Source: an uncultured Prevotellaceae bacterium
Lineage (GTDB): Bacteria; Bacteroidota; Bacteroidia; Bacteroidales; Bacteroidaceae
DNA length: 64,000 nucleotides
Direction: 5' to 3'
Assembly: GCA_946402905.1 (NCBI GenBank)
Contig: CAMIYC010000011.1
Span: forward strand, 23,257 to 87,256
Shown here: positions 1 through 64,000 of the stretch, piece after piece
Layout of the letters: each line of letters opens with the position of its first letter
Numbering within the stretch: the stretch's first letter is position 1
Program-made: the position numbers and the translations under genes
The notes under the pieces: model-generated
Database searches by the model: none
Seen by the model: only the letters and a program-made list of their open reading frames with translations
Told to the model about the DNA's origin: nothing

Positions 1-2
1 GC

Positions 3-111
3 TCCCCCTCTAAGTTAGAGGGGCCAGGGGGAGTGTGTCATCTTTACAACCTCCATTTGCAGTTGTAGCCAATTCCCCCTCTAAGTTAGAGGGGGCCAGG
101 GGGAGTGTGTC
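3..111. repeat. Two copies of a C/G-rich interspersed repeat
   Basis: Two near-identical segments of about 37 bases (3-39 and 74-111) share the core CCCCCTCTAAGTTAGAGG followed by CCAGGGGGAGTGTGTC. Each core is a small palindrome (CCCCCTCTAA / TTAGAGGGG). The copies are separated by about 34 unrelated bases. They look like mobile intergenic repeats of the kind often seen in Bacteroidales. No ORF here is convincing: the 62-residue ORF of the track runs straight through both copies. Confidence 0.7.
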
Positions 112-179
112 GCTCAAGGAGACGTCCCATTGCGGCGTCTCTACTTCGCCTGATAATGACATAAGCAGGTATTTGATGA

Positions 180-314
180 AAGTCCTTCACATCAAACACC
201 TGCCCATGTCATTACTTGCATAAATTTAAGGAGGAATTCTCTAATAAGTCAACTTTCGACGTAGAAGAAGAAACCATTCCCGACGTGGAAGGCAGTACGC
301 TTTGGGACGAATAA
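180..314 (+). other. Possible 3' coding tail of an unidentified or truncated gene
   Basis: A frame without an ATG is open from 180 to the TAA at 312-314. It ends in an acidic tail with the look of a real protein C-terminus (FDVEEETIPDVEGSTLWDE). A strong rho-independent terminator follows about 57 bases later, which fits a genuine gene end. The frame is closed upstream by two TGA codons near 174-179 and next to the repeats, so if this is a gene it has lost its 5' part or is frameshifted. I do not recognise the family. It could also be chance coding. Confidence 0.25.
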
Positions 315-370
315 AATGAACCATAATTGTATAAAATCCCTTTTAATTTTTTAACAGATCTCTATTGGAA

Positions 371-401
371 GTCGGGGCGGTGTGAATCGCCCCGACTTTT
401 T
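371..401 (+). terminator. Rho-independent terminator
   Basis: A perfect 9-base-pair stem (GTCGGGGCG / CGCCCCGAC) with an 8-base loop is followed by five T residues. It would end transcription of whatever lies to its left, including the possible coding tail ending at 314. Confidence 0.85.
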
Positions 402-550
402 CGCTTGATGAGAGCCAGGTTTCAGCCCGCTCAGTGCTGTGATGCGACAGCTACGACACGTTTTCTCCATTTTGTCGCAAAAGTGGTGGTCGTGTCGCAA
501 TCATCGGTGCGAAAAAATTCACAAACCGTTCATCCCATTCTTTTTTTTAT

Positions 551-558
551 TACTTTTG
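551..558 (+). promoter_or_regulatory. Bacteroidetes -7 element before the barrel protein
   Basis: TACTTTTG matches the Bacteroidetes -7 consensus TAnnTTTG and lies about 60 bases upstream of the ATG at 620. No good TTTG -33 element is seen at the expected spacing, only a T-rich stretch. Confidence 0.5.
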
Positions 559-619
559 CAATGTCAAAGAGACAGACACCAGACAAAAATCAAATAAAAA
601 ATCTATAAAACTTAGAAAG

Positions 620-1303
620 ATGAAGACAATGAAAAAAATCATGATCGCCGCTTTGTTCGTTTGCGGCTTCGGAGTGAATGCACAGGCACAGGATTATTAC
701 GAGACAAAGCATGACGTGGCTATCACGGTAGGTACGGGTACTACTTCACAAATTTTCAACGGTCTCTCCGATTTTTCCAGTGTCATGGGTTCGATGATGA
801 TCACTGGCATCCTCTCGGGAGGAGAACTTATAGGTTACACCTCCTACGACATCAAGATGGAGACACCTACTATCACTGCAGAATATTTCTATCATATTAA
901 CAAGGTCGTGAGCTTGGGCGGTATCGTGGGATTCAATGCAAGAATCGACGATATGTATGGAAACATCCGTTATGGCAACGATACCGAGAAAAAAGAAAAA
1001 ATCGGTGAAGGCAAAAGAATCAATCTCACCATTTTGCCCGCCGCAAAGTTTGACTGGCTCCGGAAGAAACATTTCGGCCTTTACTCCAAAGTAGCAGCCG
1101 GCATCACGCTCAACATCGATAAGCAGACTGTGGATGGAGGTGATGGCAAGGAGCATGAGGTGGCAAAAGACACCGAGACTTTCTTCAACTTCCAGGCCTC
1201 GGTCCTCGGTGTGGAGGCTGGCTCGCAGAGAGTACGCGGATTTGCAGAGCTGGGCTTTGGTGAGCAGGGTATTATCTTGGCTGGTATCCGCTGCAAGTTC
1301 TGA
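620..1303 (+). CDS. Exported outer-membrane beta-barrel protein
   Basis: This 227-residue protein begins with a clear signal peptide (MKTMKKIMIAALFVCGF, cleavage likely after AQA). The rest alternates polar and hydrophobic residues with frequent glycines and ends in an aromatic residue (GIRCKF), as expected for an outer-membrane barrel. An internal ATG three codons in would also serve as start. It is monocistronic: a -7 promoter element lies upstream and a strong terminator downstream. The exact ligand or role is not evident; it resembles small 'outer membrane beta-barrel' proteins of Bacteroidales only in general form. Confidence 0.7.
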   Translation: MKTMKKIMIAALFVCGFGVNAQAQDYYETKHDVAITVGTGTTSQIFNGLSDFSSVMGSMMITGILSGGELIGYTSYDIKMETPTITAEYFYHINKVVSLGGIVGFNARIDDMYGNIRYGNDTEKKEKIGEGKRINLTILPAAKFDWLRKKHFGLYSKVAAGITLNIDKQTVDGGDGKEHEVAKDTETFFNFQASVLGVEAGSQRVRGFAELGFGEQGIILAGIRCKF

Positions 1304-1358
1304 TATCAACCATTGATTGTCACGACAGCCAGGATTCTTGATTGGGTGACAACAAATC

Positions 1359-1396
1359 ATCACGGGGGCAGGTTTAAAACCTGCCCCCGTGATTTT
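1359..1396 (+). terminator. Rho-independent terminator after the barrel gene
   Basis: A 17-base-pair perfect stem (ATCACGGGGGCAGGTTT and its complement) with a 1-base loop centre is followed by TTT. It lies 55 bases after the stop codon at 1303 and just before the 3' end of the convergent helicase gene. Confidence 0.85.
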
Positions 1397-1423
1397 GGTA
1401 CGTCCGATTTTGGCCTACGTGTG

Positions 1424-4400
1424 TCAGGCGTTCTTTACTTGTCCGTCTTCTATGACGAGCGTCTTGGCTTCCACCAGGCTGTTGACGGCGCGCATGATAG
1501 CTTCGTCGAGTTTTGGCGTACGCCGGCTGTAGCCCAATATTTTTACGATCTGGCGCTTCAGATCCTCGGTGGGTACAGACAATTGCTGGCGTACGGCCAG
1601 GCGCACGGCATTCTTGATCTCTATCATCGGTATCTCGTCGATGTCGCGTCCACTGCCCTTGCGGTATTTGTCGTAGTCCCGGGCCGCGTCAGCGGTATCC
1701 CAGTAGTAGGGGTTGGCTTCTGGCGATGACGGGTCGCGGTAGGCGACACTGTCGGCCACCTCTTTCACTTCCTGCTGGATGTGGAGTGCACGGCTCTGTG
1801 AGAAGAGCTCGGCGATGCGCTTGCATATCGTGTTGAGCGTGACGGGTTGCTCCTGCTTGATCACCGCCTTGATGCTGTTGGTCATGGTGCGCCGCGCCGT
1901 CTGGAAGAGGCGGGGCCAGTAGTAGTCATAGCAGGGACTGAAATGCTTGGCCACGTATTCCTCTTCGTTGTCGTTGGTCATCTCGATGATGATTTCGTCT
2001 TCTTTCACGTCGAAGGGCACGGCATCGGCCAGCAGTTTCGCTTCGGAGGGCTTCGCCGGTTCAGCGGCCTTGGCCCGGGGTGCCCCTTTCAGCAGGGAGG
2101 ACTGGGGCTTTTTCTCTTCCTGCGCTTTGCTCTTGCGTGCGTTCTGAATGCCCTCTATGCGGTGCAGGATGCGCTCCATCACGGTGTCGCGGTTCATAAA
2201 CCAGTCGATGGTCCATATACGCATCAGGTTCCATCCCAGCCCTTTGAGTACGCCAGGCTGACAGATTTCGCGGTCGCGCTCTGTGCGGGTGTTGAAATAG
2301 TTCTTGCCGTCACAGATGATGCCGAGCAGATAGCCATTCTGGTCGTCGGGGTCGACAACGGCCAGGTCGATCTTGAAGCGTGAACGCCCCACCTGGGTGT
2401 CTACCTGGAATCCACGGCTGCGCAGCTCGGTGGCTATCGAGTCGATGAGGGCGGTCTCTGTCTGTTCCTCTACCTGGCTCGACGCAATCGACATCCGGCC
2501 GTTCTTGGCAAACTCCAGAAAGCGCTTCAGGCCTTCCACGCCACGCGCACGGCTGCGGTTCAGGTCGATCTGCTCGGGGCGGAGGGTGGAGAACACCACC
2601 ATCTCATAGCGGGCGCGGCTCACGGCCACGTTCAGGCGCCGCTCTCCGCCCTGGTTGTTGAGCGGGCCGAAGTTCATCGATACCTTGCCACTCTTGTCGG
2701 GGCCGTAGCCTACGGAGAAGAGGATGACGTCGCGCTCGTCGCCCTGCACATTCTCCAGATTTTTGATGAAGATGGGCTCTTCGCAGTCGTAGGCGCGTTT
2801 TTCCAGTTCGGGATGCTTGCTCAGCTCGTCTACGAGGATATCCTCGATCAGGTCTTGCTGCACCTTGCTGAAAGATACCACGCCGATGCTTTGTCTTGAC
2901 AGTTGGTCGTCGCTCAGACGGCGCACCACTTCTTTGACGATGGCTTCTGCCTCGGCGCGGTTGCTGCGTGTCTTACCCATGTCGTAGGTGCCGTCGATAG
3001 GCACGAAACTCACCTTCGAGGCCCGGTCGTCGACAGAAGGGAAGGTATACAACTTGCCGTCGTAATATTGAGAGTTGCTGAAGGCAATCAGACTCTCATG
3101 GCGGGAACGGTAGTGCCAAGTGAGATAGTGGTGGGGGAACGACAGGGTGATGCAGTCGTCGAGGATGCTCTCCATGTCGTCGTTGTCGGCCTCATTCTCG
3201 TCCACCTGTGTGCTGGTGAAGAAACTCGTGGGAGGCATCTGCTTCGGGTCGCCCACCACGATGAGGGCCTTGCCGCGGGCAATGGCTCCCACGGCTTCAC
3301 TCGTAGGCATCTGCGAGGCTTCGTCGAAGACCACCAGGTCAAACTTCTCCTGGTTGAGGTCGATAAATTGTGCCACGGAGATGGGACTCATCAGCATGCA
3401 GGGACACAGTTTGGGCAGCAGGGTGGGTATTTGGTCTATGATATGGCGGATGGTGGCTCCGCGGCCTCCCGAGGCGATATAGCGCTTCAGAATGCCCACC
3501 TCGGAACCGCTGGCGGCCTCAATGGTGAGCGAGGGGATGCTGGAGGCCAGCTTGCAGTAAAGTGCTTTCTTGGTCAGCTCCTGGAATTGCCGTGCCATGT
3601 CGCGGTACTTCTCTATCATGTCCTCAAAGATCATGCCGTTGAACATCTGCAGCTCCTGACGGCCGTCGATCACATCCATCGACAATTTCTTATAAAGACC
3701 TCGCTGCATGGCCTGGAGCGCCTCGCCCACGGAATGACCGCTCTCGATATAATCGACCACGGAGGCGAGGTGAGACTTTTGCAGCTGTTGCTTGCGGATG
3801 CACCACTGGGCCCAGTCTCTCGACTTGTCGATGTGCGAGATCCATTCGGGCAGACGCTCCTGGATGGACTCGAGTGTAAGTGACGGGTCGAAAATGACGG
3901 CCGATGCGCCTTCGCGCACCAGGGCGGTCAGCTGGCTCACTGCGCTCATGTCGGTGCTGAGAGTGGCGTTGGCGTCGATGGCGGGAATGTAGGCTGCCGG
4001 AGTGCCCGTGTCGCGCACCATCTCCTGCAACTGGCGGGATTTCTCCAGATAGGTCGCTATCTGTGCCCACTGCTCCTTGCCGCTCACACCCATCGAGCCG
4101 AATAGCCTCTGAGTCTCGTCTTTGCTCTCAGCCACCTGGGCTGCTTTGCGGTGGTAATCCTGCAGCTGGGCGATCAGTGGGTCGATGTGTTCCTCACTGA
4201 TGTCGGCGCGATAGCCCTTCAGGCTGTTCACCACCTTTTTCTTGGCGAAGATCCTGGCCAACGCCCATTTCTCGCAGGCTACTGTCCAGTCGGCCTTGAG
4301 TTTCATTACGTCGGCCTGCAGGATCTCAGGGGCATACGACTGGGTGATGGCTGCACTCAGCTGGTCGCGCTCTCGGCCAAGGGCGATAAGTGCCTGCCAC

Positions 4401-7195
4401 CTCTTCTGCTGCTCGGGGTCGCAGGCGGTCTTGACCATGTCGGCGTTGACCAGGGGAATCTCTCTCACCAGGTTGACAAAACGCTCAGCCCATGCCGCGC
4501 CACGCAGCGTGGAGGCTATCGAAAGCCCGTTGGCATTGGCCAGCCGTTTGATGGTGTCGGCGGCCTGTGATACCAGTGCCGGCATTTTCTGCAGCGTCTG
4601 GCCGATGACCTGTTGGGTGTCGTAAGAAGGGTTGGTGATGCGCAGGCCGTTGAGGGGGTGCGTACTGGGATGGCCGGTGATGCCGAAGACGGCGTCAAGC
4701 TCTTTCACCTGACTCTCCGCTGCGGAGATGCCGGCGCTGTCGATGCCTTTGACCAACTCGGCGTCGGGGGCTATCGACTCGTCGTAGTCGATGGCTACAT
4801 AGCGCGTGATATAGTCATAGAGCGACAGGCCCGATGGCTGCGGCCGGTGGAGCAGGTCGACCTGATGGATGAGCTTCTGCCGGTGGTCGAAGAGAGTCTT
4901 CGATTCCTGGGCGTATTCCTCGGGTGTCTTGATGCGGGTGATGTCGAGGGCTTTCTGCAGTTGTTGCAGCAGATGGCTCTTGGTCATCTTGTTGGAGTGC
5001 ATCTCCAGGCAGAATGGCTCCAGCCCGATCTTCGCCAGACGGCGTTGCACCACCTCCAGGGCAGCCATCTTCTCGGCCACAAAAAGCACACGGCGGTTGT
5101 GGTAGAGGGCATTGGCGATCATGTTGGTGATGGTCTGGCTCTTGCCTGTGCCCGGAGGGCCGTAAAGGATGAAGCTGCGACCCTCGCCCGACTCAATGAC
5201 GGCCTCAAGCTGCGAAGAGTCTACGTCCACGGGGATGGCATAGCTGCCCGGCTCTATGGTGCTGTCGATGGCGCGGGTGTCGGTCTCGTCGCTCTCGGCG
5301 ATGTCTACAAGCCGCTTCTGGATCAGACTCTCAATGATGGGATTCTGCCGCATCTTGTCCGAGTTGTTGTGGATGTCGTTCCACATCACAAACTTGTTGA
5401 ATGAGAAGATGCCAAGCATGCACTCTTCGACCACATCCCACCGGGGGTGGTCCTTGACGGCGGCGCGCACGATGGAGAACACCTGGCGCACATCGGCACC
5501 GGAGTCGTCGAGGGGCAGCGGGTTCACACCGCTGATGGTCACGCCATATTGTTGCTGCATCATCTCCACAAGGGTGGTGTTGAAGGTGAGGTCTTCCTCC
5601 CGCACGCGCAGTACATAGTTTTTGCCGCTCTTCTTGATGATGTCTACAGGCTCCAGGAGAAGCGGAGCATAGCGTGGCTTCACGCTCTTCTCGGTCTCAT
5701 ACCATTTCAGCATGCCAAGTGTGAGGAAGAGCGTGTTGGCTCCGTTTTCCTCCAGGGCAGTGCGTGAGGTGCGGAAGAAGCTCGTCAGGGCGGTGAGCAG
5801 GTCGTCGCTGTCCCAGTAGGAGTATATCTGGTTGTGCTTCATCGCCTCCTTGACGATGGGCTCCAGTGTCTCGGCGTAGGCTTTTGAGTTGTAGATACCG
5901 GTCTCGTCGGGCAGTATCTTTTGGTCCGAAGGCATGGGTAGGATATGGAAGTCTTCTTTTGCCTGAAGATGGTCTTCCATCAGGTCGATGTCGAAGGAGA
6001 TGAAAGGCACGAGCTTCTTGCCGATACGGGCGTTGAGCAGGTTGTTGCGCAACGAGAAGTCAAGCAGCTTGCGCTCCCAGATCTGCTGGCGTGTCAGCTT
6101 GCGGCCGTCCTCCGTCTGCAGGTCGTAGCTCTTCTGCTCCTTGATGCTGTCGGTGGCGTGATCGAGGGCAATACCCTCCGCCGACTGACCGCTGCTCTTG
6201 AGCGGCAGGGGGCGGATGCCGTCCAGGCGGCATCGGTATATGTCGACGGCCATGATAAACTGGTCGGGCGACTGATATAGGTGCTTCTCGGCCTCGCTTA
6301 CGGCTTTTTCGAAAGGTACGTTCTTCTCTGTCAGGCAGGTGGCCTCCACCACGACAATCTCATTGATGCCGTCGGCGATGGACTTGGACAGGAAACTCAG
6401 GTCATCGCAGATAATCTGCGGATAGTATTTGTCAACCAGCCAGCAACCCACATACATGTGACCCTCGTGAATGATGAGCAGCGGGTGTAGGCCCACTGAT
6501 TCCAGACAGGTGGCAAAGCTGAGGGAGAGGTCGGCGCAGGTGCCGAGCTTCTGGCTGAGCAACTGGCCGATCAGACGGATGCGCTGGCCGTTTTTCTCAA
6601 AACTGGCGGGCGGGGCGCAATATACCAGACTCTCTCCGCGCAGGGCCTCGTAGATAGAAGCCACCTGGGCGCGCACACGGTTGGGATCCTGTGTCTGATA
6701 CTCGTCGAGTGACGACGAACCGGTGAGACGCTCCAGCTGTTTGGCGGCGTTGATCCTCACTTGGGAGGCTTCGGGGGCATTGGGGGTGACAAAGGTGGCC
6801 AGCAACTCAGGCATGACATTGATGCCGGGCCACTCGTCGATGGCCATCAGGCGGATGGGGTGAGTGGTGCGCGACAGCGTATGGTCGCCGGATGCGATAG
6901 TCAGACTGAATGTGGTGTCGACACTTTCGGTCAGCTGCCGCAGCTTTTCCACATCGGGCTTGATGCTGAGACCACCGACGCTCACGGTCTGTCCCCGGGG
7001 AATGAGGTCGATGACCGACTCACTCGTCTCTAAGAACTCACCCGACAGACTGACGGTCAGTTCGCGCCAGTCGCTCTCGTCATCATTGGTCAGTTCGCAG
7101 GTGCCTAAATATTTCGAGCCATTGACCGACATCGCATAGTTGATACAGGGCAGATATTCCAGTCGGATGTTCTTGTCGGTGAGTTGTTCTTTCAT
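1424..7195 (-). CDS. hhe: Hhe-like DUF4011-helicase-Vsr-DUF3320 protein (candidate anti-phage defence)
   Basis: This very large protein (1923 residues from the chosen start) joins four parts. The N-terminal DUF4011-type region includes a transglutaminase-like GTCADLS segment. A superfamily 1 helicase follows, with Walker A GPPGTGKSQTITN near residue 677, Walker B VVFDEASQMP near 1289, GDPKQMPP, VQGDERDV near 1482 and NVAVSRAR. Near 1600-1640 is a Vsr/PD-(D/E)XK nuclease-like domain (RSRFKIDLAV then ICDGKNYF), and a DUF3320-type tail ends the protein. I recall this layout as the Hhe anti-phage system. The track's start at 7294 lies beyond 9-base tandem repeats and gives a low-complexity RILRILRIL leader; MKEQLTDKN at 7195 is a more natural start. 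No other defence gene is adjacent. Confidence 0.85.
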   Translation of the reverse strand: MKEQLTDKNIRLEYLPCINYAMSVNGSKYLGTCELTNDDESDWRELTVSLSGEFLETSESVIDLIPRGQTVSVGGLSIKPDVEKLRQLTESVDTTFSLTIASGDHTLSRTTHPIRLMAIDEWPGINVMPELLATFVTPNAPEASQVRINAAKQLERLTGSSSLDEYQTQDPNRVRAQVASIYEALRGESLVYCAPPASFEKNGQRIRLIGQLLSQKLGTCADLSLSFATCLESVGLHPLLIIHEGHMYVGCWLVDKYYPQIICDDLSFLSKSIADGINEIVVVEATCLTEKNVPFEKAVSEAEKHLYQSPDQFIMAVDIYRCRLDGIRPLPLKSSGQSAEGIALDHATDSIKEQKSYDLQTEDGRKLTRQQIWERKLLDFSLRNNLLNARIGKKLVPFISFDIDLMEDHLQAKEDFHILPMPSDQKILPDETGIYNSKAYAETLEPIVKEAMKHNQIYSYWDSDDLLTALTSFFRTSRTALEENGANTLFLTLGMLKWYETEKSVKPRYAPLLLEPVDIIKKSGKNYVLRVREEDLTFNTTLVEMMQQQYGVTISGVNPLPLDDSGADVRQVFSIVRAAVKDHPRWDVVEECMLGIFSFNKFVMWNDIHNNSDKMRQNPIIESLIQKRLVDIAESDETDTRAIDSTIEPGSYAIPVDVDSSQLEAVIESGEGRSFILYGPPGTGKSQTITNMIANALYHNRRVLFVAEKMAALEVVQRRLAKIGLEPFCLEMHSNKMTKSHLLQQLQKALDITRIKTPEEYAQESKTLFDHRQKLIHQVDLLHRPQPSGLSLYDYITRYVAIDYDESIAPDAELVKGIDSAGISAAESQVKELDAVFGITGHPSTHPLNGLRITNPSYDTQQVIGQTLQKMPALVSQAADTIKRLANANGLSIASTLRGAAWAERFVNLVREIPLVNADMVKTACDPEQQKRWQALIALGRERDQLSAAITQSYAPEILQADVMKLKADWTVACEKWALARIFAKKKVVNSLKGYRADISEEHIDPLIAQLQDYHRKAAQVAESKDETQRLFGSMGVSGKEQWAQIATYLEKSRQLQEMVRDTGTPAAYIPAIDANATLSTDMSAVSQLTALVREGASAVIFDPSLTLESIQERLPEWISHIDKSRDWAQWCIRKQQLQKSHLASVVDYIESGHSVGEALQAMQRGLYKKLSMDVIDGRQELQMFNGMIFEDMIEKYRDMARQFQELTKKALYCKLASSIPSLTIEAASGSEVGILKRYIASGGRGATIRHIIDQIPTLLPKLCPCMLMSPISVAQFIDLNQEKFDLVVFDEASQMPTSEAVGAIARGKALIVVGDPKQMPPTSFFTSTQVDENEADNDDMESILDDCITLSFPHHYLTWHYRSRHESLIAFSNSQYYDGKLYTFPSVDDRASKVSFVPIDGTYDMGKTRSNRAEAEAIVKEVVRRLSDDQLSRQSIGVVSFSKVQQDLIEDILVDELSKHPELEKRAYDCEEPIFIKNLENVQGDERDVILFSVGYGPDKSGKVSMNFGPLNNQGGERRLNVAVSRARYEMVVFSTLRPEQIDLNRSRARGVEGLKRFLEFAKNGRMSIASSQVEEQTETALIDSIATELRSRGFQVDTQVGRSRFKIDLAVVDPDDQNGYLLGIICDGKNYFNTRTERDREICQPGVLKGLGWNLMRIWTIDWFMNRDTVMERILHRIEGIQNARKSKAQEEKKPQSSLLKGAPRAKAAEPAKPSEAKLLADAVPFDVKEDEIIIEMTNDNEEEYVAKHFSPCYDYYWPRLFQTARRTMTNSIKAVIKQEQPVTLNTICKRIAELFSQSRALHIQQEVKEVADSVAYRDPSSPEANPYYWDTADAARDYDKYRKGSGRDIDEIPMIEIKNAVRLAVRQQLSVPTEDLKRQIVKILGYSRRTPKLDEAIMRAVNSLVEAKTLVIEDGQVKNA

Positions 7196-7220
7196 GATCG
7201 CTTGTGTTTGAAGGATTATT

Positions 7221-7274
7221 GTTCCGAGTGTTCCGAGTATTCTGAGTATTCTGAGTATTCTGAGTATTCTGAGT
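7221..7274. repeat. Six tandem 9-base repeats before the hhe start
   Basis: The segment consists of two GTTCCGAGT units followed by four ATTCTGAGT units, and a seventh degenerate unit (AATCCGAGT) begins the adjacent hairpin. The unit length is a multiple of three, so gain or loss of units keeps the upstream in-frame extension of the helicase gene open. The repeat sits 26 bases upstream of the likely start codon. Confidence 0.9.
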
Positions 7275-7301
7275 AATCCGAGTGCTATGAGCACTCGGAT
7301 T
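7275..7301 (-). terminator. Hairpin just after the radical SAM gene
   Basis: AATCCGAGTGCT and its exact complement form a 12-base-pair stem with a 3-base loop, directly after the stop codon at 7304. There is no T-run on the minus strand, so termination is plausible but not certain; it may be partial and allow readthrough into the helicase gene. Confidence 0.5.
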
Positions 7302-7303
7302 TA

Positions 7304-8083
7304 TTAATAAGAGGCAGTACAGGAGATGCCCTCGGCTATCACCTTGTCGCGGATGGCGTCCAGTTCCTGGCGGGTGGCTTTCTCAAGACCACGGGTGGGC
7401 GTCTCGCGGTCGATCGTGTAGATCATGACCTCACGCGGGGTGATCAGGCGCAGTGCATGAAGCCACGGCTGCACGTATCGGTCGGACGTGTTGTCGTAGT
7501 CGATGCCGTCTGCCACGCCTTTCATAAACATAGTCTGGATGATCACGCGGCCTTGGAAAAGCTGTAGGTTGGCGATTACCTCGTCTACGTCGTAGGTCCT
7601 GCCTATGGGGCGGTCTGTCTTTCGGATGTAGTCGATGTCCACCGTGTCGAGTTTCTGAATGTTGTTGTCTACTCTCATCAGGGCGGCTCTTACCAAGGGG
7701 TGATGGATGAAGGTGGCATTGCTCAGCACAGAAACCTTGGCAGTGGGAGCATACCGGTCGCGCAGGCGTAGGGTGTCGTCGATAATCTCGGCAAAGTGGG
7801 GGTGACCGGTGGGCTCGCCATTGCCGGCGAAAGTCAGCACATCGGGCACCTGACCCTCTTCAGCCATCTTGATGAGCGTCTGCTCCAGACTCGTGGCCAC
7901 CTCTTCACGGGTGGGGCGGGGGGAATGTGGACGGTGGTCGGCGTTGAAGCCGCATTCGCAGTATACACAGTCGAATGTGCACATCTTGCCGTCTCCGGGT
8001 TGCAGGTTGATGCCAAGGGATAATCCCAGACGGCGGCTGTGTACCGGGCCGAATATGGGTGATGGATAAATGATAGTGCTCAT
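7304..8083 (-). CDS. Radical SAM protein, COG0731-like
   Basis: This 259-residue protein has the radical SAM cluster motif CxxxCxxC (CTFDCVYC, cysteines 35, 39 and 42), preceded by a conserved GPVHSRRLG segment and followed by EVATSLEQ and TFAGNGEPTGH. This pattern fits the radical SAM group related to wyosine-base Fe-S oxidoreductases (COG0731), in which the glycine-rich GNGEPT motif contacts SAM. The substrate is unknown. It is upstream of the Hhe-like gene on the same strand, with a hairpin between them, and its promoter would lie in the divergent region shared with ftsX. A functional link with the helicase is possible but unsupported. Confidence 0.8.
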   Translation of the reverse strand: MSTIIYPSPIFGPVHSRRLGLSLGINLQPGDGKMCTFDCVYCECGFNADHRPHSPRPTREEVATSLEQTLIKMAEEGQVPDVLTFAGNGEPTGHPHFAEIIDDTLRLRDRYAPTAKVSVLSNATFIHHPLVRAALMRVDNNIQKLDTVDIDYIRKTDRPIGRTYDVDEVIANLQLFQGRVIIQTMFMKGVADGIDYDNTSDRYVQPWLHALRLITPREVMIYTIDRETPTRGLEKATRQELDAIRDKVIAEGISCTASY

Positions 8084-8127
8084 TATTTTCTTATGTTTAA
8101 GTCAGTATCCAGATGTCATAACTCATG

Positions 8128-8135
8128 CAAAGATA
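8128..8135 (-). promoter_or_regulatory. -7 element for the radical SAM gene
   Basis: The minus strand reads TATCTTTG here, a match to TAnnTTTG, 45 bases before the start codon at 8083. A TTTG at the usual -33 spacing is not evident. Confidence 0.5.
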
Positions 8136-8176
8136 GCGATTTTTTCAGTCAATATGCGTTAATAGTAGTTAAAGTG

Positions 8177-8207
8177 TTGCTATGACCAATAAAAATTTGT
8201 ACTTTTG
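8177..8207 (+). promoter_or_regulatory. Promoter of the ftsX operon
   Basis: A -33-like TTG (8177-8179), a 20-base spacer and TACTTTTG (8200-8207) match the Bacteroidetes promoter. The ATG of ftsX lies 31 bases downstream, so the leader is short. Confidence 0.65.
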
Positions 8208-8237
8208 TACCAAAATTGGTGTATTATAGCCTAAAAA

Positions 8238-9116
8238 ATGGGAAAAAACAAGAGTAAAGCCCGCAGCCGCCAAGGCTTGCAGGTCGTGACGTTATGCATC
8301 AGCACCTCCATGGTGCTTATCTTATTGGGAATGGTTGTTTTCACGGTATTCACTGCCAGGAATCTTTCTTCGTATGTCAAGGAGACACTTACTGTCACCA
8401 TGCTGCTCAGCGAGGATATTACAGACTCCGAGGCTCAACAACTGTGCAACGATCTTGGCAACAGGCCGTATATCAATAAGTTGGAGTTCATCGGAAAAGA
8501 AGAGGTGCTCAAAGAGCAAACCAAGGTGCTGGGCACCAACCCGGCAGATTTCGCAGGTACCAATCCGTTCCTCTCTTCCATCGAGTTTCAGCTCAATGCC
8601 GATTATGCCAATAACGATTCGCTCAAATGGATCTCTGACGAATTGACCAAATTGCCGAAAGTGGCAGAAATTACTTATCCGGAAGACTTGATTGACAGCG
8701 TGAACAAGACCCTGCGCAAAGTGAGTCTTGTGTTGCTGGTGTTGGCGGCCCTCTTGCTGGTGGTCTCTTTTGCACTCATCAACAACACGGTCAAGCTCGG
8801 CATCTACTCACGGCGCTTCAATATACATACGATGAAGTTGGTAGGGGCTTCCTGGAATTTCATCCGTAAGCCTTTCATCAGGCAGGCGGTGGTCCTTGGT
8901 CTCGTAGCGGGCATCATAGCCAATATCGTGCTCGCCATCGGCATGTATTCCCTCTATCAGTATCAACCAGATGTCATGACGGTCATCACATGGCAAGTGT
9001 TGGCAGTCACAGCCGTGGCCGTGTTGCTTTTCGGTGTGATCATCACCACTTTCTGCTCATGGCTCTCTGTCAACAACTTCCTCCGCATGAAAGCCGGTGA
9101 GTTGTATAAGATTTAA
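8238..9116 (+). CDS. ftsX: Cell division permease-like protein FtsX
   Basis: This 292-residue protein has the FtsX layout: a short cytoplasmic N-terminus, a membrane segment (about residues 21-43), a periplasmic domain of about 120 residues, then three membrane segments (about 168-188, 215-240 and 255-280). The segment FNIHTMKLVGASWNFIRKPF matches the conserved cytoplasmic loop of FtsX. With FtsE it forms an ABC-type complex that controls cell-wall hydrolases at division. No ftsE is seen in the window, which is common in this phylum. It heads the conserved ftsX-DUF3098-uppP-truB-queA-folK cluster. Confidence 0.92.
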   Translation: MGKNKSKARSRQGLQVVTLCISTSMVLILLGMVVFTVFTARNLSSYVKETLTVTMLLSEDITDSEAQQLCNDLGNRPYINKLEFIGKEEVLKEQTKVLGTNPADFAGTNPFLSSIEFQLNADYANNDSLKWISDELTKLPKVAEITYPEDLIDSVNKTLRKVSLVLLVLAALLLVVSFALINNTVKLGIYSRRFNIHTMKLVGASWNFIRKPFIRQAVVLGLVAGIIANIVLAIGMYSLYQYQPDVMTVITWQVLAVTAVAVLLFGVIITTFCSWLSVNNFLRMKAGELYKI

Positions 9117-9153
9117 TTCATCCATTCATTAACCCAGAAATCAAAACACAAAA

Positions 9154-9393
9154 ATGGATAAACGCAACCTGGCCTTCGGCCGTGTCAATTTCATTCTTTT
9201 AGCCGTGAGCATGATCATCATCATCGTGGGCTTCATCCTGATGGGCAGCAAAGGCTCTGACGAGACCGCTTTCAATCCGGAAATCTTCAACACCATGCAC
9301 ATCAAAGTGGCACCGGTGGTATGTTTCATCGGATTTGTGATGATGATTTATGCGGTAGTACATAAGACCAAGGACGAGGAGGATAAGAAATGA
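9154..9393 (+). CDS. DUF3098 small membrane protein
   Basis: This 79-residue protein has two predicted membrane helices (LLAVSMIIIIVGFILMG and VVCFIGFVMMIYAVVH) separated by a short loop that starts with GSDET and contains FNPEIFN, and it ends in a charged KTKDEEDKK tail. Size, topology and position between ftsX and uppP match the DUF3098 family of Bacteroidetes. Its function is not known; position suggests a link to envelope or division processes. Its stop overlaps the next start by four bases (ATGA), indicating translational coupling. Confidence 0.85.
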   Translation: MDKRNLAFGRVNFILLAVSMIIIIVGFILMGSKGSDETAFNPEIFNTMHIKVAPVVCFIGFVMMIYAVVHKTKDEEDKK

Positions 9394-10247
9394 CCTGGAT
9401 AGAGACTATCATCATTTCCATCGTCGAGGGACTGACCGAGTTTCTCCCCGTATCCTCTACGGGCCACATGATCATCACGCAGAATCTGCTGGGCATCCCT
9501 CAGGGAGATCCTTTCGTGCACGCCTTCACTTTTATCATACAGTTCGGGGCTATCCTGTCAGTGGTCTGTCTCTATTGGAAAAAGTTCTTCCAACTCAATC
9601 ATACACCGGTGCCCGAGGGGAGCAACCTGTTTCAGCGGCTGAAGCACCGCTATCACTTCTATTGGATCCTCTTCGTGGGTGTCGTGCCTGCCGTGGTCAT
9701 CGGACTGCTTGCCAAGAAGTCGGGAGTGCTCGACTGGCTCCTCGACAGTGTGGAGGTGGTGGCTGTCATGCTGGTGCTTGGAGGTGTCTTCATGCTCTAT
9801 TGCGACAGACTGTTCAATAAAGGATCTGACAAAAACCTGGTCACAGAGCGGCGCGCGTTCAACATCGGTCTCTATCAGTGCATCTCGGTCATACCCGGAG
9901 TGTCACGGTCGATGGCTACCATTGTGGGTGGAATGACTCAGGGACTCACACGCAAGAAGGCAGCAGAGTTCTCATTCTTCCTTGCAGTGCCCACCATGGC
10001 CGGGGCCACTTTGCTCGACCTGCTCGACCTCTTCAAGGAGGAGACGGCGTGGGCCACCACGCACAATATCACCATGCTGGTGCTGGGATGCGTCGTGGCA
10101 TTCATTGTCGCATTGCTGGCCATGAAATGGTTCGTCGCCTTCCTCACCAAATATGGCTTCAAGGCCTTCGGGATATATCGCATCATCGTGGGGGGCATCA
10201 TCATCGTGCTGCTGCTCACGGGGCATTCATTAGCCATGGTCGACTGA
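9390..10247 (+). CDS. uppP: Undecaprenyl-diphosphatase UppP/BacA
   Basis: This 285-residue integral membrane protein carries the two family signatures: EGLTEFLPVSSTGHM near the N-terminus and PGVSRSMATIVGGM in the middle. It removes a phosphate from undecaprenyl diphosphate so the lipid carrier can be reused for peptidoglycan and surface glycans. Length and about eight hydrophobic segments are normal. The start overlaps the DUF3098 stop (ATGA) and its own stop overlaps the truB start (TGATG), so the three genes are translationally coupled. Confidence 0.95.
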   Translation: MTWIETIIISIVEGLTEFLPVSSTGHMIITQNLLGIPQGDPFVHAFTFIIQFGAILSVVCLYWKKFFQLNHTPVPEGSNLFQRLKHRYHFYWILFVGVVPAVVIGLLAKKSGVLDWLLDSVEVVAVMLVLGGVFMLYCDRLFNKGSDKNLVTERRAFNIGLYQCISVIPGVSRSMATIVGGMTQGLTRKKAAEFSFFLAVPTMAGATLLDLLDLFKEETAWATTHNITMLVLGCVVAFIVALLAMKWFVAFLTKYGFKAFGIYRIIVGGIIIVLLLTGHSLAMVD

Positions 10248-10963
10248 TGGTAGACTTTCAGGAAGGTGTCGTCATAGGAATAGATAAACCCTACCGCATG
10301 TCAAGCTTCGGGGCTTTGGCGCATCTGCGTTATCTCATCTCGCAAAAGCTGGGCGTGAAAAGGATAAAGACAGGGCATGCCGGCACACTCGACCCGCTCG
10401 CCACCGGGGTGCTCATCATCTGCACCGGAAGGGCCACCAAGCAGATAGAGTCGCTACAGGCGCATTCCAAGGAATACCTGGCCACGCTGCAGTTCGGAGC
10501 CACCACACCCAGCTACGACCGGGAGCATACGGTCAATTTCACTTACCCCACCAAGCACATCACGCGTGAGCTGGTGGAGAAGACGCTCCCCCGATTCCTG
10601 GGCGACGTCATGCAGGTGCCGCCAGCCTATTCGGCCTGTAAGGTCGACGGAAAAAGAGCCTACAGCCTCATGCGTAAAGGCAAGGAGGTGGAACTGAAGG
10701 CCAAGCTCCTGAGAATTGATGAGATAGAGCTGCTCGGATTCGACTGCCGGCGGATGACAGCCGACATCAGGGTGGCCTGTGGCAAAGGCACCTATATCAG
10801 GGCTCTGGCACGTGATATCGGCGAGGCCCTCGGAAGCGGGGCTTTCCTTACGGCATTGCGACGCACCAGGGTGGGCGATGTCAGGGTAGAGGACTGTCTC
10901 ACGCTCGACGATTTCCCACAATGGCTGGATGACAATACAGCATCTTCCAAAAACGACGTTTAG
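10247..10963 (+). CDS. truB: tRNA pseudouridine(55) synthase TruB
   Basis: The 238-residue product contains the TruB motif HAGTLDPLATGVL with catalytic aspartate D49, plus YSACKVDGKRAY and GKGTYIRALARDIG. It converts U55 of the T-loop of tRNAs to pseudouridine. The ORF track starts at 9878, but those first residues come from the uppP gene read in another frame; ATG 10247 overlaps the uppP stop and gives the normal family length. Confidence 0.95.
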   Translation: MVDFQEGVVIGIDKPYRMSSFGALAHLRYLISQKLGVKRIKTGHAGTLDPLATGVLIICTGRATKQIESLQAHSKEYLATLQFGATTPSYDREHTVNFTYPTKHITRELVEKTLPRFLGDVMQVPPAYSACKVDGKRAYSLMRKGKEVELKAKLLRIDEIELLGFDCRRMTADIRVACGKGTYIRALARDIGEALGSGAFLTALRRTRVGDVRVEDCLTLDDFPQWLDDNTASSKNDV

Positions 10964-10985
10964 GTACCATCTATAAAAACAAAAT

Positions 10986-12104
10986 ATGAAATTATCGCAA
11001 TTTAAGTTTAAACTTCCTGAGGAGCAGATCGCACTCTATCCTGCTTACCACCGTGACGAATGCCGGCTGATGGTCATACACCGCAAGTCGGGACGCATCG
11101 ACATGCATCTCACCGATGGGGAGGGGAAAGTACTGCAGAATGAAGACGGCACTCCTCAGTTTATCGAGTTTAGGCATCTCGTCAACTATTTCGACGAGGG
11201 CGATGCCTTCATCTTTAATGACACCAAGGTCTTTCCGGCACGCCTCTATGGCACCAAGGAGAAGACCGATGCTAAGATAGAAGTGTTCTTGCTCCGTGAG
11301 CTCAATGAGACCATGCGCCTGTGGGATGTGCTCGTAGAGCCTGCCCGCAAGATTCGTATCGGCAATAAACTGTTTTTCGACGAGAGTGGTACCATGGTGG
11401 CCGAGGTCATAGACAATACCACCAGCCGCGGACGCACCCTGCGTTTCCTCTACGACTGTCCTCACGACAAGTTCAAGCGCGAGCTCTTCGAACTTGGTTC
11501 TTCGCCGCTGCCGCATTATATCGTCGACAAAAGGCCGGCCACCGAGGAGGATATGACCGATTTCCAGTGCATCTTCGCCAAAAACGAGGGTGCCGTCACA
11601 GCACCGGCCTCCGGACTGCATTTCAGCCGAGAGCTGATGAAACGTATGGAAATCAAGGGTATCGAGTTTGCTTTCATCACATTGCACTGTGCCCTTGGCT
11701 GTTTCCACAATATCGAGGTGGAAGACCTGACCAAGCATAAAATGGACTCAGAGCAGATGTTTGTCGAGAAGGAGGCTTGTGATGTGGTCAACAAGGCCAA
11801 ATTGTCGGGAAAGCATATCTGTGCCGTCGGCACCAGCGTGGCAAAAGCCACGGAGACAGCAGTGGGCACAGACGGTCTGCTCAAAGAGTATGAGGGATGG
11901 ACCAATAAGTTCATCTTCCCCCCATACGAGTTCGGACTGGCCGACTCTATGGTGTGCAATTTCTATCATCCTCAGTCTACGCTGATGATGTCGGCATGTG
12001 CTTTCGGCGGCTATGATCTTGTCATGAAAGCTTATGACCTGGCACTGGAGAATGGCTATCGGTTTGGATGCTATGGCGATGCAATGCTCATGCTCGATGA
12101 CTGA
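10986..12104 (+). CDS. queA: tRNA preQ1(34) S-adenosylmethionine ribosyltransferase-isomerase QueA
   Basis: This 372-residue protein shows the conserved QueA segments FNDTKVFPARLYG, VTAPASGLHFS, THLHCALG-like ITLHCALGCFHNIEVEDL and a PQSTLMMSACAF end motif. It transfers and rearranges the ribose of SAM onto preQ1 at the wobble position, the penultimate step to queuosine. It follows truB by 22 bases in the same operon and overlaps folK by eight bases. Confidence 0.95.
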   Translation: MKLSQFKFKLPEEQIALYPAYHRDECRLMVIHRKSGRIDMHLTDGEGKVLQNEDGTPQFIEFRHLVNYFDEGDAFIFNDTKVFPARLYGTKEKTDAKIEVFLLRELNETMRLWDVLVEPARKIRIGNKLFFDESGTMVAEVIDNTTSRGRTLRFLYDCPHDKFKRELFELGSSPLPHYIVDKRPATEEDMTDFQCIFAKNEGAVTAPASGLHFSRELMKRMEIKGIEFAFITLHCALGCFHNIEVEDLTKHKMDSEQMFVEKEACDVVNKAKLSGKHICAVGTSVAKATETAVGTDGLLKEYEGWTNKFIFPPYEFGLADSMVCNFYHPQSTLMMSACAFGGYDLVMKAYDLALENGYRFGCYGDAMLMLDD

Positions 12105-12513
12105 CACACATACCGTGTATCTCGGCCTGGGCTCCAACCTGGGCGACAAGCAGGAGAATATCCTGAAAGCTATCGATATAATCAACCTGCTGATTGGCGA
12201 CGTCGTGCGCCAGTCAGTTTTTTATGTCTCTGAGCCTTGGGGATTCGTTTCCCACAACCATTTCGTCAACGCATGCGTGTGCTGTGTGACCACGATGACA
12301 CCCAGGGAGGTGCTCCGTGCCACTCAGCAGATAGAACGTGACCTGGGACGCACCCGAAAGTCGCACGACGGGAGGTATCACGACCGCATCATCGACATCG
12401 ATATCTTGCTCTACGACCAGCTGACGGTCGACGAGCCCGACCTCGTCATACCTCATCCCCTCATGGAGCAGCGTGATTTTGTCATGATACCGCTGCGCTC
12501 TATCCTGAAATGA
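12097..12513 (+). CDS. folK: 2-amino-4-hydroxy-6-hydroxymethyldihydropteridine diphosphokinase FolK
   Basis: The 138-residue product begins TVYLGLGSNLGDKQEN and contains GRYHDRIIDIDILLYD and PHPLMEQRDFV, which are the FolK nucleotide- and pterin-binding signatures. It phosphorylates the pterin precursor in folate synthesis. The track's start at 12034 lies inside queA; ATG 12097, overlapping the queA stop by eight bases, is the fitting start. It ends the operon and is followed by a hairpin shared with the convergent rpsO. Confidence 0.95.
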   Translation: MTDTHTVYLGLGSNLGDKQENILKAIDIINLLIGDVVRQSVFYVSEPWGFVSHNHFVNACVCCVTTMTPREVLRATQQIERDLGRTRKSHDGRYHDRIIDIDILLYDQLTVDEPDLVIPHPLMEQRDFVMIPLRSILK

Positions 12514-12515
12514 AA

Positions 12516-12563
12516 AATCCCCGTTCATACCGGTGTATGAAGCGGGGATTCAAGATCTTTTTT
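12516..12563. terminator. Bidirectional terminator between folK and rpsO
   Basis: AATCCCCG-TTCATAC and GTATGAAGCGGGGATT pair over about 15 bases with one bulged C. On the minus strand the stem is followed by TTTTTCA, so it ends rpsO. On the plus strand a run of seven T residues comes seven bases later, so it can also stop folK transcripts. Confidence 0.8.
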
Positions 12564-12573
12564 GCCTCTCTGA

Positions 12574-12843
12574 TTATCTGCGCAGACCAAGGGCCTTGAT
12601 GATGGCACGATAGCGAGTGATGTCGCGGTCGTACAGATAGTTGAGCAGGGCGCGGCGTTTTCCTACCAGCTGAGTCAGTGACCGTGCGGTAGTATAATCT
12701 TTACGGTTCTTTTTCAAATGTTCCGTCAAATGGGATATACGGTAGGAGAACAATGCTATCTGGCTCTCAGCGGAACCAGTATCAGAGTTGGACTTTCCGT
12801 ATTTTCCAAAGATCTCTTCTTTTTTTGCCTTGTCTAAATACAT
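12574..12843 (-). CDS. rpsO: 30S ribosomal protein S15
   Basis: This 89-residue protein matches S15 throughout: DTGSAESQIALFSYRI, LTEHLKKNRKDY, and the C-terminal LVGKRRALLNYL and RYRAIIKALGLR. It binds 16S rRNA early in assembly of the small subunit. It is monocistronic, with a textbook Bacteroidetes promoter upstream and a terminator directly after its stop codon. Confidence 0.97.
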   Translation of the reverse strand: MYLDKAKKEEIFGKYGKSNSDTGSAESQIALFSYRISHLTEHLKKNRKDYTTARSLTQLVGKRRALLNYLYDRDITRYRAIIKALGLRR

Positions 12844-12896
12844 CTTGAAAGTGTTAAATGGTTATGATATAGTATGCTGCATTTGAAATGCGGGTG

Positions 12897-12928
12897 CAAA
12901 GGTACTGCTTTTTTACCAATGCCACAAA
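12897..12928 (-). promoter_or_regulatory. rpsO promoter
   Basis: On the minus strand TTTG (12925-12928), a 20-base spacer and TACCTTTG (12897-12904) match the Bacteroidetes consensus exactly. The start codon follows about 54 bases downstream. Confidence 0.85.
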
Positions 12929-12954
12929 CTTTAAAACCCTTTTTTTTCTTTTCT

Positions 12955-12986
12955 TTTGTTTGTTACACATATTATTTGTAATTTTG
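12955..12986 (+). promoter_or_regulatory. typA promoter
   Basis: TTTG (12955-12958), 20 bases, then TAATTTTG (12979-12986), an exact match to the Bacteroidetes pattern. It is divergent from the rpsO promoter only about 30 bases away. Confidence 0.85.
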
Positions 12987-13043
12987 CAGCGATTTTGTAA
13001 CAGGGTGGTCTGTCAGGATACACCATAAGGTAAAAAAGATTAT

Positions 13044-14846
13044 ATGCAAGACATCAGAAACATCGCGATCATCGCACACGTAGACCACGGAAAAACCACC
13101 TTGGTCGACAAGATGATGCTCGCAGGCAATCTTTTCCGTGAGGGAAAAGATATGGGGCAACAGGTGCTCGACAGCAATGACCTGGAGAGGGAAAGAGGTA
13201 TCACCATCCTCTCCAAGAATGTATCCATCAATTATAAAGGCACGAAAATCAATATCATCGACACTCCGGGTCACTCCGATTTTGGTGGCGAGGTGGAGCG
13301 TGTGCTCAATATGGCCGACGGCTGCCTGCTGCTCGTCGATGCCTTCGAAGGTCCCATGCCGCAAACCAGGTTCGTGCTCCAGAAAGCACTTCAGATCGGA
13401 CTGAAACCTATCGTAGTAGTCAATAAGGTGGATAAGCCCAACTGCCGTCCGGAAGAAGTATACGAGATGGTATTCGACCTGATGTTCTCGCTCAATGCCA
13501 CCGAAGACCAACTGGATTTCCCCGTTGTATATGGCAGCGCCAAGAATGGATGGATGGGCGAAGACTATAAGACTCCTACTACAGACATCACTTACCTCCT
13601 CGACAAGATCGTGGAGGTAATACCGGCACCGAAGGTGTTGGAGGGTACCCCTCAGATGCTTATCACCTCGCTCGACTATTCCAGTTATACGGGACGTATA
13701 GCAGTGGGGCGTGTGCATCGTGGCACTCTCACTGAGGGTATGGGTGTCACCATCTCACATCGCGACGGTAGCCTGGAAAAGACCAAAATCAAGGAACTGC
13801 ATACCTTTGAAGGCATGGGGCATGTGCGCACCCATGAGGTGGGAAGTGGAGATATCTGTGCCATCATCGGTCTCGACCACTTTGAGATCGGCGACACGAT
13901 ATGCGATGCAGAGAACCCCGAACCGTTGCCGCCCATCTCTATCGACGAGCCTACGATGAGTATGCTGTTCACCATCAACGACTCGCCCTTCTTCGGTCGC
14001 GAGGGCAAGTGGTGCACATCAAGGCATATTTATGAGCGGCTGCGTAAGGAACTGGAGAAAAACCTCGCCCTCCGTGTGGAGGAGATGGAGGGATATACAG
14101 ACCGCTGGATTGTCAGCGGGCGCGGAGTGCTTCATCTCTCGGTGCTCATAGAGACCATGCGCCGCGAGGGATACGAGCTGCAGGTGGGACAACCACAGGT
14201 AATCTACAAGGAGATTGACGGCATGAAGTGTGAGCCTGTCGAAGAACTGACCATCAATGTGCCCGAGGAGTTTGCCAGCAAGATGATTGATATGGTGACC
14301 AGGCGCAAGGGAGAAATGGTCTCCATGGAAAGCCAGGCCGACCGCGTGAATATCGAGTTCGACATCCCGTCAAGGGGCATCATCGGATTGCGCACCAACG
14401 TGCTCACAGCCAGCCAGGGAGAGGCCATCATGGCGCATCGCTATAAGGAATATCAGCCATTCAAAGGCGAGATCTCACGGCGTGTCAACGGCTCTATGGT
14501 GGCCATGGAGACAGGCACGGCATTCGCTTACTCCATCGACAAACTGCAAGACCGTGGCAAGTTCTTCATCGATCCGGGTGAGGAGGTCTACGCCGGACAG
14601 GTCGTAGGCGAGCATGTGCACGACAATGACTTGGTGGTCAATGTCACCAAGGCCAAGCAGCTCACCAACGTACGTGCCAGCGGCAGCGACGAGAAAGCAC
14701 GCATCATCCCCAAAGTCGTCATGAGCCTCGAGGAATGCCTGGAATATATCAAAGCCGACGAACTGGTGGAGGTGACTCCCAAGAGCATGCGCATGCGCAA
14801 GGCGGTGCTCGACCATCTGGAGCGCAAGCGATTGAACAAAGACTGA
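13044..14846 (+). CDS. typA: Ribosome-associated GTPase TypA/BipA
   Basis: This 600-residue translational GTPase has all G motifs: [26 protein letters not shown] and NKVDKP. The EF-G-like domains follow, and the C-terminal region contains GRGVLHLS and [11 protein letters not shown], which are diagnostic of TypA. It binds the ribosome and supports assembly and stress or cold adaptation. It is preceded by its own consensus promoter and followed by a hairpin. Confidence 0.97.
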
Positions 14847-14859
14847 GTCCGGCTCATCT

Positions 14860-14882
14860 GTGCCGAGACAGTGTCTCGGCAC
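14860..14882 (+). terminator. Hairpin between the convergent typA and luxS genes
   Basis: GTGCCGAGACA and TGTCTCGGCAC form a perfect 11-base-pair stem around a single G. Neither strand has a T-run after it. It starts 13 bases after the typA stop and ends three bases before the luxS stop, so it may serve both genes. Confidence 0.5.
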
Positions 14883-14885
14883 TCA

Positions 14886-15365
14886 TCACCCCGGATACAC
14901 CATATTTTCCTCACCGATGTTTTCAAGCACCTCGGTGAGGAATTTTTTAGCCTCGTAGCGGGCCATGGGCAGGTCATGGAGCAGCCAGTTGCCGCAGTCT
15001 TTAGGGGCTGCGCCGGGTATCTCTCCCTCAAAGTCGGAGATGAAACGGAAGGTGCACCTCATCAGGTCGACAATATCCGCCGGGGTCCAGTCGCCAGAGA
15101 GCAACAGGTAGTTGCCCGTCAGGCAGCCCATCGGTCCCCAGTAGACGATGCGGCTGCCCCATACAGGGTCGTTGCGCAAGTAGGTGGCGGCCAGGTGCTC
15201 TATGCTGTGAAGGGCACCCGGATGAAGGGCAGGCTCACGGTTGGGCTCTTTCATCCGGATGTCGAAGGTCGTGACCACAGCACCGCCGATGGTGTCTTTG
15301 CGCGATACGTAGATGCCTCTTTTCAGGCGCTCGTGGTCGATGGTGAAACTTGGTATCTTCTTCAT
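14886..15365 (-). CDS. luxS: S-ribosylhomocysteine lyase LuxS
   Basis: The 159-residue product shows the LuxS zinc site: H53 and H57 in HSIEHLAAT with catalytic E56, and C124 in PKDCGNW. GPMGCLTGNYLLL contains the catalytic cysteine C81. It cleaves S-ribosylhomocysteine to homocysteine and DPD, the precursor of autoinducer-2. The track's 285-residue ORF includes an unrelated leader from the mtnN gene in another frame; ATG 15365 overlaps the mtnN stop by four bases and gives normal length. LuxS uses the product of MtnN, so the pairing is a complete SAH recycling path. Confidence 0.96.
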   Translation of the reverse strand: MKKIPSFTIDHERLKRGIYVSRKDTIGGAVVTTFDIRMKEPNREPALHPGALHSIEHLAATYLRNDPVWGSRIVYWGPMGCLTGNYLLLSGDWTPADIVDLMRCTFRFISDFEGEIPGAAPKDCGNWLLHDLPMARYEAKKFLTEVLENIGEENMVYPG

Positions 15366-16045
15366 AGCTGTGAGATAAATGATTGTGTGACTTGAAATGA
15401 GCCGTCGGCCATGCGGTCCCAGAAATCGTAATACTGCGACGCGTCGGTGTCGAGTAGGGGGATGTCGCTGATGATGCGGAATGACACAAAGGGCACCCCG
15501 TACAGGTGACAGGTCTGGGCGATGGCACAGCTCTCCATGTCTACCGCCAGCGCATCGGGGAAATGGCTGAGAATCTCGCCCATCTTCTCCTTGCTGGTGA
15601 CAAACCAGTCGCCGCTCACAATCAGACCGCTGTGCACCGACACGCCGCAGTCGAGCGAGAGGGCCTTTTCTACAAGAGAGCCAGGAGCCGAATAGATGGC
15701 CGGCAACCCCAGCAGCTGGCCATATGCCACGTCTTTGCCGCAATATACGTCATGGTAGGCATACTGCGTGCCCACCACAACATCGGTGACGCGAAGCCGG
15801 GTACTGGCACCGCCGGCACAACCGCTCGAAACCACCAGGTCGGGGTGGTAGGCGTTGATCATCTCCACCGCACCGATGGTGGCATTCACTTTGCCGATGC
15901 CACACTGCTGCAGGATGACCTCATGCTCATGTATGCGACCTTTGTAAAACTCCTTGCCATGCTGTCGTTCTGTGACAGGGCTGCTGAGCAGCGTTTTCAA
16001 CTGCCGCAGCTCTTTCTCCATTGCTACTATGATACCTATTCTCAT
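15362..16045 (-). CDS. mtnN: 5'-methylthioadenosine/S-adenosylhomocysteine nucleosidase
   Basis: This 227-residue protein starts MRIGIIVAMEKELRQLK, the MtnN hallmark with catalytic glutamate, and carries GKVNATIGAVEMI, SSGCAGG and ALAVDMESCAIAQ, where the last contains the catalytic region. It hydrolyses SAH or MTA to adenine and the thioribose compound that LuxS then uses. The track's longer start (16201) runs into the upstream glycosidase gene and is not needed. It lies 29 bases after that glycosidase gene with no promoter seen between, so it may be read from the glycosidase transcript. Confidence 0.95.
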   Translation of the reverse strand: MRIGIIVAMEKELRQLKTLLSSPVTERQHGKEFYKGRIHEHEVILQQCGIGKVNATIGAVEMINAYHPDLVVSSGCAGGASTRLRVTDVVVGTQYAYHDVYCGKDVAYGQLLGLPAIYSAPGSLVEKALSLDCGVSVHSGLIVSGDWFVTSKEKMGEILSHFPDALAVDMESCAIAQTCHLYGVPFVSFRIISDIPLLDTDASQYYDFWDRMADGSFQVTQSFISQL

Positions 16046-16074
16046 GAGTTGATGATGATTCGTTGTGGTAAATT

Positions 16075-18642
16075 TTAGAATGTTTTTTGTTCTATCAGCT
16101 TCACCGTCGAGGCGAGACCGCTCTTCACAGGTTCCCATGCCTCGTAGGTGGTGCGTTTGTAGTTGATGTCTACGACATTGATTTCCTTCATCTTGCGCCA
16201 CTTTACGCCTTGGCGGTCGAGTTCGGCGATGCGGTTGGCAGGCAGGTTGGTCACTTCTATACGTATCTCGTTCTTGCCTTTACGGAGCATGCTGCCGCAG
16301 TCGAGTGTGAAGGGTACGCTCCAGGCGCAGCCTGCAAACTGGCCGTTGATATACACGCGGGCACTCTCACGTACGTCGCCGAGGTCGATGGCCCATCGCT
16401 TGGATGCCTGGCGCTTGCTGAGCTTGACGGTGGTCGTATATACGCCGGTGCCCATAGTCACACGGGCTGCATCGCTCAGGGTCTCCCAGGTCTGGAGGCT
16501 CTTCAGGTTGAAGGTCTCGGCTACGTCGGGAGCTTCTTCTGTAAACGACAGCGTCCACGGCAGGTGGGTCAGATCGATGACCTCTTTCTCATGGGGCTGA
16601 GCCTGGTGCAGGCATGTCTTGACAGGCTGTGGCTGGCTGAGTTCTTCGCCGTCGGCATAGGTCTGCAGGATCATCGACTCTCCCGAGCGCAGGCTGATCT
16701 TCAGTCGGTGTCCTTCGGTCTCTGCCAGACGGATATCGCCGTTGAGCGGGTTGAACCAATAGGCCCGGCGGCAGGGCACGATCAGCGGCACGGTGTCGTC
16801 GATGTCGTTGGGGGTCAGGTTGGCGATGAAATAATGATGCCCGGTGGCGTTGCTGCGGCGGATGGCACGCAGGCCCAACTGGCTTTTCATCGGCTCGGCC
16901 TGGGCCAGGCGCGACAGCTGTCCGTCATCTTCGCCGTAGACCACCAGCTGGCCCCATTGGGCGAACATGGCTTTCAGCTCCGGGGTCAGAGAGGCACCGG
17001 TGGGGATGATAAGCCCCTTGTAGCGTGTGCCGCCTTCGGTCACCAGCATACCGCCGCTCACCTTCACTTTTGCCAGCTGTCGGTCGGAGATGTAGTCGCA
17101 GTCGTATCCCAGAGAGTCAATTGTCAGTATGCTGCGGATGAATTCCGGGGCTTTCTTGTCCATGGCATGGATGTCAAATTGCATCAGCAGGCCCTTGTCG
17201 CCCTCGGAGTGACGCTTCGACCACATGTCGCGCACAGGCAGATAGACCAGGAAGTCGTTGTCGGGCTGTCCCATCTGCAGGAAACTTTGGCAGCGCTCGA
17301 TATATTTCATCAGGTAGGGCGCGTCACGCCAGATGCTGTTGTTGGGAGTCATGTCGACCGAGGCGTAGAAGCGCCATCCGGGCCAGGGGTCGTCCTTGGG
17401 AGAGTAGCAGGAACCATGGAAGAAGGCATGGTTCACACCGCAGGTGAACATCAGGTCAAGATCGGGCTTCATCTGGGAGAGGGAGGTGCGGAAATGCTCT
17501 GTCAGCCAGGTGAACGTCTCGCTCGAAGTGTATTTCTTGCCTGTTACATGGGCGGCCGAAGAGGCATATTTCAGCATCGACACGTCGCTGAAATTCTTGC
17601 GGGTGAAACCGGCGTCGGTGCGCAGCCCTTTGATGCCGAACTCCGACAGGCCGAAGCCTTCTATCTCAGGGATGTCGACGGTGGCATAGAGGTCGAGCAG
17701 GTTGGCAGGCGAACCATGGGCCTGGTTGCGCACTTCCACACCGTGGGAGTGAGCCCATGACACCCATTGCTGGGTGAAGTTCTCGTAGAGCAGGTCGCTC
17801 AGCGTCTCGCGATAGTCGGACAACACCTTGTTGCCGTCGTCCACATAGCCAAGCAGTTCAGGCAGATGGTCTTCAAGGGCGTAACCGCGGCGTGACTTGA
17901 ACTCCTCAAAGATGGTGGGGGTCCAGTTGGCACCATATACCTCATAGCTGTCATTGAAGAAGGTGTGAGGGTAGGGCACTCCGCTCTGGGCAAAGGCTTT
18001 GTCAAAACGCTCCAGGTAGTGGCGCACCGCATCGCGGTCGAAATGGTCGATCACGTAGCCCTCGCCGCCGGGGGCGGCACGCTTCACTTGCTGGCGTGTG
18101 CGGCTGGCATAGACGGCAATCACGCGCCAGGTGTCAGGTTCGCCCGTGGCAAAAGCTTTCACGCATTGCAGGCGGGCATATTTACGCTCTTTCTCCGGAG
18201 CAGGAAGGTCTATCTTGCTGACGTCTATTTTCTTGCCGTGGATGATGGTGTCGACAAACACGGCTTTGCATGCGGCCTCTTCTACCGGCACCTCCGGACC
18301 GCCGAAGGGCCAGCCGGTGCCGTTGTTCATGTCTACTTCGATGCCGTCAGCGGCAGCTATCTGCTCTACGTCGCGCAGGGCTTGCATCCACTGAGGTGAG
18401 AGGAAGGGGATCTCGTTGCGCTCATTGCCCTGCACGCCATAGAGTGGGGTGATTTCTACCGCGCCGATGCCGGCACGGGCATATTCGTCGAGATTCCATT
18501 TCAGGTTGTCCTTGTCTACGGCGGAGCCCAGCCACCACCAGCGGGTGCCGGCTTTGGCTTCTTGTGTCACTTGGGGCCATGTCTGTGCCTCGGCGGTCAG
18601 GCCGCAGGCCATCAAGGCGAGGCTGATGATAATCGTTCTCAT
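16075..18642 (-). CDS. GH106-like glycoside hydrolase (putative alpha-L-rhamnosidase)
   Basis: This 855-residue exported protein (signal peptide MRTIIISLALMACGLTAEA) starts its mature part with TRWWWLGSAVDKDNLKWNLD and AGIGAVEITPLYG, then GWPFGGP, as in the GH106 rhamnosidase group. SSETFTWLTEHF and GVNHAFFHGSCYSP are the further family-type catalytic-core segments. A C-terminal galactose-binding-like jelly roll (RVYINGQFAGCAWSVPF) follows. It likely removes terminal rhamnose or a similar sugar from plant or host glycans in the periplasm or at the surface. It lies 15 bases downstream of the GH2 gene in one operon. Confidence 0.8.
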   Translation of the reverse strand: MRTIIISLALMACGLTAEAQTWPQVTQEAKAGTRWWWLGSAVDKDNLKWNLDEYARAGIGAVEITPLYGVQGNERNEIPFLSPQWMQALRDVEQIAAADGIEVDMNNGTGWPFGGPEVPVEEAACKAVFVDTIIHGKKIDVSKIDLPAPEKERKYARLQCVKAFATGEPDTWRVIAVYASRTRQQVKRAAPGGEGYVIDHFDRDAVRHYLERFDKAFAQSGVPYPHTFFNDSYEVYGANWTPTIFEEFKSRRGYALEDHLPELLGYVDDGNKVLSDYRETLSDLLYENFTQQWVSWAHSHGVEVRNQAHGSPANLLDLYATVDIPEIEGFGLSEFGIKGLRTDAGFTRKNFSDVSMLKYASSAAHVTGKKYTSSETFTWLTEHFRTSLSQMKPDLDLMFTCGVNHAFFHGSCYSPKDDPWPGWRFYASVDMTPNNSIWRDAPYLMKYIERCQSFLQMGQPDNDFLVYLPVRDMWSKRHSEGDKGLLMQFDIHAMDKKAPEFIRSILTIDSLGYDCDYISDRQLAKVKVSGGMLVTEGGTRYKGLIIPTGASLTPELKAMFAQWGQLVVYGEDDGQLSRLAQAEPMKSQLGLRAIRRSNATGHHYFIANLTPNDIDDTVPLIVPCRRAYWFNPLNGDIRLAETEGHRLKISLRSGESMILQTYADGEELSQPQPVKTCLHQAQPHEKEVIDLTHLPWTLSFTEEAPDVAETFNLKSLQTWETLSDAARVTMGTGVYTTTVKLSKRQASKRWAIDLGDVRESARVYINGQFAGCAWSVPFTLDCGSMLRKGKNEIRIEVTNLPANRIAELDRQGVKWRKMKEINVVDINYKRTTYEAWEPVKSGLASTVKLIEQKTF

Positions 18643-18657
18643 TGTTTGCGTGATTGG

Positions 18658-21102
18658 CTATTGTAATTTGAGTTTGAGGGTCGTTTTCAGTCGGTTGGAG
18701 TCCTTGCTCGTCACTTTCAGTACCACGTTGCCGCCTGTCTGGCCAGCGCGCAGGATTACCAGGGCACTGCCGTTGTAGAGATGGCGGTGGTCGGTCACGT
18801 TGAGCTCGTCGCTGTTGTGGTTGCCGTTGCTCACAGCCACGATACGGGCATCGCCCTCGACGCTGAAGAGCAGCTCGTCCTGGGCATTGCGTGCCAGGCG
18901 GCCTTTCTTGTCCACGGCTTCTATGCGGATGTGTTGCAGGTCGGTGCCGTCGGCTTTCCATGTAGCATTGTCGGGGGTGGCTGTCAGTTTCACGGCGTCG
19001 CCCGTGGTCTCAATGCGGTGACGGCACACTTCCTTGCCGGAGTTGTAGCCCACGGCCTCGATATATCCAGGCTCATACACTACGCCGTCCCATTTGATCT
19101 GGTTGCGCCGTTTCGGGTCGTCGGTGGGGTTCTTTTGCCGTCCGATGAGTTGGCGGTTGACGTAGAGGGCCACTTCGTCTGCATTAGTGTAGGTGTAGAG
19201 CGACAACTTCTCGCCGGGCTTGCGGTTCCAGTGGTCGCTCATGCCGTCGTTGCCGGTCTGGATGCCGTTCCACATCATGTCGCCTTTGCTGTCGATCACG
19301 GCGATGTGCACCAGGGGCTCTTCCGGCTTGAAGAAGCTTCTCAGGAAGTAGGCTTTGGGCTTGGGGGCGAGCGTGATGTCAAACACGCCTTGTGCCCAGC
19401 CTTTGGCTGGCCAACCCTGACTCTCGCCCAGATAGTCGATGGCACCCCAATAGGCCAGGCCGATCACTTTGTCAAGATCCATCTCGAAATAGTTGGGACC
19501 CATCGCGGAGATAGAGGCCTCACTCTGATAGAAGTTCATCCATGGGAATCGACGGCCGTCGCCAGGGAAGTACATGTACCGGTAGTTGTAGGCCTGGATG
19601 TCGGTCACCTTGGCCAGCGGTGCCGGCAGAGAGTCGGTCTGATGGTCACGGCCGCGCGGGTGCATGGCTACGGTCACCAGACGCGTCGTGTCGTATCGCA
19701 GGAGAAGCTCTTTCTGCATCTTGTAGGGGGTCACACCCCAATCGTTAAAAGGCAGGTTGGTGTAGGTCTGCAGCTCATTTCCAAGGCTCCAGAGCACCAC
19801 GGAGGGATGATTGCGGTCGCGCTTGATAAACTCGGGAATGTCTTGCTGCCAGAGATTTACCCATTTCTCGCGGCCGCCGCAGTACTGGTCGAGCCACTTG
19901 TCATATAGCTCGTCGACCACCAGGATGCCGTATTCGTCGCAGAGGTCGAGCATCGACTCGCTGTAGGGATTGTGTGAAGTGCGGATGTGGTTGAAACCAT
20001 AGTCTCTGAGGAGCTGGATGCGCTTCTCGATAGCCCGGGGATAGGCAGCGGCGCCCAGTGCACCGAGGGTGTGGTGGTTGGCGATGCCCTTGAGCAGCAT
20101 CTTGCGGCCATTCAGCTTCATTCCGAAAGCAGGGTCAAACTCCACCTGCCGGATGCCGAAGCGCTGACGCACGCAGTCACTGGCCTGGCCGTCTTTGTCA
20201 TACAGGGTCAGCTCCAGGGTATACAGGGCAGGGCGGGCTGCCTCGCAGTCCCAGAGTGTAGGTGTGCTGATGGTGATGGGGGTGAGGTCGACTTCCTGCA
20301 CACGCAGCTTGCGGTTACGGCGCACGTCTTGCTTCTGGTCGATGATGGTCTGGCCGTTCATGTCGCTCACACGAAGGCCGATGCATACGGTCTCGGGGTT
20401 GTCTTTCAGGAAGCAGGCATGCTCTGCCTGGATATTGACCGTGGCCGAGGCGGCGGAAGTGGGAGAGGTGATGCCACTCACTTCGGTGGTGATGTATAGC
20501 GGGTGACGGGTGAAGTAGAGCACCGGGTCGGTCACGATGAGCTTCACGTCTCTGAACAGGCCGCCGCCGGTATACCACCTTGAGTTGCCGGGTTCACGGG
20601 TGTCTGCCATCACGGCGATCACATTCCTCTCACCCCATTTCACCAGTTTGGTGATGTCGATGTCAAATCCTACATAGCCGTAGTCGGTGCCTCCTATACG
20701 CTGCCCGTTAAGATAGACGTCGCCCACATACATGATGCCCTCAAAATCGAGCAGTAGGCGCCGGCCGCGTAGGTCATCGCTGATGTTCAGCTCGCGGCGG
20801 TACCAGCCTTTGCCCATCTCCTTGAAGCCTCTTGACGACAGGCGGCTCTTGATGTTGGCGCCGACGTCGCTGTTGTCGGCTTTCTCGTCGGCAGAGGGGG
20901 CTACCCATGGCTGCTCGATCTGGAAGTCGTGGGGCAGGTCCACTTGCCGCCACTGACTGTCGTCAAAAGCGGGTTGTGCGGCACCGGCCACGTCGCCTTC
21001 GTGGAACTTCCAGCCGAAATTGAGGCTTTTCACCATCCGTGTCTGGGCGCTCAAGGTCAGTGTGACGATGGTCAGCAAAAGAATGAAGCAGTTTCTTTTC
21101 AT
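18658..21102 (-). CDS. GH2 beta-galactosidase-like glycoside hydrolase
   Basis: The 814-residue exported protein (start MKRNCFILLLTIVTL, signal cleaved after LSA) has the GH2 order: N-terminal jelly roll with LNFGWKFHEGD, DLPHDFQIEQPW and YLNGQRIGG; an immunoglobulin-like domain; and a TIM barrel with IRTSHNPYSE and VLWSLGNELQ, where E is the acid/base. NFYQSEASIS probably holds the nucleophile. DUF4982-type and Ig-like C-terminal domains follow (TNADEVALYVNRQLIG). It probably releases terminal beta-linked galactose or a related sugar. The track's start adds 15 residues before the signal peptide and is less likely. A -7 promoter element lies upstream. Confidence 0.88.
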   Translation of the reverse strand: MKRNCFILLLTIVTLTLSAQTRMVKSLNFGWKFHEGDVAGAAQPAFDDSQWRQVDLPHDFQIEQPWVAPSADEKADNSDVGANIKSRLSSRGFKEMGKGWYRRELNISDDLRGRRLLLDFEGIMYVGDVYLNGQRIGGTDYGYVGFDIDITKLVKWGERNVIAVMADTREPGNSRWYTGGGLFRDVKLIVTDPVLYFTRHPLYITTEVSGITSPTSAASATVNIQAEHACFLKDNPETVCIGLRVSDMNGQTIIDQKQDVRRNRKLRVQEVDLTPITISTPTLWDCEAARPALYTLELTLYDKDGQASDCVRQRFGIRQVEFDPAFGMKLNGRKMLLKGIANHHTLGALGAAAYPRAIEKRIQLLRDYGFNHIRTSHNPYSESMLDLCDEYGILVVDELYDKWLDQYCGGREKWVNLWQQDIPEFIKRDRNHPSVVLWSLGNELQTYTNLPFNDWGVTPYKMQKELLLRYDTTRLVTVAMHPRGRDHQTDSLPAPLAKVTDIQAYNYRYMYFPGDGRRFPWMNFYQSEASISAMGPNYFEMDLDKVIGLAYWGAIDYLGESQGWPAKGWAQGVFDITLAPKPKAYFLRSFFKPEEPLVHIAVIDSKGDMMWNGIQTGNDGMSDHWNRKPGEKLSLYTYTNADEVALYVNRQLIGRQKNPTDDPKRRNQIKWDGVVYEPGYIEAVGYNSGKEVCRHRIETTGDAVKLTATPDNATWKADGTDLQHIRIEAVDKKGRLARNAQDELLFSVEGDARIVAVSNGNHNSDELNVTDHRHLYNGSALVILRAGQTGGNVVLKVTSKDSNRLKTTLKLKLQ

Positions 21103-21144
21103 TGTATAGTAGATTGGTTGATTCGTTGATGTACACTCTGTCTG

Positions 21145-21152
21145 CAAAAATA
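21145..21152 (-). promoter_or_regulatory. -7 element of the GH2-GH106-mtnN-luxS operon
   Basis: The minus strand reads TATTTTTG, matching TAnnTTTG, 42 bases before the GH2 start codon. The -33 region shows no good TTTG. Confidence 0.5.
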
Positions 21153-21181
21153 CGGATTAATTTTCGAAAAGGACATGGAAT

Positions 21182-21215
21182 TTTGTCCGGATTACATAAA
21201 AAAGTATTAATTTTG
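21182..21215 (+). promoter_or_regulatory. Promoter of the yfhO-fkp operon
   Basis: TTTG (21182-21185), a 22-base spacer and TAATTTTG (21208-21215) resemble the Bacteroidetes promoter with a slightly long spacer. The start codon at 21246 lies about 30 bases downstream. Confidence 0.6.
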
Positions 21216-21245
21216 TCTGCCAGAAAGACAAAACAACTATTATCA

Positions 21246-23765
21246 ATGGAAAAACTGAAAAAATGTCTGCCCGATTTGTTGGCAGTGGTATTGTTTGCAG
21301 TCATTGCGTTCGCATATTTCTTCCCGGCTGATTTTGAGGGGAGGATCCTCTATCAGCACGACACTTCTGCCGGCCGCGGGGCAGGACAGGAGGCCCTGGA
21401 GTATTACCAGAGCACCGGAGAGCGCACCAGATGGACCAACTCGACATTCAGCGGGATGCCTACTTATCAGACCGCTCCCTCGTACGACAGTACGGATATA
21501 CTCAGCCAGGCCGTCGACGCATGGCATCTCTGGCTGCCCGACAATGTGTGGTATGTCTTTGCCTATCTGCTCGGCTTTTATGTCTTGCTCAGGGCTTTCA
21601 ATTTCAGACAGACTCTCGCCGTGCTCGGAGCTATAGCATGGGCGTTTTCCAGCTATTTCTTTATTATCATAGGTGCAGGACATATCTGGAAGGTGTGGGC
21701 ACTGGCCTACCTGCCTCCTATGATAGCTGGTGTCGTGCTGGCCTACAGGGGTAAGTATTTTTGGGGATTTGTCGTCACTGCCGTCTTCGCCGCATTCGAG
21801 GTGAATGCCAACCATGTGCAGATGACTTACTATTATCTTTTCATCATCTTCTTCATGATTGTGGCTTTCCTTGTCGAGGCCATACGCGAGCACCAGATGT
21901 CCAGGTTTCTCAAGGCTTCGGCAGTGTGTGCTGTCGCAGCGGCGATAGGCATCTGTGCCAACCTCTCCAATCTGTTTCATACATGGCAGTATCAGAAAGA
22001 GTCGATGAGGGGAAAAAGCGAACTGGTCAAGGCCGACAGTGCCAATCAGACCGACAGTGGACTGGAGCGCGACTATATCACACAATGGAGCTATGGCATC
22101 GGAGAGACATGGACACTGCTCGTGCCCAATGTGAAAGGTGGTGCTTCCGTGCCCCTGGCGGCCAATCAGAGTGCGATGCAGAAAGCCGACCCTAACTACT
22201 ATCAGCTCTATGGACAGATAGGACAGTATTGGGGTGAGCAACCAGGCACCAGCGGACCGGTTTATGTGGGGGCTTTCGTGCTCATGCTTTTTGTGCTGGC
22301 GCTCTTCGTCGTCAAAGGACCCATGAAGTGGGCATTGCTGGCGGTCACTATATTGTCCGTACTCTTGTCATGGGGGCGCAACTTCATGGGGTTTACAGAT
22401 TTCTTTATCGACCACTTCCCCATGTACTCGAAGTTCCGCACGGTGGCTTCTATCTTGGTCATCGCTGAATTTACCATACCTCTGCTTGCCCTGATGGGAC
22501 TGAAAGAGGTGATGGACAATCCTAAGGTGGCTCTCGAGAAGGTCAGCGTGGGTAAGCTGAAGCTGCCCCTGAATCCTCTCGTTCTCTCATGGTGCCTCAC
22601 AGGACTGGTGGCCTTGCTCTTCGCCGTGATGCCGGGTGTCTTCTTCAGCGACTATGTGTCCTCTTCCGAGATGCAGGCCCTCAGCCAGTTCCCCGCCGAC
22701 CAACTGGGGCCGTTCCTCTCCAACCTGCGCGCCGTGAGAGAGTCTATCCTCACAGCCGACGCCTGGCGCTCCTTCCTGGTCATTCTTATCGGTACGGTGC
22801 TGTTGGTGCTCTTCCTCACCAAGAAGATGAAAGCCTCGTATATGATAGCGGGAGTCACGCTCCTGTGCCTCACCGACATGTGGATGGTCAACAAACGCTA
22901 TCTCAATGACGAGATGTTCGTCTCCAGTACCGTGAAGGAACTGCCGCAGGAGAAAACGGCTACGGATGAGGCCATCTTACAGGACAAGACGCTTGACTAC
23001 CGTGTGCTCAATTTCGCGTCGAATACGTTCAATGAAAACGAAACATCGTTCTATCATAAGAGCATCGGAGGATATCATGCTGCCAAACTGCGCCGCTATC
23101 AGGAAATGATAGAAGCATATATCGCTCCGGAGATGCAAAAGGCTATGCAAGCCGTGGTCAGCGCCAATGGCGATTTCAGCCAGATCAACGGCGACAGCAT
23201 CTTCCCTGTCATCAATATGCTCAACACCAAATATTTTATCTTGCCTTTGCAGGGAGGAGCCACGACACCGCTGGAGAATCCTTTCGCCCAGGGTAACGCA
23301 TGGTATGTAGACAAGGTGACGTATGCCGACAATGCCAATGCTGAAATCGACGGGGTGGGGAAGGCCAACCTGCGTCGGGAAGCTGTAGCTGACTCCAAAT
23401 TCCGTGAGACCTTGGGCGACGGCACGGCACAGGACAGCACGGCACAGGTGAAAATGACTGCTTATCAGCCCAATCATCTCGTCTATACGGCGGAGTCGGG
23501 AAAGGGCGGTGTCATCGTCTTCTCTGAGATTTATTATCCCGGTTGGACCGCCACTGTCGACGGACAGCCGGCGGAGATAGGCCGGGTGAATTATATCCTC
23601 CGAGCGCTCCGGGTGGCTCCTGGCAAGCATGAGATCGTGCTTGACTTCCATCCTAAGTCTGTGGCCACCACTGAGACCGTGGCATATATCGCCTTGGCGC
23701 TGCTCCTGCTCTCCGTTATTGGTGGAGTGGTGTTCAGTTTCAGGAAAAGCAAATCATCATTATGA
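21246..23765 (+). CDS. YfhO-family multi-pass membrane protein
   Basis: This 839-residue protein has about a dozen hydrophobic segments, a first periplasmic region with QHDTSAGRGAGQEA and RTRWTNSTFSGMPTY, and a C-terminal soluble beta domain (YYPGWTATVDGQPAEI) before a last membrane helix. These fit the YfhO family, thought to act like GT-C glycosyltransferases or to help decorate cell-wall polymers; the precise reaction in this group is unknown. Start 21246 (MEKLKKCLPD) follows a promoter; the track's longer start at 21102 would precede it. Its stop overlaps the fkp start by four bases. Confidence 0.85.
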   Translation: MEKLKKCLPDLLAVVLFAVIAFAYFFPADFEGRILYQHDTSAGRGAGQEALEYYQSTGERTRWTNSTFSGMPTYQTAPSYDSTDILSQAVDAWHLWLPDNVWYVFAYLLGFYVLLRAFNFRQTLAVLGAIAWAFSSYFFIIIGAGHIWKVWALAYLPPMIAGVVLAYRGKYFWGFVVTAVFAAFEVNANHVQMTYYYLFIIFFMIVAFLVEAIREHQMSRFLKASAVCAVAAAIGICANLSNLFHTWQYQKESMRGKSELVKADSANQTDSGLERDYITQWSYGIGETWTLLVPNVKGGASVPLAANQSAMQKADPNYYQLYGQIGQYWGEQPGTSGPVYVGAFVLMLFVLALFVVKGPMKWALLAVTILSVLLSWGRNFMGFTDFFIDHFPMYSKFRTVASILVIAEFTIPLLALMGLKEVMDNPKVALEKVSVGKLKLPLNPLVLSWCLTGLVALLFAVMPGVFFSDYVSSSEMQALSQFPADQLGPFLSNLRAVRESILTADAWRSFLVILIGTVLLVLFLTKKMKASYMIAGVTLLCLTDMWMVNKRYLNDEMFVSSTVKELPQEKTATDEAILQDKTLDYRVLNFASNTFNENETSFYHKSIGGYHAAKLRRYQEMIEAYIAPEMQKAMQAVVSANGDFSQINGDSIFPVINMLNTKYFILPLQGGATTPLENPFAQGNAWYVDKVTYADNANAEIDGVGKANLRREAVADSKFRETLGDGTAQDSTAQVKMTAYQPNHLVYTAESGKGGVIVFSEIYYPGWTATVDGQPAEIGRVNYILRALRVAPGKHEIVLDFHPKSVATTETVAYIALALLLLSVIGGVVFSFRKSKSSL

Positions 23766-26602
23766 AAAAACTACTCTCTCTACCTCCCAATCTGGTGGGG
23801 TGTTTTCATCATATCACTGGATATAGCCATGACGAATGGTTCTGCACCAATGACCCGGTAGACCGTAAACTGGGCAGTGGGGGTGGCACTGCTTGGCTCC
23901 TGACGGAATGCCATCGTCAGGAACAGACCGGCAGGACATTCGATGAGTGGCTCGCCGACGAAAAGCGCATCCTGCTCCATGCCGGAGGACAGGGCAGGCG
24001 TCTGCCGTCTTATGCGCCGTCGGGCAAAGTGCTCACACCCCTGCCCGTGTTCAGGTGGGAACGTGGCCAGAGACTCTCGCAGGATCTGCTCTCTCTGCAA
24101 ATGCCGCTTTATGAGCAGATGATGCAAAGTGCCCCGGACAACATGCACACCATGATCGTGAGCGGCGACGTGATGATACGTTCCGCCAAGCCTCTGCAGC
24201 CCATACCTGAGGCTGATGTGGTGTGTTATGGCCTGTGGCTCGACGACCAGACCGCATCTACTCATGGAGTGTTCGTGGCTGACAGGAAGACTCCCTCACA
24301 GCTGAAATGTATGCTGCAGAAGCCTTCGGTGTCCACCCTTACCGACTTGCGCAAGGATCATTTCTATCTGACGGATATAGGTATATGGCTGCTTAGCGAC
24401 AGGGCCGTAGAGACACTCATGAGGCGATGCGTTCACGACGGGAATGTAGACTGCTACGACCTCTACGGCGAGTTCGGATGTGCGTTGGGCTCTTGCCCGA
24501 CGATGCCCGATGATGAGGTGAGCAGACTGTCGGTGGTGGTATTGCCCCTTCCAGGTGGAGAATTCTATCACTATGGCACCACTCCTGAACTCATATCCTC
24601 CACACTCGCTATCCAGAATGTAGTCAATGACCAGCGTGAGATTATGCACCATTCGCGCAAACCCCACCCTTCGATGTTTATACAGAACTCTGAAACGTGG
24701 GTGAAGGTCACCGAGTATAACAAGAACCTGTGGATAGAAAACAGTTGTATCAGTGAAAAATGGTTGCTCTCTTCGGAGAATGTCATAACGGGTGTGCCCG
24801 ACAATAACTGGCAGATCACACTGCGGCAAGGGCAATGTGTCGATATCGTACCCATTGGCGAGACACAATGGGTGGTCAGACCCTATGGATATCAGGACGC
24901 TTTCAGGGGCGACCTGAGACAACCCTCTACAACGTTTCTCGGCAAGACGTTTGCTTCGTGGTCACAGGAAAGATGCCTGTCCATGGAGGAGATAGAAGGG
25001 CTGGAGGATCTGCAGTCGGCCAGGATATTCCCCGTGGTCTCCAATATCGACGATATGGGGCTCGTCTTGAGATGGATGCTCAATGAACCGGACAAGGATG
25101 GAGGACGTATCGTATGGAGACAGGCGAGGCGGATGAGCGCCGACGAAATTTCGGCTGAGGCCAATCTCAGTCGGCTGGTTGGACAGCGGGAGGATTTCAG
25201 GAAAAGAAACTGGCCTTTCCTGTCGGCCAATTATCAGCATAGCATTTTCTATCAGGTCGACCTCGACCATGCGGCAGCTGAGTTTGCAAGGTTTCATATC
25301 GCAGAGCCACATCCCCTGTCCGAGGAGGAACCACTGCTCACACGGATACATGATGCGATGTTCAGGGCCAGGCTCCGCACGCTGAAAGGCCTCGACGGCA
25401 GCGACCAGGAGGCAAGGGCGTTCAGCCTGCTCAGGGAGGGGCTCACCGAGAGCGCACTCTCCGCAAGGCAACAGCCGTTGATGTCGGTTTATAGCGACCA
25501 GATCGTATGGGGAAGGAGCCCGGTGCGCATCGACCTTGCGGGAGGATGGACCGACACGCCGCCTTATTGTCTGATGGAGGGCGGAAATGTGGTAAACATC
25601 GCTATCGAACTCAATGGCCAGCCGCCCATACAGGCGTATATCAGGCCGTGCCGGCAGCCGCATATCATACTCAGAAGCATCGATCTGGGGGCATCGGAAC
25701 AAGTGGAGACGTTTGAACAACTGGCTGACTTCCATCACGTGGGGAGCCCGTTCTCCATTCCAAAGGCCGCACTGGCGCTGGCTGGATTCTTACCTGGCTT
25801 CTCGGCCACGCAATATGACTCGTTGCGCAGTCAGTTGCAGGATTTCGGATGTGGCATCGAACTGACCCTCCTGTCTGCTATTCCGGCAGGCAGCGGACTG
25901 GGCACCAGCAGCATTCTCGCAGCTACGGTGCTGGGCGCGGTCAACGACTTCTGCAGCCTCGCATGGGACCGTAATGAGATAGGGCACCGTACGCTGGTCC
26001 TTGAACAGTTGCTCACTTCCGGAGGCGGATGGCAGGATCAGTTTGGAGGATTGCTGCAGGGGGCGAAACTGTTGCAGACCGAAAAGGGATTTGCGCAAAA
26101 TCCCGTTATCCGCTGGTTGCCTTCCGAACTGTATACCCAGCCCGACTATGCCGCTTGTCATCTGTTGTATTATACCGGCATCACCCGTACGGCCAAGAAC
26201 ATCCTCTCTGAAATCGTCAGGAAGATGTTTCTCAACCACCATGAACAACTGCAGCTCCTACGCATGATGAAAGGTCATGCGATGGACTTGTATGAGGCAA
26301 TACAGCGCAACGACTTTGTCAAGATGGGGCAACTCATCAGGAAGACATGGCAGCAGAACCAGCTGCTCGACAGTGGCACCAATCCTCCAGAGGTGAAGAG
26401 GCTTACCGATATGGTCGATGACTTGTGCCTGGGATATAAGTTGCCGGGGGCAGGTGGAGGCGGTTACCTCTATATGGTGGCCAAAGACCCGGAGGCCGCC
26501 GCAAGAATACGCCAGGTGCTCACGGTCAACAGGGTCAATGCCAACGCACGTTTCGTCAACATGTCTCTCAGTGCCAAGGGACTTCAGGTAAGCAGAAGCT
26601 GA
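23762..26602 (+). CDS. fkp: Bifunctional L-fucokinase/L-fucose-1-phosphate guanylyltransferase
   Basis: This 946-residue protein joins a sugar-nucleotide pyrophosphorylase half and a GHMP-kinase half. The N-terminal LLHAGGQGRRLPSYAPSGK (about 71-89) is the nucleotide-binding loop. The C-terminal half has SPVRIDLAGGWTDTPPY (about 585) and IPAGSGLGTSSI (about 705), the GHMP sugar and ATP sites, and a final KLPGAGGGGY motif. It turns free L-fucose into GDP-fucose for fucosylation of capsule and surface glycoproteins, as known for Bacteroides. It is translationally coupled to the YfhO-like gene upstream. Confidence 0.95.
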   Translation: MKKLLSLPPNLVGCFHHITGYSHDEWFCTNDPVDRKLGSGGGTAWLLTECHRQEQTGRTFDEWLADEKRILLHAGGQGRRLPSYAPSGKVLTPLPVFRWERGQRLSQDLLSLQMPLYEQMMQSAPDNMHTMIVSGDVMIRSAKPLQPIPEADVVCYGLWLDDQTASTHGVFVADRKTPSQLKCMLQKPSVSTLTDLRKDHFYLTDIGIWLLSDRAVETLMRRCVHDGNVDCYDLYGEFGCALGSCPTMPDDEVSRLSVVVLPLPGGEFYHYGTTPELISSTLAIQNVVNDQREIMHHSRKPHPSMFIQNSETWVKVTEYNKNLWIENSCISEKWLLSSENVITGVPDNNWQITLRQGQCVDIVPIGETQWVVRPYGYQDAFRGDLRQPSTTFLGKTFASWSQERCLSMEEIEGLEDLQSARIFPVVSNIDDMGLVLRWMLNEPDKDGGRIVWRQARRMSADEISAEANLSRLVGQREDFRKRNWPFLSANYQHSIFYQVDLDHAAAEFARFHIAEPHPLSEEEPLLTRIHDAMFRARLRTLKGLDGSDQEARAFSLLREGLTESALSARQQPLMSVYSDQIVWGRSPVRIDLAGGWTDTPPYCLMEGGNVVNIAIELNGQPPIQAYIRPCRQPHIILRSIDLGASEQVETFEQLADFHHVGSPFSIPKAALALAGFLPGFSATQYDSLRSQLQDFGCGIELTLLSAIPAGSGLGTSSILAATVLGAVNDFCSLAWDRNEIGHRTLVLEQLLTSGGGWQDQFGGLLQGAKLLQTEKGFAQNPVIRWLPSELYTQPDYAACHLLYYTGITRTAKNILSEIVRKMFLNHHEQLQLLRMMKGHAMDLYEAIQRNDFVKMGQLIRKTWQQNQLLDSGTNPPEVKRLTDMVDDLCLGYKLPGAGGGGYLYMVAKDPEAAARIRQVLTVNRVNANARFVNMSLSAKGLQVSRS

Positions 26603-26603
26603 T

Positions 26604-27407
26604 ATGCAATTCCGTACAATCATAGATATACCACAACCGTCGTTTGCCATCGCACCTTGTGAACGGATGCTTTTCGTGGGGTCTTGTTTTGCCGACCGCA
26701 TCGGGCACAGGGCACAGCAGGAGAAATTCCGGGCTGTGGTCAATCCCTATGGAGTGATGTACAACCCCGCCAGTATCCTGCATACGGTAGAAAAGGTCGA
26801 GGTCGTCCCGCGGGTTGCATTCCTCACTCTGGGCACCAACCATGTATATATCCTCAGGGAGACAGGAGAGATCGTTGACAACTGCCGGAAAATGCCGCAA
26901 TGCCTTTTCGAGGAGCGACAACTCACTCTTGAAGAGTGCGTGGATTTCCTGTCTCAGGTGGTGGAGACTTTATTGGACAGGGATCGTAAGACAAAGGTCG
27001 TCATCACGGTCAGCCCTATTCGCTATGCCAAATATGGATTTCATGGCAGCGCACTCTCCAAAGCGGTACTCTTGCTCGCTGCCGACGAAATCTGCAGGAA
27101 ATATCCTGACGTGGCAGGCTATTTCCCGGCGTATGAAATCGTGCTCGACGAATTACGTGACTATCGTTTTTATCAGCCTGATATGATTCACCCCTCCGAC
27201 CAGGCCGTTGAATATATCTGGCAACGGTTTTCCGAGGCTTATTTCAGTACAGAGACCCTGCAGTTCCTCAAGTTGTGGCGCCCCGTCAAGGAGGCTCTCG
27301 CACATCGTCCGTTCCATCCTGAGTCGGAGGAATATCAGCGCTTCCTTCAACGCACGATGCAAGAGGCAAGACGATTAGCGGAAAAATATCCAGGATTGGA
27401 GTTGTGA
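26604..27407 (+). CDS. GSCFA-domain protein
   Basis: The 267-residue protein carries the family motif VGSCFAD near residue 25, followed by NPYGVMYNPASI, TVSPIRY and YFPAYEIVLDELRDYRFY, which mark the GSCFA family, a group related to GDSL/SGNH esterases. The motif serine and a late DMIHPS histidine could form the active site. It has no signal peptide. It starts one base after the fkp stop, so it belongs to the same operon and might modify an acylated sugar or surface polymer; this role is inferred only from position. Confidence 0.85.
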   Translation: MQFRTIIDIPQPSFAIAPCERMLFVGSCFADRIGHRAQQEKFRAVVNPYGVMYNPASILHTVEKVEVVPRVAFLTLGTNHVYILRETGEIVDNCRKMPQCLFEERQLTLEECVDFLSQVVETLLDRDRKTKVVITVSPIRYAKYGFHGSALSKAVLLLAADEICRKYPDVAGYFPAYEIVLDELRDYRFYQPDMIHPSDQAVEYIWQRFSEAYFSTETLQFLKLWRPVKEALAHRPFHPESEEYQRFLQRTMQEARRLAEKYPGLEL

Positions 27408-27429
27408 TAAGACAAAAGAAATGGGATGG

Positions 27430-27460
27430 TCAGGGTGAGATGGATTTCATCTCACCCTGA
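27430..27460. terminator. Hairpin shared by convergent genes
   Basis: TCAGGGTGAGATG and CATCTCACCCTGA form a perfect 13-base-pair stem with a 5-base loop. It begins 23 bases after the GSCFA stop. On the minus strand it contains the last codons and stop of the protease gene, so part of the coding end doubles as terminator stem. No T-run follows on either strand. Confidence 0.6.
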
Positions 27461-29537
27461 TCATTGTAGAACCTGTCGTGCGGCGGTCGCCGGTGTTGAG
27501 CTGGACAATGTACACTCCCCGGCTCAAATCGCTGAGTGAGACATGGTCCGTGCCCGGTGTCATGATGTGCTGGCGTATCAGCCTGCCGTCGGTCGTATAG
27601 ACGGTGACGGTATAACGGGGAGGTGGCGTACCCTCAAAACTCACCTCCAGCTTCCCATGGCCGTCGTAGGCCATCCTGCTGTCTGCTGGTTGGTGGGAAG
27701 AAATCCCTTCAATACCCAGGACACCATGGATATAGAGCAGACCTTCATAGGCGTCAATCAGCCCATTGCCGTATTCATCGTTGGGAAGGGGCTCTTTGCC
27801 TACTGACGATGAGGTGTGACGGAGTATGTCGACCACGTCCTCTGGGGTGAGGTCGGGCTTGGCCTCTAACCACAGGGCAATCACCCCAGATACCACAGGG
27901 GTGGCCATCGAGGTGCCCGACATGGCTATCCAGTAGTAGGTGCTGTCGGCAGTGGAGGTCGTGGCCACGACATCTTTTTTCTCGATGCTGAAATCCTTTG
28001 TCAAGTGATTGAAAGCTGACTTGATGGCGACGCCCGGAGCCACGACATCGGGCTTGGGCGTACGGTAGATGGAGGGACCGACGGAAGAAAAGTCAGCCTT
28101 GCTGCCGATGCCGCCGGGCAGGTAATTCTGATAATTGCGGTATTCGCCGTCGACATTGACAAACTGGGCCGTCAGGCCAATGGCGCCCACACCCACCACT
28201 CTTTCCATACAGGCAGGCCATCCCACCGTATATCGTTGCTGGGCATGGGTATAGCCGAATGGCGACGACACATTGGTGAAGACCGTGCCCTGCTGATCGC
28301 CGAAAACCTCGGCTTCGGCATCACCCGACACCTGCACGGCATTGTATATCTCTGAATAGACTCCTTTGTTCAGGCGTTTCATCATGAAGTGGTAGGTGTT
28401 GCCAGGCACGGTCGACTCGGGATCCGTAAAGCGCCACGCCCTGATCTCTGTGCGTGAGCTGGTGGTGGTGACGGTGTCGACGTATTCCTGCCCATCAAGG
28501 GTGTCGAGGGTATCGGTGCTGATGTTCACCTCCGCGGCAAAGGCCTTGTTGGAGGTGAGCACCGACAGTTTCACACCGATGCTGCCAAGGGCTCGTACGT
28601 CGAAGTGAGTCTCCTCGCAGAGAGACGGCGTAGTGGCCAGGACGGCTCCGGCGCGACTCTTGCCGGCGGCTTTCAGAATGTAGTTGTAGTCACGCCCGTC
28701 GTTGCCGCTACCGGCACACAGGATATGACCCGGACCGAGCAACAGGTTGAGGGCTTCGCTGTCGAGATGATAGGGCTTGAATAGTGACGACGGACCCTTG
28801 CTGCTGAAGTTGATCACACAGGGCTTGCCCTGGGCGTCTGCATAGTCGAAGATACGCTTCACACCCAGCACCACATCGCCGGTGGTCAGCCCGTCGGGGT
28901 CGGTGAAGTCTTTCAGCTCTGCCGAGTATTCCACAGCACAGATATCGCTCCCGTAGGCAATGCCGGGGTAGCTGACGTCTTCGCTTTTACCAGCCATGAT
29001 GCCCATCACATGGGTGCCATGTGAATAGCCCGTGGCCAAGGATGAGTGGTTGGCCTCGCGGATGGATTCCGCGGTGTCGTATACCACGTCGTTGACCAGA
29101 TCGTAGTAATATTTCACCCGTAACGTGCCGTCGTTCATCACAAAGGCCGGATGGCTGAAAAGATACCCCAGGTCGAGTACGCCGGAGACCACCCCTTCGC
29201 CAGTGTAGGCCTGGGGCAGCTGCATGCCGCCATAGACCTGGTCGGCATGGATGGCACCGGGGGTGGTGTCCATGACGGGGCGGGGCAGGGGGTTGGCCTC
29301 GATGTGGAGCACCGAGGACTCCCTCGCCAGGTTCGATACCCGGTCGGCGGGCATCCTCACGATGGCTATCGTGCCCACCTGGTCGAGCCAACGGCCACCA
29401 TGGCGGCGGGCCGCCTCCACGATGCTGCTCTTGGGGCCAGTGGTGCGCACCAGAAGGGTGATGTGGCGCTGGGCCGACACCATCTGGACGCTCCAGAGGA
29501 TAATCGCCATCCAGGTAAGAAATTGTCTCTTGGCCAT
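27447..29537 (-). CDS. Secreted subtilisin-like (S8) protease with a type IX-type C-terminus
   Basis: This 696-residue protein has a signal peptide (MAKRQFLTWMAIILW), an S8 catalytic triad (Asp in GVLDLGYLFSHP, His in YSHGTHVMGIMAG, Ser in MSGTSMATPVVSG) and the FSSVGPS and KPDVVAPGV segments. The Asp motif is shifted from the usual D-T-G/D-S-G to D-L-G, as in many Bacteroidales subtilases. The last about 70 residues (VTVYTTDGRLIRQH, LSRGVYIVQLN) look like a type IX secretion sorting domain. It is the last gene of a three-gene set of secreted proteins and starts four bases after the preceding stop. Confidence 0.88.
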   Translation of the reverse strand: MAKRQFLTWMAIILWSVQMVSAQRHITLLVRTTGPKSSIVEAARRHGGRWLDQVGTIAIVRMPADRVSNLARESSVLHIEANPLPRPVMDTTPGAIHADQVYGGMQLPQAYTGEGVVSGVLDLGYLFSHPAFVMNDGTLRVKYYYDLVNDVVYDTAESIREANHSSLATGYSHGTHVMGIMAGKSEDVSYPGIAYGSDICAVEYSAELKDFTDPDGLTTGDVVLGVKRIFDYADAQGKPCVINFSSKGPSSLFKPYHLDSEALNLLLGPGHILCAGSGNDGRDYNYILKAAGKSRAGAVLATTPSLCEETHFDVRALGSIGVKLSVLTSNKAFAAEVNISTDTLDTLDGQEYVDTVTTTSSRTEIRAWRFTDPESTVPGNTYHFMMKRLNKGVYSEIYNAVQVSGDAEAEVFGDQQGTVFTNVSSPFGYTHAQQRYTVGWPACMERVVGVGAIGLTAQFVNVDGEYRNYQNYLPGGIGSKADFSSVGPSIYRTPKPDVVAPGVAIKSAFNHLTKDFSIEKKDVVATTSTADSTYYWIAMSGTSMATPVVSGVIALWLEAKPDLTPEDVVDILRHTSSSVGKEPLPNDEYGNGLIDAYEGLLYIHGVLGIEGISSHQPADSRMAYDGHGKLEVSFEGTPPPRYTVTVYTTDGRLIRQHIMTPGTDHVSLSDLSRGVYIVQLNTGDRRTTGSTMIRVR

Positions 29538-29541
29538 CTTG

Positions 29542-32500
29542 CTATTTGATTATCACAGAGCGTACTTGCCCAGTCTCTTTTACTTTCACAAGGTAGACGC
29601 CTTTCTGCAGCTGACCGATAGCATGGGCGCCCTCGGCTATGACGGCTCCACTGGGACTGTATACCGTGACTGACATGCCGTCGAGCTCCTGGGCCGTAAT
29701 GGTCTGGATGCCTGTCGTGACGGAGGCTGGATTGCTAAGTGCAGATTCTATCTGGTCTGTGCTGTAGAGGGCTGTCACGTAGATGGTGTGCGCACCGTCG
29801 CTCAGCGGGCCGATCTCGCATTGGCGCAGGTCGCCTTCGACTGTCTGGTATAACTGGCCGTCGACGTAGATGTTATAGCCTGTGACTGCCAGGCCGATCT
29901 CTGTCACCGCGGTATACGACACGTCGTCTATCATCATCATGAAGGTGTCGTCTTTGGGCGTGATGTCGCGGATGGCAAAGTGGGTGGTGCCCGCAGGCAG
30001 GTTGACTGTGATGGGGGTCCAGTTGGTATAGTCGTAGATGTGGTGGATGTCGCCGAGTCTTGTGAAACTGTCTGTCGAACTGTCAGTGGTGGAGTAGAGC
30101 ACCTCCACAGCGGCATGGGGATAACCTTCGCTCATCGTCTTAATATAGAAGGTAATCGTCTGCGGCAGACCTGGCAATTCGGGCGAGATGAGCCAGTTGT
30201 CCTGGTCGAGCGCGTCGGTCTGAGTGTCGTTGATGGAATACAGAGTGGCGGCATACTGATTGCCGGAGCGTGGCTTGAGAGTGGGCACCTGTTGGGTGGC
30301 GTTGCTCACGATGTTGTTGGGGTTGAAGATGATATAGGCGAACGGCAAGCCCTGGTTGGGATAATTGATGCCGTCGAAGATGCCTCCCGTCTCACCCATG
30401 TCACCGTCGTAGGTCTCCCACTCGCCGAAGTCCACCGACCAGGGAGCGTAGCGCTCAAAGTCGTCGGTCACGTGTTCCAGGCGCATGGCGTCGCCTTCCG
30501 GCTGACTCCACTGCAGTTTTACAAACGGACCGTTCTCAGTGTTGGCGGTGAGGTCGGTAATGGAAGGTACGAGATTGCCATAGACGGACAGGGTCGTCTG
30601 TGCCGTGTTGTTGGAGGTGTCGTGGTCGTCGTCGTTCAGCACTTCTGCTTTCAACGTGATGTCGCCGGAGAAGAATGGGGTGGCGTCAAACGTGAAGGGA
30701 TAGCTTCTTTGCCCGCCGTCGGCTGCCAAAGCCTCATCTTCCACCTCATGGCTCAGCAGCGACTGGCCGTCGACGATGGCATCCAATTTCACTTTGTAGG
30801 CTCCAGAAACCTCATTGCTCTGGTTGACCACGGTCAGTACGATTTCGCCTTGCTGGCCGGTCTGAAGGTTCGATGGGGCTGATATGTTGACAGCCAGGTC
30901 GTTGGCCTCCATGTTCTGTATCTTGATGTTGTCAATGCTGATAGAGGTGTTGGCCATACCGTTGGAGGCCAGGAAGCGGACGATGATATAAGGCTCGTCA
31001 AGGTAGGCGGAGAGGTCGATCGACACTTTCTTCCAGTCTCCGTCGGAGGTGGCGGAGGCCATGTCGTAGTCGGCTACGGTGTCGACCTGACCGCGCTGAC
31101 CACGGTCTACCTGGACCTTCAGTCTGGCTTTGCTGCCGGCGTTGCTGCTATATTGGAAGCTGAGGTAGGGATGGGGTGAGCCGGCCAGGGTCAGTTTGCG
31201 CGAGCCGAAATAGCCCTCGTCGGTGCTCCTCTGGCTGGTGAAGGTCACGCAGCCGTTGTCACCGTCGGCGCTCTTGGAGCTGAAACCCCAGTTGGTGTTG
31301 CCCACGGCGGGTGTCGCCCACCAGAATCTTGACTCATGAATCATGCGGTTGGCAAACGATTCCGTCAGTGGCAGTGCGACAGGAGTGCCTTTGATGAGAT
31401 GGGCGGTGACAGCCTCGCTCTCGCTGTCGTCGTCATAGGCGGTGACGGCACGGTAATACCATCCTGGATCGCCGGTCAAGTCGGCGGAACTGGTGTGTGT
31501 GGTGGTTCCCGATACGCGGGCTATCTCATTGCCCAGGCTGTTGTCGCGTACCTCATAGAGTGCGTTGCCTACGCGTGAAAGGTCCACATAACCGCCGTGC
31601 TGGCCGGTCAGGGAGTTCTCCCAGTTCACGGTCACTGTGCCGTCGCCATTGTCGGTCATCATGGCATAATTGGGCGCGTCGGGGTCGTCGATACCGATGT
31701 AGGCCACCTTGGTGGCGGGCATGCCAAGACCACTCTCGTTGGATACCCTCACGCTATAGGTGTGGGAGCCGTCCGCAGGCACTTGGTCGTCGTTGTAGGT
31801 CACCGTGCCACCGGGTGTGAGGCCGCTGGTCAGCGTGCCGATGAGCAGATCGTCGCGGTAGAAGTTGACGGCGTTCAGCGTGGAAATGGGGTGGTCGTCT
31901 ACGGTGGCGGTGGGAAGCTTGCAGGTGATGGTGGCCTTCAGCGCACCTTGCTCAGCAGGCGTGACACGCAGGTTGGAGGGGGCGACAGGTGCCGAGAGGT
32001 TCACGCCTTCTTGTATGCAGAAGCGGGTCAGGTCGGTATAGATACCGCCGGTGGCGTATTCGTGCAGACCGAAGTGGTAGGTGCCTGTCTCCTCGACAGT
32101 CAGCGTGGTCTCATAGGTCATAGGGATGTCTTGTTGGAGCTGACTCTCCTGGAGGAGGGTGGTAAACGACGACACGTCATCCACGGCGGCAGGGGCATAG
32201 GCCAGCTCCAACTTGCCGCCCATGGAGGTGTAGGCATCAAACTGCAGGGTGTATAGTTTGCCTTTCTCCAGGTAGACGGGCGAGGAGACCAGCCAGTCGT
32301 TGCTGCCGTTGTCGGGGTTGATGGGCAGGCGCAGCAGGTGGTAGATGTCGTTGTACGTCCAGGTGTCCTGGTCATGGTTGGCATTGATGACAGACCAGTA
32401 GTTGTTGAACTTGTTGATATCATCAAACACCACTTCGTATTTGGGTACCAGATATTCGCCCACCTTCACCGTGTTGGAATAGGATTTTTCCGACTCCAGA

Positions 32501-34062
32501 CCGGTGGTCTTCTCGTGAGCGGTGACGGCATAGAGCGCATATCTCAGTCGGGCGGGGTCCAACTGGGTGGTGCAGGTGGTGCCGTCGACGGTGGCCACCA
32601 GTGTCTTCTCGGGTTCCAGGTACACACGGTATTCGATGTCGTTCAGGTCTACATAACCTCCGTGCGTGCCGCCACGGCAGGCGTCCCAAGCGAGGGTCAC
32701 TTGGCCGTTCCCGTCTACGTTCAGACCTACGTTTTCAGGCGCGGCAGGAGTGTCTTGCCCGGCCCAGGTTTCGATAAATGTGACGTTGCCGCGCCCGGTT
32801 TCATTCTCGGCGCAGACGCCGATATGCAGGTACTTCCCGGTGGAAAGGCCACTCAGAGTGACTGTGACACGCTCGCCGGGCATGGCTTCGCCCGTAGAGA
32901 TGTCGTCGTCGTCGAGGGTGATGACATAGCGGAGCTGGCCGCTGAGGGTCGTCTCACCGTCGTCGGTGGCAGACGGCATGGTGAATGTGATGTCGATGTC
33001 GTCGTTGTTGCTTGCGCTGGGATGCCACACGATGTCGGCCACTTCGCCGGGCGCGCCGGATGTGACACCGGAAGAGAGCAGGTGGAGGTCGCCGAACTGC
33101 ACGACACCGTCAAACTCAAAACATCTCCTGGTCTCGGCGGTCTGCAGGTCTACTTCGGCAAAACCGGCCGTCTGGTCTTCTTCGATGAAGTTCCAGTAGA
33201 GCTTTTTGTTCTTGCTGTCAATAGCGGCGGCCTGGTGGTTGATACTCACTGGCAGCCCCGTGTCGCCCACGTAGGTCTCGGTGCCGTCGGTCTTGTCGAT
33301 CTTGTAGAGAAGGCCGTCCTGGTTGATGGCATACAACTGTCCGTCGCTCTCGTCGATGGCCATGACCATGAATAGTGCGCTGGGATTAGATATTTTCTTC
33401 CGTTGAAAAGTCTTATAGTCCATGGAGCAGAACTCGGTCTTCTCGGCCTTGGAGTCGAAGAAACAGCCGTAGGAAAGTTGGGTCTCCTTGTCATAGGGAG
33501 TGTTGGTCCAGGCCAGGTAGGTGACGCTTTGGTTGGGCACTATCTCAGAGAGCCCGGCTTCCCATGACATGGTCTCAAGGTTGAAAACATATTTGATGAA
33601 GATGGTGCCAAAGCCACCAAAATCATAACCGATGACGAGGTAGTAGAGATGGTCGATCACTGCACCGCCATACTGGGCATACATGATGCCCTCCGAGTCG
33701 CTATACACCTTGGTCAGTTCTGGAGACGTGGTCTGGATGGTGTAGAGACCGTACTGCGGACTGCCGGCTGCCCAACTGGTGTTGGACAGTATGCTGCCTC
33801 GGAGCGTGGCACCCGTCGAGGCTCCGGCGATGTGTTTCGGCCGGGCTGACAAACGGGATATCGGGCTCTGGATGCCCTGGCCCATAAGGCGTGTCTGAAG
33901 TTGTCGGGCATGGCTTTCACGTTGTTGGAGCAACGTCTGGCCTGCCGTCACAGCGTCTGTAGAGCGCTGGTGCATGAGTCCTAAAGGCAGTTGTGCCCAG
34001 CCGGGCAAAGCGCATGCCATCAGCAGGATCATGCTGAGTAAGTGAGTGGTCCTTTTTCTCAT
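29542..34062 (-). CDS. Large secreted fibronectin type III / choice-of-anchor protein
   Basis: The 1506-residue product has a signal peptide (MRKRTTHLLSMILLMACALPG), an N-terminal propeller-like region (GQLYAINQDGLLYKIDKTDG), several fibronectin type III repeats with the recurring NVTLAWD/VTVNWENSLTGQHGGYVDL style, two or more jelly-roll 'choice-of-anchor' modules (WSVDFGEWETYDG, LDQDNWLISPELPGL) and a sorting-type end (VTVYSPSGAVI, LQKGVYLVKVKE). It is probably a surface adhesin or a carbohydrate- or protein-binding protein exported by the type IX system. The track's start adds 24 residues that overlap the upstream gene; 34062 precedes the signal peptide directly. Confidence 0.75.
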   Translation of the reverse strand: MRKRTTHLLSMILLMACALPGWAQLPLGLMHQRSTDAVTAGQTLLQQRESHARQLQTRLMGQGIQSPISRLSARPKHIAGASTGATLRGSILSNTSWAAGSPQYGLYTIQTTSPELTKVYSDSEGIMYAQYGGAVIDHLYYLVIGYDFGGFGTIFIKYVFNLETMSWEAGLSEIVPNQSVTYLAWTNTPYDKETQLSYGCFFDSKAEKTEFCSMDYKTFQRKKISNPSALFMVMAIDESDGQLYAINQDGLLYKIDKTDGTETYVGDTGLPVSINHQAAAIDSKNKKLYWNFIEEDQTAGFAEVDLQTAETRRCFEFDGVVQFGDLHLLSSGVTSGAPGEVADIVWHPSASNNDDIDITFTMPSATDDGETTLSGQLRYVITLDDDDISTGEAMPGERVTVTLSGLSTGKYLHIGVCAENETGRGNVTFIETWAGQDTPAAPENVGLNVDGNGQVTLAWDACRGGTHGGYVDLNDIEYRVYLEPEKTLVATVDGTTCTTQLDPARLRYALYAVTAHEKTTGLESEKSYSNTVKVGEYLVPKYEVVFDDINKFNNYWSVINANHDQDTWTYNDIYHLLRLPINPDNGSNDWLVSSPVYLEKGKLYTLQFDAYTSMGGKLELAYAPAAVDDVSSFTTLLQESQLQQDIPMTYETTLTVEETGTYHFGLHEYATGGIYTDLTRFCIQEGVNLSAPVAPSNLRVTPAEQGALKATITCKLPTATVDDHPISTLNAVNFYRDDLLIGTLTSGLTPGGTVTYNDDQVPADGSHTYSVRVSNESGLGMPATKVAYIGIDDPDAPNYAMMTDNGDGTVTVNWENSLTGQHGGYVDLSRVGNALYEVRDNSLGNEIARVSGTTTHTSSADLTGDPGWYYRAVTAYDDDSESEAVTAHLIKGTPVALPLTESFANRMIHESRFWWATPAVGNTNWGFSSKSADGDNGCVTFTSQRSTDEGYFGSRKLTLAGSPHPYLSFQYSSNAGSKARLKVQVDRGQRGQVDTVADYDMASATSDGDWKKVSIDLSAYLDEPYIIVRFLASNGMANTSISIDNIKIQNMEANDLAVNISAPSNLQTGQQGEIVLTVVNQSNEVSGAYKVKLDAIVDGQSLLSHEVEDEALAADGGQRSYPFTFDATPFFSGDITLKAEVLNDDDHDTSNNTAQTTLSVYGNLVPSITDLTANTENGPFVKLQWSQPEGDAMRLEHVTDDFERYAPWSVDFGEWETYDGDMGETGGIFDGINYPNQGLPFAYIIFNPNNIVSNATQQVPTLKPRSGNQYAATLYSINDTQTDALDQDNWLISPELPGLPQTITFYIKTMSEGYPHAAVEVLYSTTDSSTDSFTRLGDIHHIYDYTNWTPITVNLPAGTTHFAIRDITPKDDTFMMMIDDVSYTAVTEIGLAVTGYNIYVDGQLYQTVEGDLRQCEIGPLSDGAHTIYVTALYSTDQIESALSNPASVTTGIQTITAQELDGMSVTVYSPSGAVIAEGAHAIGQLQKGVYLVKVKETGQVRSVIIK

Positions 34063-34103
34063 AATTCTAAATATATTGTTATTGTTTCTTCGGAATGTGT
34101 ATG

Positions 34104-35498
34104 TCATTTCCTGGTTTTTAATACTTTTTTCCACTTGCCGTCGCTGGTGCGGATGATGTTCAGCCCGCGCCGCAATGTGTTGATCTTCATGCCATGGGTG
34201 GTGTATATCTCTGTGCCGCCTGATGTGGCATGCATTGTCGTCGGCTGCGCGGGAGTGGTCGAGTCGGTGCCGACTTCGGCCATGGCGGCATTGACGATCA
34301 CGCCGGTGTTGTAGTTGAGCAGCAGGGCGGCGACACGCAACCGCCTATGGGCATTGCTGATGTTGCCGATGCTGATTTCGTAGTCGTGGGTGATCTCCTC
34401 GTCGGCATGGATGGTCTGGGGCAGCGAGTTGTTGACACCATGTGCTATGCCATAGGCGGCCAGGGCCACACGCATGCAGGGGTAGGAGGGGAGATAGTAG
34501 TCGTCGCCGTATTTCACAATGTTTTCTGAGTCGAAATACTCATCCATATAGGGGTCATTGGCCAGCAAGGAACGCCAGTTGTCGTTGTGGTAGTAGTAGT
34601 TGCTTTGCGCTCCGCTCTTGCCGCTGCCTCCGATGACGCTGTCGGCCAAAAGCACGTAGGCGATGGCATAGCGGGCCTTGGAACTGTTCAGACGGAATGT
34701 CACCCGTGTGTGGGTGCTGATCTTTTGCCGGCTTTCGTCTGTCCATTCTGGAGACAATTCGATGGCTGCCTCCACAGGGCGGGAGATGATACGATCCAGG
34801 TCGTTTCTCACCGGGCAGATTTTGTAATAAATCTCTTCAGAACCGATATAGGGGTCAATGCCCTTTATTTCCCGGTTGAGAGAGGATTTGGGAAATGAGT
34901 TGGGTATCAACTGTGCCGAGCGGTAGTCGCTGCATTCCAACACGTCGTCACCGTGGATGGAGATGCCGATAACCCTGCCTCCGTATTCATCTTCCAGACG
35001 GTTGAGGGCAGCCTCTCCGCGGGGACAAAAACCGCACCAAAGGCCTGTGTATTCTTCCATCACTGCTTTACGGTCTTCCAGACGGGTCACGGTCATAAAC
35101 GTGAAGTCGGCAGTATTCTCTGTGGAGAGGTTGGCTGCGCCGTTCACCTTGGTGATGGTGAGTCGTTTGGTCAGACTGCCGGTCTCTTCGTCAGCGGCTA
35201 TGGGAAGTGTGATGACACCTGTCTGTCTGGCACCGAGGCCGTCGCCGTCGAGGTCGACAGAGGTCTCCTCCGACCTCACTTTGTTGGTGATGACAGTGTA
35301 ACTGATGGCGTGGATGGTCTCGTCTGACTCATTCACCACTGCCACCTTGACCGGACACGATGTCCCCTGGGCGGCTATCGCACTTTCTGCAGCAGTCACT
35401 TTGAGCTTGATACCTTGTCCGAAGAGAGGGGTGGAGAGAAGTATGGCCCACAACAGGATGGGGTAATGTAATAATTGAATCTTTTTGCTTCGAAGCAT
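34104..35498 (-). CDS. Omp28-related secreted protein with a thioredoxin-like WCGFC motif
   Basis: This 464-residue protein starts with a signal peptide (MLRSKKIQLLHYPILLWAILL). It contains an Ig-like N-terminal part followed by VMEEYTGLWCGFCPRGEAAL, a thioredoxin-fold CxxC site of the Omp28/'Omp28-related' family, and a beta-rich C-terminal part. The C-terminus (GMKINTLRRGLNIIRTSDGK) resembles a short sorting or anchoring tail. Omp28-type proteins are outer-membrane-associated in Porphyromonas; a redox role is inferred from CGFC. It heads a three-gene operon with the large adhesin-like protein and the protease. Confidence 0.75.
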   Translation of the reverse strand: MLRSKKIQLLHYPILLWAILLSTPLFGQGIKLKVTAAESAIAAQGTSCPVKVAVVNESDETIHAISYTVITNKVRSEETSVDLDGDGLGARQTGVITLPIAADEETGSLTKRLTITKVNGAANLSTENTADFTFMTVTRLEDRKAVMEEYTGLWCGFCPRGEAALNRLEDEYGGRVIGISIHGDDVLECSDYRSAQLIPNSFPKSSLNREIKGIDPYIGSEEIYYKICPVRNDLDRIISRPVEAAIELSPEWTDESRQKISTHTRVTFRLNSSKARYAIAYVLLADSVIGGSGKSGAQSNYYYHNDNWRSLLANDPYMDEYFDSENIVKYGDDYYLPSYPCMRVALAAYGIAHGVNNSLPQTIHADEEITHDYEISIGNISNAHRRLRVAALLLNYNTGVIVNAAMAEVGTDSTTPAQPTTMHATSGGTEIYTTHGMKINTLRRGLNIIRTSDGKWKKVLKTRK

Positions 35499-35534
35499 AT
35501 ACTTGAAATACTTGAATGATTGAAATATATGATG

Positions 35535-35565
35535 CAAATATACTCAATTATTCGTTTTTACCCAA
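35535..35565 (-). promoter_or_regulatory. Promoter of the three-gene secreted-protein operon
   Basis: The minus strand reads TATATTTG (35535-35542), preceded at a 20-base distance by TTG (35563-35565). It lies 37 bases before the start codon at 35498. Confidence 0.6.
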
Positions 35566-35647
35566 TATTTCTTTCATTTATTTACAAAAACGTCTTTATT
35601 TGTTCGCGTTCACAATTATTCCTCGCTGCCTCGGTTCTGCTCCATAC

Positions 35648-35685
35648 ACAGCGGGCCCGTCTGGATATTCAGACGGGCCCGCTGT
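35648..35685 (-). terminator. Strong hairpin after the OmpA-family gene
   Basis: ACAGCGGGCCCGTCT and its exact complement give a 15-base-pair GC-rich stem with an 8-base loop, 18 bases after the stop codon at 35704. On the minus strand the T-run precedes the stem instead of following it, so the mechanism may differ from a classical rho-independent terminator. Confidence 0.55.
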
Positions 35686-35703
35686 AAAAAAATGAATCGC
35701 CGG

Positions 35704-36873
35704 TTATTCTGTCACGGTGCGTTTTACGGTGCGCTGCACTTTCTTCATCACTTGCTTCTGTACCTCCACTTCCTCATAGTCGGTATAGGTGCGGGTACCT
35801 TCGGAGTCGATGATCACACAGCGGTTCTTGTCGTTCTCAGCGAAAGGCTGCACGGTGTCGCCCTTGGAGTCGATGATCACACGGTCGGCATCCACCTGGT
35901 GGCGGCTCACAAGGTCACGCTTGAAAGTCTCGGCACGACGCTTGGCATACATCTCGTTCAGACGGGCATTGCCGGTGCCTTTGTCGGCATAGCCCACCAC
36001 GTAGACTTTGCTCTCCGGATTTTCTGACATGAATTTGGCCACCTGCTCCATAATGGCACTGGGCTTGTCGTTGTCGCTCACGCGGATAGCGTAGAACACT
36101 TCTTTGTGCAGGTTCACTTTCTCGGTCTTAGTCACTGGGCGCTTTTCTTTCACGGTCACCATCTCCGGCACCTCTTCCTCGATCACTTCCTCTATCTCGC
36201 GTGCCACGGGCAGTACCGCTGCTTTCTTGGGTGCATGATGGCCGAAGCGGAAACTCACACCCAGCATGGCGGTGAACATCCAGTCGTCGCTGTCGTTGGT
36301 CTTCATGTTGAAACGGTCGTCCAGGGAGTTGGCGTTCACTTCAAGGCTGATGCCGAGCGGCTTGCTCATGTTGGTCTCCAGGCGAAGGCCGGCGCGGATG
36401 TTATGGCTCAGGCGATTGTCTTTCCAGGCCAGGGGAGCGGAGGTGACAGGCAGGTTGAGCGCGGTGAACTCGTCGCTGTCCCAGGCGTAGTTGAGACCCA
36501 CACCACCCAGCAGGATGAGATTGAGGGCGCGGTTGGTGTTCGTGCCGAAGATGTTGCTCAGGTTGAGCAGCAGGTCTACATTCGGAGTGATGTAGTTCCA
36601 CTTGTAATACTGGTCTGTAGCGCTGAAGCCGCTCTTCGACTGCCATCCGTTCACATGCAGACGCGCACCCACCACGGGCGAGAAGTAATGGCCGAAAGAA
36701 AGGGCTGCGGTGGGGGTGATCAGTTGGTCTTTGGGCGCATTGGTGGTGGTCAGTTGCACACCGCCTTGTGCTTCAAGGTAGGAGTAGGATTTCCAGCCAG
36801 ACGTCTGGGCCATGGTGGTGCCGGTCATCAGCAGGATTCCTGCCGCCGCCGTGAGAAGTCGCTTCGTTTTCAT
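35704..36873 (-). CDS. OmpA-family outer-membrane protein
   Basis: This 389-residue protein has a signal peptide (MKTKRLLTAAAGILLM), an N-terminal barrel of about 200 residues, a charged linker rich in E and V (EEVIEEEVPEMVTVKEK), and a C-terminal OmpA peptidoglycan-binding domain (VYVVGYADKGTGNARLNEMYAKRRAE). An unusual basic tail (KKVQRTVKRTVTE) extends past the domain. It probably links the outer membrane to peptidoglycan and provides structural stability. Start 36873 lies directly before the signal peptide; the track's longer start adds a lysine-rich leader. It is monocistronic with its own promoter. Confidence 0.85.
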   Translation of the reverse strand: MKTKRLLTAAAGILLMTGTTMAQTSGWKSYSYLEAQGGVQLTTTNAPKDQLITPTAALSFGHYFSPVVGARLHVNGWQSKSGFSATDQYYKWNYITPNVDLLLNLSNIFGTNTNRALNLILLGGVGLNYAWDSDEFTALNLPVTSAPLAWKDNRLSHNIRAGLRLETNMSKPLGISLEVNANSLDDRFNMKTNDSDDWMFTAMLGVSFRFGHHAPKKAAVLPVAREIEEVIEEEVPEMVTVKEKRPVTKTEKVNLHKEVFYAIRVSDNDKPSAIMEQVAKFMSENPESKVYVVGYADKGTGNARLNEMYAKRRAETFKRDLVSRHQVDADRVIIDSKGDTVQPFAENDKNRCVIIDSEGTRTYTDYEEVEVQKQVMKKVQRTVKRTVTE

Positions 36874-36962
36874 TGGGTATAATTTTTTTGATTTTTTGAT
36901 ATTGTTTTTTGCTTTTTTGTCCTTCCATTCACCCAAAATAAGGGCTTACATGCTGAATTCAG

Positions 36963-36994
36963 CAAAGATAATGGTTTTTTCTTTAAAAGACAAG
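36963..36994 (-). promoter_or_regulatory. Promoter of the OmpA-family gene
   Basis: On the minus strand CTTG, a 20-base spacer and TATCTTTG match the Bacteroidetes promoter well. The leader is about 85 bases. Confidence 0.7.
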
Positions 36995-37132
36995 AAAAAT
37001 TGCAAATAAATGTTACGACCCGGAGAAGTTTGTCACGGCTTAGTGCATATCTCCATGTCTTCAGCTTCCGCTATGCTGTCTTTGGGCTCTTGAGTTCAAA
37101 CCGGGCATGGGTGGCATGGTGGAGTGCGAAGT

Positions 37133-37178
37133 CACCTTACCACCTTTTCACCTTATCACCTCACCACCTTTTCACCTC
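37133..37178. repeat. Short CACCTT/TTCACC tandem repeats
   Basis: Units of about 8-9 bases such as ACCACCTTTTCACCTTATC recur across 46 bases directly 3' of the TonB-receptor-like gene. The region between 36995 and 37182 holds nothing else recognisable. Confidence 0.8.
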
Positions 37179-37182
37179 CAGC

Positions 37183-40008
37183 TTATTTCTTCGGTGCCCT
37201 GGCCAGTTTATAGGCACAGCTGAGCATGATGTAGCGGGGGATACAGTTGGTCCATGTCTCAGTCCTGCCTTGGGCGTTCACGTTATATCGCTTGTTGGAG
37301 AGCTGGTGCAGCAGGTCGAATGCCGTGATTTTCAGCGTCATCTTCTCTTTACAGAGCGTGCGTGAGAGTTCGGCGTTCCACACCAGGTCGTCGGTGTTCA
37401 TCATGCTGCTGTCGTATCCGCGGCGGCTGAACATCTTGATGTCGGTGCCCAGTGAGACTTTCACCCATGGAATGAAATACATCAGGCGCGCACCATAGTT
37501 GTAGTCGAAAGCGCTGATGCGCTCGAAGTCCGTGCGGTCGCTGGTGGCACTGCGCCAGCTCACCTCCCCCGACACCGAGGCGGTCAGCTTGTCTTTCTGA
37601 TATTCCAGTTCAAGCTTCTCGTGCAGCATCCAGTTGTTCACCGTGCTCTTGGCGGCTCCCTTGGTGTCGCTCTCAGCACGGATATACTGGATGGGGAAAT
37701 CTACCGAGTGGGTGTAGTCTGCGTCGGCACGCTGTTTGAGCGTCAGCCGTTTCTTATGGTCGATGGGCTGCTGATAACTGCTGCCCACGGCCCACTGCCA
37801 GTTGCCGTTGATGTTGTCGTTCTCGTAGGTGTAGGCACCGGTCGTGCTGTTGTAGGTGGTGCGGGTGCCCCATGAGCGTTGGGTCAGGTTGCCGTTGGTC
37901 CAGATGCTGGCATATCGTTTCGTGCTGTCGTTGTTGAAAACGAAAGAGAGGGCCGCCGAGTGTGTGATGCGTGATTTCAGACGTGGATTGTTCACCCAGG
38001 TGGCCAGCGTACTGGTGGTGTTGAGGTGGGGCATTAGCGACGAAAATCCCGGCTCACTCATGTTCATGGTGTAGTAGGCATATTGCAATCCTTTCTTCAC
38101 TCCCCATCGATAGAGGTAGATGCGGGGTGAGAAGGTGTTATAGTGCCGGTGGGCCATCGTGTCGAGAGGCAGGGCGGTGTAGTGCATGCGCTCGCGGTGG
38201 TGGCTGAAGGGCAGGGTCAGCTCCATATATCCGTTGTCGTTGGAGCGTTGTATGCTCAGACCGCCTGCGTAGGAGCGGGCCAGCTGACTCTCGCTGCTGC
38301 TGTTGGATGCGTCGAGGGCTTGTGCCATCAGGTCACGGCTGCTGGGCAGCCATCCAATCTCGTGGCGGTCCTCAGCGGCGCTTTCCAGCCAGTCCAGGCG
38401 GTAGTGGTCGTTGTGGCTGCCGTTCCATGTCTGTGTATAGCCGACAAACGGCTCCAGTCTCCAGTCGTGGAGCATTTGTAGGGAATACCTACCTTCGATG
38501 CTGTAATTGTAACCGCGCTGCCGCGTGTCGGTATAGTTGTTGCGCAGGTCGTTGGCTCCGCCTTGCGCAAAGTAGGTGTCGTCCAGAGAGAAATTGTCGC
38601 TGGGCTTCATCTGGTTGTAGCCGTAAGAGCAGGAGAGGGAGATATTGTCGCCCCAGTCAAATTTCTTGTAGGTCACGAGATGCCCCGAAAGGTTGAGGCT
38701 GCGGTAGTGGTTCAGGCCGCTGCTGAGCGTGCGGTTGATGATGCGCTCGCGCCAGGTGGAGTCCTGGCTGTGGGTGTTGCGGTCGCCGTTGCTGTAGTTC
38801 AGGGTCACATAGCCGTACATCGTTATGGGCTTCTTGGCGGTGAACTGGTTGCTCATGCTGAGGCTGAAGTCTTTCTGGCGGCTCCACGACTCGGTGCCGC
38901 CGAGGATGTTTCCGTCGGAGGAAAAACGCTCGGTCGAGTGGCGGGTCCAGTCGTCGGCGTCGTTCCAGCCGATGGTGGCGTCAAGCTCCTCTTCCCAGTT
39001 TTTGTCCTGGTCTTCCGTGCTGATGTGGATGCCCGCTTGTTTGGTGGCTCTCAGACCCTGTGGCATGTCCGAGGGGCGCCATTCTCCCTCACTGCCGGGC
39101 TTGCGGTTCTCGTTGATGTTGTTGGTGTTGCCGAAGACGGAGATGCGTGAGTGGTCACTGTAGTACAGGCCGAAGAGGCGGGCCATGTAGCGGTCGTCGG
39201 TGCCTGCGCCGGCTTCGACGTTGCCCATGTAGCCCCTGTTGTATTCGCGCTTGAGCTGTACGTCCATCACATAGTCTTTCTTCTCCACGTCATGCCCGGC
39301 CAGCTCGCTCTGCTTGGTCGTCTTGTTGTACACTTTGATGTCGCGCACGGTGAAGTAGGGCAGGTTGTCGAGCATCACTTTGTTCTGACCCTTGAAGAAG
39401 TCCTTGCCGTTGAGGGTCAGATAGTCCACTTTCTTGCCGTTGATGTAGATGTCGCCGTTGTCTTTCAGCTCCGCGCCGGGCATCTGCCGGATCAGGCCGT
39501 CGAGCATCGAGCCTTCGGGCAGGTTGAAGGCCGAGGCGTTGTATACAATGGTGTCGCCACGGTAGGCGATTTTCACACGCGTGCCCGTCACCGTCACGCC
39601 CTCCAGGTCGTTCTCGCGCCAGATGTCGTCTTGCTTTTTCTTCATCAGCAGGCGGGGCAACTCAAAATACGAGTTGCGCGCGATATGGCGGAGTGGATAG
39701 TTCATGTAGGTGTCTTCGTAGCCGTCGGCGGTGGCTTTGATGATGAAGTCGGTAGGTTGGGCTGCCACTTTGAAACTATAATACGACGACGTGCCCCAGG
39801 TCATGCATGTCGTGGTATCTACCGTCGTCGAGTCTGTGTGCATCAGTGTCATGAAGGCCTTGATCTTGGCTTTCGTAAAAGAGTCGTATACCTCTCCGTA
39901 TAGGTCTATCTTACGCTCTTTCTTCTTCGTGGCTGTCGTGTCGTTTTGTGCCTTGGCAGGGATAAGTGTCAATAGGCAAATCCCAATCAGCCATATTCGG
40001 ATGTTCAT
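37183..40008 (-). CDS. TonB-receptor-like outer-membrane beta-barrel protein
   Basis: The 941-residue product starts with a signal peptide (MNIRIWLIGICLLTLIPAKA), then a carboxypeptidase-regulatory-like domain (KIDLYGEVYDSFTKAKIKAF), a plug-like region (DGLIRQMPGAELKDNGDIYINGK), and a long barrel of more than 600 residues rich in alternating aromatic and polar residues. This is the layout of Bacteroidales 'outer membrane beta-barrel' proteins related to TonB receptors, but no SusD partner is near and the substrate is unknown. The track's N-terminal 63 residues overlap the kinase gene's downstream region and are not needed. It lies 100 bases after the kinase gene on the same strand. Confidence 0.8.
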   Translation of the reverse strand: MNIRIWLIGICLLTLIPAKAQNDTTATKKKERKIDLYGEVYDSFTKAKIKAFMTLMHTDSTTVDTTTCMTWGTSSYYSFKVAAQPTDFIIKATADGYEDTYMNYPLRHIARNSYFELPRLLMKKKQDDIWRENDLEGVTVTGTRVKIAYRGDTIVYNASAFNLPEGSMLDGLIRQMPGAELKDNGDIYINGKKVDYLTLNGKDFFKGQNKVMLDNLPYFTVRDIKVYNKTTKQSELAGHDVEKKDYVMDVQLKREYNRGYMGNVEAGAGTDDRYMARLFGLYYSDHSRISVFGNTNNINENRKPGSEGEWRPSDMPQGLRATKQAGIHISTEDQDKNWEEELDATIGWNDADDWTRHSTERFSSDGNILGGTESWSRQKDFSLSMSNQFTAKKPITMYGYVTLNYSNGDRNTHSQDSTWRERIINRTLSSGLNHYRSLNLSGHLVTYKKFDWGDNISLSCSYGYNQMKPSDNFSLDDTYFAQGGANDLRNNYTDTRQRGYNYSIEGRYSLQMLHDWRLEPFVGYTQTWNGSHNDHYRLDWLESAAEDRHEIGWLPSSRDLMAQALDASNSSSESQLARSYAGGLSIQRSNDNGYMELTLPFSHHRERMHYTALPLDTMAHRHYNTFSPRIYLYRWGVKKGLQYAYYTMNMSEPGFSSLMPHLNTTSTLATWVNNPRLKSRITHSAALSFVFNNDSTKRYASIWTNGNLTQRSWGTRTTYNSTTGAYTYENDNINGNWQWAVGSSYQQPIDHKKRLTLKQRADADYTHSVDFPIQYIRAESDTKGAAKSTVNNWMLHEKLELEYQKDKLTASVSGEVSWRSATSDRTDFERISAFDYNYGARLMYFIPWVKVSLGTDIKMFSRRGYDSSMMNTDDLVWNAELSRTLCKEKMTLKITAFDLLHQLSNKRYNVNAQGRTETWTNCIPRYIMLSCAYKLARAPKK

Positions 40009-40108
40009 GTCAGTGAATGATGTCTTTCTGATTGGCGTTTTTAACCGGATAGATATAGTCGTTGGACTTATATCAAGGAGTGGGTAGCTGTTTAGAATAG
40101 ATGGAATT

Positions 40109-41686
40109 CTATATTTCCTCCAAGATCTTACCATACTTGTCATACCAAGTGCCGTCTGCAGGATTGCCGTTTTTGAAAGTGCCTTTGAAAAATTCACCCG
40201 TTTCCTTTACATAGTAGGTACCCTCGCTGAAATAGTTGTTTTTAAACGAACCAACGAAAATGTCACCATTGTCGAATGTGAAGGAGCCGTCTTTGCCGTC
40301 TAAGTTACCATTTTTGAATAGTCCTTCATAGTAGTTGCCATTTTTGAAAGAAGCCATACCTTTACCTTGAGGTATCTGATCCTCATTGACTTCACCCGTA
40401 TAAGTGAAATCACCAAGAGCGTTGTGGAAGGGCATGGCTGAAACGTCTACTCTAAACGAGTCGACTACTTCCGCTACAGAGTCGACGACAGCCTCAATAG
40501 TGTCAGTTGTAACAGTTGTTTCCGAATTGCCAATATGGCTAATATAGGCGGCAGTTATCATAATTATTACAAAAAGGAGAGATCCTAAGACTGTAAAAAT
40601 CATTTTCTTCTTCCACAGAGGTTTGCTCGTTTTATTTTGTGAATGAAAACCGGTGCCCTGAGAATTTTCAATCTTAGTCTTTTTCTCAAAAGAATGAACC
40701 TCTTTTTGGGGGTCTTTCCCAAACACCAAAGTATGATCATCTTCCTCTTCAGCCTCTCTAATTATAGGCGTTGCTGTTACAACATCACTTTTTTTCATCA
40801 TTTTACTAACATCCTCCACAGATTGTGGCCTCTCAAATCGGTTTGTCTTCATCAGCCACAGGATAAGATGTCTTGTTGATTGCGACACATTGGCAGGTAG
40901 AGGCAGAGCGAGATGTTTGTCCACTGAGCGATCATCGTCGATATCCGAAGGCAGAGGTGGCCTCTGGTTGGCTAACAGGTTGTAGAGGGTAGCCCCAAGA
41001 GCATATAAATCTGTCCATGGCCCAAATTTCTCAAGATTTTGCTCCATTTGCTCGCGTGGCGCAAAACCATTGGTGAAACTCACTGCTGTGGATGTGGTAG
41101 CCCCACCTCTGTTATCTCGTTGTTTGCTGGCTCCAAAATCAATGAGAGTGACATTCCCCTGCCTGTCTACCATGATGTTTGCTGGTTTCAAGTCAAGATG
41201 CCACAGCCCTTCATTATGAACACATTTCAAAGCGTCAAGTATTTGTGGCAGATATACTTTCACTTCTTTCTCACTGAGTGCTCGCTGTATACGTCGGAGC
41301 CTGACGGAGAGGTTCTCGCCATCAATATAGTCCATCACGTAATATGCTGTGCCGTTTTCCTCAAAGAGGTCATGTACCGACACAATATGCGAATTCCTTA
41401 ACCTACGTAGTCGCCGTGCCTCTTTCTTGAACTTTTGCATTTGTCCTTGAAAGAAGACTTCGTTCTCTGCATTGCTCACGCTCACCGTGGTGTTGTTGGC
41501 ATTACGCTGAGTCACCCCTTTGATGAAAAACTCCTTGATGGCCACCACCTCATCAAATTCTACATTGGTAGCTACATAGGTATTGCCGAAGCCACCAGAA
41601 GAGAGGTAACGTTCGATACGATAAACACCATGAAGGATGGCGCCAACTTTAAGCATAGAGCTTTGATTGATACTATGTTCGCTCAT
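40109..41686 (-). CDS. Membrane-anchored Ser/Thr protein kinase with C-terminal MORN repeats
   Basis: This 525-residue protein has a Hanks-type kinase domain (about 20-290): glycine loop SSGGFGNTY (29-37), lysine K51 in VAIKEFF, catalytic HLDLKPAN (163-170, HLD instead of HRD), and DFG at 183-185. A linker of about 60 residues leads to one membrane helix (361-382), then a short Thr/Asp-rich stretch and MORN-type repeats (YYEGLFKNG, FVGSFKNN, FFKGTFKNG; about 430-520). MORN repeats bind lipids or proteins and would face the periplasm if topology is as predicted. It is coupled by a four-base overlap to the PP2C gene. Its kinase half aligns without gaps to the kinase at 46596-48455. Confidence 0.9.
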   Translation of the reverse strand: MSEHSINQSSMLKVGAILHGVYRIERYLSSGGFGNTYVATNVEFDEVVAIKEFFIKGVTQRNANNTTVSVSNAENEVFFQGQMQKFKKEARRLRRLRNSHIVSVHDLFEENGTAYYVMDYIDGENLSVRLRRIQRALSEKEVKVYLPQILDALKCVHNEGLWHLDLKPANIMVDRQGNVTLIDFGASKQRDNRGGATTSTAVSFTNGFAPREQMEQNLEKFGPWTDLYALGATLYNLLANQRPPLPSDIDDDRSVDKHLALPLPANVSQSTRHLILWLMKTNRFERPQSVEDVSKMMKKSDVVTATPIIREAEEEDDHTLVFGKDPQKEVHSFEKKTKIENSQGTGFHSQNKTSKPLWKKKMIFTVLGSLLFVIIMITAAYISHIGNSETTVTTDTIEAVVDSVAEVVDSFRVDVSAMPFHNALGDFTYTGEVNEDQIPQGKGMASFKNGNYYEGLFKNGNLDGKDGSFTFDNGDIFVGSFKNNYFSEGTYYVKETGEFFKGTFKNGNPADGTWYDKYGKILEEI

Positions 41687-42735
41687 CGTCTAATCGGTTT
41701 AATTTCAATGCTCTGTTGTGTTGAGTCTTGCTGTTTAGCTTCATTTTCGCCCTTATTCAAGCTCATCCAAAAAATGATGGCAAATGCTGTTAAAGCAAGC
41801 GGAATCAGCCAAATCCATTGGCGACCACCTTTGGTGATCGGAGGAATGACGGCAGATTGATGCTCAGGTATATTTGATCGGATGTCCATTTCCACAGCAT
41901 CTACCACCTTGGGTCGGATATTGAGCAAGTTGCAGCGCGATATACCTTCATCGTCAATAATCATCTCGCTCTTATCTCTCATCACTTTCTTAATGTGTAT
42001 CAGTTGTGCAGAGTGGTTGTCGTTATTATGGGCAGTTGCTTCTATAAGCTGTAGCTTCTTGTCTTCATCACTGACCTTATCGTAAAGGATGTCTATCAAC
42101 TGCCTGTCATCCATCTGCTCCATCATCCCGTCACTGCACATATACAAATAATCACCTGCTCGTAGGTCTCCGATATGCACAATGTCTGGTTTCACACGAT
42201 TGTCCTTACCAGGCTGTATCGCCTTTGTGATAATGTTCTTCTGAGGCGATGTGCGCATCTCTTCGTATGAGATTTCTCCCGCTTGGTATAAATCAGCCAC
42301 CAATGAGTGGTCACGGCTTCGATAGAGCAATTGGCGTTCGGATGTCCGAATATGATAGATTCGGCTATCACCAATATGGGCGGCTACACATCCACCTTTG
42401 TGAAATACCACCAATGCAAGTGTGGTGCCCATTTTTTTGTTAGAATCGTCGTCCAAGACATCGAGAGACCTAAAAGCTACTTCAATGGTATCAAGAATGA
42501 ACGAGTCACTTACTCTGTCATCAGCAGGCCAATGGTTCTTCATATAAGTAGAGATTGCTCGGCACACGGTTTGGCTGGCTAACTCCCCATTTTCGTGCCC
42601 CCCCATTCCGTCGCAAAGAATGAACACCCTGTCATCCGTAGTGGCTTTTCCCATGGCAGGATATATCGTGTCTTCCTGTTTGTCGCGATTTCCTATTTCA
42701 TATATGCCTTGTGGCAACTCTATCTTGATTTCCAT
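41683..42735 (-). CDS. PP2C-type Ser/Thr phosphatase with a C-terminal membrane helix
   Basis: The 350-residue protein has the PP2C metal and catalytic motifs GNRDKQEDT, CDGMGGHENGE, GTTLALVV, HIGDSRIY and CSDGMMEQ in the right order within the first 245 residues. A membrane helix near the C-terminus (WIWLIPLALTAFAIIFW) would anchor it, with the phosphatase domain in the cytoplasm. It would reverse the phosphorylation made by the coupled kinase. Its start lies one base after the FHA gene stop, and its end overlaps the kinase start (ATGA), which ties kinase and phosphatase together. Confidence 0.92.
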   Translation of the reverse strand: MEIKIELPQGIYEIGNRDKQEDTIYPAMGKATTDDRVFILCDGMGGHENGELASQTVCRAISTYMKNHWPADDRVSDSFILDTIEVAFRSLDVLDDDSNKKMGTTLALVVFHKGGCVAAHIGDSRIYHIRTSERQLLYRSRDHSLVADLYQAGEISYEEMRTSPQKNIITKAIQPGKDNRVKPDIVHIGDLRAGDYLYMCSDGMMEQMDDRQLIDILYDKVSDEDKKLQLIEATAHNNDNHSAQLIHIKKVMRDKSEMIIDDEGISRCNLLNIRPKVVDAVEMDIRSNIPEHQSAVIPPITKGGRQWIWLIPLALTAFAIIFWMSLNKGENEAKQQDSTQQSIEIKPIRR

Positions 42736-42736
42736 A

Positions 42737-43267
42737 TCATTCTTTCTTAAGAGTCATTTTCGTCAGTCCCATGGTTATTATATCGCCGTTTTCAAGCATC
42801 ACTTCATCATTGTTAAGCAAAGTCAAAGAACGTATTTTTATGGGATTGGGATTTTTGTAGTTGGCTATGGTGACCAACAAATGACCATCTGTTTTCTTCA
42901 CCTTGACGATGGCGTTTTGTCGACTGATATAACGGTCAGTCACTTCAAGCTGGACATCTGCCGACGATTGATTTGACTTGCGCCCAACAATGTTAATCCC
43001 TTCTTGCAATTCATATCTTCTACCCTCGCAAACAATGAAGACTTTGTCCGCCTTATTGGCTAATCCAGCTATCTCTGTATCATTACCATCGCCATATCCA
43101 GGGATAAACGTGTCTGCATCCATCATCTCTTTGCCTTGCTGTTGAAATCTTACCCTCAACCCCATGCCACACTGGGGGCAATTAATGATTTTCACCTCCT
43201 CGTTTTGGGAGTTTCTCACTTCGAGCACCACGCCACACGACGGGCATTTCACTGTCTTGGTTTGCAT
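42737..43267 (-). CDS. Zinc-ribbon and FHA-domain protein
   Basis: This 176-residue cytoplasmic protein starts with a zinc ribbon formed by C8/C11 (CPSCG) and C30/C33 (CPQCG), then a linker, and ends with an FHA domain (about 85-176). GRKSNQSSADVQL and DRYISRQNAIVKV contain the Arg and Ser-Arg residues that contact phosphothreonine, and NNDEVMLENGDII closes the fold. It would bind phosphorylated partners of the neighbouring kinases. It has no membrane segment, unlike the second FHA protein of the cluster, whose zinc ribbon is at the other end. Confidence 0.88.
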   Translation of the reverse strand: MQTKTVKCPSCGVVLEVRNSQNEEVKIINCPQCGMGLRVRFQQQGKEMMDADTFIPGYGDGNDTEIAGLANKADKVFIVCEGRRYELQEGINIVGRKSNQSSADVQLEVTDRYISRQNAIVKVKKTDGHLLVTIANYKNPNPIKIRSLTLLNNDEVMLENGDIITMGLTKMTLKKE

Positions 43268-43277
43268 CTTTTTTTAT

Positions 43278-44138
43278 TTATAAAAAAACAGAACCATCGT
43301 CTATGTAATCCGGCATATCTGTTGCGGCATCAGGATCCCCCATTCCTGCTTGATATTCATCCTCTACAAGTGATACAGGTGGATTGCCTTCCGCGATATC
43401 GCCGATGGTGGTAGCCATTCCTTCACGGAATACAACCACGTCAGGATCCGTGAGTGATTGCGAATCGTCTACGTCGATAATCACAACATCAGCTTGGTCA
43501 TTTCCAGTCATGTCAAGGGCGATAGCATTGTGCCCTTGCACTGTTCCTTGTCCCACGAGATGAACATCTTCATCCTCTGTAGGATATGTGTCGTTGGCAA
43601 TCTCGGAGCTTTGCCTATCAGTATGGGGTTGTACGTCGGGCTTGTTAACCTCCCAGGCTTCCACGACTACCTCTGGATGTGCCTCGTTGATCATGCTGAC
43701 TTCAACATGTTCCGGAGCCACTGGGGCATGCACGGATTGTGCATAATCCATTTTCTGGACATCACTCATTGCATCCCATTCAGTTTCATAGTAGGTGCCA
43801 TAGATTCCACCATGCCAAGCAAACACTCCGCCAGGACCGACTTGTGCCCGTGCAGCGGCGAAAGCCTCATCGAACGACATCCCATTATCTACATGAGCCA
43901 TAGGGGCATCACTATAGACAGGGACATTACCCTTTTCATTAGTATCCGTAATGGCGTTTTCACTCATGCCTTCTTCGTGGCGACTTTCATTGAAATGATT
44001 GACAGCATGCATTCCCATCGCACCGAGTAAAATGCCTGTAGTCGAGCCGAAAGTTACTTTCTTCCAAAGATTGCCATTGCCTTTCTGTTGCCCTACGTTT
44101 GAGGACTTGCTGAATTGTAAGGTGTTTTCGTCATTCAT
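43278..44138 (-). CDS. Acidic protein of unknown family in the kinase cluster
   Basis: I do not recognise the family. The 286-residue product has a short polar N-terminus, then a small hydrophobic glycine-rich stretch (VTFGSTTGILLGAMGMHAV, about 28-46) that could be a membrane segment, and a long acidic remainder. Two segments look conserved in character: FDEAFAAARAQVGPGGVFAWHGG with GTYYETEW after it, and ALDMTGNDQADVVIIDVDD, which resembles a calcium-binding D-x-N-x-D type repeat. It has its own promoter-like element upstream and sits between the two FHA genes. It may be a substrate or scaffold of the kinases, but that is inference from position. Confidence 0.75.
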   Translation of the reverse strand: MNDENTLQFSKSSNVGQQKGNGNLWKKVTFGSTTGILLGAMGMHAVNHFNESRHEEGMSENAITDTNEKGNVPVYSDAPMAHVDNGMSFDEAFAAARAQVGPGGVFAWHGGIYGTYYETEWDAMSDVQKMDYAQSVHAPVAPEHVEVSMINEAHPEVVVEAWEVNKPDVQPHTDRQSSEIANDTYPTEDEDVHLVGQGTVQGHNAIALDMTGNDQADVVIIDVDDSQSLTDPDVVVFREGMATTIGDIAEGNPPVSLVEDEYQAGMGDPDAATDMPDYIDDGSVFL

Positions 44139-44171
44139 AATTGTGATTCTTAATTTTACAAACTTTTAAGG

Positions 44172-44179
44172 CAAAGTTA
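44172..44179 (-). promoter_or_regulatory. Possible internal promoter of the kinase cluster
   Basis: The minus strand reads TAACTTTG, a match to TAnnTTTG, in the only gap longer than 15 bases of the cluster (134 bases). It lies 34 bases before the start at 44138. No clear TTTG -33 is present. Confidence 0.4.
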
Positions 44180-44272
44180 GCTCAATTTATAGTTTTTTTC
44201 CTTTCTTCTAAGGACATTTTCCATGAAATAGTGGAGTTTGATGATGAAATACCTTTTTTTCGTGAAAAAATG

Positions 44273-44965
44273 TCATTTTTTCAATTTGGATTTACATTTA
44301 GGACAACTATCCAAGTTTTTAGTCAAAATGGCGTAATCGGTAAATCCGAAGAAATACCCACATTCCGGACATGGACAACTGTAATCCTTGATGAAACGAT
44401 ACTTGATAGTCTTCAAGTAGTCGTCATCCTTCCGGATATCCTTCCATGTCTTTAATACAAAGAAAATGGTGAGAACGATGATTAGTGCATAGGCGAGAAT
44501 GAATGTTAAACCTCTTCCACCTGAAAAGTAGCTTATGAGAACACCACTCATCGTGATGGCGGGCGTAATACCTCTGATGGCTTGGAATCGTTGTTTTCTC
44601 TGTGTTACCGCTTTGGTGTCTCTGTTGTATGTTTCCCAAACGTCCTTTAAGGGGCGAATGTCGACTTCTTTGGGCATAAATTTGTCTATCACTTCCCATT
44701 TTAGTAGATAGTGGTTGCCACCGAGTTCCACTTTGTCACCGTGCGTCACGATTTTGCTCATCACCGCTACACCGTTGACATACGTTTTGTTTTGAGGATT
44801 GAGGTTATTGATGCGCATCGTTCCGTCATCCTCTATCATTAGCTTACAGTGTTGTCGGCTGATACTCTTTGGTACTGTGCTAAGCGAACTGACTATATGT
44901 GGGGTGTTGTCAACCATCACATAAAGCCAAGAAGTTGTTGCATCACGTCCTATAATGATTTCCAT
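44273..44965 (-). CDS. FHA-domain membrane protein with C-terminal zinc ribbon
   Basis: The 230-residue protein begins with an FHA domain (IIGRDATTS, SISRQHCKLM at 34-43, NKTYVNG at 59-65). Two adjacent hydrophobic segments follow (about 133-150 and 153-170), and the C-terminus is a cysteine-rich zinc ribbon (CPCPECGYFF ... CPKCKSK). The FHA and ribbon would both be cytoplasmic with a hairpin membrane anchor. It is the mirror image of the other FHA protein here (ribbon first, FHA last). It starts 12 bases after the LytTR gene. Confidence 0.88.
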   Translation of the reverse strand: MEIIIGRDATTSWLYVMVDNTPHIVSSLSTVPKSISRQHCKLMIEDDGTMRINNLNPQNKTYVNGVAVMSKIVTHGDKVELGGNHYLLKWEVIDKFMPKEVDIRPLKDVWETYNRDTKAVTQRKQRFQAIRGITPAITMSGVLISYFSGGRGLTFILAYALIIVLTIFFVLKTWKDIRKDDDYLKTIKYRFIKDYSCPCPECGYFFGFTDYAILTKNLDSCPKCKSKLKK

Positions 44966-44977
44966 ATCCTTGCGTTT

Positions 44978-45337
44978 TTATTCTTTTGAATATGTCATAA
45001 ATTCCTTAACACTTTTGACAGCTGCCTTTGATATGGGCAGCTGATAGGCAAAGAGTGAAAAGTCGGATAGGATCACACATTGTTTGGCGAGGCTTACTTC
45101 GTAAATGTATTTCCGATTGATGATGAATCGTTTACCCACCCTCATGAATATGGTCGCTTGTTCTTTCATTTGGACGGCAAGGGCATTCTCCACTTGCCCA
45201 AGACTGAGTGCCACCAAAGCCTTTAGTTTGTTGGCCATAACTACTTTCGTATAATTGCCATCCGCCTCAAAATACACAATCTTATTGATTTCGAATCGAA
45301 GCAGCCGGTCGCGGGAGTTAATGATGATGTAGTTCAT
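44978..45337 (-). CDS. Stand-alone LytTR DNA-binding protein
   Basis: This 119-residue protein is a LytTR domain without a receiver domain: INKIVYFEADGNYTKVVM, TIFMRVGKRFIINRKYIYEV and the final LPISKAAVKSVKEF match the family. It probably regulates the kinase cluster, of which it is the first gene, or other targets; without a receiver its input may be phosphorylation by the neighbouring kinases, which is a guess. A degenerate sensor-kinase-like fragment lies just upstream. Confidence 0.85.
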   Translation of the reverse strand: MNYIIINSRDRLLRFEINKIVYFEADGNYTKVVMANKLKALVALSLGQVENALAVQMKEQATIFMRVGKRFIINRKYIYEVSLAKQCVILSDFSLFAYQLPISKAAVKSVKEFMTYSKE

Positions 45338-45411
45338 ATGTCAGTTTTTAAGCTAACCTAAAATATGTTTGGCTGTAAAGTCCATAACAGTGTAGCATCT
45401 GATACACTTTG

Positions 45412-45419
45412 CAAAAATA
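45412..45419 (-). promoter_or_regulatory. -7 element of the LytTR-FHA-PP2C-kinase operon
   Basis: The minus strand reads TATTTTTG, matching TAnnTTTG, with a TTG 18 bases upstream (45438-45440). The leader to the LytTR start is about 70 bases. Confidence 0.5.
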
Positions 45420-45460
45420 GGAAAAAAGTAGAAAAAACAATGCTTCTTTTTAGAATAGTT

Positions 45461-45688
45461 CTAAAAAATAATGTATAATTCAATAATTATTATTATCGCC
45501 ACATCGAGATTGACGGCATGAAGATGGTTGCGTTCAATAATTCTCATACTATGGCCTGTTTTTGTGGCAGCTTTGGTATCAAGGCCTCTACCATTCTTCC
45601 CAATTATATCAGCAAGGCTGGCTGTCCGAAGCGTTTCTGATATTTCGCGTAAGAGGAAATGAGAAAAAATTTGATTTCTTTTTTGCAA
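45461..45688 (-). pseudogene. Possible remnant of a sensor histidine kinase ATPase domain
   Basis: The 75-residue ORF contains NGRGLDTKAATKTGHSMRII, which resembles the G-x-G-F-D ... GHG-(L/M)-R-I-I region of HATPase domains in LytS/NarX-like sensors. The preceding LLREISETLRTA recalls the conserved N-box helix. The conserved part is short and the C-terminus degenerates into IIIIIELYIIF. It lies on the same strand just upstream of the LytTR gene, where a sensor partner would be expected. It may be a decayed partner gene; chance similarity is not excluded. Confidence 0.25.
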
Positions 45689-45713
45689 TATCCATTCTAA
45701 AGTATTACCTTTG
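45682..45713 (+). promoter_or_regulatory. Promoter of the Fib_succ_major-domain gene
   Basis: TTTG (45682-45685), exactly 20 bases, then TACCTTTG (45706-45713), an exact match to the Bacteroidetes consensus. The start codon at 45771 is about 57 bases downstream. Confidence 0.8.
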
Positions 45714-45770
45714 CTAGAAGAATGACCTCAAAGTCATGTCTCTCATTTCAATAATCAAATCATCCATTCC

Positions 45771-46547
45771 ATGAATATGAAAAGACTGATCATCTTCCTC
45801 GCCTATTTGCTCATGACGACGACTGTCCCGGCGCAGGATCACCACGTCCGCCGGCAGCCGAAGTCTGTGCAGCAGACAAAAACGAAGCCTGTCGCCAAGC
45901 CTCAATCAAAGCCAGTCACCAAACCCTCATCCCGACCAGTTTCGAAAGCCAGGTCGTCTCAACCATCAAATGTGCCCCTCTGTCCCGACAACCACCATCC
46001 TCACATGATTGATCTTGGCCTTCCCTCTGGCACAAAGTGGGCCTGCTGCAACGTCGGAGCCGACAAACCAGAAGCCTATGGCGGTTATTACGCTTGGGGT
46101 GAGACCGAGACGAAATACGAATATAGTTGGAAAACTTACAAATATTGTGACGGAACATCTAACTGTAAGAGCCTTGGATGGGATATCGCTGATACGAGTT
46201 ACGACGTTGCTCATGTGAAATGGGGCGATAGATGGGTGCTACCGTTACATGATCAACAGGAAGAATTGATGAATAATTGCACTTGTAAATGGATGACCAT
46301 GAATGGTGTCGCGGGAGAAAAGTTCACCAGTAAGAGGAACGGTGCGAGCATCTTCTTGCCTGCAGCGGGCTATCGTGACGATTCCGGCCTCGACTATGTC
46401 GGCTCTTACGGATTTTACTGGTCGTCGACGCAGAATCCGTCATACTCGCACTACGCCTACTACTTGGACTTCAATTCGGCCAACGTGGACTGGTACGGAA
46501 TCAGCTGCTACCTTGGTCAGAGCGTACGCCCCGTCTCCAGTAATTAA
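45771..46547 (+). CDS. Exported Fib_succ_major-domain protein
   Basis: This 258-residue protein has a signal peptide (MNMKRLIIFLAYLLMTT, cleavage after VPA), then a basic proline-rich linker (KPVAKPQSKPVTKPSSRPV), and a C-terminal domain of the 'Fibrobacter succinogenes major paralogous' type: DLGLPSGTKWACCNVGA, GYYAWGETETK, GWDIADTSYDVAHV, WVLPLHDQQEEL and FYWSSTQN. These domains are common in surface proteins of Bacteroidales and are probably ligand-binding; function is not established. It is the only plus-strand gene inside the kinase region and has a consensus promoter, so it is separately controlled. Confidence 0.8.
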   Translation: MNMKRLIIFLAYLLMTTTVPAQDHHVRRQPKSVQQTKTKPVAKPQSKPVTKPSSRPVSKARSSQPSNVPLCPDNHHPHMIDLGLPSGTKWACCNVGADKPEAYGGYYAWGETETKYEYSWKTYKYCDGTSNCKSLGWDIADTSYDVAHVKWGDRWVLPLHDQQEELMNNCTCKWMTMNGVAGEKFTSKRNGASIFLPAAGYRDDSGLDYVGSYGFYWSSTQNPSYSHYAYYLDFNSANVDWYGISCYLGQSVRPVSSN

Positions 46548-46595
46548 TGCTTTTTTCCAGCCAATCCCCTATCATGTAGTATGCCCTAAGCCCAC

Positions 46596-48455
46596 TTAGT
46601 TATTATTGATAAACATGCTGGTAAAACCTACTCCCAATAAAAATATCCATAATATGATATAGAATAGAAACAATTTCAAAGTTCTTAACTTGATTTGTTG
46701 AAATTTTGAATCATATATTTGAAAAGCATACTCTTTTGTCGTCCAAATGTTTGTGTCAGAATTATAGATCAACTGTCTATTTCTTTTCCAATATAAAAAA
46801 ATAAAATAACCAACACACATTCCTCCAAGTTCAATGACGGTAACTATCGAGTTTCCTAATGCAGAGATAAATAATAATAATATTATTAATGGAGCTAACC
46901 ACTTTATTTTGAAATTCCAAATTTTTTCTTTAGGGAACGACAGTAAGAAAGCTAGTATTATAGCATAGATTGCCCCAGATGCTCCTACGGTGGTCCATGA
47001 GTTGAGTGTATTGGCCAGCGAGATGTCGTGCATGGCCTGTCTAAAGGGAGTGAAGAAACCGATATCAGGCAATTGTCCTGACATGATATAGAAAAGGGAG
47101 CAGTATTGAAATATTTCTTGGATGACTCCTGCCCCCACACTGCACAAAATGTAATAAAAAAGGAATTTTTTGGGTCCCCATACTCTCTCTACTATGCACC
47201 CGAACATCCACAGTGCGAACATATTGAAGAAAAGATGATCCCATCCACCATGCATGAACATGTAGGTAAACAACTGATACAACTTGAAATCGGAAGCCAG
47301 GAAAAAATGCAATCCGAAAATATCGTTCAGGTCGATGCCTCTCATTATGAGCACATAATATGTCAGAAAAGCCAGAATATTTATTATCATCAGAATCTTA
47401 GTAATGCTAAATAAGCGCCTCTTACTAGATGCAACTTCTTTTTGGGAATCATGTGTATTTTGTTCCTGATCCTGTACATTAAAAATTTGAGTTTTTTCAT
47501 ATATCTCTTCATTCTCAAAATCGTTACTGTCACTCTCCTCGGGGCTGCATTTTGCAAAAAGAAGATTTTGTTGCTCTATAAGTGCATGAATGTTTTGTGG
47601 TCTGTCCATCCTATCAGTCTTCATCAACCAAAGAATGAGTTTCTTCATCTCATAACTGACAAAAGACATCGGCAAAGCAATGTGCTTGTCTGCTGAGCGG
47701 TCATCGTCGATATCAGATGGTAACGGCGGTTTTTTGTTCGTCAATAGATTATAAATGGTCGCGCCGAGCGCATAAATATCAGTCCATGGCCCGAACTTCT
47801 CTAAGTTCTGCTCCATCTGTTCGCGTGGAGCAAAACCATTGGTGTAACCAACTGATGTGGAGGTGGTTGCGCCTCCAGTTGCACTGCGCTGTTTGCTTGC
47901 GCCGAAGTCGATGAGCGTGATATTCCCCTGTCTGTCGACCATAATATTGGCGGGCTTCAAGTCAAGGTGCCATAGATTCTCTTGGTGCACACATGCCAAT
48001 GCATCAAGTATCTGGGGCAAGTATTTCATCACCTCTTTCTCAGAAAACGGTTTTCGTAAACGTTTCAACTTATCTGACAGGTTCTCACCATCAATATAGT
48101 CCATCACATAATATGCCGTGCCATTCTCCTCAAAAAGGTCGTGAACTCGAACGATATGCTCATTCTTTAGTTTGCGAAGCCGTCGTGCCTCTTTTTTGAA
48201 TTTCTGCAATTGTTCATTAAAGAGGTCCTTGTTCTCAATGTTACTAACACTCACGGTGGTATTGTTGGCATCGCGTTGTGTCACTCCACGGATGAAAAAC
48301 TCTTTGATGGCCACTACCTCATCAAACTCGATATTTGTGGCTAAATATGTGTTGCCAAAACCACCCGAAGAGAGATAGCTATCTATGCGGTATACATTCC
48401 TCAAGATACATCCTACAGGAAGCATAACTCCTCTATTTACATGATGTTCGTTCAT
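46596..48455 (-). CDS. Ser/Thr kinase fused to a rhomboid domain lacking the catalytic histidine
   Basis: This 619-residue protein has a Hanks-type kinase domain with SSGGFGNTY, K51 in VAIKEFF, HLDLKPAN (163-170) and DFG (183-185), collinear with the other kinase in the window up to about residue 275. A linker (about 290-345) leads to a six- or seven-helix rhomboid domain (about 350-560). That domain keeps WDHLFFNMFALWMFG (H407 and N411 of the HxxxN motif) and the GASG serine S493. At the place of the catalytic histidine (normally H-x-G-G) it has E542 in VIELGGMCVGY. A last helix (about 593-613) follows. It could be a membrane-binding pseudoprotease or a protease with altered chemistry. Confidence 0.9.
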   Translation of the reverse strand: MNEHHVNRGVMLPVGCILRNVYRIDSYLSSGGFGNTYLATNIEFDEVVAIKEFFIRGVTQRDANNTTVSVSNIENKDLFNEQLQKFKKEARRLRKLKNEHIVRVHDLFEENGTAYYVMDYIDGENLSDKLKRLRKPFSEKEVMKYLPQILDALACVHQENLWHLDLKPANIMVDRQGNITLIDFGASKQRSATGGATTSTSVGYTNGFAPREQMEQNLEKFGPWTDIYALGATIYNLLTNKKPPLPSDIDDDRSADKHIALPMSFVSYEMKKLILWLMKTDRMDRPQNIHALIEQQNLLFAKCSPEESDSNDFENEEIYEKTQIFNVQDQEQNTHDSQKEVASSKRRLFSITKILMIINILAFLTYYVLIMRGIDLNDIFGLHFFLASDFKLYQLFTYMFMHGGWDHLFFNMFALWMFGCIVERVWGPKKFLFYYILCSVGAGVIQEIFQYCSLFYIMSGQLPDIGFFTPFRQAMHDISLANTLNSWTTVGASGAIYAIILAFLLSFPKEKIWNFKIKWLAPLIILLLFISALGNSIVTVIELGGMCVGYFIFLYWKRNRQLIYNSDTNIWTTKEYAFQIYDSKFQQIKLRTLKLFLFYIILWIFLLGVGFTSMFINNN

Positions 48456-48570
48456 ACAAGTTTCTTGATTTAGTATTTCCTATGTGAATTCTGCTGAAAG
48501 GTCATCATTTTGGGGCCAGTCTTTTTTGTATAACGCACCATCTTACTTTATTTGTTGGAAATTAAATAAT

Positions 48571-49008
48571 TTACTCTGATAAAACGACTTTAAGAGTGGT
48601 GGCACCAGAAGTGGCAGAACCTCTCCATTCCTTAGATGATGTGCGAGATAACGACAAATACAACGTTCGACCTGGGTCATACAACTCAATAGAACCGTTA
48701 GAATGATACGTTCCTACAATTTCCAGACTTACTTTTTGACTGATGTTTTTATAAACACCATTAATACCACCATCGTTTTCAATCTGTATAGAGAATTCAA
48801 CAGGCCATGAATGTTTGTTGTTGTAAAATGAACCTTTCAGAAGATGATGATTTGTTAAAATATTTTTTCTTGGCATACTATTCTTTTCAGCATTCGTTCT
48901 TGTTTGAGAAGATGCGGCATTTCGCCTGACAGTGTGGGTCTGAGCAGACATATCAAGACTTGTCAATATCATCACAAAGAAGAGCGTAACGAATAATATT
49001 GGTCTCAT
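48571..49008 (-). CDS. Small exported protein of unknown function
   Basis: The 145-residue product has a signal peptide (MRPILFVTLFFVMILTS, cleavage after MSA) and a mature part that begins QTHTVRRNAASSQTRTN, similar in style to the start of the mature Fib_succ_major protein (HHVRRQPKSVQQTKT). The remainder is a beta-rich domain (FSIQIENDGGINGVYKN, LEIVGTYHSNGSIELY). I do not recognise the family. It lies upstream of the kinase-rhomboid gene on the same strand with 115 bases between and no promoter in the gap, so the two are probably co-transcribed; it might be periplasmic input for that kinase. Confidence 0.7.
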   Translation of the reverse strand: MRPILFVTLFFVMILTSLDMSAQTHTVRRNAASSQTRTNAEKNSMPRKNILTNHHLLKGSFYNNKHSWPVEFSIQIENDGGINGVYKNISQKVSLEIVGTYHSNGSIELYDPGRTLYLSLSRTSSKEWRGSATSGATTLKVVLSE

Positions 49009-49155
49009 GGATTGTTAAGTCGTATTATAGATGAAAATGTAATTGTTTTAGCCTGAATAATTCATATAAAATGAAAAATGTGAGGTTTTTTAACGCTAAC
49101 CATTTGGTAATCAGAGATAAATGTTAATTTGCGGTGTCAAATAAACTTGCAAGTA

Positions 49156-49187
49156 CAAAAATAGTCAATTTTCAGTTTGCTTCCAAG
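49156..49187 (-). promoter_or_regulatory. Promoter of the small exported protein and kinase-rhomboid genes
   Basis: On the minus strand CTTG, 20 bases, then TATTTTTG. The leader to the start at 49008 would be about 140 bases, which is long and could hold a regulatory element; no clear hairpin is evident. Confidence 0.5.
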
Positions 49188-49372
49188 AAAAATCAGAAAA
49201 ATTTCACTCTTCAGCCATAATAATATTCAGTATTGAGGCATTAATCGGTGCTGTGAGTCTTTCCTTGCATAGCGGCCTGCTGTTGCTTCGGCAGGAGGAG
49301 CACCTGGCCCTTGCCTCCCAGTTTTCTGCTTCATACACGACACCCACACTCCCTATAAGGTCCGCCACATTC

Positions 49373-49480
49373 TCATTGAGATTCTCTCAAAAGGTCCTTG
49401 AACTCGTTCAACTCGGCTTCGGATTGTATGGTGTTCAGTGCGTTCATCAGTTCCAGTTGTGCCATTTCAGCGCAACTCAT
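49373..49480 (-). CDS. Small 35-residue ORF, possibly truncated
   Basis: MSCAEMAQLELMNALNTIQSE... resembles in character the N-terminus of short helical Bacteroidales proteins that begin with an ALN-x-(I/L)-x-(S/T)-E-x-E-L-N-(E/D)-F pattern. Here it stops after 35 residues, while an open frame continues in another phase downstream, so a frameshift is possible. A TATCTTTG -7 element lies on the minus strand at 49505-49512. The track's longer start at 49636 is less likely. The flanking intergenic region (49009-49372) otherwise shows only the promoter at 49156. Confidence 0.35.
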   Translation of the reverse strand: MSCAEMAQLELMNALNTIQSEAELNEFKDLLRESQ

Positions 49481-49665
49481 AATTATATCGTTTAATATCC
49501 GTGACAAAGATACAAAAAGTTTTGCAATCATGTGTCGTTTCGCAACAAAATATAATAGGATGCTGGCAGGTGTTATCGTATCAGCGCCTGCCAAGGATGT
49601 CCTACTGTGATACATCACAAAAACTATTTGAGACATACCACATGAAGCATCTTGTCTTTTTTATG

Positions 49666-49673
49666 TATTTTTG
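49666..49673 (+). promoter_or_regulatory. -7 element of the hemicellulose hydrolase operon
   Basis: TATTTTTG matches TAnnTTTG, 22 bases before the first possible start codon of the duplicated GH43 gene. No TTTG is found at 19-21 bases upstream, which may mean activator-dependent transcription. Confidence 0.5.
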
Positions 49674-49695
49674 CACAAACAATAATAATACATTA

Positions 49696-52431
49696 ATGAT
49701 GAAGCATTTTTTACGCATGACTGTGGGAGCTGCCGTGGGCATGATGCTCCCGTTCCTCTCCTTAAAGGCACAGAATCCCTTTGTGCAGACCTGGTACACG
49801 AGTGACCCGGCACCGATGGTGCACGACGGCACCATGTATGTCTATACCGGTCATGACGAGGATGGTGCCGACTTCTTCTGGATGCAGGAGTGGCGCGTCT
49901 ATTCCACCACCGATATGGTCAACTGGACCGACCATGGATCGCCCTTGGCGCTGGAGAACTTCTCCTGGGCCGACGACAGAGCATGGGCGAGCCAGTGCAT
50001 CGAGCGCGACGGCCAATTCTTCTGGTACGTCTGCGCCCACTCACGGTTGTCGAAAGGCATGGCCATCGGCGTGGCAGTAAGCGACTCACCAACAGGACCT
50101 TTTCGCGACGCCATCGGCAAGCCGCTCTTCGAGAATGGCAGCTGGGATCATATCGACCCCACCGTCTTCATCGACGACGACGGACAGGCGTGGCTGATGT
50201 GGGGCAATCCGCGTGTCTATTACCTCAAGCTCAATCGCGACATGGCCTCTTATGAGGGCGAGGTGGGCATGCTGCCCATGACCGAGGAGGCCTTCGGAGG
50301 CCCGGTGATGAGCGAGCGCGAGCAGGGCAAGGACTACAAGGACAGTTATGTCGAGGGACCGTGGCTTACCAAGCGCGGCGGGCAGTATCAGCTGCTCTAT
50401 GCAGCGGGTGGTGTGCCCGAACATATATCTTACAGCACGGCACCTGCCCCCACCGGCCCATGGCGTTATGCCGGTCCCATCATGCCGCTCTGTGACACCG
50501 GGTCATTCACCAACCATTGTGGCGTTGCCGACTACAAAGGTCACAGCTACTTCTTCTACCATACAGGTAAGTTGCCGGGTGGGGGAGGATTCGGCAGAAG
50601 CGTGGCGGTAGAGGAATTCAAGTACAACAGCGACGGCTCTTTCCCCACCATCATGCCCACCGACCAGGGCGTGCAGCCCGTGGGTACGCTCTGCCCCTAC
50701 CGCCGTGTAGAGGCCGAGACCATGGCTTTCTCCAAAGGGGTGAAGACCGAGCAAAACGCTGAGACGGGTGTATATGTCTCCGACATCCACAACGGCGACT
50801 ATATCAAGCTCCAGGCCGTCGACTTCTCGCAGCGCATACCTCGCACCTTCACAGCCCGCGTGGCCAGTGCTCTGCGGGGCGGAATCATTGAGGTGCGTAT
50901 CGATAGTCTGGCCGGACAACAGCTGGTGCGCCTGCAGGTGCCCGGCACCGATGGCTGGGAGCAGTGGCAGACCCTCACTGCCGACCTCACCGCCTACACC
51001 ACCGGCGTGCACGATCTCTATCTCGTGTTCACTGGCAGGAAGGGACCCAAGTTGTTCAATCTCGACTGGTGGGAGATGCGAGGCTTGGAGCAGTGCAACA
51101 TGCCGCTCTTCCAGACCAAATACACCGCCGACCCTTCACCTCTGGTGGTGGGCGACACCTTATTTTTATATACTTCTCACGACGCGTCGCCTGAGGATAT
51201 TCCCGATCCCAATGAGAAAAGCTCCGCGGGATTCTTCATGTATGACTGGCTCCTGTGGTCGACTACCGATATGGTCAACTGGACGGAGCACGGCGCCGTG
51301 GCATCGCTCAAAGACTTCTCCTGGCGCAGCCGTGAGAATGGGGGATGGGCCATACAGTGTGTGGAGCGTAATGGCAAGTACTATCTCTACGCACCACTCC
51401 ATGGCCATGGCATCGGCGTGCTCGTGGCCGACTCCCCCTACGGACCTTTCAAAGATCCGTTGGGCAAGCCGCTGGTGTGGCAGAAGGAGCACTGGGATGA
51501 CATCGACCCCACGGTATACACCGACGACGACGGACAGGCTTACATGTACTGGGGCAACCCCAATACTTACTATGCCCTTCTCAACGACGACATGATCTCG
51601 CTCAAGAGCGACATCGTGAAGCTCGACTATCATATTGACCACTATCAGGAAGGTCCGTGGTTCTATAAACGTAATGGCAAGTATTATCTGGGTTATGCCA
51701 CCACCTGCTGTCCCGAGGCGTTAGGCTATGCGATGAGCGACAGTCCCACCGGGCCGTGGAAGAGCCAGGGGTATATCATGCGGCCCACCGAGCGCGACCG
51801 TGGCAACCATCCCGGCATCGTCGACTACAAGGGACATTCCTATATCTTCGGACAGAACTACGACCTCATGCACCTCGACACCTTCGTACACCACGAGCGA
51901 CGCTCCGTGTCGGCCACCGAGATGACCTACCTGCCCGACGGCACCATCGCTGAAGTGCCCTACTGGCTCGACCAGGAGCCGATACGACAGTTGCACGCTC
52001 TCAATCCCTATCGGCGGGTCGAGGCTGAAACCATGGCTTGGGGCAAGGGACTGAAGTCGGCCAAGATGGGCATACCCAATACGGGGGTTGTGGCCGATAT
52101 GCCGTATTCCACGGGCCGTCGCAATATGTATGTCACTGATATCGACGATGGCGAGTACATCCGCCTGCGCGGTGTCGACTTCGGCGACAGCGGAGCCAAG
52201 AAATTCCTGTTGTGTGCTGCTGCCGAAGGCTCCTGCGTGGTGACACTTCGTCTTGACGCCGTCGACGGTCCTGCCGTCGGTATGATGACCATCAGCCCCA
52301 CTGGTTCGGTGGAGAAATACAAACTCCTCTCAGCCAAGGTCAACCAGGCGCAGGGCGTGCACGATTTGTATCTTTGCTTTGACCGGTCGAAGGGAGACGT
52401 GCGGCTTGACTACTGGATGTTTAAGAAATAA
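49696..52431 (+). CDS. Exported tandem GH43-CBM6-GH43-CBM6 hydrolase
   Basis: The 911-residue protein is an internal duplication. After a signal peptide (MMKHFLRMTVGAAVGMM) comes a GH43 five-blade propeller starting TSDPAPMVHDGTMYVYTGHD with YVEGPW as proton-donor region. A CBM6-like module follows (YRRVEAETMAFSKGVK, NGDYIKLQAVDF), then a second GH43 (TADPSPLVVGDTLFLYTSHD, YQEGPW) and a second CBM6-like module (YRRVEAETMAWGKGLK, DGEYIRLRGVDF). Both copies keep the Asp and Glu positions, so both may be active. Likely substrates are arabinose or xylose side chains and xylo-oligosaccharides. The track's start at 49501 lies before the promoter. Confidence 0.88.
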   Translation: MMKHFLRMTVGAAVGMMLPFLSLKAQNPFVQTWYTSDPAPMVHDGTMYVYTGHDEDGADFFWMQEWRVYSTTDMVNWTDHGSPLALENFSWADDRAWASQCIERDGQFFWYVCAHSRLSKGMAIGVAVSDSPTGPFRDAIGKPLFENGSWDHIDPTVFIDDDGQAWLMWGNPRVYYLKLNRDMASYEGEVGMLPMTEEAFGGPVMSEREQGKDYKDSYVEGPWLTKRGGQYQLLYAAGGVPEHISYSTAPAPTGPWRYAGPIMPLCDTGSFTNHCGVADYKGHSYFFYHTGKLPGGGGFGRSVAVEEFKYNSDGSFPTIMPTDQGVQPVGTLCPYRRVEAETMAFSKGVKTEQNAETGVYVSDIHNGDYIKLQAVDFSQRIPRTFTARVASALRGGIIEVRIDSLAGQQLVRLQVPGTDGWEQWQTLTADLTAYTTGVHDLYLVFTGRKGPKLFNLDWWEMRGLEQCNMPLFQTKYTADPSPLVVGDTLFLYTSHDASPEDIPDPNEKSSAGFFMYDWLLWSTTDMVNWTEHGAVASLKDFSWRSRENGGWAIQCVERNGKYYLYAPLHGHGIGVLVADSPYGPFKDPLGKPLVWQKEHWDDIDPTVYTDDDGQAYMYWGNPNTYYALLNDDMISLKSDIVKLDYHIDHYQEGPWFYKRNGKYYLGYATTCCPEALGYAMSDSPTGPWKSQGYIMRPTERDRGNHPGIVDYKGHSYIFGQNYDLMHLDTFVHHERRSVSATEMTYLPDGTIAEVPYWLDQEPIRQLHALNPYRRVEAETMAWGKGLKSAKMGIPNTGVVADMPYSTGRRNMYVTDIDDGEYIRLRGVDFGDSGAKKFLLCAAAEGSCVVTLRLDAVDGPAVGMMTISPTGSVEKYKLLSAKVNQAQGVHDLYLCFDRSKGDVRLDYWMFKK

Positions 52432-52446
52432 AGACAGAGAATAATA

Positions 52447-55026
52447 ATGAAGAACATAAGATCTTTGACTATTCTTTTGGCGGTATGCCTTGTATGCGCA
52501 GAGAGTCGTGCTCTTGTGTTGTCGGCCGATGGTGTCCATGACACTTTGGACATCAGCGGCAACAATACTTCGTCGAGCTACGTTAGCTACGAGCAGAGCA
52601 TTTCCTTGCCCGCCGGCAAGACGCTCGACGTACTGATGGCGCGATATGTCTATTTCAACTCCAGAATCTCCGGCGGCGGCACCCTCTGCCTGTATGCCGG
52701 TGGTGAGCGGTGCTATCTTGGCACAGCCAAGGGTGCGAAATATCCCGACTGGAAAAGCTTCACAGGCGAGGTCCACGTCTATCCGCTGAAGACCAACTCA
52801 CCCTCCGCGGGCTATTATGGCATCATCATGGCGCATGGCGGAAAGACTTTCTCGGCAGAAGACGTCGAGGGCAGTCTCAAGTCGGGCAAGGTGAACATCA
52901 TGATGGAGAACAACCGCGTCATCCTGCATGAAGGTGCCACGCTGGCCTGCGAGTCGGGCACAAGGGGCTTCCGTTTCGGACAGTTGGACACCGAGCCGGG
53001 GTCGGTCATACAGGGATATATGAAGAAAGGTTCCTACAATTCTTATTTCCTCCTGGGTTGCCTCAATACGGATGCCACGTTGGCGGGCGAGATTGCACCC
53101 CCCGATTTCAGCGACCAGCATCGCATCGGTATCATCAAGGAAGGTACTGGCACTTACCGTATTACCGGCAATAACAATTATATCAGCGGTGCCCTGCGCG
53201 TCATGGACGGGCGTGTGATGGTGATGAACGACCGCCAGGAGGCTGAATCCAATCATTGGCGTGGCGCCACGGGTGCCATGGCCGGCAGTCAGGAGGCTGT
53301 GGCCTACGTCTTTGAGCAGGGTGTTCTCGGCGGTACTGGCAATGTGGCCGGCACGGTAGACAATTACGGTGTCATCGAGCCGGGCGAGGATGGCTCCGGT
53401 ACATTGTACCTGAAAAACTATGCGGCCAGCCGCGATGCCCATCTCTATGTCAGGCCGCGCTCGGTGTTGCGCTTTCATATTGGCTCAGCGACCGATTACA
53501 CCCAGTTGGAGGTGGATGGCCACGTGAAATACTACGACCTGTGCCAGGACTTCTCGCAGAGCGACGAGATGCCGGTGGTGGAGCTGTGCCTGGCAGAGGA
53601 TGCCCGGTTGCAAGTCGGCGATGAATTCCGGCTGCTCCATGCCAAAGGCAAGACCTCACAGGCGGGAGCGTGGAGCTTTCGTGCCAAGATGCCCGACCGC
53701 TATACATGGCAGTTGGTGGAGCGCGAGACCGACGATGCTTATGAGGTGTTGGTGCGCCTCGTCTCCCTCGACGATGCCCAGCCGGGCGACGACCCTCATC
53801 CCGGCGACGACCCTGAAGATCCCACGGAGCACATGGGGGCCTATTACGATGATGGCATCGACGACCAGGCGGACACTACACCGCTGCGCGACTATGCCGA
53901 CCGGAATGGGAAAAAGATCGGCACGGCCATCTCCACCTGGAAAAACGACGTGAGCAACGAGAGCCTCGCTGAGACCAAGGAGATAGGCCGCCAGTTCAAC
54001 ATGCTGGTGGCGGAGAACGAAATGAAATTCGACGCTCTGGAGCCCAGCCGCAACCAGTTCTCCTATGGCGCTGCCGACCGTCTGGTCAATTTCGCGCGCC
54101 GTCACGATATGACGTTGCGAGGACATTGTCTGGCCTGGCATTCGCAACTGCCGGAGTGGGTGTCTTCAGACGGAAAGAAAAATGACAAGAACTGGACTCG
54201 TGACGAGGCCCTTGACATTCTCAAGAACCATATCACGCAGGTGGTGAGACACTACAAGGGGAAAGTGACGGAGTGGGATGTCGTCAACGAATGCCTTGAC
54301 GACGATCAGACATCTATCCGCTCCAACCCCGATGGCTACGACCTGCGCACTACCGTGTGGACTCGTGCCATCGGCGAGGATTTCATCGACTCTGCCTTCG
54401 TCTATGCCCATCGGGCTGATCCCGAAGCCCTGCTCTATCTCAACGACTACGGCGTGGAACTGCAGGGCAAGGCGAAGACCACCGCCTTTTACAACCTGGC
54501 CGTGCGTCTGAAAAACAGCGGCATCCCCATCCATGGCGTGGGCTTGCAGTGCCATTTCTCCATCGGCGATGTCGACTCGGTGAAGTTGGAGAACACCATC
54601 CGTCGGTTTGGTGAGGTGGGGCTGAAATGTATCATTACCGAGCTCGACATGGGCATCTCTTCCACCACGGCAGAGAATCTGGAGGAACAGGCGCGCAACT
54701 ACCGCGTCATCACCGATATCGTGCTCAACAACGACCATTGTCCGCACTTCGTCATTTGGGGGCTGAAAGACAACGATAGTTGGCGCAGCGACTCCAGTCC
54801 GTTGCTATACAACTCCGGGCTGGGCAAGAAACCGGCCTACTTTGCCGTGCGCTCCGCGTTGCGACACCGGGTGCTGCAGGCGGAGAAAGAGAGCGTCGAC
54901 CCACCGGTTTCGGCATCCTATCCTGCCGACCGTTCATACTACGACCTTTTCGGACGGCGACTGAGCGGATGCCCGGCTATTCCTGGTATCTATATTCAGG
55001 ATGGAAGAAAAGTGGTGGTGAGATGA
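52447..55026 (+). CDS. Secreted GH10 endo-1,4-beta-xylanase with a large N-terminal beta-rich region
   Basis: This 859-residue protein has a signal peptide (MKNIRSLTILLAVCLVC), about 430 residues of beta-rich sequence resembling autotransporter or beta-helix repeats (GGTGNVAGTVDNYGVIEPG), an acidic proline linker (PGDDPHPGDDPEDP), and a GH10 barrel (about 485-830). WDVVNECL (about 610) holds the acid/base Glu, ITELDMG (about 730) the nucleophile, and RGHCLAWHSQLPEW is also typical. The C-terminal YYDLFGRRL, IPGIYIQDGRK is a sorting-type tail. It cleaves xylan backbones. It starts 15 bases after the GH43 gene. Confidence 0.92.
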   Translation: MKNIRSLTILLAVCLVCAESRALVLSADGVHDTLDISGNNTSSSYVSYEQSISLPAGKTLDVLMARYVYFNSRISGGGTLCLYAGGERCYLGTAKGAKYPDWKSFTGEVHVYPLKTNSPSAGYYGIIMAHGGKTFSAEDVEGSLKSGKVNIMMENNRVILHEGATLACESGTRGFRFGQLDTEPGSVIQGYMKKGSYNSYFLLGCLNTDATLAGEIAPPDFSDQHRIGIIKEGTGTYRITGNNNYISGALRVMDGRVMVMNDRQEAESNHWRGATGAMAGSQEAVAYVFEQGVLGGTGNVAGTVDNYGVIEPGEDGSGTLYLKNYAASRDAHLYVRPRSVLRFHIGSATDYTQLEVDGHVKYYDLCQDFSQSDEMPVVELCLAEDARLQVGDEFRLLHAKGKTSQAGAWSFRAKMPDRYTWQLVERETDDAYEVLVRLVSLDDAQPGDDPHPGDDPEDPTEHMGAYYDDGIDDQADTTPLRDYADRNGKKIGTAISTWKNDVSNESLAETKEIGRQFNMLVAENEMKFDALEPSRNQFSYGAADRLVNFARRHDMTLRGHCLAWHSQLPEWVSSDGKKNDKNWTRDEALDILKNHITQVVRHYKGKVTEWDVVNECLDDDQTSIRSNPDGYDLRTTVWTRAIGEDFIDSAFVYAHRADPEALLYLNDYGVELQGKAKTTAFYNLAVRLKNSGIPIHGVGLQCHFSIGDVDSVKLENTIRRFGEVGLKCIITELDMGISSTTAENLEEQARNYRVITDIVLNNDHCPHFVIWGLKDNDSWRSDSSPLLYNSGLGKKPAYFAVRSALRHRVLQAEKESVDPPVSASYPADRSYYDLFGRRLSGCPAIPGIYIQDGRKVVVR

Positions 55027-55057
55027 CGGGTCACTTGTTGAATAATAATGTTAGAGT

Positions 55058-56893
55058 ATGCGGAAAACGGTTTTGACATGGATATTGACGGCACTGGCTC
55101 TTTCGGCCATGTCGCGACAAGTCTCTTCTCCTGATGGCAAAATCTCCATCAGGACGGAGGGCAGTGGATATGCCATCGCTTATGACGGACAGCCTGTACT
55201 TAGGTTGTCTGAGGTTGGTGTACTAACCTCTGGCAGCAGCGGCCGGCCCTCTTTTGGCAAGATGCGCAAGAATGGACGGGTGAATGTCGACTATCACATG
55301 CTGAGTGGCAAGCGGCTGCATTGTACCAACCGCGCCAATGAGTATTGTTGTGAGGCCCGGGATGCCCAGGGGCGTCGCCAGTGTCTTGTGTTCCGCCTCT
55401 TCGACGATGGCATCGCCTTCCGATACGAGTTGGACGGCTTGCGTGGAGAGACCTTTAAGGAAGAACTGACCACCTGGCACATCGCCGAGGGTACGCGTCG
55501 CTGGATGCAACGGTGGTCGGATGCGTATGAGGGATTCTTCCCTCTGACGACGACCGGCGGTGGAAACAACCACCGGTGGGGGTATCCGGCACTGCTTGAA
55601 CCGTCGGAGGGTGTGTTTGCCTTGCTCACCGAGGCCAACATAGAGCGTCGCCAGAGTGCCTCCTGTCTCTACAACGACCGTCGGGACGATTCCTACAGAG
55701 TGTGCCCCGACGCTGACAGTGTCTCACTGCAGGGAGAGTGGCATACCCCGTGGCGGGTGGCCATCATCGGCCATCTGTCTGATGTGGTGGAGTCGACGCT
55801 CGTCACCGACCTCTCAGAGCCTTGCCGGCTCAAGGATGTCAGTTGGATACACCCCGGCGTCGTGTCATGGGTCTATTGGGCTTACAATCATGGGTCCAAC
55901 GACTACGATATCATCTGCCGTTATGTCGACCTCGCCGTGGCCCTGCATCTGCCCTACGTGCTTATCGATGCCGAGTGGGATGAGATGAAAGACGGCAAGA
56001 CCGTGGAGGATGCGGTGAGATACGCCCTGGAGCATGGTGTAAAGCCGATGATCTGGTACAACTCGTCGGTGGGTTGGATCAACGGCGCACCGGGGCCGAA
56101 GTTCCGTCTCAACCAGCCTGAGGACCGTGAGCGGGAGTTTGCTTGGTGTGAGCGTATCGGCGTGGCGGGAGTGAAGATCGACTTCTTCTCTGGCGACAAC
56201 CAGATGAACATGGAATACTGTATCGACTTGATGGAGAGTGCCGCGAAGCATCATCTGCTGGTCAATTTCCATGGTGCCACCATCCCGCGTGGATGGCAGC
56301 GCACTTATCCTCATCTGCTCACCACGGAGGCGGTGTATGGTGCCGAGTGGTATAACAATGTGCCGACGTTCACCGACAGGGCAGCAGCCCATAACGCCAC
56401 GCTTCCCTTCACGCGCAATGTGATCGGCCCGATGGACTACACCCCGTGTGCTTTCAGCGATTCGCAGCACCCACATATCACCACCCACGCCCACGAACTG
56501 GCACTGACCGTGCTGTTTGAGTCGGGCCTGCAACATCTGGCCGACCGTCCGGAAAGTTTCCTCGCACAACCCGCCCAGGTGAGGCAGTTGCTGTCGGCAC
56601 TGCCCGTGGCATGGGACGAGACACGTCTTGTCTGCGGCTATCCTGGCGACGTGGCCGTGCTGGCCCGGCGCAGTGGCGACACCTGGTATGTAGCAGGGGT
56701 CAATGGCAACGACGAGGAGCGAGAGTTGTCTCTTCCGATGCCTTTCCTCGACGGCAAGTCTGTCTCGGTGCAGACTTTTGCCGATAGCCGGCAGAAAGAC
56801 TCGCCATGGCTCATCACTACCACATCCGTGCTTCCATCTACCATTACCTGCCAGCCCCGTGGCGGTTTCGTGATGCGTGTCAAGTGTCAGTAA
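55058..56893 (+). CDS. GH97 glycoside hydrolase (probable retaining type)
   Basis: The 611-residue exported protein (signal MRKTVLTWILTALALSAM) shows the GH97 layout: an N-terminal beta-sandwich (SSPDGKISIRTE, FRLFDDGIAFRYEL), a barrel (WIHPGVVSWVYWAYNHGSN, LIDAEWDEMK) and a C-terminal beta domain. VAGVKIDFFSGDNQ has aspartate at the barrel position used as nucleophile by retaining alpha-galactosidase-type members, unlike the glutamates of inverting alpha-glucosidases such as SusB. It probably removes alpha-galactose or a similar terminal sugar from hemicellulose side chains. It is 31 bases after the xylanase gene. Confidence 0.88.
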   Translation: MRKTVLTWILTALALSAMSRQVSSPDGKISIRTEGSGYAIAYDGQPVLRLSEVGVLTSGSSGRPSFGKMRKNGRVNVDYHMLSGKRLHCTNRANEYCCEARDAQGRRQCLVFRLFDDGIAFRYELDGLRGETFKEELTTWHIAEGTRRWMQRWSDAYEGFFPLTTTGGGNNHRWGYPALLEPSEGVFALLTEANIERRQSASCLYNDRRDDSYRVCPDADSVSLQGEWHTPWRVAIIGHLSDVVESTLVTDLSEPCRLKDVSWIHPGVVSWVYWAYNHGSNDYDIICRYVDLAVALHLPYVLIDAEWDEMKDGKTVEDAVRYALEHGVKPMIWYNSSVGWINGAPGPKFRLNQPEDREREFAWCERIGVAGVKIDFFSGDNQMNMEYCIDLMESAAKHHLLVNFHGATIPRGWQRTYPHLLTTEAVYGAEWYNNVPTFTDRAAAHNATLPFTRNVIGPMDYTPCAFSDSQHPHITTHAHELALTVLFESGLQHLADRPESFLAQPAQVRQLLSALPVAWDETRLVCGYPGDVAVLARRSGDTWYVAGVNGNDEERELSLPMPFLDGKSVSVQTFADSRQKDSPWLITTTSVLPSTITCQPRGGFVMRVKCQ

Positions 56894-56911
56894 AAACCAA
56901 ACATATCTGTT

Positions 56912-58960
56912 ATGAAAAAAATCTTATCACAGTTCCTCTTCCTGTTTGCCGTGATGGCGGCTGGTGCTCAGAATCCATATCTGCCTCTCTGGGAACATCT
57001 GCCCGACGGTGAGCCGCGCGTGTTTGAAGACCCCGATCATCCCGGGAAGTTCAGGGCATATATCATCGGTTCGCACGACCTTACTTATACTGCCTATTGT
57101 GGCAACGACGTGCGCATGTGGTCGGCGCCGGTGGAAGACCTGAGCCAGTGGCGCGACGAAGGGCCGCTCTTCACGCATTATGTCGACGGACAGTGGGACA
57201 CCATGTACGCCCCCGACCTGGTAGAGGTCAGGGATAAGTCTACCGGCAAGAAGACCTATTACCTCTATCCTCACTCGCGTGGATGGGGCAGGGTGGCCAT
57301 GGTCTGCAAGGGCGATCGCCCCGACGGACCCTTCACTCCCGTCAATCTCACTCCCGACCGGCGCCGATGCCTGCCAGGGTCGCTCATCGACTTCGACCCC
57401 TCGGTGTTTGTTGAGCAAGTCACTGATCCTAAGGATCCTGATTACAGCCGTGGATACCGGGCTTATGTGTTCTATGGCTTCCAGCATTCCACCGCTTGCG
57501 AGCTGGATCCCGACAATATGTATGCCATGCGACCGGGCACACAGCTCCACGACTATTTCATACCGGCCAGCTCCCGTTACGGTGTGGTGCGCGACCCTGA
57601 AGGCACGCAGTATCCCGCTCTCTACAAGGGACAGAATCCCGGCGACTTCAACTTTTTCGAGGCGTCGTCCATACGTCAGGTGGGCAATAAGTATGTGATG
57701 GTGTTCTCGGGTTATTCCGGACCCGACTACGGACTGGGTTCCACCAACTCCGCGCTGCGATATGCCTATGGCGACTCTCCCTTGGGGCCATGGCGTTCGG
57801 GAGGCGTGCTGGTCGACTCTCGCGGTGTCGTGCTCAATGAGGACGGATCGCATCTCACCACCACCAACGCGGCGCACAACACGCACGGGTCGCTACAGGA
57901 GATCAACGGACAGTGGTATGTCTTCTACCATCGTCCACCCCGCGGCTTCGGCAATGCGAGACAGGCCATGGTGGCTCCGGTCAAGATCGTGTGTGACAAA
58001 AAGCCGGTCGCAGAGGGTGGACAGGTGCGTATCACTGCCTACGACCCTTATGCCAAAAACAACGAATGGACTGCATCCGCAGCCGACGGGATGACCTACA
58101 CCGGTGCGGAGGTCACGTCAGAGGGCTTCCAGATTTTCGGACTTCCACCTTATCAATATTATTCTGCCGGCATCGCCTGCTATTTGTCTGACAACAACTG
58201 GATGCAAGACAATCACGACGTATGGAACAACAGCATGGACCTCGCCGGACTGACCAATCATGGCATCGTGGGGTTCAAATATTTCGGTTTTGGAGGCCTG
58301 ACCAAGGATACTAAGGGCGTGAAAGCCTTTGCGGGTGTCAGGAAGGGCGATGCGCCTATGCTTCATCTACGTCTGACGCCAGGCGGCAAAGGGGCTTTCA
58401 AAATACATGTGATGCTCGACGGCCCCTATGCCAATGAGGTATGGAAAGGTCGGGAGATAGGTGTTATCGAGGTGCCGGAGAATGCACCAGGGGTGGCTTC
58501 CGACTATCAGGTGGCCGTGCCGGCGGTTGAGGGGCTGAAAGGCAAGCATGCCATCTATCTCGTCGTCGAAGGTCCCGAAATAGAGCAACCTCAAAACGAC
58601 CGTCCGCGATTCGGAGGCTTCTCCCGGCAACCGCAGCGGCCACAGGGACTCTTCGATCTCCATGGCATTGGCTTTGCTCGGCAGAGCACAACCTGTGAGT
58701 GGCCGGCCGTTCCCAAAGTGACCATCACCGTCGATGGACAAGAATTGCGCATCCCCACCTCTCCTGTCTATGCCACCAATGCCAATGGATATACCGACTT
58801 GTCTCATTATCAGGTCTACGCACCCCTCTCTTCAAGGTCTCTCATCAAGGCCAGTGCGTCCGATCCTTCTGTCTCTATAGAGGTCAGCCCCATAGTGGCA
58901 GGACGTGCCTCCGTAAAATGCACCTACAGGGGGCAGGACAAGATCTTCTTGGTCAACTGA
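56912..58960 (+). CDS. Exported GH43-family protein with C-terminal CBM6-like module
   Basis: This 682-residue protein has a signal peptide (MKKILSQFLFLFAVMAAGA), a GH43-like five-blade propeller (PRVFEDPDHPGKFRAYIIGSHD, TMYAPDLVEVRD, FFEASSIRQVGNKYVMVFS, NTHGSLQEINGQWYVFYHR) and a C-terminal carbohydrate-binding region from about residue 390 (MTYTGAEVTSEGFQIFG, HLRLTPGGKGAFKIHV). ASSIRQ contains the Glu expected as proton donor. It likely acts on arabinose or xylose linkages together with the other enzymes of the operon. It begins 18 bases after the GH97 gene and is the operon's last gene. Confidence 0.85.
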   Translation: MKKILSQFLFLFAVMAAGAQNPYLPLWEHLPDGEPRVFEDPDHPGKFRAYIIGSHDLTYTAYCGNDVRMWSAPVEDLSQWRDEGPLFTHYVDGQWDTMYAPDLVEVRDKSTGKKTYYLYPHSRGWGRVAMVCKGDRPDGPFTPVNLTPDRRRCLPGSLIDFDPSVFVEQVTDPKDPDYSRGYRAYVFYGFQHSTACELDPDNMYAMRPGTQLHDYFIPASSRYGVVRDPEGTQYPALYKGQNPGDFNFFEASSIRQVGNKYVMVFSGYSGPDYGLGSTNSALRYAYGDSPLGPWRSGGVLVDSRGVVLNEDGSHLTTTNAAHNTHGSLQEINGQWYVFYHRPPRGFGNARQAMVAPVKIVCDKKPVAEGGQVRITAYDPYAKNNEWTASAADGMTYTGAEVTSEGFQIFGLPPYQYYSAGIACYLSDNNWMQDNHDVWNNSMDLAGLTNHGIVGFKYFGFGGLTKDTKGVKAFAGVRKGDAPMLHLRLTPGGKGAFKIHVMLDGPYANEVWKGREIGVIEVPENAPGVASDYQVAVPAVEGLKGKHAIYLVVEGPEIEQPQNDRPRFGGFSRQPQRPQGLFDLHGIGFARQSTTCEWPAVPKVTITVDGQELRIPTSPVYATNANGYTDLSHYQVYAPLSSRSLIKASASDPSVSIEVSPIVAGRASVKCTYRGQDKIFLVN

Positions 58961-58990
58961 GCAATAGTGTCATTGCGAAGGACCCAAGGG

Positions 58991-59760
58991 CTTTTTATCA
59001 AGAATTAAAGAATTAAAGAATTCTCCTTACAAGCAACTACTTAGGTAACTACAATTCTTTAATTCTTTAATTCTTGATAAAAAGATATTTGACAGTCTTA
59101 TCACGAATTATAGAATTAAAGAATTCTCTTTACAAGCAATTCCTTAGGTAACTATAATTCTTTAATTCTATAATTCTTGATAAAAAGATATTTGACAGTC
59201 TTATCATGAATTATAGAATTAAAGAATTCTCTTTTCAAGCAGCTACTTAGGTAACTAAAATTCTTAAATTCTATAATTCTTGATAAAAAGATATTTGACA
59301 GTCTTATCAAGAATTATAGAATTAAAGGATTCTCCTTGAGAGCAGCCACTTTAGTAACTACAATTCTTTAATTCTTTAATTCTTGATAAAAAGATATTTG
59401 TCAGTCTTATCAAGAATTATAGAATTATAGAATTCTCTTTACAAGCAACTCTTAGGTAACTAAAATTCTTTAATTCTATAATTCTTGATAAAAGATATTT
59501 GACAGTCTTATCAAGAATTATAGAATTATAGAATTCTCCTTACAAGCAACTACTTAGGTAACTACAATTCTTAAATTCTTTAATTCTTGATAAAAAGATA
59601 TTTGACAGTCTTATCACGAATTATAGAATTAAAGAATTCTCCTTACAAGTATCCACTTAGGTAACTACAATTCTATAATTCTTGATAAAAAGAATTCTCC
59701 TTGAGAGCAGCCACTTTAGTAACTAAAATTCTTAAATTCTATAATTCTTGATAAAAAGAT
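58991..59760. repeat. Array of about eight 103-base hairpin units
   Basis: Seven to eight imperfect tandem copies of about 103 bases fill most of the space between the GH43 gene and the TGS-kinase gene. Each unit has a left arm (CAAGAATTATAGAATTAAAG...), a middle (CTTACAAGCAACTACTTAGG), a right arm complementary to the left (...CTTTAATTCTATAATTCTTG) and a spacer (GATATTTGACAGTCTTAT). In the first unit the arms are perfect over 32 bases (58991-59022 with 59053-59084) around a 30-base loop. The last two units are shortened. Changes between copies often occur as matched changes in both arms. No ORF is convincing. Confidence 0.95.
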
Positions 59761-59775
59761 AATGAACCCTGCTTA

Positions 59776-61458
59776 TCACCGATACGTAAAGCTGGAGCCT
59801 CCTACGAACTCTCTCATGATGCTTGTGGGAGGAATCTCCTTGTCGCTCACGGGGATGAAATAGTGGATGAACTTCAGCAGACGGTGGGCCTCCGAGTATT
59901 CAGGACAGTTCTTGGGCACCGACGCAAGGATGATTTCGGCGTGTGTGCGCAGAACGGCAAACTCGATGTTGAGCGCAGAGTTGAACATGGCATCGGCATT
60001 CTCCTGGAACGGTAGGATCCATTGCTCCTCGGCTTCACATACGTTGGGCCACATCCTGATGGTCTCTTGCGCCGTGTAGGCTCCCTTGTTGTAGTCGCGG
60101 ATGATGCGACGCAGCAGGCGGTTGTCATGGGTCGGGATCCAGTTGTGGTCGTCGAGTGAAATGCTCGTCAGGGCAGAGACGAAAATCTTGTATTTCAGCG
60201 TGTCGGAGATTTCTTTTGTCAACTCGGGATTCAGGGCGTGGATGCCCTCAATGATTAGCACGCAGTCATTCTGCAACTTGAGCTTCTTGCCGTTGTACTC
60301 ACGTTTGCCGGTCACGAAATTGTATTCCGGCACCTCCACTCGCTCGCCGTTCATCAGTCGTTGCAGGTGGTTCTCAAGCAGGGCGCAGTCTACCGTTTTG
60401 ATGTTGTCGAAGTCATACTGGCCGTTGGGAAGCAGGGGCGTGTCCACACGGTTCACAAAGTAGTCGTCGGTGGAGAAAGAGATGGGGTGAAGGCCGCAGG
60501 CCATCAGCTGTACAGAGAGACGCTTGCAAAACGTCGTCTTACCCGAACTCGACGGACCCGTGATGAGCACGATGCGTATCGGGTCTTTTTCCGCACGGAA
60601 ACGGGCATCGATGTCTTCGGCTATCTTCACGATCTTCTTCTCCTGCAGTGCCTCGCTCACCTGTATCAGTTTGGAGGCCTGGCCGCGCAGCACCGCCTTG
60701 TTCACGTCGCCGGCGTTGGACAGACGCATGATCACATCCCAATGCACCTTCTCGGCAAACATCTCATAGGTCTTGGGCTGGTCGATCTTTTCGGCCAGGC
60801 GCAGCGGGTCTTTCTTGTCGGGAACACGCAGCAGCAGACCGTCGCCGAAGCGCTCCAGCCCCCACACTTTCAGATAGCCCGCAGAAGGCACGAGCGGACC
60901 GTAGTAATAGTCTACCGTGTCACCCAGCATGTAGTAGTCGGTGTAGATCTGTCCGCTGGTCTCCGTCAGTTTCACCTTGTCGCTGAAACCGCGCTCAGAG
61001 AAGATGCGCAGCGCCTCCTCCGTGGTGGCTTCAAAGCGGCGGAAGGGCATGTCGAGGTTGATGATCTGTTGCATACGCTCTTTGATGCGGTCGATGTCGC
61101 TGTCGGTGAAAGCGTCATTGCCGCGTCGCTTCAGGTTGCAGTAGTAGCCGCGAGAGAGCGGGTGCTCGATGAAGAGTTTACTTCCAGGGAATACGTCGCA
61201 AACGGCTTTATAGAGCACAAAGCACAGTGAGCGTACATACACACGGTGCCCGGACCCTTCGCGGGCATCGAGAAATTCCACGTCACGGTTTTGGAAGAGT
61301 CTGAATTTCAAGCCTTGTGAGGCGTTGTTGACTTTTGCTGAGACGACGGGGTAGGGGAGGTGGATATCCTCGGCAAACTCCTGATAGACGTCAAGCAGTG
61401 AGCACCCTTCTGGGAAGCTCTTGGTCACATTGTTGTTCTTGCAGCGGATTTGTAGCAT
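59776..61458 (-). CDS. TGS-domain and uridine kinase-like nucleoside kinase
   Basis: The 560-residue protein begins with a TGS-like ubiquitin fold (MLQIRCKNNNVTKSF), then a region resembling the second additional domain of threonyl-tRNA synthetase (FIEHPLSRGYYC, FRRFEATTEEALRIF), and a C-terminal P-loop kinase: GPSSSGKTTF (about 299), FSTDDYFVNR, YDFDNIKTVD and IEGIHALN, as in uridine kinase/phosphoribulokinase enzymes. This fusion is common in Bacteroidales and Clostridia, where it is annotated as a nucleoside kinase; the exact substrate is unclear. Start 61458 follows the upstream promoter repeat; the track's start adds eight residues. Confidence 0.88.
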   Translation of the reverse strand: MLQIRCKNNNVTKSFPEGCSLLDVYQEFAEDIHLPYPVVSAKVNNASQGLKFRLFQNRDVEFLDAREGSGHRVYVRSLCFVLYKAVCDVFPGSKLFIEHPLSRGYYCNLKRRGNDAFTDSDIDRIKERMQQIINLDMPFRRFEATTEEALRIFSERGFSDKVKLTETSGQIYTDYYMLGDTVDYYYGPLVPSAGYLKVWGLERFGDGLLLRVPDKKDPLRLAEKIDQPKTYEMFAEKVHWDVIMRLSNAGDVNKAVLRGQASKLIQVSEALQEKKIVKIAEDIDARFRAEKDPIRIVLITGPSSSGKTTFCKRLSVQLMACGLHPISFSTDDYFVNRVDTPLLPNGQYDFDNIKTVDCALLENHLQRLMNGERVEVPEYNFVTGKREYNGKKLKLQNDCVLIIEGIHALNPELTKEISDTLKYKIFVSALTSISLDDHNWIPTHDNRLLRRIIRDYNKGAYTAQETIRMWPNVCEAEEQWILPFQENADAMFNSALNIEFAVLRTHAEIILASVPKNCPEYSEAHRLLKFIHYFIPVSDKEIPPTSIMREFVGGSSFTYR

Positions 61459-61477
61459 AATAAGCTTTTTTTGTGTG

Positions 61478-61735
61478 GGCAAAGTTACGAAAAGTCGAGC
61501 GAAAAACCAAACTTGTTTGAGTTTTTCCGAGACGAAGTAACTTCGCCACGAAGTGGCAAAGTTTACGAAAAGTCGAGCGAAAAACCAAACTTGTTTGAGC
61601 TTTTCCGAGACGGAGTAACTTCACCATGTCATGGTAAAGTTACGAAAAGTCGAGAGGAGAACAAAATGAATTTATTCATTTTTTATCCCGAGACGGAGTA
61701 ACTTCGCCACAAAGTGGCAAAGTTACGATAAGTTT
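61478..61735. repeat. Repeated promoter-bearing intergenic units
   Basis: Three to four copies of a unit of about 78 bases recur at 61478, 61555, 61633 and, in part, 61716: GGCAAAGTTACGAAAAGTCG, then AGCGAAAAACCAAACTTG, then TTCCGAGACGGAGTAACTTC, then a small palindrome around GCCACGAAGTGGC. Each start is a TAACTTTG-like -7 element on the minus strand, exact in copies 1 and 4, with an inserted base in copy 2 and TAACTTTA in copy 3. Copy 3 has lost the middle and instead contains an A/T-rich stretch. Confidence 0.85.
61480..61511 (-). promoter_or_regulatory. Promoter of the TGS-kinase gene within a repeat
   Basis: On the minus strand TTTG (61508-61511), exactly 20 bases, then TAACTTTG (61480-61487). 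This is a full Bacteroidetes promoter about 22 bases before the start codon. It belongs to a repeat unit that recurs upstream. Confidence 0.75.
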
Positions 61736-61765
61736 TGTCGATTTCCTAAAAAAGAGCTATCTTTG
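61734..61765 (+). promoter_or_regulatory. Promoter of the VanX-like gene
   Basis: TTTG (61734-61737), exactly 20 bases, then TATCTTTG (61758-61765). The predicted transcript starts about 61772, which makes the track's start codon at 61770 unlikely and favours ATG 61800. Confidence 0.8.
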
Positions 61766-61799
61766 TCGATTGAAAATGCCAACTTATTTAGAAATATCT

Positions 61800-62579
61800 A
61801 TGAAGAAATTATTATTCGCTACGCTGGCTGCTGTCCTGATTGTAAGCACCGTCGTGTTTTTGACCTGTTGTCATGACGACGACACACCGGTGGTGTCGCC
61901 CACTGAAGACTCCAGCCAGTTTGTCACCCTTACCGATGTCGTGCCCGACGCCATCCTCGAGATTCGTTATTACAGTTCCTATAATTTTGTGGGTGAACGT
62001 ATTGATGGCTATTTACAGCCTACCGCTCTTCTGACGAAACGGGCAGCCGACAGCCTGCGTGCAGTCAGCGACGATGTAAGCGCACAAGGATACCGGTTGA
62101 AAATCTTTGATGCTTATCGCCCCCAAAAGGCCGTTGACCATTTCGTGCGATGGGCATCCGACCTCAGCGACACCCGCATGAAACCCTATTTCTATCCCGA
62201 CCTTGACAAGTCGGTGCTCTTCGAACAGGAATATATTATGGAGAAGAGCGGACACACCCGCGGCTCCACCGTCGATCTCACCCTTTTCGACATGCAGACC
62301 GAGAAAGAACTCGATATGGGAGGCACTTTCGACTGGTTTGGCCCGGAGAGTCATCCCGATTTCTGTGGTCGTCCCGACACAGGAGAGTATACGGGCGACA
62401 ATCATGAAAGTCCCGTCGGACGGACCATCACCACAGAGCAGTTCGCCCACCGTATGATACTACGCCGTGCCATGTTGCGTCATGGATTCAAACCTTTAGA
62501 CTCCGAGTGGTGGCATTTCACCTTGCGTGACGAACCTTTCCCCGACACCTATTTCACCTTCCCCGTGAGGCAGATTTAA
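61800..62579 (+). CDS. VanX/DdpX-like D-alanyl-D-alanine dipeptidase lipoprotein
   Basis: The 259-residue protein has the M15D zinc-peptidase motifs: SGHTRGSTVDLTLF with the zinc His and Asp, and SEWWHF with the catalytic Glu and zinc His. FDAYRPQKAV holds the conserved Arg. The N-terminus is a lipoprotein-type signal (MKKLLFATLAAVLIVS ... LTCC) and the residues after the cysteines (HDDD) resemble the surface-export signal of Bacteroidetes lipoproteins. It splits D-Ala-D-Ala, probably to use or recycle wall peptides rather than for vancomycin resistance, since no vanA/vanH genes are near. Confidence 0.88.
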   Translation: MKKLLFATLAAVLIVSTVVFLTCCHDDDTPVVSPTEDSSQFVTLTDVVPDAILEIRYYSSYNFVGERIDGYLQPTALLTKRAADSLRAVSDDVSAQGYRLKIFDAYRPQKAVDHFVRWASDLSDTRMKPYFYPDLDKSVLFEQEYIMEKSGHTRGSTVDLTLFDMQTEKELDMGGTFDWFGPESHPDFCGRPDTGEYTGDNHESPVGRTITTEQFAHRMILRRAMLRHGFKPLDSEWWHFTLRDEPFPDTYFTFPVRQI

Positions 62580-62583
62580 CCGG

Positions 62584-62624
62584 CTCACAACCTCACAACC
62601 TAAAAACCTCACAACCTCACAACC
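62584..62624. repeat. CTCACAAC short tandem repeats
   Basis: Four CTCACAACC-like units and one variant (TAAAAACC) lie between the dipeptidase and carboxypeptidase genes, right after the stop codon. They resemble in style the CACCTT repeats found 3' of the TonB-receptor-like gene. Confidence 0.85.
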
Positions 62625-62645
62625 AACGAAGTTAATTATTAGTCA

Positions 62646-63701
62646 ATGAAATCATTTAGATGCTTAGCCATACTCGTTTTCTCTTTTGGCCTGATGGCCT
62701 TGATTCCAAACGATCAGTATCGCGTCCGGGGGCAGAATACCACCGCTCGCTCGTCTGATGCCCTCCGTTGCGTCACACCACCTTATCTCCGTCCGGGTGA
62801 TAAAATAGCCTTGATATCACCCTCCTATTTCACACCGATGGAGAATGTCAGCAAGACGGCTAAGGTACTCAAAGGGTGGGGATTTGTGCCGGTCATAGGA
62901 CCGAATGTGGGAAAGACCCACGCAGGAAAATATGCCGGAACACTCGAAGAGCGCCTTTCTGATCTCAGATGGGCTTTGCAAGACCCGTCTGTCAAGGCCG
63001 TCATCTGCAATCGTGGAGGCTATGGAGCCCTGCATCTGGTCGACCAGATCAGGCCGGAGGAGTGGACCGCCCACCCCAAGTGGCTCGTCGGCTTCAGCGA
63101 CATCACCACGCTGCATGGCATGGAGACCTGTGCTGGGGTGATGAGCATCCATGGCACGATGAGCTCTTTTCTCGCCAAAGGCGCCACCGACAGGTCCAGC
63201 ACCCTGATGCGTGGCATCCTCACGGGCGAGATACCCAGCTATGAGGTGCCGGCACATCCCTCCAACATTTTAGGTAAGGCCAGCGGCGTACTGGTAGGGG
63301 GCAACATCTGTACTTTTGTGCCCATGGTCAACACCTGGGCCGACGCTACGTCACATGATGGTATCATCTTATTTATAGAGGAAGTGGAGGAGTCGCTGCA
63401 CAACCTCGACCGTCTGATCAATGTGCTTCGTCTACAAGGGGTGTTAGACCGCTGCAGGGGGGTCGTCCTGGGAGAGTTTACCGGGTGCAGGGCCGACCTT
63501 GACTATGAGAGCGCCGAGGCGATGTATCGCCAGTATCTGTTGCCTTATCACATCCCGGTGCTCTGTGGATTCCCTGCCGGACACGGCGACGTCAACCTGC
63601 CGCTCATCATGGGAGCACCCGTCACCATCGAAGTGCGTGCCGACGGAGCCACTCTCTCCTTCGATATTCAGGGAGAGCGGAAGACCGTTAATACCGACTG
63701 A
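62646..63701 (+). CDS. LD-carboxypeptidase (peptidase S66 family)
   Basis: This 351-residue protein has an N-terminal signal-like segment (MKSFRCLAILVFSFGLM) and the S66 features: LRPGDKIALISPS, ICNRGGYGALHLVDQI, WLVGFSDITTLH with nucleophile Ser, a Glu in LFIEEVEESLHNLDR and a His in GFPAGHGDVNLPL. It removes the terminal D-Ala from muropeptide tetrapeptides, or acts like MccF-type self-immunity enzymes. Export suggests a periplasmic role in wall turnover, in line with the D,D-dipeptidase gene 67 bases upstream. No separate promoter is seen, so co-transcription is likely. Confidence 0.9.
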   Translation: MKSFRCLAILVFSFGLMALIPNDQYRVRGQNTTARSSDALRCVTPPYLRPGDKIALISPSYFTPMENVSKTAKVLKGWGFVPVIGPNVGKTHAGKYAGTLEERLSDLRWALQDPSVKAVICNRGGYGALHLVDQIRPEEWTAHPKWLVGFSDITTLHGMETCAGVMSIHGTMSSFLAKGATDRSSTLMRGILTGEIPSYEVPAHPSNILGKASGVLVGGNICTFVPMVNTWADATSHDGIILFIEEVEESLHNLDRLINVLRLQGVLDRCRGVVLGEFTGCRADLDYESAEAMYRQYLLPYHIPVLCGFPAGHGDVNLPLIMGAPVTIEVRADGATLSFDIQGERKTVNTD

Positions 63702-63714
63702 TCGAAATCCCACA

Positions 63715-64000
63715 TGCGCTCGGGCGGATTTTGCGCTCGGGCGGATTTGCAATCCGCCCGTATTGAGTATAAGCATTTGCAATGCGCTTGATCGGATTAC
63801 AATGCGTTTGATCGGATTGCAATGCGCTTGATTGGATTGCAATGCGCTTGATCGGATTGCAAATCCTGATATTCAGGGCGTCGGGATTACAAATCCCGAC
63901 GAGCATCACTCAATTTTGCGCTCGGGCGGATTTTGCGCTCGGGCGGATTTGCAATCCGCCCGTATTGAGTATAAGCATTTGCAATGCGCTTGATCGGATT
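63715..64000. repeat. Repeat-rich region: long direct repeat with inner 20-base units
   Basis: A segment beginning TGCGCTCGGGCGGATTTTGC occurs at 63715 and again at 63917 and is the same for at least 80 bases, up to the window end. Between them are four to five tandem 20-base units of the type GCAATGCGCTTGATCGGATT. The first copy includes the hairpin CGGGCGGATT-TGC-AATCCGCCCG (63738-63760), which may act as terminator for the carboxypeptidase gene. The array continues past the window. No credible gene is present. Confidence 0.9.

Follow-up and report, generated by a model that had tools for sequence, protein, structure and literature searches.

A Ser/Thr kinase of a Prevotellaceae bacterium fused to a rhomboid-fold tail that lacks the catalytic histidine and is probably a pseudoprotease

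What use might a bacterial Ser/Thr kinase make of a rhomboid domain that has lost the histidine of its catalytic dyad? The question is raised by a gene in a 64,000-nucleotide stretch of contig CAMIYC010000011.1 (the window; all positions are given in it), from the draft assembly (117 contigs) of a rumen-type Prevotellaceae bacterium in which the gene is seen once. Its reading frame starts with ATG, is translated with no internal stop codon, and divides as follows.

46596..48455, minus strand: kinase-rhomboid fusion gene, 619 amino acids (open reading frame, translation, Pfam Pkinase and Rhomboid)
47592..48386, minus strand: Hanks-type Ser/Thr kinase domain, residues 24-288 (Pfam PF00069, 137 bits; codons)
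47391..47591, minus strand: AT-rich cytoplasmic linker, residues 289-344, and apparently old N-terminal edge of the rhomboid domain, residues 345-355, KRRLFSITKIL (alignment, composition)
46959..47390, minus strand: putatively converted block, residues 356-499, from TM1 to the start of TM4, with H407, N411 and S493 (steps in identity, synonymous differences and GC3)
46977..46979, minus strand: S493 of the GASG motif, within the putatively converted block (alignment, codons)
46761..46958, minus strand: apparently old, diverged rhomboid block, residues 500-565, with TM5 and TM6, IELGGMCVGYFIFLYW (alignment, composition, HMM)
46830..46832, minus strand: E542 (GAA), replacing the catalytic His (alignment; His in 62 of 62 orthologues)
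46599..46760, minus strand: tail, residues 566-619, with a seventh hydrophobic helix at about 586-608 (AlphaFold helix, 246-268 of the model; hydropathy)

Both halves of the protein are matched by Pfam well above the cut-off, Pkinase at residues 24-288 (137 bits) and Rhomboid at residues 391-556 (76 bits). The first-pass annotation of this DNA had described a complete Hanks-type kinase with K51, D165 and a DFG motif at 183-185, and the codons and the Pfam match agree with it: the VAIK lysine K51 (AAA), the HxD aspartate (H163-L-D165; CAC and GAC) and the DFG aspartate D183 (GAC) are all present. The solved structure closest to this domain is PpkA (5hnv, E 2.2e-31). The protein is not a PASTA kinase of the Stk1/PknB type, as judged from a score of 153.9 bits against a cut-off of 450 for model NF033483, with a match that covers the kinase part only. 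A sister kinase encoded at the same locus is 64% identical to the kinase part of the fusion.

The second half is equally clear as regards its fold. An AlphaFold model built with an alignment of 49 rhomboids contains six rhomboid helices and a seventh (mean pLDDT 82). A Foldseek comparison of this model with the PDB placed GlpG first (probability 1.0; target TM-score 0.73-0.79 for the top matches), followed by the structures of iRhom1 and iRhom2. Together with the Pfam score, this GlpG-like six-helix model assigns the domain to the rhomboid superfamily. Besides the kinase families, Pfam finds in the fusion PF01694 and a weak match to DUF1751 and nothing more, and no homologue of the tail (residues 566-619) was found when one was sought. 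Charged motifs, KRR ahead of TM1 and KRNR behind TM6, match rhomboid topology and would thus leave the kinase domain in the cytosol.

Two rhomboids of the assembly score above the cut-off for the family, the fusion and a standalone protein of 308 amino acids (the resident rhomboid; G000:C99, L112:3430-4356), whose gene lies on contig C99 flanked by secDF and hup, neighbours that were named from their sequences. Its motifs are normal for the family (GASG, VAHFAHLGGM). A control model of the resident rhomboid gave the same ranking in Foldseek, with GlpG ahead of the iRhoms and TM-scores of about 0.63-0.73.

The active-site residues of the fusion were then read by codon. As had been noted from the sequence, H407 (CAT), N411 (AAT) and the GASG serine S493 (TCT) are intact, and Y497 is present beside them. 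In TM6 the LGGM-G-Y core is retained and the histidines are gone. The column occupied by E542 (GAA) is His in 62 of 62 standalone orthologues and in the resident rhomboid, and aligns, weakly, to H254 in the AHIAG motif of GlpG; the preceding TM6 histidine, present in all 62 orthologues, is T539 (ACC) in the fusion. The resident rhomboid uses CAC where the fusion has GAA, a difference of two bases, so a lone sequencing error does not account for E542. In the AlphaFold helices E542 is residue 6 of TM6 and H207 of the resident model is residue 7, so that, as judged by helix position, E542 appears to occupy the place in TM6 equivalent to that of the resident's histidine, as the earlier reading of the sequence had proposed.

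The fusion therefore has the serine of GxSG in TM4, though within the block discussed below as copied, and Glu instead of the catalytic His in TM6. A rhomboid fold that lacks one or both residues of the dyad is one mark of a pseudoprotease, and the fusion shows it. Since the Ser-His dyad is absent, the function of the tail is most likely a non-proteolytic one. It belongs to neither of the eukaryotic pseudoprotease families, iRhoms and Derlins, as its N-terminal block is placed by phylogeny as sister to the resident bacterial rhomboid.

The residues shared with the resident rhomboid are unevenly distributed along the domain. Residues 356-499 are 94% identical to it in amino acids and 92% in DNA (blastn, 401 of 434 identities at 46960-47393), and the two genes have an exact stretch of 86 bases in common. 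On either side identity falls to 45% (residues 343-355, the 5' side) and 34% (residues 500-560, the 3' side). In 1,891 orthologue pairs the opposite is seen, the C-terminal block being the better conserved (mean 74% versus 61%). Of the codons for identical residues, 22 of the 136 within the block differ synonymously, compared with 15 of the 21 within the C-terminal block (Fisher p = 6e-7); in a control comparison of the resident gene with its nearest orthologue (L064, from genome G831, which is without the fusion) there was no such contrast (p = 0.27). GC3 drops from 0.52 within the copied block to 0.29 in the linker on one side, and to 0.27 in the C-terminal block and 0.33 for the tail on the other. 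Of the near-invariant positions, the block has 1 of 41 broken and the part that follows residue 500 has 16 of 32, among them both TM6 histidines; at the N-terminal edge, P349F and N354I likewise break near-invariant positions.

Two accounts of the diverged C-terminal block were considered and rejected. Unrelated transmembrane sequence is excluded by its score on the rhomboid HMM, 26 bits for the block alone compared with at most 9.1 bits for 2,000 shuffled sequences, and a frameshift is excluded by tblastn, which shows one in-frame match.

The domain is thus a mosaic, and appears to consist of an old, decayed rhomboid tail that has been overwritten at TM1-TM4. The step in synonymous divergence and the step in GC3 fit gene conversion, in which the resident gene would have donated the block to an older rhomboid tail. 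A tree of the C-terminal block leaves a sister position to the resident rhomboid standing (p-AU 0.55), on a saturated branch; the topology is therefore compatible with one duplication event after which decay was extremely uneven. If one half had simply decayed faster, however, this would not by itself be sufficient for the synonymous and compositional steps found on both sides.

A different origin for the same pattern would be an assembly chimera, in which the kinase was assembled with reads that stem from two rhomboid loci or from two strains. In its favour, the genome is a draft, the fusion is seen once, and the fusion and the resident gene have the exact 86-base stretch in common. Nevertheless, both edges of the copied block are in frame and lie at homologous rhomboid positions, the block is only 92% identical to the resident gene, with mostly synonymous changes, and the outer rhomboid segments have the low GC of the linker and a best identity of about 41% to any other gene. 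We consider a chimera very improbable.

The gene is also not obviously a pseudogene. The frame stays open through the AT-rich C-terminal tail, as none of 20,000 shuffled sequences does, and the changes in the copied block lean to the synonymous: about 9 nonsynonymous changes over 343 sites and 11 synonymous changes over 89 sites fall on the fusion branch, as estimated with distant outgroups and with ten changes unpolarised. The nonsynonymous changes are well below the neutral expectation, which suggests that the copied block has probably been constrained after conversion.

The mosaic also bears on whether the tail could be a protease of another chemistry, with Glu542 (as a Ser-Glu dyad) or another residue acting for the histidine. 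Glutamate is part of the catalytic site in some serine proteases, for example the sedolisins, and S493, the HxxxN motif and Y497 are all in place. However, the serine and HxxxN derive from the copied block, and so are not maintained by selection for Ser-Glu chemistry; H542E is accompanied by H539T and 14 other near-invariant changes; and the substitution is found in one gene, against a histidine kept in 62 of 62 orthologues. Such a protease has, in our view, very little chance of being correct. As Ser and HxxxN sit in the donated block they are no sign of retained catalysis, and the simplest inference from the sequence is a catalytically dead rhomboid. Of the alternatives offered by the first-pass annotation, a new membrane sensor or adaptor or a protease with altered chemistry, the kinase with a His-less rhomboid stands, a pseudoprotease being the likeliest form of it. 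The altered chemistry draws no support from the intact GASG and HxxxN, which come from a 434-bp copied tract, while in the older part, with E542, half of the near-invariant residues are gone.

In a separate observation, a standalone rhomboid whose motif is GFSG rather than GASG (L115:1264-2166, genome G420) has a TM6 end, LGGMVIGYFIILYWKN, that is the closest found to the C-terminal block of the fusion.

The fusion and its glutamate are known from one genome only. In searches with the rhomboid part in 301 genomes of the family, and with the C-terminal part in 398 genomes of the same genus, no second fusion was among the matches listed; nor was one found among the best 80 loci of a scan of 85,000 GTDB species, in the nine nearest relatives, or with the whole protein in 399 genomes of the family and in 396 of the phylum, the last with a strict E cut-off that might let distant fusions escape. 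Kinase matches in the family sample stop near residues 290-390 and rhomboid matches start near residues 330-350, in separate genes. Some kinases of the same family (at loci L046, L047, L059, L060 and L065) have tails with four or five predicted TM segments, mostly without a Pfam match; when tested as hidden rhomboids these tails gave no rhomboid match. The literature searched held nothing relevant on kinase-rhomboid fusions or bacterial pseudo-rhomboids.

The neighbourhood of the gene places the kinase in a signalling locus, which comprises the following genes.

40109..41686, minus strand: sister kinase, with kinase domain, TM helix and MORN-like tail (open reading frame, Pfam)
41683..42735, minus strand: PP2C phosphatase (Pfam PF13672)
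42737..43267, minus strand: protein with zinc ribbon and FHA domain (Pfam)
43278..44138, minus strand: conserved locus protein, family unassigned (in the locus of most relatives)
44273..44965, minus strand: FHA and membrane protein (Pfam PF00498, 42 bits)
44978..45337, minus strand: LytTR DNA-binding protein (Pfam PF04397)

This arrangement, LytTR, FHA, the unassigned protein, zinc-ribbon FHA, PP2C and one to several kinases, is a recurrent locus of Prevotellaceae, found also at L033, L034, L036-L038, L046, L047 and L057 with kinase tails that differ by lineage. The protein at 43278-44138 has no Pfam or NCBIfam match, and the gene order is conserved in nearly all of the relatives' loci. The kinases share a common catalytic domain and carry unrelated tails, namely FGE-sulfatase, FISUMP-like Lcl_C, TonB_C, MORN, FKBP, WG, Sel1 repeats, SH3, DUF805 and thioredoxin-like; those of the relatives are mostly anchored via one TM helix. 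No paper on the locus was found in the literature searched. The rhomboid is one lineage-specific tail in a family of kinases that swap their tails, and its relative is a housekeeping membrane enzyme. The fusion is thus real, and the 'new type of membrane sensor' that had been proposed is better described as one tail among many that are freely exchanged.

The best explanation of these data, and as a whole one that we rate a little above even, is a kinase anchored by a catalytically dead rhomboid tail that serves for anchoring or client binding. An inner-membrane, PpkA-like Ser/Thr kinase would have its cytosolic domain held by the rhomboid-fold tail, which may act both as the anchor and as a platform that binds the transmembrane segments of client proteins and leaves them uncut. 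Clients, or the state of the membrane at the tail, might alter the activity of the kinase or recruit its substrates; the FHA proteins would recognise the phosphorylation, and the PP2C encoded nearby would reverse it. As regards its history, a kinase of the tail-swapping family would have gained a rhomboid tail, of which TM5-TM6 then decayed with loss of both TM6 histidines; the TM1-TM4 half would later have been overwritten by gene conversion, with the active-type gene of the resident rhomboid as the donor.

Among the rivals, a passive anchor is the most plausible, followed by a decoy for the resident protease and then by the Ser-Glu protease and the assembly chimera, which are on a par. For the first, any hydrophobic tail would anchor the kinase, and the rhomboid fold would be a decaying passenger with no function of its own. 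The usual single TM helix and unrelated tails of the relatives' kinases fit such a passenger, as do the occurrence of the fusion in one genome and the loss of half of the near-invariant positions of the C-terminal block. It sits less well with a frame open across 619 codons, a fold predicted with good confidence, the retained LGGM-G-Y core of TM6 and the synonymous lean of the changes in the converted block, and we hold it to be possible but unlikely. For the second, the tail would be a brake or decoy acting on the resident rhomboid, by competition for substrates or by pairing, under control of the kinase. Entry of substrates into rhomboids depends also on TM5, however, which is diverged in the fusion, and we think this role improbable. 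In its favour are the TM1-TM4 half, 94% identical to that of the resident rhomboid and renewed by copying, and the inhibition of rhomboid-dependent signalling by eukaryotic iRhoms (PMC3149277). An extension of the anchor and client-binding account, rather doubtful in our estimate, would be a bacterial counterpart of the iRhoms: a pseudo-rhomboid that binds the membrane clients of the cell's own active rhomboid, controls the kinase and is thereby directly coupled to phosphorylation signalling, with its binding half renewed by repeated conversion and its catalytic half free to decay.

Comparison with known systems shows where the fusion departs from them. With bacterial rhomboid proteases (GlpG and the secDF-linked rhomboid of Prevotellaceae) it shares the fold, the six core helices, HxxxN, GASG and the LGGM-G motif of TM6. 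Unlike them, it has Glu for the catalytic His and Thr for the preceding His, a shorter TM4-TM5 loop, a seventh helix and an N-terminal kinase. It resembles iRhoms and Derlins in having a rhomboid fold without the catalytic dyad, but these are eukaryotic families with domains of their own (PMC12615303), whereas the fusion is bacterial, apparently derived in part from a protease of the same genome, and joined to a kinase. Its nearest structure, PpkA, and its FHA and PP2C neighbours recall the PpkA/FHA/PP2C modules of threonine phosphorylation; in contrast to these, no secretion-system genes are among the annotated neighbours (40109-49008). As a membrane kinase with a tail domain it is also like the transmembrane Ser/Thr kinases with extracytoplasmic tails, of which those with FGE or prolyl-isomerase tails have already been described (PMC1262709). 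The tail of the fusion differs from those in that survey in having the fold of an intramembrane protease, and rhomboid is mentioned there not once.

Tail-swapping membrane kinases and rhomboid pseudoproteases are thus already known, and the kinase-rhomboid fusion is new to the literature searched and the genomes sampled; its reach is limited, as it is known from one genome. What it adds is a case in which the tails swapped by the LytTR-FHA-PP2C kinase loci of Prevotellaceae include one that probably comes from a housekeeping membrane enzyme, and in which a seemingly young pseudoprotease and its active-type parent occur in one genome with the probable conversion tract still visible. Such a pair may therefore serve as a natural experiment on the importance of either half of a rhomboid after the loss of proteolysis.

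The fusion gene is flanked by two genes for exported proteins, at 45771-46547 (plus strand) and 48571-49008 (minus strand), whose products begin similarly after the signal peptide (AQ-H-VRR) and are related by a weak BLAST match (E 3e-4). The product of the former has an Lcl_C-type domain, one that is found fused to kinases in relatives.
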